The translations under genes were made by a program, and so were the position numbers. This document shows, piece after piece, positions 1 through 23,580 of a DNA stretch of 23,580 nt. Under the pieces are notes generated by a model, which saw only the letters and a list, made by a program, of their open reading frames with translations, was not told where the DNA came from and searched no databases. This DNA is from a virus, in the IMG/VR virus record IMGVR_UViG_3300000228_000042, positions 1 through 23,580 of that record, one strand, 5' to 3'. Position 1 is the first letter of the stretch. Every line of letters starts with the position of its first letter.

Positions 1-174
1 CGGACATGGCACCTGCACCATGACGGGAACCTTGACCACCCGGACAGGCGCTTGCGCGCAGCCGCTTAAGGCGACTGCCACAACAGCCCAAGCCGCGCCG
101 CGTTGACCGCGCCAGCCGAGACCGCGCCAGGGCAATCCTGCGGAACGGGAACGCTGACATATTTCGTGCGCCAT
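1..174 (-). CDS. Rz1: Outer-membrane spanin lipoprotein, Rz1-like (partial, runs off left edge)
   Basis: The reading frame starts inside the Rz-like gene and continues past its stop; 58 residues are visible before the window ends. The N-terminus is Arg-rich, then a short hydrophobic stretch leads to a lipobox (ALSGC, Cys about 39). The mature part begins CAQAP and is rich in Pro and Val (VKVPVMVQVP), as in Rz1 lipoproteins. In known phages Rz1 is lipidated, sits in the outer membrane and pairs with the inner-membrane Rz to fuse the two membranes at the end of lysis. The embedded/overlapping layout in a different frame is the classic Rz/Rz1 arrangement. The start at 174 is the most upstream ATG I followed; an internal start is possible. 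The C-terminus is not in the window. Confidence 0.75.
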   Translation of the reverse strand, partial: MAHEICQRSRSAGLPWRGLGWRGQRGAAWAVVAVALSGCAQAPVRVVKVPVMVQVPCP

Positions 175-440
175 TTGACCTCCACTTTAGCTACGGCAGC
201 CTCCCGCGCGACTTGCTCAACCTTCACCTGCGCGGCGAGCTTCGCGCCTTGCACTTTCAGCGCTTCAACCGCTTGGTTCTGCGTCTGGAGCATCACAGCA
301 GCAGTCGCCAGTGACTGCTCACACGCCTTCAAGTCAGCGGTTTTCGCGCTTAACTCATGGCTGCGCCACTCCAACAACGCGAGGAGCACTACGATAGGTG
401 CAACCCACCAGAACCGCTTAAGCAAAGTGATCCAGATCAT
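66..440 (-). CDS. Rz: Inner-membrane spanin, Rz-like
   Basis: A 124-residue protein. An N-terminal membrane anchor (about residues 10-24, WWVAPIVVLLALLEW) is followed by a periplasmic alpha-helical, Ala/Lys/Glu-rich stretch (about 30-90) likely to form a coiled coil. This is the i-spanin architecture. It should span the periplasm and contact Rz1, whose gene overlaps the 3' half in another frame. The start chosen is the ATG at 440, whose ATGA overlaps the TGA of the upstream holin-like gene; an in-frame ATG 27 bases further upstream is less likely because it would sit deeper inside that gene. Identification rests on architecture and on position after the endolysin, since Rz sequences diverge strongly. 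Confidence 0.8.
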   Translation of the reverse strand: MIWITLLKRFWWVAPIVVLLALLEWRSHELSAKTADLKACEQSLATAAVMLQTQNQAVEALKVQGAKLAAQVKVEQVAREAAVAKVEVKWRTKYVSVPVPQDCPGAVSAGAVNAARLGLLWQSP

Positions 441-658
441 TTCGCCCCCAAAGGCCGTCCAATCCACTTGCCGCCCGCTGCGCCCGCGATCAAGGTGCCA
501 CTGCCGATACCGTAGGCTTGGAAGTCGAACGTCTTGCCGTAGATGACGGAGTAAATCTCAAGGCCAAGCCCGGCGAACGCGAACAGCAGCCCGACAATAT
601 AAGCGAACTCCAACGTCGTGTTGTCGTCCGTGGTGATAATGTCGCTCAGCCGGTTCAT
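437..658 (-). CDS. Small two-helix membrane protein, holin-like
   Basis: A 73-residue protein. The polar N-terminus (MNRLSDIITTDDN) is followed by two hydrophobic segments, about residues 17-34 (FAYIVGLLFAFAGLGLEI) and about 47-62 (IGSGTLIAGAAGG), and a short basic tail. The size and two-helix layout match class II holins or antiholins. It lies between endolysin and Rz, joined to both by ATGA overlaps, so it belongs to the lysis operon. The start at 658 overlaps the endolysin stop; an ATG 42 bases upstream would lie inside the endolysin gene and is rejected. A second holin candidate lies upstream of the endolysin, so which one makes the lethal hole is unclear. An accessory lysis role is possible. 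Confidence 0.65.
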   Translation of the reverse strand: MNRLSDIITTDDNTTLEFAYIVGLLFAFAGLGLEIYSVIYGKTFDFQAYGIGSGTLIAGAAGGKWIGRPLGAK

Positions 659-1137
659 GATGCGGCCAATAGCATGTTGGAGGCAATCCTGCGCGCCCAC
701 CCCTTACCGAAGTGCCCCCACGCCATCAAGTCGGTCAAATACTGCATCCGGTAGGAGAGGAATTTCAAGGCAAACCCACGCGGGTCTGTGGCCTTGACGG
801 CGGCGATGGTGTCCGGGCCAAGGACGCCGTCATTGACGGCTCCGGCTGCCACTTGCATCCAGTGAACCACCGGGCCACCGTTGTACGCAGCATCGAGAAT
901 CTGAAACGCAACGCGGGGGTCAAAGTTGTCGCACCCATACTTGTCCCAGTATTGTGCCTTGGCAATCGCTTGTGCGGTTTCCAACGGTAGGTTGCGCATC
1001 ACGCCGGTATACCCCGCAGCGCGGGCTACACGCTCTGTGATGCCGTACATGGTGCGGCCACCCGGGTCTGCCGGGTCGTCTGAATAGCCGCCCTCATGGC
1101 CGAGTAGGGTGGTGAACGCGGCCTCAAACGTACCCAT
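655..1137 (-). CDS. Endolysin, GH108-type muramidase with C-terminal peptidoglycan-binding region
   Basis: A 160-residue protein. The N-terminus carries the GH108 signature EGGYSDDPADPGG followed by T-x-YGIT, with Glu at about residue 15 as the expected catalytic residue. The second half (about 75-155) contains a VNDGVLGPDTIAAV segment typical of the peptidoglycan-binding part of this family. It should cleave the glycan backbone of murein. No signal peptide or signal-anchor is seen, so export would depend on a holin. The ATG at 1137 was chosen because it overlaps the TGA of the holin gene (ATGA); an in-frame ATG eight codons earlier is inside the holin gene. Family assignment is firm; the exact glycosidic bond is inferred from the family. 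Confidence 0.9.
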   Translation of the reverse strand: MGTFEAAFTTLLGHEGGYSDDPADPGGRTMYGITERVARAAGYTGVMRNLPLETAQAIAKAQYWDKYGCDNFDPRVAFQILDAAYNGGPVVHWMQVAAGAVNDGVLGPDTIAAVKATDPRGFALKFLSYRMQYLTDLMAWGHFGKGWARRIASNMLLAAS

Positions 1138-1421
1138 CAAATTTTCCTCGTCAGTATCCAACGCACCAGCACTTGTAACCCGCTCGTCCCAAGAGAGGCG
1201 AATGCCGCAGCGAGTGCAAATTGTGCAATGCGGGGCATGTCAGGGAGCCAGATTAAAGCAACGGGTGCAATGGCGGCAAGCCCCGCTGAGACGAGTCCGC
1301 GGCCCGCAATAACACGCCATGTCAGGCGCTCATTTGAGTCAAGTACCTGTCCTACCCCGATCAATAGCCCCAGAAAGGCAGCCCATTCAAAAAACGAGAA
1401 GTCAACGCCACCCTTTTGCAT
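1137..1421 (-). CDS. Holin candidate with three hydrophobic segments
   Basis: A 94-residue protein with hydrophobic segments at about residues 11-27, 41-60 and 66-90, separated by short charged loops and ending in a basic tail (RWILTRKI). Size, topology and position directly before a signal-less GH108 endolysin fit a class I-like holin. An AGGGG ribosome-binding site lies five bases before the ATG. Its stop overlaps the endolysin start. No family-specific motif was recognised, so the name rests on topology and context. The start lies inside the 3' end of the small membrane ORF upstream, suggesting translational coupling. Confidence 0.7.
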   Translation of the reverse strand: MQKGGVDFSFFEWAAFLGLLIGVGQVLDSNERLTWRVIAGRGLVSAGLAAIAPVALIWLPDMPRIAQFALAAAFASLGTSGLQVLVRWILTRKI

Positions 1422-1503
1422 TTTTGCCCCTGAGAATCAGCCGCACCCAGTGGTTGAGACAGAGCGTCGCAGCAGCCACTAGGAAGCAATATAAGGCGTC
1501 CAT
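1402..1503 (-). CDS. 33-residue membrane-type peptide at the head of the lysis cassette
   Basis: A short ORF: MDALYCFLVAAATLCLN followed by a basic tail (HWVRLILRGKNAKGWR). One hydrophobic segment (residues 3-16) suggests a single-pass membrane peptide. It has a good GGAGG ribosome-binding site and a preceding run of G. Its 3' end overlaps the start of the holin gene by 20 bases. Small membrane peptides next to holins sometimes act as antiholins or regulators; here that is only a possibility. It may also be simply a leader that helps translate the holin. Confidence 0.5.
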   Translation of the reverse strand: MDALYCFLVAAATLCLNHWVRLILRGKNAKGWR

Positions 1504-1527
1504 TGTACCTCCCCCCCCCTGAATGGG

Positions 1528-1707
1528 TTACTTCATCTTCTTGAGGGTTTGTGCTAGACGCGCCCGCTGGCCCAGTTTCCCGGGGGCCTTTGCCGCTTTG
1601 GCGAGCGTTTTGATGGGGATAGGTTTGCCCGGGGTTGCGCCCAACTCCTTGCGCAGCGCCCCGGGCTTCTTGATCGCGTCAGAAATCCAATCCTTCGGTT
1701 TAGCCAT
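1528..1707 (-). CDS. Small basic phage protein of unknown function
   Basis: A 59-residue Lys/Ala-rich protein beginning MAKPKDWISDAIKKPGALRK. The WI-x-x-AIKKPGAL segment is a pattern I associate with short conserved phage proteins found near late genes, but no function is known to me. The start is well supported by AGGAG six bases upstream. It sits ten bases after the membrane-protein gene at 1717-2073 and just before the lysis cassette, so it is late-transcribed. The high positive charge could mean nucleic-acid or protein binding; nothing in the sequence decides this. Confidence 0.7.
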   Translation of the reverse strand: MAKPKDWISDAIKKPGALRKELGATPGKPIPIKTLAKAAKAPGKLGQRARLAQTLKKMK

Positions 1708-1716
1708 GATGCGCTC

Positions 1717-2073
1717 CTAAGCGTCGATTCCTCGGCAGTGCCCACCTGTCTGGAAGGGGTCAAGCAACTGGCGGCAGAGCCAGCGGGCAATAATCTGGCG
1801 ATAGTGTGGCATCCCGTAGGGGTCGTTCGACGCAAGATAGCGGTCGCACCGGATGGTCAGCAGCCACTCCCGGGGAGGGTCGAGGAACACGAGGGACATC
1901 ACCATATTCAGCGTGAAGTCTAGCAGCCAGCCCACCAGAAGCAAGGGGTAGGCGAGCACCCTCGCGGTCTGGGTCAGCTTGCCGTTATCGCGCGCAGACT
2001 TGAGCGCCATGATGGACAAGAACGCAATCCACGTTGCGTAGAGCAGTGCGGGGTAAAAGAGGATGAGGGTCAT
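1717..2073 (-). CDS. Phage membrane protein of unknown function
   Basis: A 118-residue protein with two hydrophobic segments, at about residues 3-22 and 40-66. A conserved-looking cytosolic tail follows (YRQIIARWLCRQLLDPF, then a GGHC end). Proteins of this design, with membrane anchors and an ARW-x-C-x-x-LLDPF tail, are common in phages between fibre and lysis genes and have no assigned role that I know of. The ATG at 2073 overlaps the stop of the upstream fibre gene (ATGA), so translation is probably coupled. A role in lysis control is possible from position only. Confidence 0.7.
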   Translation of the reverse strand: MTLILFYPALLYATWIAFLSIMALKSARDNGKLTQTARVLAYPLLLVGWLLDFTLNMVMSLVFLDPPREWLLTIRCDRYLASNDPYGMPHYRQIIARWLCRQLLDPFQTGGHCRGIDA

Positions 2074-2906
2074 GGGGTAGGCAGGTACATAGTAAATCCG
2101 CGAATAAATATGGGACTTGATATCGCGGTTGCCCCAACGACGTACCGCACGACTATAGTCATGGTTGCGCCAGCGGTGCCAGCTACGGTGGCGTTCAGAT
2201 TCCAGGTATTAGCTGTTGCGGGAGTGTCGAGTGCTACAGCAGTCCCATTTACAATAATCTGAAAGGTAATATCACCAAAGGCTGTCAGTGCGTTGAGGTT
2301 AAAAGCAGCAGAAACAATAACATACCCGTTACTCGGTACGGTAAAGCTAATTGTCGGAGCAGCATACGTCGTATTAGCAGCAGTACCGCCATTATAATTA
2401 AATATGCTGGGGGGGATGTTAGCGACCTGACCCAGCGGGACTGCCTCAGTGCCTATCGCAGCAGTCGCGACGTTGAACACCTGACCAGCGTTGCCGTTCA
2501 ACGCGGCGAAGTCTGCCTGAGCCTGGGCTAGCGGAAGCGCTTCAGTGCCTATTGCAGCAGTTGCAACTTGGAACACTTGACCCGGATTCCCGTTCAACGC
2601 GGCGAAGTCTGCCTGAGCCTGTGCTAGCGGAACCGCCGATTGCGGATATGTTGCATTGGCGACGGCGAACTGAAACACCGGCGACCCCAGAACCGCAGCG
2701 AACTCGCTTTGTACCTGCCCGTAAGGCACCGCTTCATTGTTTGTCGTTGCGGTTGCGACGTTGAACACCTGCGCGGTGCTACCGTTCAACGCGGCGGCGT
2801 TTGAATTGACGTTGCTGACGATCTGGTTAAAGTCCGCCATGACCGGATTGGCGTCAATGACCGAACCGTTGACGATCGTATAGGGGAGGGGGGAAATGAT
2901 GCTCAT
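2070..2906 (-). CDS. Tail fibre / receptor-binding protein, repeat-bearing paralogue B
   Basis: A 278-residue protein in three parts. The N-terminal about 40 residues (PLPYTIVNGSVIDANPV then NFNQIV) resemble the virion-attachment head common in podovirus and myovirus fibres. Residues about 40-160 are built of 32-residue repeats containing PLAQAQADFAALNGN and QVF-x-VATA. The C-terminal about 110 residues are Thr/Ala/Val-rich beta structure resembling a jelly-roll tip, with alternating hydrophobics (ISFTVPSNGYVIVSAAF). It follows paralogue A with a three-base gap. Head and repeats are shared with A, whereas the C-termini differ, so the two may bind different receptors or form a two-part fibre. 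The fibre role is inferred from architecture. Confidence 0.75.
   Translation of the reverse strand: MSIISPLPYTIVNGSVIDANPVMADFNQIVSNVNSNAAALNGSTAQVFNVATATTNNEAVPYGQVQSEFAAVLGSPVFQFAVANATYPQSAVPLAQAQADFAALNGNPGQVFQVATAAIGTEALPLAQAQADFAALNGNAGQVFNVATAAIGTEAVPLGQVANIPPSIFNYNGGTAANTTYAAPTISFTVPSNGYVIVSAAFNLNALTAFGDITFQIIVNGTAVALDTPATANTWNLNATVAGTAGATMTIVVRYVVGATAISSPIFIRGFTMYLPTP
2455..2800 (-). repeat. 96-bp tandem repeats in fibre gene B
   Basis: The anchor TTCAACGCGG recurs on the plus strand at 2497, 2593 and 2785, in exact 96-bp register, with a degenerate unit in register around 2689. Each unit encodes 32 residues of the fibre shaft. The units are nearly identical to those in fibre gene A, which points to recent duplication or gene conversion between the two genes. 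Confidence 0.85.
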
Positions 2907-2909
2907 GGG

Positions 2910-3710
2910 TTAGAACTCGTACCAAACCACAATAGTTGGGGAGGAACTGGAGCCTACCGAGTAAGTCGCCCCGGGGGGAACCACGCATGACGCGGTAAGG
3001 GTAAAGGTAGCGGAGGTACTGAATGTGCTACAGATACTTGGATGTTGCACTAAAATGCTATTGACGTAAATAGTAAACTCGCCCACAGTGGGGGTGGATA
3101 CCGGCGGCAACGTGACCTGGATCACAACCGATACATACAGCGGCCGCCCAGTGTTATTGGTGTACAGTACATTTATCGCCCGGCTTGCTGTCTGATCGGT
3201 GTACGCCGACGCGCCCGCGCCGAGAGTCTGTGAAATCGGTGGTGCGTTGGCTGAATTGAGCGCGGCAGGTGCGACGTTGAACACCTGACCAGCGTTGCCG
3301 TTCAACGCGGCGAATTGCTGCTGCGCCTGTGCTAGCGGAAGCGCTTCAGTGCCTATCGCAGCAGTTGCAACTTGGAACACCTGGCCAGCGTTGCCGTTCA
3401 ACGCGGCGAACTCCTGCTGCGCCTGTGCTAGCGGAAGCGCTTCGGTGCCTATTGCAGCAGTTGCGACTTGGAACACTTGACCCGGATTCCCGTTCAATGC
3501 GGCGAATTGCTGCTGCGCCTGTGCTAGCGGAACTGCCCCGGCTGGATTTGCCGTTGGGGCAACAAAGAACTCCTGCGACGCAAGACCCCCCACAGCCGCT
3601 GCGCCGCTGTTCACGTCGTCGACAATCTGATTGAAGTTTGCCGTTACTGGTGTGGCATCAACGGGGTCGCCGTTTGTGATGTTGTACGGCAAGGGGTTGA
3701 TAATTGGCAT
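2910..3710 (-). CDS. Tail fibre / receptor-binding protein, repeat-bearing paralogue A
   Basis: A 266-residue protein. The N-terminal head (MPIINPLPYNITNGDPVDAT) is clearly related to that of the next gene. Residues about 45-155 hold 32-residue repeats (PLAQAQQQFAALNGN, QVFQVATAAIGTEAL). The C-terminal about 105 residues (INVLYTNNTGRPLYVSVV onward) are beta-rich, ending in VVWYEF, and resemble a small receptor-binding tip. The tip is unrelated by eye to that of paralogue B. It follows the nozzle-type gene immediately, at the usual place for a fibre or spike. Enzymatic residues of a depolymerase were not seen. The fibre assignment is inferred from modular architecture and position. Confidence 0.77.
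   Translation of the reverse strand: MPIINPLPYNITNGDPVDATPVTANFNQIVDDVNSGAAAVGGLASQEFFVAPTANPAGAVPLAQAQQQFAALNGNPGQVFQVATAAIGTEALPLAQAQQEFAALNGNAGQVFQVATAAIGTEALPLAQAQQQFAALNGNAGQVFNVAPAALNSANAPPISQTLGAGASAYTDQTASRAINVLYTNNTGRPLYVSVVIQVTLPPVSTPTVGEFTIYVNSILVQHPSICSTFSTSATFTLTASCVVPPGATYSVGSSSSPTIVVWYEF
3268..3555 (-). repeat. 96-bp tandem repeats in fibre gene A
   Basis: The anchor TTCAACGCGG (one TTCAATGCGG variant) occurs at 3301, 3397 and 3493 on the plus strand, exactly 96 bp apart. The units differ by only a few bases and encode the fibre shaft repeats. Copy number could change by slippage or recombination without breaking the frame. Confidence 0.88.
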
Positions 3711-5327
3711 TTAACCTGCTCCAGTGTATTGCATCGCTTCATAACGGAAGTCGATGCGCCCAAAGCGGAAATACAACCCGCTTGTGCCTGTCATCACGAT
3801 CTGGCATGTCTTGAATACCAGTGGAGTGCTGAAATTCAGCGGGGCAACAGTGCTATTGTAGGGTGCCGACCCCCATACAATCCCCGGTGTACCCCATACA
3901 AGACCACTCCCACCCCATACTCCGGGGGCAGTTATCGCCGTGATGGTTCCCTGAACAAGCAACGCGCCCTGGCTATCCAGCACTTGCACTGTATAGGGAA
4001 GTGCTCCATACACAGCAGATGCGGTCATCTCAATTGACGCTTTTTCCGCCATAAGAGGCTGCGGGTCGATCAGGCTAGACACTAGGGTAATCAGTAATGG
4101 CACGCCATTTTCGATGAACGTGTCATTGGGCGTAGAATATGTATTGCTTTTGTCTAACTCGCCACTTACTCCCGAAGGGGCCAGGATAAAAGAGCTACCA
4201 AACCCTGCAATAGCGTCCGCAGGTCGAGTGTGTGGGCCGCTCCACTTGCCCACTTTGAGGGCGAACCAATACTCTGACCTGCCTGCAACATCGGTCGTGG
4301 TGATGGTATCCAACGAAATCCGGTAAGTGTCGATGGAGTAGGCTGCGCAGGCCCGAGTGACTTCCGTACAGTTGAAGAACGGGAATACCACGTCCGGCTG
4401 TGGCTCCGACACGATCATGCTCAGGGGCGGGATGGTGCGGATACCGTCAACCGCCATGAACATGATGCCCGCAGGCGTGGACTGCACTGTACGCGGGGCC
4501 GGACAACCCACTGTGGAGGTCAACTGGTTCAACGCCAGATTGCCGCCGGTGGTCGTGCCGTAGTTCCAATCCCCCGTAATTTGCCAGATGGAATTCCCTT
4601 TGAACACCACCAATGCAGAAAGAATCCCCTGCGTTGCGGTCGAAATCCCCTGCGGGGCGAATGCGGTGATGTTCTCAGTGACAGCCCCCAAGGTCAATTG
4701 CTGCCCGGAATCTGTCTGCGTTAAAGGTGCAAGGGCATCGCTGAAATAGACTGCATTGCCCACGGCGTACCACGCGCGGCCATAAAATGACCCTGCAGTT
4801 GCTGGAACCGCCGGGAGAACCGGCGCTCCGCTATGCAGGAGATTGCCAGCGGTATAGGTAATGACGCTCAGGTTGATTATCCCCACTGGCCCGGTCGTCA
4901 GCGTGTACCCCGGGTGCGTGATGACGACATAATTGCCCACTAGAACCATCGTGGGCGGCGTCCATGCCCCTGATGTTCCGGGGGAGACAGGCACATTGGA
5001 AGCTGTTACCCCCGTGACGGGAATAAATGCCCCCGTGTCCGTGTCGTAGCAAAAAGGCTCGTCATATCCAACGGTTCTGCTTGTGGCGAGCATCCCGAAT
5101 ATCCGCGTCCCGACGGCCAGCAGGACAGACACATATCCCGGGGACGAGAACCCAGCGAATGCGGTTACCTGCGTTGCCGCAGGTCGTGGTGCGAGCAGGT
5201 TTCCACTCACCGGGTCATGCATCATGTTTGTCATGACCTTGCACGCGCCAGGGAACGCGGTCATGGCGTCGCGGGCGTCTGACAGCCCAATGGGCCGCCA
5301 GGAGTAAACCGCTGGGTTGCGCAGCAT
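3711..5327 (-). CDS. Tail nozzle / packaged-DNA-stabilisation-type protein
   Basis: A 538-residue beta-rich protein. The N-terminus (MLRNPAVYSWRPIGLSDARD, then FPGACKVMTNMM) introduces strand-rich blocks with propeller-like elements such as ALVVFKGNSIWQITGDW and AGIMFMAVDGIRTIPP. These resemble the tail-needle-proximal or nozzle proteins of short-tailed phages (the P22 gp10 / T7 gp12 functional class), which close the portal channel below the adaptor. It lies directly after the adaptor, with an ATGA overlap, and before the fibres, exactly where that protein is expected. No single diagnostic motif was recognised, so the name rests on size, fold impression and gene order. Confidence 0.65.
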   Translation of the reverse strand: MLRNPAVYSWRPIGLSDARDAMTAFPGACKVMTNMMHDPVSGNLLAPRPAATQVTAFAGFSSPGYVSVLLAVGTRIFGMLATSRTVGYDEPFCYDTDTGAFIPVTGVTASNVPVSPGTSGAWTPPTMVLVGNYVVITHPGYTLTTGPVGIINLSVITYTAGNLLHSGAPVLPAVPATAGSFYGRAWYAVGNAVYFSDALAPLTQTDSGQQLTLGAVTENITAFAPQGISTATQGILSALVVFKGNSIWQITGDWNYGTTTGGNLALNQLTSTVGCPAPRTVQSTPAGIMFMAVDGIRTIPPLSMIVSEPQPDVVFPFFNCTEVTRACAAYSIDTYRISLDTITTTDVAGRSEYWFALKVGKWSGPHTRPADAIAGFGSSFILAPSGVSGELDKSNTYSTPNDTFIENGVPLLITLVSSLIDPQPLMAEKASIEMTASAVYGALPYTVQVLDSQGALLVQGTITAITAPGVWGGSGLVWGTPGIVWGSAPYNSTVAPLNFSTPLVFKTCQIVMTGTSGLYFRFGRIDFRYEAMQYTGAG

Positions 5328-6001
5328 CAGAACCCCGTAATTTTTGACGGCGGCAGACTGCCACCCCCTGCACGGAATGAGTTGCCAAGGCTGACAGTCT
5401 GCGCGTGGTTCTCCCGGTCGCCCTGCATCTTGAGGAATGCGGCCAGCTTCGCCTCTGCCTCAGCAGCATACTGCATCTGCCGGGTATCGTCAGTGAGCCT
5501 CATCACGTCACCAGCAAGTACCGTCAGCAGGTAGTCACTGTCTGGAAACCACGGAACCTCGCTGCTTGTGGCAGCATTCACAATGTCAGGGGGTTGCCGC
5601 CAGTAACGCAGGGTATAGGCGATTGTGGTGTTGGGCATCGGGTACAGGTACAGCGTGACCGGGGTCGTGCTTGGGTCACTGCTATACATGGTCGGATAGG
5701 CCATCGCCACACTGCCGACGTTCGTCCGGTCGTAGTCCTTGAGGCTTAACTGGCGCATAGCCTGCGGCAGTCCGCCAATGTAGTACCACAACTCATGCGC
5801 CCGGATGTAGTCTGCCGGAAGTGCGTAGGACTGCACCCCCGCAGGGAGGGTGAATGTCGTTGTTTCCAGCAGAACATCGAAGTCATACCGCCGCGCAAGG
5901 GAGGACAGACGCCCGTTCAGCAGATCAGCAGCCTGGGCGGTGTACCCCGGCGCTTTGGCGATCTGCAAGGCGTAGGTCACAAGCTGCGCTGCGGTCAGCA
6001 T
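5327..6001 (-). CDS. Head-tail adaptor protein (SU10/T7 gp11-type)
   Basis: A 224-residue protein. It starts MLTAAQLVTYALQIAKAPGY, then LARRYDFDVLLE, LPADYIRAHELWYY, YPMPNTTIAYTLRYWRQPP, WFPDSDYLLTVLAGDVMRLTDD and a C-terminal AEAEAKLAAFLKMQGDREN, ending FRAGGGSLPPSK. This run of elements is typical of adaptor proteins that form a ring under the portal in podoviruses. The long helical C-terminal part (170-205) would contact the portal. GGAG lies about six bases before the ATG. It overlaps the nozzle-type gene by ATGA. The family call is good by pattern; no database check was possible. Confidence 0.82.
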   Translation of the reverse strand: MLTAAQLVTYALQIAKAPGYTAQAADLLNGRLSSLARRYDFDVLLETTTFTLPAGVQSYALPADYIRAHELWYYIGGLPQAMRQLSLKDYDRTNVGSVAMAYPTMYSSDPSTTPVTLYLYPMPNTTIAYTLRYWRQPPDIVNAATSSEVPWFPDSDYLLTVLAGDVMRLTDDTRQMQYAAEAEAKLAAFLKMQGDRENHAQTVSLGNSFRAGGGSLPPSKITGF

Positions 6002-6004
6002 GGC

Positions 6005-6382
6005 TTACTCCGCAAGCTTGCGAGTCGCTTCAAGATGCACGTTGCCGCGCTCGATGTCCGCCGTCATCTCGTCGATGCGGGCGCGGGTACGCGCGGTAGT
6101 CTCGTCATCGGGGCGCGCGCTGTCGCGCTTACTATACTGGGCTAGGTCAAGCTCCTGATTGCGCAGGGCAGCCTGCTTCTCGGCGATCATGGCCTCAAGC
6201 AGGGGCACTTCACCCCGGGCACGTTGACGCGCGACAACCCCACGCAGCATGTCCAGTTTGGCAGAGAAGTCCGCTGGGGTCGCCGATTCAGGCATATTGA
6301 AGTTGATGGACAGATTGACACCATCCTGAGACAACGTGGCACTGAACTGCGCCATATACCCAATATCTTTTTGCTCGCTCAT
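6005..6382 (-). CDS. Coiled-coil protein of unknown function in the morphogenesis operon
   Basis: A 125-residue protein. The first about 40 residues look beta-like (MAQFSATLSQDGVNLSINF). The rest is strongly helical and charged (about 45-125), with heptad-like Leu/Ala spacing and KR/DE pairs, suggesting a coiled coil. It lies between the capsid and adaptor genes, so a minor head or connector role is likely but not shown. The ATG overlaps the TGA of the upstream gene (ATGA), with GGAG eight bases upstream. The protein was not recognised. Confidence 0.7.
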   Translation of the reverse strand: MSEQKDIGYMAQFSATLSQDGVNLSINFNMPESATPADFSAKLDMLRGVVARQRARGEVPLLEAMIAEKQAALRNQELDLAQYSKRDSARPDDETTARTRARIDEMTADIERGNVHLEATRKLAE

Positions 6383-6723
6383 CGGTAAGCTCCGCCGTTA
6401 ATGGTCAGTCGTTGTGGTTTCGGGGAAAAGCCTGTGCGCTGGCCGCGAACTTCTTCCTCATGCCCCCATGCACGGAACATCACGTCCCGCAGACTGGATG
6501 CCTGGGCTGCGGCCACCTTATAGGTCATGCCATGCTGGAATACGCGCCCGTCGATGCGCACGTCCGGCGCATGGGGTGGTAAGTCGATCAGGACTTCCTC
6601 GTAGTCCACTTCGGGCTTGACTACAACCTCTTTCGGGCCGGGGTCAGACTCACCAGGGCGCTTACTGCGGCGTGGAGTTGCCAAGGCATCGGCAATGGCG
6701 TCGTTTGCGTCGTCAATGTCCAT
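6379..6723 (-). CDS. Small protein downstream of the capsid gene, unknown function
   Basis: A 114-residue protein. The N-terminal 40 residues are charged and probably disordered (DDANDAIADALATPRRSKR, then DPGPKEVVVKPEVDY). A compact C-terminal part follows (VRIDGRVFQHGMTYKVAAAQA, then SSLRDVMFRAW). The ATG at 6723 is preferred because it has GAAAG just upstream; the in-frame TTG at 6735 is the alternative. The gene lies 50 bases after the capsid gene, a position used in other phages for head-completion or decoration proteins. No motif supports a choice between these. Confidence 0.65.
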   Translation of the reverse strand: MDIDDANDAIADALATPRRSKRPGESDPGPKEVVVKPEVDYEEVLIDLPPHAPDVRIDGRVFQHGMTYKVAAAQASSLRDVMFRAWGHEEEVRGQRTGFSPKPQRLTINGGAYR

Positions 6724-6773
6724 ATTCACTTTCAATTTATGCCAGAGCCGCCGGGTAGCGGCCCTGGGTCAGG

Positions 6774-8111
6774 TTAGCCGAACGCGCCGGTGAACGCGGA
6801 GGATGATTCGATGCGCATGAAGAATTGGTTGTTCATGATCATCGTACCGTAGAAAATCTTCCACGACACAATCCGCGTCTGATTTTGCGGGTCAAACTTG
6901 TCCGCGCCAGTCAGATAGAAAGTCTCCAGCCCGGACAAATCGACCTGGGCAAACGACTCCTTACCGAAAATGAACGTCGGATAGACGGTCACGCCAGTAG
7001 CCGGGGCAGCAGGCGGGGTACGCGCTGCACCAATTCCGGTGATGACTGCGGTCGTACCCGGAGCCAATTGAGTTGCGTTGCCAGCCAGGGGGCCGGAAGT
7101 CGGGCCGGAAGCAGACAGGCCGAGAGTGGTTTCCGCAGTCGCAAGACCCACATACACATTGTATGTGTAGCCAGCCGTGCTCGGCACCGTCACACTGATG
7201 GAACCCGTCGGGCCAGTCACTGCCACACCAGCAGATACCTGGTAAACGACATTCTCGTATTGCGTGTTCTGGTCGCTGGCCGTCACCTGCACATAATAGG
7301 TGCCGGTAGCGAGTGCGCCTGCGGTGCCCGCAGTGCCGCTCACCGCAGCGGCTCCAGTCCATGACGGCACCAGATTAGAGCGGGTGAACCGGATGCCCGA
7401 CCATTGGCCGATCTCGGCGTTGTACAGCTTGCCGATGTCACTGTACTGCCACGCGGTAACGACCGTCGAGTTCTCACGCAAGTCCTGTTCGACCAGCGGG
7501 TGGATGACGGCGACGTAATGCGGTGCAGTGGCAGCAGTGACGCCCTTCGCGCCCGACGCAGCCTTTAGCTTCGGGTCTGACTGGCCACCGCCGTTGTAAT
7601 ACTGCGCGCCCAAGGTGAACAGGGCACCAGCGGCGCGGTTCAACTCGTGCGGGGTCATCACAGACCCGGCGGTCAGGGAGGCGCGTGCGCCTACCGCGCC
7701 GACGTAGTTGATCTGCGTGCCGCCCATGATGGCGTTGAACGTGTTGCGCTCAACGGTTTCCGTGGCCTGCTTGCCGATCAAGTCAACAGCTTTCTTGAAT
7801 ACCGGGTGGTAGATGGTCAGCGCTGCAACGTCTGTGATGCGAATGAGGTCGCCCCATTGCTGCACGGTGCCTGTGACCTGGGTGATGGTCATTGACTGGC
7901 CCGAGGCAGGAACGCCCTCAGCCAGGGTCGTGTACGGAAGGGGAACGCGCTCATAACGGAACGCGTAGTACGTCGTACCCATGCCCTGCGGCAGGTCAAC
8001 ACGTTCAGCGATTTGCGACACCACGATCTGACGCTGGGTCAGTTCGAGGGTCTTTTTCTGGATGTACTTGCCGATATCAGCGGCAAAGTTTGATGCATTG
8101 TTCGTGGGCAT
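6774..8111 (-). CDS. Major capsid protein, N4-gp56-type, with inserted Ig-like domain
   Basis: A 445-residue protein. The N-terminal part matches the N4 gp56-type capsid pattern (KTLELTQRQIVVSQIAERV, then VTGTVQQWGDLIRITDV and ATETVERNTFNAIMGG). A middle section follows (VAVIHPLVEQDLRE, then YSDIGKLYNAEIGQWSGIRF). The conserved C-terminus (YPTFIFGKESFAQVDLSG, then IVSWKIFYGTMIMNNQFF) completes the HK97 fold. Between residues about 253 and 372 lies a Gly/Thr/Val-rich beta segment with TYYVQVTASD and SVTVPSTAGYTYNVYVG, read as an Ig/fibronectin-like insertion likely exposed on the capsid surface. The gene follows scaffold by ten bases. Fold assignment is from remembered family patterns. Confidence 0.88.
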   Translation of the reverse strand: MPTNNASNFAADIGKYIQKKTLELTQRQIVVSQIAERVDLPQGMGTTYYAFRYERVPLPYTTLAEGVPASGQSMTITQVTGTVQQWGDLIRITDVAALTIYHPVFKKAVDLIGKQATETVERNTFNAIMGGTQINYVGAVGARASLTAGSVMTPHELNRAAGALFTLGAQYYNGGGQSDPKLKAASGAKGVTAATAPHYVAVIHPLVEQDLRENSTVVTAWQYSDIGKLYNAEIGQWSGIRFTRSNLVPSWTGAAAVSGTAGTAGALATGTYYVQVTASDQNTQYENVVYQVSAGVAVTGPTGSISVTVPSTAGYTYNVYVGLATAETTLGLSASGPTSGPLAGNATQLAPGTTAVITGIGAARTPPAAPATGVTVYPTFIFGKESFAQVDLSGLETFYLTGADKFDPQNQTRIVSWKIFYGTMIMNNQFFMRIESSSAFTGAFG

Positions 8112-8121
8112 GATGGATCAC

Positions 8122-8887
8122 CTAAAAGGAGAGTTTGGAGAGCCGCGCTTCCAAGTCGCCGTCAGCATCTTGCGTGTTTGCAGCGGCATTGCCGCGAGCG
8201 CGCAAGGGTTTGGCGGATGACCTGTTTGCAGCGGCGCGCGTTGCCTTTTGGACAGCGCCTGGTGCTTTGTTCAGGACTTCTTCTCCGACCAGAAATTTCA
8301 GGATGGATTCTCGCGGTGCCGTCTGTCTGGCCCTTGTTGCGCATATCCTGGAGCGCAGATTCCACGCGCTCAGAATACTTCGCAAGCATCGGGTTCGACG
8401 TGACTCTCTGCTGGAATGCCATTTTATCCGTCAAATCAGCTTGGGCAAACTGCGATGCTTGCATCTCACGGCGAATCTGCTCCATTTGTGTCTGGAGCTG
8501 ATAATTTTGCCGCTCCATTGGGTCGAGAGACTCCAGATACTGCTGCTGCCGAGACTGTTCAGCGTTTGTGCGCTGTTGCTCAAGCTGCTGCATAAGTTGC
8601 TGGCGTTCTCGCTCAACGGATTCACGGGCTTGCCGTTCACGTTGCAGTTCCTCTTGCTGACGACGAATACGATCCTGTGCGCGGGAGGGCTGTCTTACTT
8701 GCGCTTGCGCGGCTGAGGCAGCGATTTCATCATCGCTGGCATCTTCGTTTCCATCTTCGAGGCCATTCTCGGAGCCTTCATCAAGGCCGTCGGAAATTTC
8801 GCCATCGTCGAGGTTTTCGGGAGAGCCTTCGCCTTCATCGTCTTGCGCATCATCCGTCCCCGGCTGGTTCAGTTCATCGTTGTCCAT
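8122..8887 (-). CDS. Capsid scaffolding protein, reading frame broken by a 4-base duplication
   Basis: The first 187 residues are acidic (1-55, Asp/Glu-rich), then a long Gln/Arg/Glu coiled coil (about 65-145) and DKMAFQQRVTSNP. This is the profile of a phage scaffold that templates procapsid assembly. After about residue 187 the frame turns into an Arg/Cys-rich tail ending at 8162, which looks like wrong-frame translation. Another frame carries a natural-looking continuation (TAPRESILKFLVGEEVL, then LEARLSKLSF) that stops at 8122, ten bases before the capsid ATG. Removing one TCTG of the tandem TCTGTCTG at 8322-8329 joins the two into a 253-residue protein. The start has GAGGG upstream. Mutation, recoding or sequence error cannot be separated here. 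Confidence 0.75.
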
Positions 8888-8963
8888 ACTACCCTCACAG
8901 TGTGCTTACGGCCACAAATCGAATTGCCTCTTACGGAGGCTGATCGGCGTGTTACTTGCGCGC

Positions 8964-8994
8964 ATTATATACACGCGCACAAAATTATAGTCAA
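8964..8994 (-). promoter_or_regulatory. Sigma70-like promoter before scaffold and capsid genes
   Basis: On the minus strand TTGACT lies at 8994-8989. The AT box TATATAAT at 8971-8964 gives TATATA with a 17-base spacer or TATAAT with 19. The -35 box begins at the base after the TAA stop of the small coiled-coil gene. The site would boost the scaffold and capsid genes, whose products are needed in the largest amounts. Confidence 0.6.
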
Positions 8995-9129
8995 TTACTC
9001 GTCTGTCCCAAGTGCAGGTGCAACAGCAGGTGCAACAGCAGGTGCAGGGGGGGCTACGTTGCGCAACAGGCCAACTTCTTCCTCCAGCTTGCGGATGCGC
9101 GCTTCAAGGCGTTCGAGCCATTCGATCAT
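8995..9129 (-). CDS. 44-residue coiled-coil peptide with Pro-Ala tail
   Basis: A short ORF. The helical N-terminal half (MIEWLERLEARIRKLEEEV, then GLLR) has a clear Leu/Ile heptad pattern and would form a short coiled coil. The tail is a Pro-Ala-Val repeat (APPAPAVAPAVAPAL) encoded by 12-bp direct repeats around 9018-9043. It has a strong AGGAG site and lies nine bases after the virion-type gene. Such short coiled coils with flexible tails occur next to portal and scaffold genes in other phages, but no role is known to me. Its stop codon abuts the promoter for the scaffold gene. Confidence 0.7.
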   Translation of the reverse strand: MIEWLERLEARIRKLEEEVGLLRNVAPPAPAVAPAVAPALGTDE

Positions 9130-9138
9130 GATTTTCTC

Positions 9139-9522
9139 CTAGATGAAATACAGGTTGATGTCCATTTGGCCCGCGTTGAACGCGGTTGAAAGCGTCCAGG
9201 TTATGGGGCCACCATCCACTTTCCAGGCCATACCATCGGCTGACATGTCCCGAGAATACGCCGCGCCCGAGGCGCTAGTTTGTGAGGTGGGAAAATACAG
9301 CCCCACGCTGAACATCGTATCAGCGCCCAAACCAATCGAAAACTGAGTAACCCCCGCAGTGGCGCGGGTTGCGTTCTCGGATACCGAAATAACCAGTTTG
9401 CGCAGGAGGGTTGCACCCGCAGGCACGGCGATCGTGCCCGTCGTTTGCCCTGACGGGATGAGCGAGTAGGCCCGATAGGCTTGAAACAGTTGTGTTGACT
9501 CACCGAACGTCAGGGGTTCCAT
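9139..9522 (-). CDS. Small beta-rich protein between portal and scaffold, probable virion component
   Basis: A 127-residue protein, beta-rich with many Thr/Ser/Ala residues (IPSGQTTGTIAVPAGATLL, then KLVISVSENATRA and WTLSTAFNAGQMDINLYF). It looks like a small jelly-roll or decoration-type fold, but the family was not recognised. The ATG at 9522 has AAGGA seven bases upstream and its A and T overlap the portal stop region (TGATG); a GTG one codon earlier is also possible. Placement in the head operon supports a structural role, for example head decoration or portal accessory. This is inference from context. Confidence 0.65.
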   Translation of the reverse strand: MEPLTFGESTQLFQAYRAYSLIPSGQTTGTIAVPAGATLLRKLVISVSENATRATAGVTQFSIGLGADTMFSVGLYFPTSQTSASGAAYSRDMSADGMAWKVDGGPITWTLSTAFNAGQMDINLYFI

Positions 9523-11651
9523 CACATTTTCCTTGGCATCATTCCCGGCGCGTGCATCTGGTCAGGATGCACTGCACCAGGGGGTTGTTGGACTTGACCT
9601 CTAGGGCCTGCGACCTGCCCTCCAGGCCGGGGAGTTCCCGGCACGCCAGGACTGCCCATGCCGGGGATTCCCGGTGCGCCAGGGGGCGGCGCGGCTGCTG
9701 CGGCCTTGCGCTGCATGGACTGCTGGTGCGCCATTATATGTGTGGCAATCTGGTGCGTCGGGTCGCCCGTCTGCATCGCCGCCGCATGGTGCACCTGAAT
9801 ATGCTCCACGTCATTATCGAGCGGGGATACCGCTACTGGCATGTTCTGCTCCAGCATCTCGTTCTCAACATGCGGGTCAAGGCTCAAAGTATCCCGCGCA
9901 CTCTTGAGCACCCGGCTGGCGAGCCGTGGGCCATAGACCGTATCGACCAAGTGGTCAAGCACCGGCCCGATGTCCAGGATGCGCCCGTTCAACTGCTGCG
10001 GCGGGATACCTCGCAAGACGTTCATGGCCGAGATCATCTGCTGCACGTTCTGCGCGTTCTGCATACGCTGCACACCGTTCCAGACGAACCGATACCGCGT
10101 CCCCCACTGCACCGGCGGGACACGCTCCATCTCAGCCTCATATCCCAACTCGCCAAAGTGCTCGATTGTCGTCGCCCGGTCACGGTACTGCTGGTCATAC
10201 TCGAACACGCGCTCGCACAGGGGCGTCAGGATGAACGACTCCAGCACGCGCACGCTGTCACTGATGCCCTCAAGGGTGACCTGCTGTTCCATTGCCACCT
10301 GCGCCTGAGTCGGCTTGCGACCCGGGCCACCGCCCATCGGCATCATTGCAGGATTGAGACCGAATGACTCGTGAATCTGCGCCTTGGTCGCCGCGACAAT
10401 GGAGAATGCGTCTTGCCATAGCTTCGGGAACTCCAGAATCTGGGTGTCTTGCGGGCTGGTCTGCCACACCGCTGCCATCTCAAGCACCATCGACCCAACA
10501 CGCGGGTTTTTCTCCGGGTTCGTCATGACAATGGGCGCTAGTGCATACTGCGCAGCGTCCATCCCCATGTTCATGGCGTCGTTGGTCTGATACTGCAACT
10601 GCGCCACACTCTTGACCGGGCTGACCCCCCAGAAGCTCCCGGCGATCTTCTTCACCGGCGCGGAGATGACCGGCGGTCGCTGCCCCCAGAATGGATTCTT
10701 CTTGATGGTCAGGAAGTCGTCCGGCCCGAACGCAAGGAACCAGGCGGGCGTATGCTCGCCGTCGATCTTGAGCGTGCACCATACCTGATAGAGCAGGATA
10801 TGCTTCGACCCCTTGTCACTGCGCACGCCTGCTTCCCTCGCAGCCCGCTTTGCATCCTCAGGGTGAGAGGGGTTGTCCTTCTTCTGCCCATCCCCTGACA
10901 GCATCTCCATCGCCCTCTTGTACTGGCGCGGCTGGAACTGATCTTTGCGCTCCCGCAGCCAGCTCTTGGTCACGCGCAGCGCCACGGCCACCACGTCCGC
11001 ATCGTCGATGGTGTCCACCGTCGCGGGGAGCACGCACAAGTCCTGATCTGCGATGACCCACACGTCCGGCAGCCCAGTCTCCACCTCCACCTCGCGCTCC
11101 ACTTCGACCGACGTGCCGGGGACTGTCTCCCCGGTGGGCAACTGCACCGGGATGGACTGCCGCTCGGTGATGGTGCGCGCCTGCGTCTGCCAGTCCACAT
11201 ACAGGCTATAGTGGCCTGTCACGTCCCCCGAGCGCAGCATGCTGGTGACCACCTCACGGAGCCGCCCTGCGCGCACATAGTGGTTTTGGAGCGCAGTCAG
11301 CGCCCGCGCGCTGTCGTCCGTAGCCGAGATGCACTCGACATACCGCCCATTGGAAGGGAACAGCGCGTTGCTGAACCGCAGCGTCCGTGCCTCAACCGAG
11401 TCGCGCACGACCGGCACGAACACCTTCGAGCGCCCACTGTATGCCTGCTCACTGCTCAACTTGCAGTTATAAATGTCCCAATACTGCTCAATGTCCCGGT
11501 CACGGTCTTCTCGCGCAAGGAACCCGTCCACCACGTCCCGGTAGACGCTCTGCGCCTGCTCGATCACGGATGCCTTACCCACATACTCGGTATCCTGCGC
11601 TTGTGTATCTTGCGCCTGTGTGTCTTGCGCCTGTGTATCGCCCATGTCCAT
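9522..11651 (-). CDS. Portal protein
   Basis: A 709-residue protein. Residues 6-20 are a TQAQD pentapeptide repeated three times. The core shows podovirus portal features: EQYWDIYNCKLSSEQAYSG, FVPVVRDSVEARTLRFSNAL near the N-terminus, a central DVWVIADQDLCVLP, and FWGVSPVKSVAQLQYQTND for the clip/stem region. A QIHESFGLNPAMM helix and an Asn/Gln-rich C-terminal part (MQNAQNVQQMISAMNVL) follow. The final about 55 residues are Pro/Gly-rich with collagen-like Gly-x-x triplets. A dodecameric portal forms the DNA channel and docks the terminase. It follows terL by 17 bases. Length is in the range of N4-like and related large portals. Confidence 0.88.
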   Translation of the reverse strand: MDMGDTQAQDTQAQDTQAQDTEYVGKASVIEQAQSVYRDVVDGFLAREDRDRDIEQYWDIYNCKLSSEQAYSGRSKVFVPVVRDSVEARTLRFSNALFPSNGRYVECISATDDSARALTALQNHYVRAGRLREVVTSMLRSGDVTGHYSLYVDWQTQARTITERQSIPVQLPTGETVPGTSVEVEREVEVETGLPDVWVIADQDLCVLPATVDTIDDADVVAVALRVTKSWLRERKDQFQPRQYKRAMEMLSGDGQKKDNPSHPEDAKRAAREAGVRSDKGSKHILLYQVWCTLKIDGEHTPAWFLAFGPDDFLTIKKNPFWGQRPPVISAPVKKIAGSFWGVSPVKSVAQLQYQTNDAMNMGMDAAQYALAPIVMTNPEKNPRVGSMVLEMAAVWQTSPQDTQILEFPKLWQDAFSIVAATKAQIHESFGLNPAMMPMGGGPGRKPTQAQVAMEQQVTLEGISDSVRVLESFILTPLCERVFEYDQQYRDRATTIEHFGELGYEAEMERVPPVQWGTRYRFVWNGVQRMQNAQNVQQMISAMNVLRGIPPQQLNGRILDIGPVLDHLVDTVYGPRLASRVLKSARDTLSLDPHVENEMLEQNMPVAVSPLDNDVEHIQVHHAAAMQTGDPTHQIATHIMAHQQSMQRKAAAAAPPPGAPGIPGMGSPGVPGTPRPGGQVAGPRGQVQQPPGAVHPDQMHAPGMMPRKM
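11596..11640 (-). repeat. 15-bp tandem repeats in the portal gene 5' end
   Basis: Three consecutive 15-bp units (11596-11610, 11611-11625, 11626-11640) differ by one or two bases. They encode the repeated pentapeptide TQAQD at residues 6-20 of the portal. Confidence 0.9.
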
Positions 11652-11668
11652 GTCCGTGTCCTATCTGT

Positions 11669-13639
11669 TTAGCGCCGCATCGAGATATACCTGCGCCCGG
11701 TATGCGCACTATGCGCCCATACTACATCGTCCTCATCCGACGACTCTAGCCCGAACAGGCTTATGGCTGCGTATCCTGCTTCGAGTGTCTGCGCGACGTG
11801 CCTGTGGATATTCTCCTGAATGGCGAACCGGGTTGTCCCGGTGTCACGGCAATATCCTCCCGCGAGCGCGTTGAGCGTCCACGTCGCTTCCGGGCTGACC
11901 GACAGCATGGGGGTCACACCACGCATCAGCCGCATGGGGCCGTCCAGACACTCCACAGCGTCCACAACCCGCTTACCTGTGCGGTACTGCATGTGCAAGC
12001 GCTTGAGCGTCACGGCAAGCCCTGAGGCATCCCCCTGCTGCGTCCGGTCAGCGGGGATGATGACCGTAGGCGACTGGCGCATCACGACCTCATGGCTGAC
12101 TGACGCCATGACCGCACGCACTGAGTCGTCAAGCGACCCCTCAGTCACCCAATCCCTGAGGACATGCAGCGCACCGTTATGCACGAACGCCAGCACGGCC
12201 AGGAGGACACCCGGCGATGCGTTCATGAACAGGAACCAATCCGAAGATGCGTTGGGAGCCTGGTGCATGACATGCTTGCTGCTGAAATTGGCATAGACCG
12301 GCATCCCGCCGCGCAGCCTGGGCATATAGGCCAATGCGTTGACCACGTCTTTGCGCCCTAGGGGGAACGACATTAACTCTGCTTCCAAGTCGGGCAGTGG
12401 TTTGAGGAACTGTACCTCACGCGCCTGAAAGAATGGCTGCAAGCCCCGGATGAACCCGTCCTTGTCGCGCGGCGCCCTGACGGGCTGTAGGGGCAAAATC
12501 TCGCCTCTGCGCAGCATCTCCGCTCGCAAGGGTTGAAGCAGCCACTCATTGAGCCCGTCTTCCTCCACAGCGACCGTCATGGGCCGATAGACCTGCGCCA
12601 GATGGAATATGTGTGCCACCTGCTCGAACGGTGTATGGAACGCACCTGTCGCCTCGTGGACATAAAGTGTGTTTCCAACCCATGACCCCACGGCGTAGCC
12701 CGTCCGCGCGCTTGTCTTCCGGTTTGTCGTCCGCGCCGGGTCGACGACCAGGATGCGCGGCGCGAAGTCTATGGGGCCGCTGTGGCCGTCCACAACCACA
12801 ATGTCACTGCGTGTGAACAGACTTGCCTCGCCGGACATGGGTTTCAGCAGATACTCCTGACTGAATCCGGCCAGGTCGCCCGCGTTGCGATACTTCTCAT
12901 ATTGTGCATCAATCCATTCCAGCGGGAACCGCGCCCCCCATTGGGGCACACGCACGTCGCCGTCCATGGTGTAGAGCGGGAATGAGTATGTCGCCCATGA
13001 GGGGTCTTGCTTGAACTGCTCGATCACGCTGTCAGCGTGCAAGGGCGTCCCGTTGACGCGGATACGGGCCGTCGGGGATAGTGCTGGCTCAAGCTCGCGG
13101 GAGAACCACTGTGCGACTTTGCGCCGGGCTTCGGGTGTTGCCACCGACTCACGGTCTTCAAAGTCGTCTACCAGCACAAGGTCTGGCCGCGCATTGTTCA
13201 CCGGGTTCTTTGCGCCCCGCACGGACTGGTTCGCCCCGAACGCCTGCACGATGACCCCATTGTTCAACTGCAGGCGGTCTTCAGCCCAAATTGCGCCCTT
13301 GACGAACCCGAACACAGCGTTGATGCGCTCATTGTTCTCCAACTCCGAGCGAATAGAGGCAAGCCGCTCGCACGCACTGGAGTAAGTGTTCCCGACGATC
13401 AGGACATAGCGGGCAAGCTGGAATAGCGCTGCAAGGCACACGGCTTCCTCAGCCAGGGTGGACTTCGCGCCCCCACGGAACACCTCGACGAGCACTCGGG
13501 GGCGGGATGAGAACCAGGCATCTATCACCGTCTCATGGAATGCAGGGGATTCCTCTGGGTGTCTGTGCGCAAAGAAGTAGCCGAGCGTGAACGCCCAGTC
13601 AGCTTCCAATTCCGCCAGCAGTTCTTGTGTCGGGGTCAT
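11669..13639 (-). CDS. terL: Terminase large subunit
   Basis: A 656-residue packaging motor. Walker A-like FRGGAKST lies at about residues 54-61. Walker B-like LVLVDDFED lies at about 154-162, with the DD/E triad. The nuclease domain begins around residue 297 with ILVVDPARTT (Asp about 300), and the central AVEEDGLNEWLL fits the RNase H-like nuclease. It cuts concatemeric DNA and translocates it through the portal. The start is uncertain: the ATG at 13639 follows a T-run and hairpin and lacks a clear Shine-Dalgarno site, while an in-frame TTG at 13678 would add 13 residues encoded by the hairpin. No small subunit was identified nearby. Confidence 0.9.
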   Translation of the reverse strand: MTPTQELLAELEADWAFTLGYFFAHRHPEESPAFHETVIDAWFSSRPRVLVEVFRGGAKSTLAEEAVCLAALFQLARYVLIVGNTYSSACERLASIRSELENNERINAVFGFVKGAIWAEDRLQLNNGVIVQAFGANQSVRGAKNPVNNARPDLVLVDDFEDRESVATPEARRKVAQWFSRELEPALSPTARIRVNGTPLHADSVIEQFKQDPSWATYSFPLYTMDGDVRVPQWGARFPLEWIDAQYEKYRNAGDLAGFSQEYLLKPMSGEASLFTRSDIVVVDGHSGPIDFAPRILVVDPARTTNRKTSARTGYAVGSWVGNTLYVHEATGAFHTPFEQVAHIFHLAQVYRPMTVAVEEDGLNEWLLQPLRAEMLRRGEILPLQPVRAPRDKDGFIRGLQPFFQAREVQFLKPLPDLEAELMSFPLGRKDVVNALAYMPRLRGGMPVYANFSSKHVMHQAPNASSDWFLFMNASPGVLLAVLAFVHNGALHVLRDWVTEGSLDDSVRAVMASVSHEVVMRQSPTVIIPADRTQQGDASGLAVTLKRLHMQYRTGKRVVDAVECLDGPMRLMRGVTPMLSVSPEATWTLNALAGGYCRDTGTTRFAIQENIHRHVAQTLEAGYAAISLFGLESSDEDDVVWAHSAHTGRRYISMRR

Positions 13640-13642
13640 GAG

Positions 13643-13666
13643 AAAAAGCCCGCAAGAAACGCGGGC
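13643..13666 (-). terminator. Hairpin plus T-run directly before terL
   Basis: Read on the minus strand: GCCCGC, a seven-base loop GTTTCTT, GCGGGC, then TTTTT. This is a compact all-GC six-pair stem with a U-tract, the form of an intrinsic terminator. It points toward terL and ends three bases before its ATG, so transcripts from upstream would be stopped there unless antiterminated. Confidence 0.7.
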
Positions 13667-13709
13667 GAAGGGCGTCAAGGAGATTGACGTCGGGGATTGT
13701 ACCCCCGTG

Positions 13710-13836
13710 CATCATGGCAAAACCAAAAAGGGTAAAAATGAGCGCCTATATCATGATGAACGTACATTATGACAAAACCAAAAAGGGACATTATGACAAA
13801 ACCAAAAAGGGACATTATGACAAAACCAAAAAGGGT
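13710..13836. repeat. 24-bp repeats, three in tandem plus one diverged copy
   Basis: Units at 13765-13788, 13789-13812 and 13813-13836 each begin CATTATGACAAAACC and end AAAAAGGGA (GGGT in the last). A diverged copy lies at 13710-13733 (CATCATGGCAAAACC). The last tandem copy and the diverged copy are both followed by AAAAAT. The array lies between the divergent arms and upstream of terL, so it could be a protein-binding array, a packaging-recognition region, or simply a duplicated gene start. Confidence 0.9.
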
Positions 13837-13945
13837 AAAAATTACACGCGATATAAATGGGAACCCATATAAATTTACTCAACTCCCCGTCCCCCGCCGA
13901 TTCCAGAGTTTTCGCACCCCCAAACATAATCGAATCCAATCCTGA
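13769..13945 (+). CDS. Small basic ORF with triplicated start region
   Basis: The frame opens at 13769 and has further in-frame ATGs at 13793 and 13817, each 24 bases apart because of the tandem repeat. The second and third starts have AAGGG five bases upstream; the first lacks a good site. From the third ATG the product is 42 residues (MTKPKRVKITRDINGNPYKF onward), rich in Lys/Arg and Pro; from the first it is 58 residues with the MTKPKRDI unit repeated. The protein was not recognised. It precedes the plus-strand early genes. It may be a real small gene whose start was tandemly duplicated, or a chance frame through the repeats. Confidence 0.4.
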   Translation: MTKPKRDIMTKPKRDIMTKPKRVKITRDINGNPYKFTQLPVPRRFQSFRTPKHNRIQS

Positions 13946-13987
13946 ACCGGGGCGTGCCATCGAAGAAGTAAAAGAATGTAACAGTCC

Positions 13988-14015
13988 TTGATCTCAACAA
14001 CTCAGGCACTATTAT
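13988..14015 (+). promoter_or_regulatory. Possible sigma70 promoter for the small plus-strand genes
   Basis: TTGATC at 13988-13993 and TATTAT at 14010-14015 are separated by 16 bases. The first gene downstream starts at 14064. The match is moderate and unsupported by other evidence. Confidence 0.4.
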
Positions 14016-14063
14016 TACCTCACCGCTGCACGCTTGCAGATGGACACGTTGGGAACTTGAACT

Positions 14064-14234
14064 ATGAAACGCTATATTGCAAAGCAAATCGGCATGTTCT
14101 ATGCCGTGATTGACACCCAGACCGGCGGAGTATTGCGCAGCTATCGCAGCAGCGCAGAAGCTACCCTCGATGCTCACCGGCGCAATGCTTGTGAGGCGCG
14201 TGGTAACGCCCATGCATCGTTTCTGGGGGTGTGA
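14064..14234 (+). CDS. 56-residue protein of unknown function
   Basis: The protein begins MKRYIAKQIGMFYAVIDTQT, then GGVLRSYRSSAEATLDAHRR. A short beta hairpin (IGMFYAVIDTQTGGVL) is followed by an Ala/Arg-rich helix. It was not recognised. The ribosome-binding site is weak (GGGAAC about 11 bases upstream). The next gene starts one base after its stop, so the two are probably co-translated. Small proteins of this form are common in early regions of phages. It may derive from the same early-gene pool as the neighbours. Confidence 0.6.
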   Translation: MKRYIAKQIGMFYAVIDTQTGGVLRSYRSSAEATLDAHRRNACEARGNAHASFLGV

Positions 14235-14235
14235 C

Positions 14236-14487
14236 ATGACAACCTCACACGGACTCATCGACACAATAAACAGCCTGGCAGAACAAATCAGCGCACATAC
14301 TGGCCAGCCCTGCGGTATCACCCTGCAACCCGGTGACCCCAATATTGGAGCCTACTGGGTGGCATTCTCAGACAATGCGGGACTCATCCTAGCGGCACCG
14401 GACGGGGATGCGCTCTATGCGCAGATCAGGGCGTACAGCCAAGGATACGCTGCGGCGACCTCAACACAATCAAAGGGTCAACCATGA
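14236..14487 (+). CDS. Small early protein, copy 1 of the HTGQPC family
   Basis: An 83-residue protein. Its core SLAEQISAHTGQPCGITLQ, then YWVAFSDNAGLIL and DGDALYAQIRAYSQGYAAA is closely matched by the 84-residue protein at 17575-17829 and by a truncated copy at 14484. Pattern: amphipathic N-terminal helix, two or three beta strands, C-terminal helix. Function unknown. The start at 14236 is supported by homology to the second copy and by its position one base after the upstream stop; the frame stays open further upstream but would overlap the preceding gene. Confidence 0.7.
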   Translation: MTTSHGLIDTINSLAEQISAHTGQPCGITLQPGDPNIGAYWVAFSDNAGLILAAPDGDALYAQIRAYSQGYAAATSTQSKGQP

Positions 14488-14561
14488 AAATCTCACACGG
14501 ACTCACCGACGCGGGGCGCAGCCTGGCAGAGCAAATCAGCGCGCATACCTGCCAGCCCTGA
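14484..14561 (+). pseudogene. Truncated third copy of the HTGQPC family
   Basis: The ATG overlaps the stop of copy 1. The 25 residues SHGLTDAGRSLAEQISAHT then CQP match the N-terminus of the neighbouring gene, after which TGA ends the frame at the point where the family continues. What follows (to about 14647) does not resemble the rest of the family; another frame there carries a fragment with TPDGAPYTFTTIRAAIRGMK, possibly the tail of an unrelated gene. This looks like a partial tandem duplication joined to foreign sequence. Confidence 0.65.
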
Positions 14562-14686
14562 CGGCACAACTAAAAGGGCAATCCACGCCTGATGGAGCGC
14601 CCTACACGTTCACCACGATCCGCGCGGCAATCCGGGGCATGAAGTGAGTTGGTGAGGGCGATGCGCCGCAGATTGTCCAGAAAGTG

Positions 14687-14733
14687 AAATGGGTATCCAG
14701 TGAAACAATTCAATTGTTAAATGGGTATCCAGT
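14687..14733. promoter_or_regulatory. Operator-like cluster: two direct repeats flanking a palindrome
   Basis: AAATGGGTATCCAGT occurs at 14687-14701 and again at 14719-14733. Between them lies the perfect 15-base palindrome AACAATT-C-AATTGTT (14704-14718). A further GGTATCC occurs at 14752-14758. The symmetric layout suggests a repressor binding site, plausibly for the HTH protein encoded downstream. The link to that protein is inference. Confidence 0.45.
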
Positions 14734-14813
14734 TAAATTTACTAGTGAGGTGGTATCCGTAGATGAACAATCTGCGGTTCAGGGTCACTTTACAATTGTC
14801 GGGCTAAAGGTAC

Positions 14814-14849
14814 GGGTAAACCCTTATAGGGTAGTGTACGGGTTTACCC
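14814..14849. repeat. Inverted repeat with 10-bp perfect arms
   Basis: GGGTAAACCC (14814-14823) and GGGTTTACCC (14840-14849) are exact reverse complements separated by 16 bases. The spacer contributes a second palindrome, CCCTTATAGGG (14821-14831). No T-run follows, so an operator or replication element is likelier than a terminator. Confidence 0.6.
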
Positions 14850-15270
14850 CTATTTCTGACATGACTTGATACATTTAGGCCGAAACGGAGCGCCGGGGGC
14901 TGGAAAAAATAACCATTCTTTCAAGTCAACTACTAGCAGGAATTCAGGCAAATTTGTTGCAAAATAAAGACCCTAGCAGCGCAAGGTTATTCTAAGTGCT
15001 CATTAAATTATAAAAAAAAAATGCTCTTAGTGTCACTTTCAATGCCTTTTATATAAAAATGAAGAAATACAAATATTTACATTTTCAAGCTTCTATCTTT
15101 TACTGCACATTTTCCAAAACTACTAGCCCACTTTTTTCATGCTTTTCTGCACACTTAGAACAAAATTCCGCTGCTAGTTGGCCCCATTTTTGGCTAAACG
15201 CAACGCTTTTTTGCCCAAATCATTGCCACATGGTTTTTATACAGTAGTAATAACCCTTGGAGAACCCGTC

Positions 15271-16395
15271 ATGCCCCTCCCCGCCCTAACTGCCCCTGAA
15301 CGCGCCTGGCGTGACGCCACCCGGCTGCGGCTCGCCTACACCCGTGCCGCCGTCGCTCAGCGCACTGCTGCTGATCTGCGCAATCCCCGGTATTTGCCGA
15401 CGATGCATGAGATCGCTTTGCAACAAGCCCAGCCCATCGTTCACGCACTCAGCCGCGCCTACAGTGACTCCGCTGACTCGCTCGCCACGCAGCACGCTGC
15501 CCACCGTGTGGCGCGATACGAAGCAACCAAGGCACGGATTGCCGCGTTCATTGCCTTGGTTGCTGAGACAGTGGATGCGCTAGACGCGTTGCCCGTTCGG
15601 GAGCCACGCGCAAATGCCGACCACCTGCGCGACGCCGACGCCACCGGGCGCGGAATGCTGGGGCGCCTGCGTGAACTGCTGCGCGCCTCACCCCCTGTCG
15701 CTGCGCCGGATGCGTTGCTGGAGGCCATCGACGACCATGCTGGCGTCATCAGCGCCCTAGCCAATGCGTCTGTGGGCAGTCCAGCCCGCGACATCGCCCG
15801 CATTGATGCGCTGGCACTTGTTGACTCCCTGCACCGCGTCATCGAGCAACACGAAGCGCTGCTCGATGAGGATGAGGGCGTAGATGACTCGATACGCCTC
15901 CCAGAGCCCCTAGAAGCATTCCCTGACCCTACCCCCTACCTGACGCCTGTAAACCCCGTAGAGATCATCCTGGGGCGTTCTGGAGGGCGCCTGGTGTTAG
16001 ACGCGCCGACGCCTAACCTAATCCGCCTTGTGCGCGTGCAGCGTGGTCTTACGCAAAATCAGGCAGCGGCGTTGCTCGGAGTGCACCGCCGTGATTGGAT
16101 TTACTACGAACACGGTGGGCGCACGCTGCGCTGGTTACGCTGGGTGGGCTGGCAAGTGCTTGCCGATCAGGGCGCGGAGGACTACGCGCATATGGCATTC
16201 GGCTTGCCGACGCCTGCGGCGTTCACTGCACTGCGCGCCCGGTCTGGGCTCGACCTGGAGGGTCTGTGCGAGTTGACCCGGCTCCCGCCCGATCAGTGGG
16301 CACGCTGCGAGTCGCTGGAAGTCACTGCCCACCCCGAGTTTTTCCGTGCGTTCTCGGTGGGACTTCAACTTATCCTCGAGTGTAATAATTTGTAA
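15271..16395 (+). CDS. Putative transcriptional regulator with two HTH-like segments
   Basis: A 374-residue protein. The N-terminal 200 residues are Ala/Arg-rich and helical with no recognised domain; residues 205-230 form a Pro-rich linker. Residues about 249-280 carry an XRE-type helix-turn-helix (IRLVRVQRGLTQNQAAALLG, then VHRRDWIYYEHG). A second similar segment spans about 318-350 (TALRARSGLDLEGLCELTRL, then PPDQWARCESLE). It probably binds DNA and controls the switch region next to it. The ATG at 15271 has GGAG eight bases upstream; an open frame extends to 15178 but through AT-rich non-coding-looking sequence. It is the first gene of the right arm. Repressor versus activator cannot be decided. 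Confidence 0.65.
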   Translation: MPLPALTAPERAWRDATRLRLAYTRAAVAQRTAADLRNPRYLPTMHEIALQQAQPIVHALSRAYSDSADSLATQHAAHRVARYEATKARIAAFIALVAETVDALDALPVREPRANADHLRDADATGRGMLGRLRELLRASPPVAAPDALLEAIDDHAGVISALANASVGSPARDIARIDALALVDSLHRVIEQHEALLDEDEGVDDSIRLPEPLEAFPDPTPYLTPVNPVEIILGRSGGRLVLDAPTPNLIRLVRVQRGLTQNQAAALLGVHRRDWIYYEHGGRTLRWLRWVGWQVLADQGAEDYAHMAFGLPTPAAFTALRARSGLDLEGLCELTRLPPDQWARCESLEVTAHPEFFRAFSVGLQLILECNNL

Positions 16396-16451
16396 AGCAG
16401 CTTGCCCTGCCCGCAACGGCCCTTAAAATTTGCCTTGCAGTATCTGGGAAC

Positions 16452-16483
16452 CTGAGAATCTGAGAATCTGAGAACCTGAGAAT
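16452..16483. repeat. Four 8-bp tandem units before the clamp gene
   Basis: CTGAGAAT, CTGAGAAT, CTGAGAAC, CTGAGAAT occur consecutively in the 110-base gap before the clamp gene at 16506. This could be a regulatory or slippage-prone spacer; no function can be read from it. Confidence 0.75.
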
Positions 16484-16505
16484 CCTTGACAACGAAAGAA
16501 CGAAC

Positions 16506-17123
16506 ATGACAACGCTTACTATCCTCTCTCATATCCTCCCGGCAATGGCGATCCTTGCGGCGGATAAAAAAGACATCCGGGATCACATCCGGGGCGTGTA
16601 CCTTGAAGCTTCAGCAAAGGAGCTCCGGTTTACCGCGACCAATGGCGTAGTTATGGGGGTCTATCGGATTGAGCAGGATAATCCTGACATAACGGAAACG
16701 ATCAAATGCATCATCCCTGCTGAACTCATCGCGGGAATTAAGGGAAAAGATAATGTACTGCTGACCATTAGCGAGCCGCTGGACGAACACCGATTGCAAC
16801 GGAAATTAACCCTTGCTCAAAGCTGGGCTATGCAATCCATGCAGTCAGTCTCCCGAACCTATCCCGACTATCGCCGGACAATCCCGGCAACAACCTCCGG
16901 AGAACCGGCGCAGTTTGACCCTGACCTTCTCATCCGGCTGAAAAAATTTGGCAAAGCACTACAAGAAAACAAAGGTTATTTCGCCATTGCATATAACGGT
17001 GAATCTGCGGCGATTGCGGATTTTCATTTGGGAAACCTGCTGGTGATCATTATGCCCCTCCGAAAAGACGAAAAGACTTACGCAGACCCCGAATCCCCCG
17101 CGTGGTCGCGTGAGTTTATTTAA
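16506..17123 (+). CDS. DNA sliding-clamp-like protein (DnaN-related, shortened)
   Basis: A 205-residue protein. Features in DnaN order: LAADKKDIRDHIRGVYLE (17-34), TATNGVVMGVYRI (43-55, compare ATDGHRLAV), IIPAELI (69-75, compare IVPRKGV), RTYPDYRRTIP (117-127, compare RFPDYRRVLP), FDPDLLIRLKKFGKAL (137-152), and a final NLLVIIMPLR (177-186, compare AYVVMPMRL). It is little more than half the length of bacterial DnaN (about 366), so one clamp domain is missing or the protein forms a higher oligomer. A clamp would tether the phage polymerase to DNA. The family A polymerase lies 4.2 kb downstream on the same strand. The initiation site is weak; Met14 is an alternative start. Confidence 0.75.
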   Translation: MTTLTILSHILPAMAILAADKKDIRDHIRGVYLEASAKELRFTATNGVVMGVYRIEQDNPDITETIKCIIPAELIAGIKGKDNVLLTISEPLDEHRLQRKLTLAQSWAMQSMQSVSRTYPDYRRTIPATTSGEPAQFDPDLLIRLKKFGKALQENKGYFAIAYNGESAAIADFHLGNLLVIIMPLRKDEKTYADPESPAWSREFI

Positions 17124-17141
17124 GCAAACAAGGGGGCTATC

Positions 17142-17294
17142 ATGGATGCCTTCATACAAGTGCTCGGTGTGCTCTTGGCGGGAATAACAACAATTCTTGT
17201 ATTCTTGGTCATGTTTTCTTATGGCGGCGTTTTAGGTGTTGGGTTTTATATTGCCGTTAGCGGCGCGTTTTTCACTTGGTGGGAGTCGAGATGA
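17142..17294 (+). CDS. 50-residue membrane protein, copy 1
   Basis: A single long hydrophobic stretch (about residues 6-45: VLGVLLAGITTILVFLVMF, then a Gly-rich segment) ends in FFTWWESR. It probably spans the membrane once or twice. It has AAGGGGG upstream, and its TGA overlaps the next ATG. A second copy with the same design and the same end (FFAWWEGR) lies at 23074-23214. Function unknown; inner-membrane localisation is likely. Possible roles, such as superinfection exclusion, are not supported by any motif. Confidence 0.7.
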   Translation: MDAFIQVLGVLLAGITTILVFLVMFSYGGVLGVGFYIAVSGAFFTWWESR

Positions 17295-17578
17295 ACAATA
17301 TCACCTTTGATCCTGATAATCTGGAAGAGATGGAGCGAGCACATTATGCAGATAATCGCGTAGAACTTGCAAACCTGCTGGATATGATAGTCGACGCCAA
17401 GGGGGATACAGAATACACTAAAAAGATGCTGGATAATGCAGAAGAGGAGATCGATTCACTTACAAAGAAACTCTTCCTTGTGTTTGAAATGGTCGAAGAT
17501 GCAGATAACCTAGAGAAACTGCAAAAATTCATCGCCCGCATCGAAGTGAATTTAATCATGTCTGGAGTAAAACCGTGA
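17291..17578 (+). CDS. Acidic helical protein of unknown function
   Basis: A 95-residue protein, Glu/Asp/Leu-rich and almost wholly helical (about 10-90, for example YTKKMLDNAEEEIDSLTKKL), consistent with a coiled coil. The ATG at 17291 overlaps the preceding stop (ATGA); an in-frame ATG 15 bases upstream is inside the previous gene. Its own stop overlaps the GTG of the next gene. Small acidic early phage proteins often bind host proteins, but no target can be inferred here. Confidence 0.65.
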   Translation: MNNITFDPDNLEEMERAHYADNRVELANLLDMIVDAKGDTEYTKKMLDNAEEEIDSLTKKLFLVFEMVEDADNLEKLQKFIARIEVNLIMSGVKP

Positions 17579-17829
17579 ACCACTCAGACGAAATCATCGA
17601 CGCGGCGCGCATCCTGACGAAGCAAATCAGCGCGCATACCGGGCAGCCCTGCTCCATTACCCTGCAAGCTGGTGACCCCGTCGAGGGGGAATACTGGACA
17701 GTCTTTTCGGACAACGTGGACATCTTCCTGACTGCGCATGACAGCGACGCGCTCTATGCGCAGATCAAAGCCTACAGCCGGGGCTACGCCGCCGCACTCT
17801 CAACACCCTCGAATGGAGTCAAGCTATGA
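17575..17829 (+). CDS. Small early protein, copy 2 of the HTGQPC family
   Basis: An 84-residue protein, starting at GTG with GGAG upstream and overlapping the preceding stop (GTGA). It shares KQISAHTGQPCSITLQAGDP, YWTVFSDN and ALYAQIKAYSRGYAAALS with the protein at 14236-14487. The shared Cys in GQPC and the conserved C-terminal helix suggest the copies keep a common fold. Function unknown. The copies lie more than 3 kb apart, on either side of the regulator and clamp genes. Confidence 0.7.
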   Translation: MNHSDEIIDAARILTKQISAHTGQPCSITLQAGDPVEGEYWTVFSDNVDIFLTAHDSDALYAQIKAYSRGYAAALSTPSNGVKL

Positions 17830-18101
17830 ACCCCTTCACCCTCTACAACCAATTTTTTTCCCTCCCGTCGCCCCCGGATGTGCAGGACAAATACCTGTTG
17901 AACGGGCGCCGCCACCACGCGGTCGATCTGGCCGAGTTCACCCTTCTCAAGGAAGCCGACCGGCTCAAAGCCGAGCGGGACATTTACCGGCTCCAAGGGG
18001 AGCTGGACATTGCCCGCGTCACCCAGAAGTCCCTCGAAGTCCGGCTGGAAGTGGCAATCGAGCGATTCCAGCGCCTCATAAAGGAGAACGAAGAATGCTA
18101 A
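17826..18101 (+). CDS. Coiled-coil protein of unknown function
   Basis: A 91-residue protein. The N-terminal 30 residues contain aromatic and Pro residues (MNPFTLYNQFFSLPSPP). Residues about 35-90 are a charged helix (EFTLLKEADRLKAERDIYRL, then QGELDIARV and LEVRLEVAIERFQRLIKE) with heptad-like spacing. The ATG overlaps the preceding stop, and its own last codons overlap the next gene start. The protein was not recognised. Confidence 0.65.
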   Translation: MNPFTLYNQFFSLPSPPDVQDKYLLNGRRHHAVDLAEFTLLKEADRLKAERDIYRLQGELDIARVTQKSLEVRLEVAIERFQRLIKENEEC

Positions 18102-18340
18102 CCGTAACCCCCAAGGACATCTACCCGCGCGCAATCGCCCGATTCGGCTATGGTTCAATGGACGACCGTCGGCAGCTTTTCACCTGGCTCGCGGGGATCA
18201 ACTTTGCCTACATGCACCACGGCCGATGCTCCCGCTATATCGACCGATTGAACGGCAGGCTGTTTGACATCCCCGCCGAGGAGTTTGGCGCGTTCGCCGA
18301 GGAAGCGCTGGAAGGACTGGAAGGGGATGACCATGACTAA
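18095..18340 (+). CDS. 81-residue early protein of unknown function
   Basis: The protein begins MLTVTPKDIYPRAIARFGYG, then FTWLAGINFAYMHHGRCSRY and EEFGAFAEEALEGLEG, ending DDHD. It is probably a small globular helical protein. AAGGAG lies seven bases before the ATG. The start overlaps the upstream stop by seven bases. The frame extends upstream to 17738 but that part is a shadow of two other genes. No family was recognised. Confidence 0.6.
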   Translation: MLTVTPKDIYPRAIARFGYGSMDDRRQLFTWLAGINFAYMHHGRCSRYIDRLNGRLFDIPAEEFGAFAEEALEGLEGDDHD

Positions 18341-18536
18341 AGGACTCAAAGCCTATGTAGTTCGCCCCGGGTACGAAATACCCCAAGATCGCCCTACGAA
18401 AACACGGGAAAATCCATCAGGACAACCGACCGGAGACCATACGGGTCGCTGTTGGAAGTGCGGCAGCACCAATCTCTGGACGGACAATCTGAGCTATGGT
18501 TGTAACTCCTGCAAAATGATGCGGTTAGGAGAGTAA
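18333..18536 (+). CDS. Zinc-ribbon protein
   Basis: A 67-residue protein. The N-terminal half is basic with YVVRPGYEIPQDRP. The C-terminal half has CWKC about 15 residues before CNSCK, two CxxC pairs typical of a zinc ribbon. It is likely to bind zinc and possibly nucleic acid or a polymerase. The start at 18333 is preferred over 18327 because GGAAGGGG lies six bases before it. It overlaps the preceding stop by eight bases. The specific role is unknown; the zinc-ribbon call is from the four cysteines. Confidence 0.65.
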   Translation: MTKGLKAYVVRPGYEIPQDRPTKTRENPSGQPTGDHTGRCWKCGSTNLWTDNLSYGCNSCKMMRLGE

Positions 18537-18538
18537 CC

Positions 18539-18850
18539 GTGGCTACAAAACATTTACGAAGCATGAAGCCGAGCGAGGCATTGAGATTAGCGCGGGATAA
18601 GTTGATGGACACCAAAGATCGCTGGCCCTTTATCTGCAACGCCTTACTCAAACTAAATACTCCCGGCGCACGCGAAGCACAAGCGCATATCGAAGACCTG
18701 ATATTCCCGTATAAAACTTACAATGATTGGTTAAAGCATAACCATCCAGAATGGTACTCAAAATACGAACAAACCCCCGGCGCGCCCCTGGAATCCCGCT
18801 TGTGCTGGATTGACAACATGATCGACTACTGGGAATCGAAAGGAGAGTAA
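18539..18850 (+). CDS. MKPSEAL-family early protein, copy 1
   Basis: A 103-residue protein, starting at GTG with AGGAG seven bases upstream. After eight residues it reads MKPSEALRLARDKLM, then RWPFICNALLKLNTP, AREAQAHIEDL and a C-terminal ESRLCWIDNMIDYWESKGE. A near copy lies at 23211-23498, which starts directly at MKPSEAL. The two are almost identical over the first about 45 residues and at the end, and differ in the middle. Helical, function unknown. An alternative start at the internal ATG (18563) would make the two copies equal in length. Confidence 0.7.
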   Translation: MATKHLRSMKPSEALRLARDKLMDTKDRWPFICNALLKLNTPGAREAQAHIEDLIFPYKTYNDWLKHNHPEWYSKYEQTPGAPLESRLCWIDNMIDYWESKGE

Positions 18851-18852
18851 CC

Positions 18853-19134
18853 ATGACTAACACCACAAGTGAAATGGCCCTCTTGGCGAAGTACAAGGCA
18901 AGTCTATCTACTGGCGAAAGTATCCATATTGCCAACAGCCATTTACCGGCGCAATCTACCCGGATGATCGTGTGGATGCTGAACCATCCTTAGTTTGCGA
19001 TGGGGATGGTGCCACGGTGGCATGAGATTAAAGCTGATCAGCAAGCGTTTGCCAACCATGCAGAGGGCAGCGCGAAAAACCACGACATTGAAGGCGGCGA
19101 AGCGCCTGATGGACATGACAATTTTGGAGGTTGA
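18853..19134 (+). pseudogene. Small gene apparently broken by two compensating frameshifts
   Basis: A good AGGAG site precedes the ATG at 18853, but that frame stops at TAG (18991-18993) after 46 rather featureless residues. A middle stretch in another frame (about 18874-19018) reads protein-like: GKSIYWRKYPYCQQPFTGAI, YPDDRVDAEPSLVCDGDGATV. The original frame resumes with HEIKADQQAFANHAEG and ends in TGA at 19132-19134, two bases before the next ATG. One missing A in the AAA near 18873 and one extra base near 19018-19022 would give an intact protein of 93 residues. Real decay, recoding or sequence error are all possible. Confidence 0.45.
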
Positions 19135-19135
19135 A

Positions 19136-19312
19136 ATGACGAATGCAGAATTTGATTTTGAAACTTGGTTCGACAGCCTGGTGGCGATGGTCATGGACAA
19201 AAGCGGATTTGCTTTCCGAGACGAAGAATCTGTGCGCGCGGACTACGACGCTGGCAGAAATTGCGCCGATGTGGCGGACGAAATCGCGGACGAATACAGG
19301 GACATGGACTGA
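19136..19312 (+). CDS. 58-residue acidic early protein
   Basis: Strong GGAGG five bases before the ATG. The protein begins MTNAEFDFETWFDSLVAMVM, then GFAFRDEESVRADYDAG and DVADEIADEYRDMD: acidic with aromatic residues, probably helical. It was not recognised. The frame is open upstream to 18995, but that part is in a different frame from the better-looking gene there. The gene lies in the run of small early genes that share similar initiation sequences. Confidence 0.65.
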   Translation: MTNAEFDFETWFDSLVAMVMDKSGFAFRDEESVRADYDAGRNCADVADEIADEYRDMD

Positions 19313-19344
19313 CCTCCCTCACCGCCCTGTTTAGGAGAATAACC

Positions 19345-19425
19345 ATGACTACAGAACAAGACCGCAAGGGAGCGCACCGCGCATGTTTGACGGCCCTACA
19401 GAGGGCGCCCTATGAACCAACCTGA
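19345..19425 (+). CDS. 26-residue ORF, possible leader peptide
   Basis: The ORF has AGGAGAATAACC directly before ATG, the same initiation cassette used by several neighbours, then MTTEQDRKGAHRACLTALQR to APYEPT and TGA. It overlaps the start of the metallopeptidase-like gene by 14 bases. It may be a real micro-protein, or serve to bring ribosomes to the next start by coupling. Confidence 0.4.
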   Translation: MTTEQDRKGAHRACLTALQRAPYEPT

Positions 19426-20044
19426 ATGCTCGCGCACGACTCGCCTTCAGACTGTCATCACCGGGCGACTGTCTCGCTTGACGTTCGCAAACCACGCTGC
19501 CCTGCGCTGGTCGCTGAACACAGAAGGTTACAAAAACCTGTCCTTTGGGGCGCGCGCAGGGCCTAGTACTAGTTTTTACAACCTCTGTCACGAGATGGCG
19601 CATGCCGTGGAGTTCGGTGCCGACCAATTCCGTAAGCGCGTCGTGTCCGGTCAGTTCGTGTTCAATTTGCCCCGGCAGCTTATTCTGGGGCATCCTGTTT
19701 GCGAACCCCGAACCCCGCAGGCCACCCTTCGGGAATGTCGCGTAGGCGGCATCCAGAAGCGATTGCTGCGGGCGGCTGGATACCGTATAGATGATGAGGC
19801 GTTCATCCAGCGCTACCTGCAAACGATGTCCTACATGCCCGACGCCTGTTGTCTCTCTGGGGTGCGGGGTGAAAATCTGATGCGCAAGACCCTGGAGCAG
19901 TCTTACCGGGCGTGGCCAATGGAACGAGTCAATGCCGAGATGCAATGCTGGCTAGACAAAACAAAGAAACACCTGACCCATGAAAGATCGTGTCAACTAC
20001 CCGGCACTGAACGCCGGGGTTTCTCGGAGGACAACCATGACTGA
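19412..20044 (+). CDS. Putative zinc metallopeptidase-like protein (HExxH)
   Basis: A 210-residue protein. CHEMAHAVEF at residues 59-68 is an HExxH zinc motif (His60, Glu61, His64) following a hydrophobic helix context (TSFYNLCHEMAHAVEFGAD). A second recognisable region is LRAAGYRIDDEAFIQRYLQT. No signal peptide. Zinc proteases of this form occur in phages with unknown targets; a third metal ligand could not be assigned. It starts inside the small ORF upstream, and its stop overlaps the next ATG (ATGACTGA). The last 25 residues look less conserved and overlap a hairpin. A non-enzymatic role remains possible. Confidence 0.55.
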   Translation: MNQPECSRTTRLQTVITGRLSRLTFANHAALRWSLNTEGYKNLSFGARAGPSTSFYNLCHEMAHAVEFGADQFRKRVVSGQFVFNLPRQLILGHPVCEPRTPQATLRECRVGGIQKRLLRAAGYRIDDEAFIQRYLQTMSYMPDACCLSGVRGENLMRKTLEQSYRAWPMERVNAEMQCWLDKTKKHLTHERSCQLPGTERRGFSEDNHD

Positions 20045-20663
20045 AACCATCCTCGCGCGCCTGGCCGCTCTGTTTGTTCAGCCGGACGGATGCTACGCGC
20101 AGCTACCTGATGTCGATGTCTGGCCTGAGTCGAGGGACGCCAGGAACTACACGGGGCCGCTTCCCGTGATAGCGCACCCGCCCTGTCAATTGTGGGGCGC
20201 GATGGCGAACGTGAACTATGCCAGATGGGGTGGCGCGCACAACAAGCCGGGCAACGATGGCGGATGTTTTGCCTCTGCACTGGACAGCGTGCGGCGGTTT
20301 GGCGGGGTGCTAGAACACCCGGCGAAAACAAAGGCATGGGCAGCGTACGGACTGGCGAAACCGTTAGCGCGTGGTTGGCAGCGAACCATCGATGGGGGGT
20401 GGGTGTGTGAGGTTTGGCAGAGCGCCTACGGCCACCGAGCGAACAAGGCGACATGGTTGTATTACTGCGGCGCGCACCCGCCGTTTGAAATGCGATGGGC
20501 GCGGCCAGTCGGGACGCACCAGATTGGTTTTCAAGACCAGCGGGGGAAGGCGGCCAACAAACCGACTCTCGGCAAGCGTGAGTCGAATGCCACGCCGTTG
20601 GAATTTCGGGACGAATTGCTGCGTCTGGCGTTGAATGCGGGAGAGAACAATGAAGATCAATGA
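20037..20663 (+). CDS. DNA cytosine-methyltransferase-like protein, short form
   Basis: A 208-residue protein. VIAHPPCQLWG (44-54) resembles the PPC catalytic motif of C5-cytosine methyltransferases. FGGVLEHPAKTKAW (88-101) sits where the ENV motif would be, and YGHRANKATWLYYCG (131-145) resembles the QxRxR block. The C-terminal TPLEFRDELLRLA also fits. The usual N-terminal S-adenosylmethionine motif (FxGxG) was not seen, so either it is divergent or the protein is inactive or uses another cofactor route. Possible role: modification of phage DNA or of precursors against host restriction. GGAGG lies seven bases upstream. The start at 20037 was chosen over the upstream frame extension to 19980. 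Confidence 0.55.
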   Translation: MTETILARLAALFVQPDGCYAQLPDVDVWPESRDARNYTGPLPVIAHPPCQLWGAMANVNYARWGGAHNKPGNDGGCFASALDSVRRFGGVLEHPAKTKAWAAYGLAKPLARGWQRTIDGGWVCEVWQSAYGHRANKATWLYYCGAHPPFEMRWARPVGTHQIGFQDQRGKAANKPTLGKRESNATPLEFRDELLRLALNAGENNEDQ

Positions 20664-20859
20664 TTCAGTATGTATCGCGGGTACTGTCATCCGGCGCTGC
20701 GGACATAACGAAGACCTTGCGCGCAAGCGCGGGCATGTGGTGAACATCGAAGGGCGGGTGGCGGAAGTCGCTTGGGATGATGAGCAGCGAACGCGACTGA
20801 TTCCCTTGGCGAACCTAGCCGTCATCAGAAAAGTGTATGGGGTTATCGATCCCCGCTGA
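20650..20859 (+). CDS. Small beta-barrel (KOW/SH3-like) protein
   Basis: A 69-residue protein. RKRGHVVNIEGRVAEVAWDD, then RTRLIPLANLAVI gives the alternating pattern of a small barrel with a turn like KOW/SH3-type domains that bind RNA, DNA or protein. The N-terminus is MKINDSVCIAGTVIRR. GGAGAG precedes the ATG, which overlaps the upstream gene by 14 bases. The fold is suggested by pattern only; the function is unknown. Confidence 0.6.
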   Translation: MKINDSVCIAGTVIRRCGHNEDLARKRGHVVNIEGRVAEVAWDDEQRTRLIPLANLAVIRKVYGVIDPR

Positions 20860-20873
20860 AAAGGAGAATGACC

Positions 20874-21077
20874 ATGTATGAAACCATCATCGCGCGCCTG
20901 GGTGCCTTCCTGGCCCTCTGCGGAACCCTCTATGGCTTCGCCTACATCGGCGACCATCCCGGCTGGCTCGGAGCCTTCTGGGGCATCCTGATGATCGCCA
21001 ACGGCAGCACGGCATTCTTCTACCTGTCCGGCCTTGCTGACCAGCACGACGAGGAGAACGACCATGACCCCTATTGA
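20874..21077 (+). CDS. 67-residue membrane protein
   Basis: Two hydrophobic segments: about residues 6-25 (IIARLGAFLALCGTLYGFAY) and 30-52 (WLGAFWGILMIANGSTAFFYL). These are followed by an acidic tail (ADQHDEENDHDPY). It probably forms an inner-membrane hairpin. AAGGAG lies seven bases before the ATG at 20874; an ATG six bases earlier sits too close to the site. It overlaps the next gene by 14 bases. Function unknown. Confidence 0.65.
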   Translation: MYETIIARLGAFLALCGTLYGFAYIGDHPGWLGAFWGILMIANGSTAFFYLSGLADQHDEENDHDPY

Positions 21078-21291
21078 CCCCGTGGATCAAGACCTGGCGG
21101 CGCATCTGGCCGGAATCGAGGCCGACAATGCCCGCGAGGAGTTTCTGGAATCCCGCGTGGATGAGTTCTTCGCCTCCCCTCCTGGAAAGTACCTCCGGGA
21201 AACCCTCTCCTCCTCTGATTTCGAGGCCCTCTGGTCAGCCCTTTATCGGGCCTACACAAAAGAGGAAGAAAACCGTGGGCGCAGAACGTAA
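21064..21291 (+). CDS. 75-residue acidic early protein
   Basis: The protein begins MTPIDPVDQDLAAHLAGIEA, then FLESRVDEFFASPPGKYLRE and FEALWSALYRAYTKEEEN. It is helical, acidic at the N-terminus and basic at the end. GAGGAG lies seven bases before the ATG. It overlaps the membrane-protein gene by 14 bases and ends 13 bases before the polymerase ATG, so it is probably co-translated with it. The protein was not recognised. Confidence 0.65.
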   Translation: MTPIDPVDQDLAAHLAGIEADNAREEFLESRVDEFFASPPGKYLRETLSSSDFEALWSALYRAYTKEEENRGRRT

Positions 21292-21304
21292 AGAGATCAA
21301 CACA

Positions 21305-23059
21305 ATGGCCATTATCTATATTGACTTTGAAACCTATTACGACAAGGATTATTCCCTGCGCAAAATGTCAACCGAGGCATATATTCGTGACCCTCGGTTT
21401 GCCGTGCACGGTGTTGCCCTTGCTGTGGACGATGCAGCCCCGCTATGGGTATCAGGGGATAGGGTCGCCCCAGCCCTGCACCACCTACATGCCCTGTACC
21501 CCCGCGCAACTTGGGTGGCACACAATGCGCAGTTTGATATGGCGATTTTGTCCTGGCACTACGGTATCCGCCCAGTGTGGATTTTGGATACCCTCAGCAT
21601 GGCGCGACTGGTCAACCCGCATGGGAAGCATTCCCTCGCAGCGTTGGCGCAGGAATACACGTTGGGCACTAAAGGGGACGCGCTGGTCAAAACGCTAGGT
21701 GTCCGCACACTGACCCCGGCGCTGATGCAGGAGCTAGCCGACTATTGCGTGCAGGACGTGGCTTTGTTGTGTGGCCTCTCTGCCGCGCTAAAGGACGCGC
21801 TGACAGTCCGGCTCTCAGTCGAGAGATACGCCCGCGAGATGCAGCTTATTGACCTGACCGTGCGCTTGTTCACTGAACCTGTGCTGGAGCTTGATATGGG
21901 GTCGCTGGAGTCCAGTATGGAGGCGCTAGGTGCAGACCGCGACGCGCTCATTGCTGCCTCTGGCCTCACTGAATCTGTGCTGATGAGTAACCCGCAGTTC
22001 ACCGCGGCGCTTGCTGCGATAGGCGTTGACGCGCCCGCGAGCCTGTCCAAGACTGACCCGGACATGCTCTCGCTGCTCAGTCACCCCCGCGCGGCTCCTA
22101 TCATCCGTGCACGGCTGGCGGCTAAAAGTGTGTCCCAGCTTCGGCGCACAGAGCGGTTCCTTGAGGTCGCAGCGCGCGGCACGCTGCCTGTGCCGCTCAA
22201 ATACTTCGGCGCACATACCGGGCGATGGTCTGGGGCTGATGGCCTCAACATGCAGAACCTGAACCGGGGGTCTGCCCTGCGCAAATCCATCCTCGCACCA
22301 GAGGGGCATATGCTGGTTGTTGTGGACTCCAGCCAGATCGAGGCGCGCGTGTTGGCGTGGCTGGCCGATGAGGCCTCGCTGTTGGATGCGTTCGCAGAGG
22401 GGAAAGACGTTTACGTTGAGTTCGCACGCGCAATTTGGCCTGGGGGTGAGATCAGCGCGGAGAAGCGGTTTGTCGCAAAGACCTGCGTGCTGGGCCTGGG
22501 GTATTCCGTCGGAGCAGCGAAACTGCATGAGCAGATCGTGCTCAAGCAACCGAGCGTGACTCTGGAAGAAGCGCGTGAGTTTGTGGCGGTCTACCGGATG
22601 ACCTATACGGGCATTGTCCGATTATGGCGGGTTGCTGATATGGCGCTGCGCTGCATGATGTCCGGGCAGCCGGCGCAGATCGTCCGCGGCATGACAACAG
22701 GGCACAACGCGCTGCAACTGCCGTCTGGCCGCTGGTTGCAGTACCCGGGCCTGCGCATGGTTTCTGGCGGGTTTGAGTATGGTCAGGGCGCAAGCACGCG
22801 CAGGCTATACGGCGGTGCGCTGGTGGAAAATATCACACAAGCCATCGCGCGCGACATTGTGGCCGACCAGATGCTGGCACTCAGCAAACGCTACAAGGTA
22901 GTCATGATGACGCACGACGAGATAGTGCTGTCTGTACCGGAGGAGGACGCAGACGAAGCATTCGCCACGGCGAAGACAATTATGCGCCTTACACCGCAGT
23001 ATGTGCGGGGGTTACCGTTGGATTGCTCAGGCGGTTACGCGCGTGAGTATTCTAAATAA
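21305..23059 (+). CDS. polA: Family A DNA polymerase with 3'-5' exonuclease
   Basis: A 584-residue protein. The exonuclease domain has YIDFETYY (Asp7, Glu9), VAHNAQFD (Asp78) and YCVQD (Asp151). The polymerase domain has motif A VVVDSSQIEARVLAWL (Asp341; usual form DYSQIELR), motif B EKRFVAKTCVLGLGYSVG (386-403) and motif C VMMTHDEIV (His537, Asp538, Glu539). All catalytic acids are present, so it should be active and proofreading. No 5'-3' exonuclease domain is present, as in many phage PolA proteins. It copies the phage genome, perhaps with the clamp-like protein. Start: the ATG has a weak site; a GTG at 21275, in frame with AGAGGAAG upstream, would add ten residues. Confidence 0.92.
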   Translation: MAIIYIDFETYYDKDYSLRKMSTEAYIRDPRFAVHGVALAVDDAAPLWVSGDRVAPALHHLHALYPRATWVAHNAQFDMAILSWHYGIRPVWILDTLSMARLVNPHGKHSLAALAQEYTLGTKGDALVKTLGVRTLTPALMQELADYCVQDVALLCGLSAALKDALTVRLSVERYAREMQLIDLTVRLFTEPVLELDMGSLESSMEALGADRDALIAASGLTESVLMSNPQFTAALAAIGVDAPASLSKTDPDMLSLLSHPRAAPIIRARLAAKSVSQLRRTERFLEVAARGTLPVPLKYFGAHTGRWSGADGLNMQNLNRGSALRKSILAPEGHMLVVVDSSQIEARVLAWLADEASLLDAFAEGKDVYVEFARAIWPGGEISAEKRFVAKTCVLGLGYSVGAAKLHEQIVLKQPSVTLEEAREFVAVYRMTYTGIVRLWRVADMALRCMMSGQPAQIVRGMTTGHNALQLPSGRWLQYPGLRMVSGGFEYGQGASTRRLYGGALVENITQAIARDIVADQMLALSKRYKVVMMTHDEIVLSVPEEDADEAFATAKTIMRLTPQYVRGLPLDCSGGYAREYSK

Positions 23060-23073
23060 ACAAGGAGATGATC

Positions 23074-23214
23074 ATGGAAGCCTTCAGACTGATTTTTTCG
23101 TGGGTAGCAGCAATTCTTGGAATATTAGCCCTGGTTTCTTACATCGGCATTTTGGGTTTTGGGCTTTATATTGTCGTTGCCGGCGTGTTTTTCGCCTGGT
23201 GGGAGGGGCGATGA
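23074..23214 (+). CDS. 46-residue membrane protein, copy 2
   Basis: MEAFRLIFSWVAAILGILAL, then a hydrophobic run to VFFAWWEGR. It matches the protein at 17142-17294 in design, in end sequence (FF-x-WWE-x-R) and in its ATGA overlap with the next gene. AAGGAG lies seven bases before the ATG. Here the partner downstream is an MKPSEAL-family gene, whereas copy 1 is followed by the acidic helical protein, so the duplication is mosaic. Confidence 0.7.
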   Translation: MEAFRLIFSWVAAILGILALVSYIGILGFGLYIVVAGVFFAWWEGR

Positions 23215-23498
23215 AACCGAGTGAGGCATTGAGATTAGCGCGGGATAAGTTGATGGCCTCTAAAAATCGCTGGCCCTTCATCTGCAACGCCTTACTCAAA
23301 CTAAATACTCCCAGCGCACGCGAAGCACAAGCGCATATCGAAGACCTATTAAAACCATATCAGATTTACGATACATGGTTAGAGCATCACCATCCAGAGC
23401 AGTTCAAAAAATATATTAACACCCCCGGCGCACATACGGAAGCCCGTCTGTGCTGGATTGATGACATGATTGACCACTGGGAATCGAAAGGAGAATAG
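23211..23498 (+). CDS. MKPSEAL-family early protein, copy 2
   Basis: A 95-residue protein starting at MKPSEALRLARDKLM, then RWPFICNALLKLNTPSAREA, with the C-terminus ARLCWIDDMIDHWESKGE. The first about 140 bases are nearly identical to the gene at 18539-18850; the middle (about residues 48-75) is clearly changed. The start at 23211 overlaps the membrane-protein stop. Function unknown; conserved ends with a variable middle suggest selection on the central part or gene conversion of the ends. Confidence 0.72.
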   Translation: MKPSEALRLARDKLMASKNRWPFICNALLKLNTPSAREAQAHIEDLLKPYQIYDTWLEHHHPEQFKKYINTPGAHTEARLCWIDDMIDHWESKGE

Positions 23499-23500
23499 CC

Positions 23501-23580
23501 ATGATCTACTCATTCTCAAGCCTGTCTTGTTATGAGACGTGCCCGCAGCAGTTCTACCGGCGCTATGTCGCGCGTGATGC
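23501..23580 (+). CDS. PD-(D/E)XK nuclease, Cas4/RecB-type, N-terminal fragment
   Basis: The window shows the first 26 residues. The YSFSSLSCYETCPQQFYRRY pattern (S-x-S-x-L-x-x-YE-x-CP-x-x-F-x-x-RY) is the usual N-terminus of RecB/Cas4-like nucleases, where the Cys can be the first ligand of an iron-sulphur cluster. The catalytic motifs lie beyond the window. In phages such nucleases sit with polymerase and recombination genes, as here just after polA. The start has AGGAG upstream, seven bases before the ATG. The assignment depends on the remaining sequence. Confidence 0.65.
   Translation, partial: MIYSFSSLSCYETCPQQFYRRYVARD

Follow-up and report, generated by a model that had tools for sequence, protein, structure and literature searches.

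The window, by which we mean the whole 23,580-nucleotide stretch of IMG/VR virus record IMGVR_UViG_3300000228_000042, contains an intact open reading frame with an ATG start and a TAA stop that encodes a short protein resembling the bacterial beta clamp (Table 1). Directly upstream of this gene, in the space between it and a helix-turn-helix gene, are 5.4 copies of an 8-base repeat, ATCTGAGA (16442-16484). A pair of small paralogues that share 63% identity across 81 residues is encoded on the plus strand on either side of the stretch that holds the clamp-like gene (14110-14484 and 17575-17826).

The original prediction placed this protein in a phage with a family A DNA polymerase, and two Pfam matches confirm that the polymerase is real. 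Its gene lies 4.2 kb downstream of the clamp-like gene on the same strand. Just after it sits one of two copies of a small gene (18539-18847 and 23211-23495, plus strand) that share 77% protein identity and match PHROG 8421 (unknown function). A 24-base unit, ACATTATGACAAAACCAAAAAGGG, occurs three times in perfect copies at 13764-13835, between the divergent late and early gene blocks, and may be regulatory. On the minus strand, the neighbouring genes 2070-2906 and 2910-3710 contain 96-base tandem repeats (2434-2636 and 3261-3532) that encode AQADFAALNGN.GQVF.VATAAIGTEALPL-type units.

Table 1. Features of the clamp-like gene and the polymerase gene, in window coordinates
Feature	Coordinates	Strand	Basis or remark
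Beta-clamp-like protein, 205 aa, putatively cleft-only; whole ORF with stop	16506..17123	+	ORF call, profile matches, AlphaFold2, Foldseek
Predicted equivalent of beta domain II, residues 1-134 (E. coli beta about 128-256; profile-aligned 136-256)	16506..16907	+	Profile alignment, model
Cleft/DNA loop, residues 23-30, DIRDHIRG (E. coli DVRYYLNG, 150-157)	16572..16595	+	R25 invariant; H27 and I28 unique
Cleft strand, residues 45-50, TNGVVM (E. coli TDGHRL, 172-177)	16638..16655	+	V48 where 115/122 have His
Cleft linker, residues 119-126, YPDYRRTI (E. coli FPDYRRVL, 241-248)	16860..16883	+	Family alignment
Predicted equivalent of second half of domain III, residues 135-186 (E. coli beta 318-365), ending in MP(M/L)R	16908..17063	+	Profile alignment, shuffles, model
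Cleft C-terminal strand, residues 181-187, IIMPLRK (E. coli VVMPMRL, 360-366)	17046..17066	+	Family alignment
C-terminal tail past the normal clamp end, residues 187-205, with P198-A199-W200	17064..17120	+	Family alignment
Family A DNA polymerase of 584 aa (start codon ATG at 21305) that includes a 3'-5' exonuclease	21305..23059	+	PF00476 E 4e-30, PF01612 E 4e-11

A family of short beta-clamp relatives

The window protein is related to the beta clamp (DnaN). Taken alone, it matches the Pfam central-domain model DNA_pol3_beta_2 (PF02767) with an E-value of 9e-4, which is below the cut-off of that family, and a phmmer search against solved clamps in the PDB gives 7.5e-4. PHROG 947, a clamp family named 'DNA polymerase processivity factor', matches at 2e-8, and PHROG 3007 matches at 3.5e-22 over residues 3-189 of 205. 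A profile built from 122 relatives (alignment A4) finds 55 distinct PDB sequences at E <= 0.01, and the matches listed by name are all beta clamps, the best of them at 3e-33. The DnaN-like motifs of the original prediction are therefore real, as the Pfam, phmmer, PHROG 947 and family-profile results all point to clamps.

Structure prediction also returns the clamp fold. The AlphaFold2 model of the window protein (pLDDT 90, pTM 0.85) has, among the Foldseek matches listed from the PDB, only beta clamps or clamp complexes, and the top viral hit is a phage protein of 202 aa annotated 'DNA polymerase III, beta chain, central' (TM 0.82). A canonical member of the family (L048) is predicted with the same elements (pLDDT 95, pTM 0.90), and its listed PDB matches are clamps only.

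Single-sequence searches of viral and genome contigs found no close relative of the window protein. In named phages, tblastn finds BcepC6B gp31 (38% over 79%), several Pseudomonas phages, gp15 of Bcep43 and Bcep781, and Sinorhizobium phage AP-16-3. With an alignment as query, two overlapping scans of IMG/VR gave 257 and 234 places encoding relatives. These yielded about 130 distinct proteins, almost all in the range of 180-220 aa. The 122 of these that were aligned have a median length of 212 aa (quartiles 199-214), so the length of about 205 residues noted earlier is a family trait and not the mark of a broken gene. When the family profile was run against 36 random contigs, two matched, both with open frames of 370-385 aa that are presumably full-length clamps.

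Short phage proteins annotated as 'DNA polymerase III beta subunit' (BcepC6B gp31, Bcep43/Bcep781 gp15, AH2 gp20 and TC7_030; PHROG 3007) fall in the same length class. Homology searches picked up BcepC6B gp31, Bcep43 gp15 and TC7_030, whose alignments with the window protein cover most of the length at 26-37% identity, whereas AH2 gp20, which has 209 aa (PMC3483164), is linked to it by fold (Foldseek, I6NLH9).

PHROG 3007, which all 122 members match, is named 'RusA-like Holliday junction resolvase'. PHROG 12598 and the re-annotated Burkholderia records NC_005887.1 gp31 and NC_005342.2 gp15 carry the same RusA-like name. No RusA family appears in Pfam scans of the window protein up to an E-value of 10 or of the 122 members at 1e-3, and Bcep43 has a separate RusA gene, gp22, while gp15 was originally noted as a 'DNA Pol III b subunit fragment'. 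The lack of RusA similarity and the predicted beta-clamp fold refute the resolvase reading, to which we attach practically no credence. The naming of PHROGs 3007 and 12598 looks wrong, their members being beta-clamp fragments.

Domain architecture and ring-closing surfaces

In the profile alignment and in the predicted models, the architecture is that of beta domain II fused straight to the second half of domain III. Profile positions 8-134 align with E. coli beta 136-256 and positions 136-186 with beta 318-365, so that residues 257-317 are skipped; when E. coli beta was shuffled 1000 times, the score of the C-terminal match was never reached. Segments fall in the identical order when the profile is aligned to two full-length phage clamps, Sinorhizobium phage AP-16-3 gene 74 (352 aa) and L165 (326 aa). 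Both models contain one full clamp domain, which in the window protein has elements from strand E2-6 to E108-113, followed by a helix and three strands.

Pfam matches across the family agree with this arrangement. PF02767 is matched by 117 of the 122 members (E <= 1e-3), whereas the domain I model PF00712 is matched by a single member, which is not the window protein, and the domain III (C-terminal domain) model by none; the window ORF itself begins at domain II. Past the normal clamp end, a P-[AS]-W motif is conserved (P in 96/104, W in 76/112). This predicted one-and-a-half-domain architecture is widespread among viral contigs, hundreds of which encode relatives.

Compared with E. coli DnaN (366 aa), the window protein shares domain II, the C-terminal half of domain III, the fold and, at the level of the family, the cleft residues and the MPMR end, but at 205 aa it lacks domain I and residues 257-317 and has the extra P-x-W tail. 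The two full-length phage clamps likewise share domain II, the cleft motifs and the MPMR end, but they retain the domain III segment that the window protein lacks, and of the two only AP-16-3 showed a weak domain I segment. In L165, a clamp of 326 aa (5695-6672 of its contig), the first half of domain III is still present and the C-terminus reads MPMRL; this protein may be a full-length neighbour of the short clamps. E. coli itself makes a short dnaN product, beta*, which loses the N-terminal part, keeps all of domain III and is reported to be a trimer. The window protein is similarly shortened at the N-terminus, but unlike beta* it is without half of domain III.

Canonical clamp rings close by packing domain I of one subunit against domain III of the next. 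In E. coli beta, I272 and L273 sit at the dimer interface, and changing both gives a monomeric clamp (PMC3022782). With domain I and the I272/L273-bearing residues 257-317 missing, neither canonical ring-closing surface is left, and we infer that no canonical closed ring is formed.

These losses bear on the two roles first suggested for the shortened form, a trimer and a host-clamp decoy. A trimer of the PCNA or gp45 type needs two full clamp domains per subunit, and the models contain one and a half; domain I and the dimer-interface half of domain III are missing, and no clamp loader (PF13177) was found in the contigs of 49 relatives. The missing interfaces led us to reject both a trimer and the poisoning of host rings by a foreign subunit. 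The decoy idea finds no support where it would require mixing into host clamp rings, while the kept cleft leaves the protein a candidate decoy for the partners of the clamp.

Conservation of the peptide-binding cleft

The retained part of the clamp frames the peptide-binding cleft between domain II and the C-terminal strand, and the cleft positions are the most conserved residues of the short family. Among the 122 members, in E. coli numbering, R152 and P242 are present in every one, Y154, L155, G174 and M362 in 99%, P363 in 98%, H175 and R246 in 94%, D150 in 93%, T172 in 89% and R365 in 85%. Other than R152, H175, G174 and the 362-366 end, the positions on this list are ones that we take to be cleft residues from established knowledge. 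Published work places R152, H175, G174 and the 362-366 end in the cleft (PMC3716654, PMC3022782).

The window protein keeps R152, G174, P242, R246 and M-P-x-R, and its cleft is nonetheless divergent relative to those of BcepC6B gp31, Bcep43 gp15 and TC7_030. It alone of the 122 has histidine at Y154, isoleucine at L155 and valine at H175, and it also has aspartate at Y153. As the gene is intact, we read these changes as altered specificity, and the sequence suggests that binding specificity in the window phage is probably changed; the cleft may be altered or weak, and loss of peptide binding is possible.

Association with family A polymerases

Family A polymerases are present in 31 of 49 long family contigs compared to 4 of 36 random contigs (Fisher p 1.4e-6), although a caveat to these counts is that IMG/VR contigs are often fragments. 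The random controls were 36 contigs of 24-66 kb drawn via two arbitrary 14-15-base patterns. Since the relatives are not independent, we collapsed them to 29 lineages, of which 14 always have the polymerase, 14 never do and one is mixed, and the association weakens to p 0.0017. The clamp-like gene directly follows the polymerase gene in BcepC6B and abuts or overlaps it in several other lineages; in a large group that includes the window, the two genes are 2.5-5 kb apart.

The 18 family contigs without a family A polymerase have no match to Pol III alpha or DnaB and one marginal match to Pol B. In the lambda-like phage TC7, a replication P-like protein is annotated and no polymerase occurs within the stretch viewed. 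No canonical clamp-binding motif is conserved among the family A polymerases of these phages. Nor are such motifs overrepresented among the ORFs of phage loci with the clamp-like gene, where 16 were counted and 20.2 would be expected.

The original prediction was that a self-encoded clamp would be a different processivity solution for a family A polymerase. The co-occurrence, well above background, keeps this a possibility, whereas the polymerase-free half of the lineages and the lack of a motif conserved in the polymerases speak against it. A clamp and a polymerase I have, moreover, already been annotated together: in cyanophage S-SRP02, a 'DNA polymerase III beta subunit', its length not given, is annotated along with DNA polymerase I (PMC8790148).

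Discussion

Our best explanation, which we hold at somewhat less than even confidence, is that the gene encodes a cleft-only mimic of the beta clamp, a docking competitor or adaptor for clamp-binding peptides, with host proteins as the likelier partners. More tentatively still, we suggest that the relatives may constitute a widespread phage family of such mimics, soluble competitors or adaptors that would rewire the traffic of host replication proteins and never encircle DNA. Phages would have trimmed the bacterial clamp to a minimal fragment still able to frame the partner-binding cleft. The protein would be soluble and monomeric or non-ring, and its cleft would bind clamp-binding peptides, most likely those of host replication and repair proteins, which carry the near-universal bacterial clamp-binding motif. 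The occupied partners, such as the host polymerase, clamp-loader and repair factors, would be drawn off the host clamp during infection, while the phage replicates, in many lineages by its own family A polymerase.

Several observations favor host partners. The cleft hardly varies although the phage polymerases differ greatly or are absent; about half of the lineages have no detectable family A polymerase; clamp-binding motifs are neither enriched in the phage loci nor conserved in the polymerases; and a monomeric E. coli beta with an intact cleft was inferred to be dominant-negative in vivo (PMC3022782). Against the mimic in the window phage itself stand the changes at Y154, L155 and H175, each unique among the 122. 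An accessory factor for the polymerase would account at least equally well for the association with family A polymerases and for the direct adjacency of the two genes in BcepC6B-like phages and others, and a decoy for Pol III subunits is awkward in TC7, given its replication P protein and the lack of a polymerase in the stretch viewed.

Such an accessory factor has precedents in the herpesvirus proteins UL42, a monomer, and UL44, a C-shaped dimer, which have the clamp fold without an obligatory closed ring (PMC9690074). By analogy, the short phage protein could be a non-ring processivity factor that presents one face to a family A polymerase and its helical inner face to DNA and needs neither ring nor loader, a reading that we regard as the main rival of the mimic and as somewhat less likely. 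Polymerase co-occurrence and the adjoining or overlapping genes speak for it, and the absence of a loader from the 49 contigs fits loader-less viruses that use non-ring clamps (PMC9690074). In the window protein, moreover, residues 139-157 form a basic helix with a net charge of +3, and helix 1 is enriched in K/R across the family. UL42 and UL44, however, are highly positive and bind DNA directly, whereas the short phage proteins have no sequence relation to them and are near neutral (net charge -1 for the window protein, family mean -0.3). The polymerase-free lineages, with their 18 contigs, and the lack of a conserved motif in the polymerases count against this reading as well, and a cleft that is near-invariant across very different polymerases argues for a constant partner.

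A true ring of non-canonical form, for example a homotetramer, in which 4 x 1.5 gives 6 domains, or a dimer that completes a domain III from two half-domains, is allowed by the domain arithmetic and by the modular way in which clamp folds assemble, and the half-domain is modelled confidently despite missing half of its usual packing partner. We nevertheless consider it improbable, as both canonical interfaces are absent and, with no loader in the contigs, the host loader would need to recognize a very different ring. More improbable again is the reading that a host dnaN was captured and has since decayed into a remnant that now serves no function. The window copy has indeed lost several near-invariant residues, but its ORF is intact and its predicted fold confident, and about 130 distinct proteins from many lineages share the same architecture and length, with invariant positions.

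Individual short members, such as Bcep43 gp15 and AH2 gp20, had already been noted. In the literature, which we covered in part, mentions of these proteins are at the level of annotation, with no account of a one-and-a-half-domain architecture and no functional test. Within that coverage, the architecture described here appears to be new.

Whether the short proteins act on host partners or on phage polymerases, the names of PHROGs 3007 and 12598 feed automatic phage annotation, and correcting them is worthwhile. If the proteins work as UL42 does, bacterial viruses would have their own version of non-ring processivity factors, here for family A polymerases. If they are instead cleft-only mimics, a common and misnamed phage family would be a natural competitor for the docking site that almost every partner of the bacterial clamp uses and that antibiotic research already targets. 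Such a family would supply a cleft reagent that can be genetically encoded, and it would represent host takeover of a new kind.
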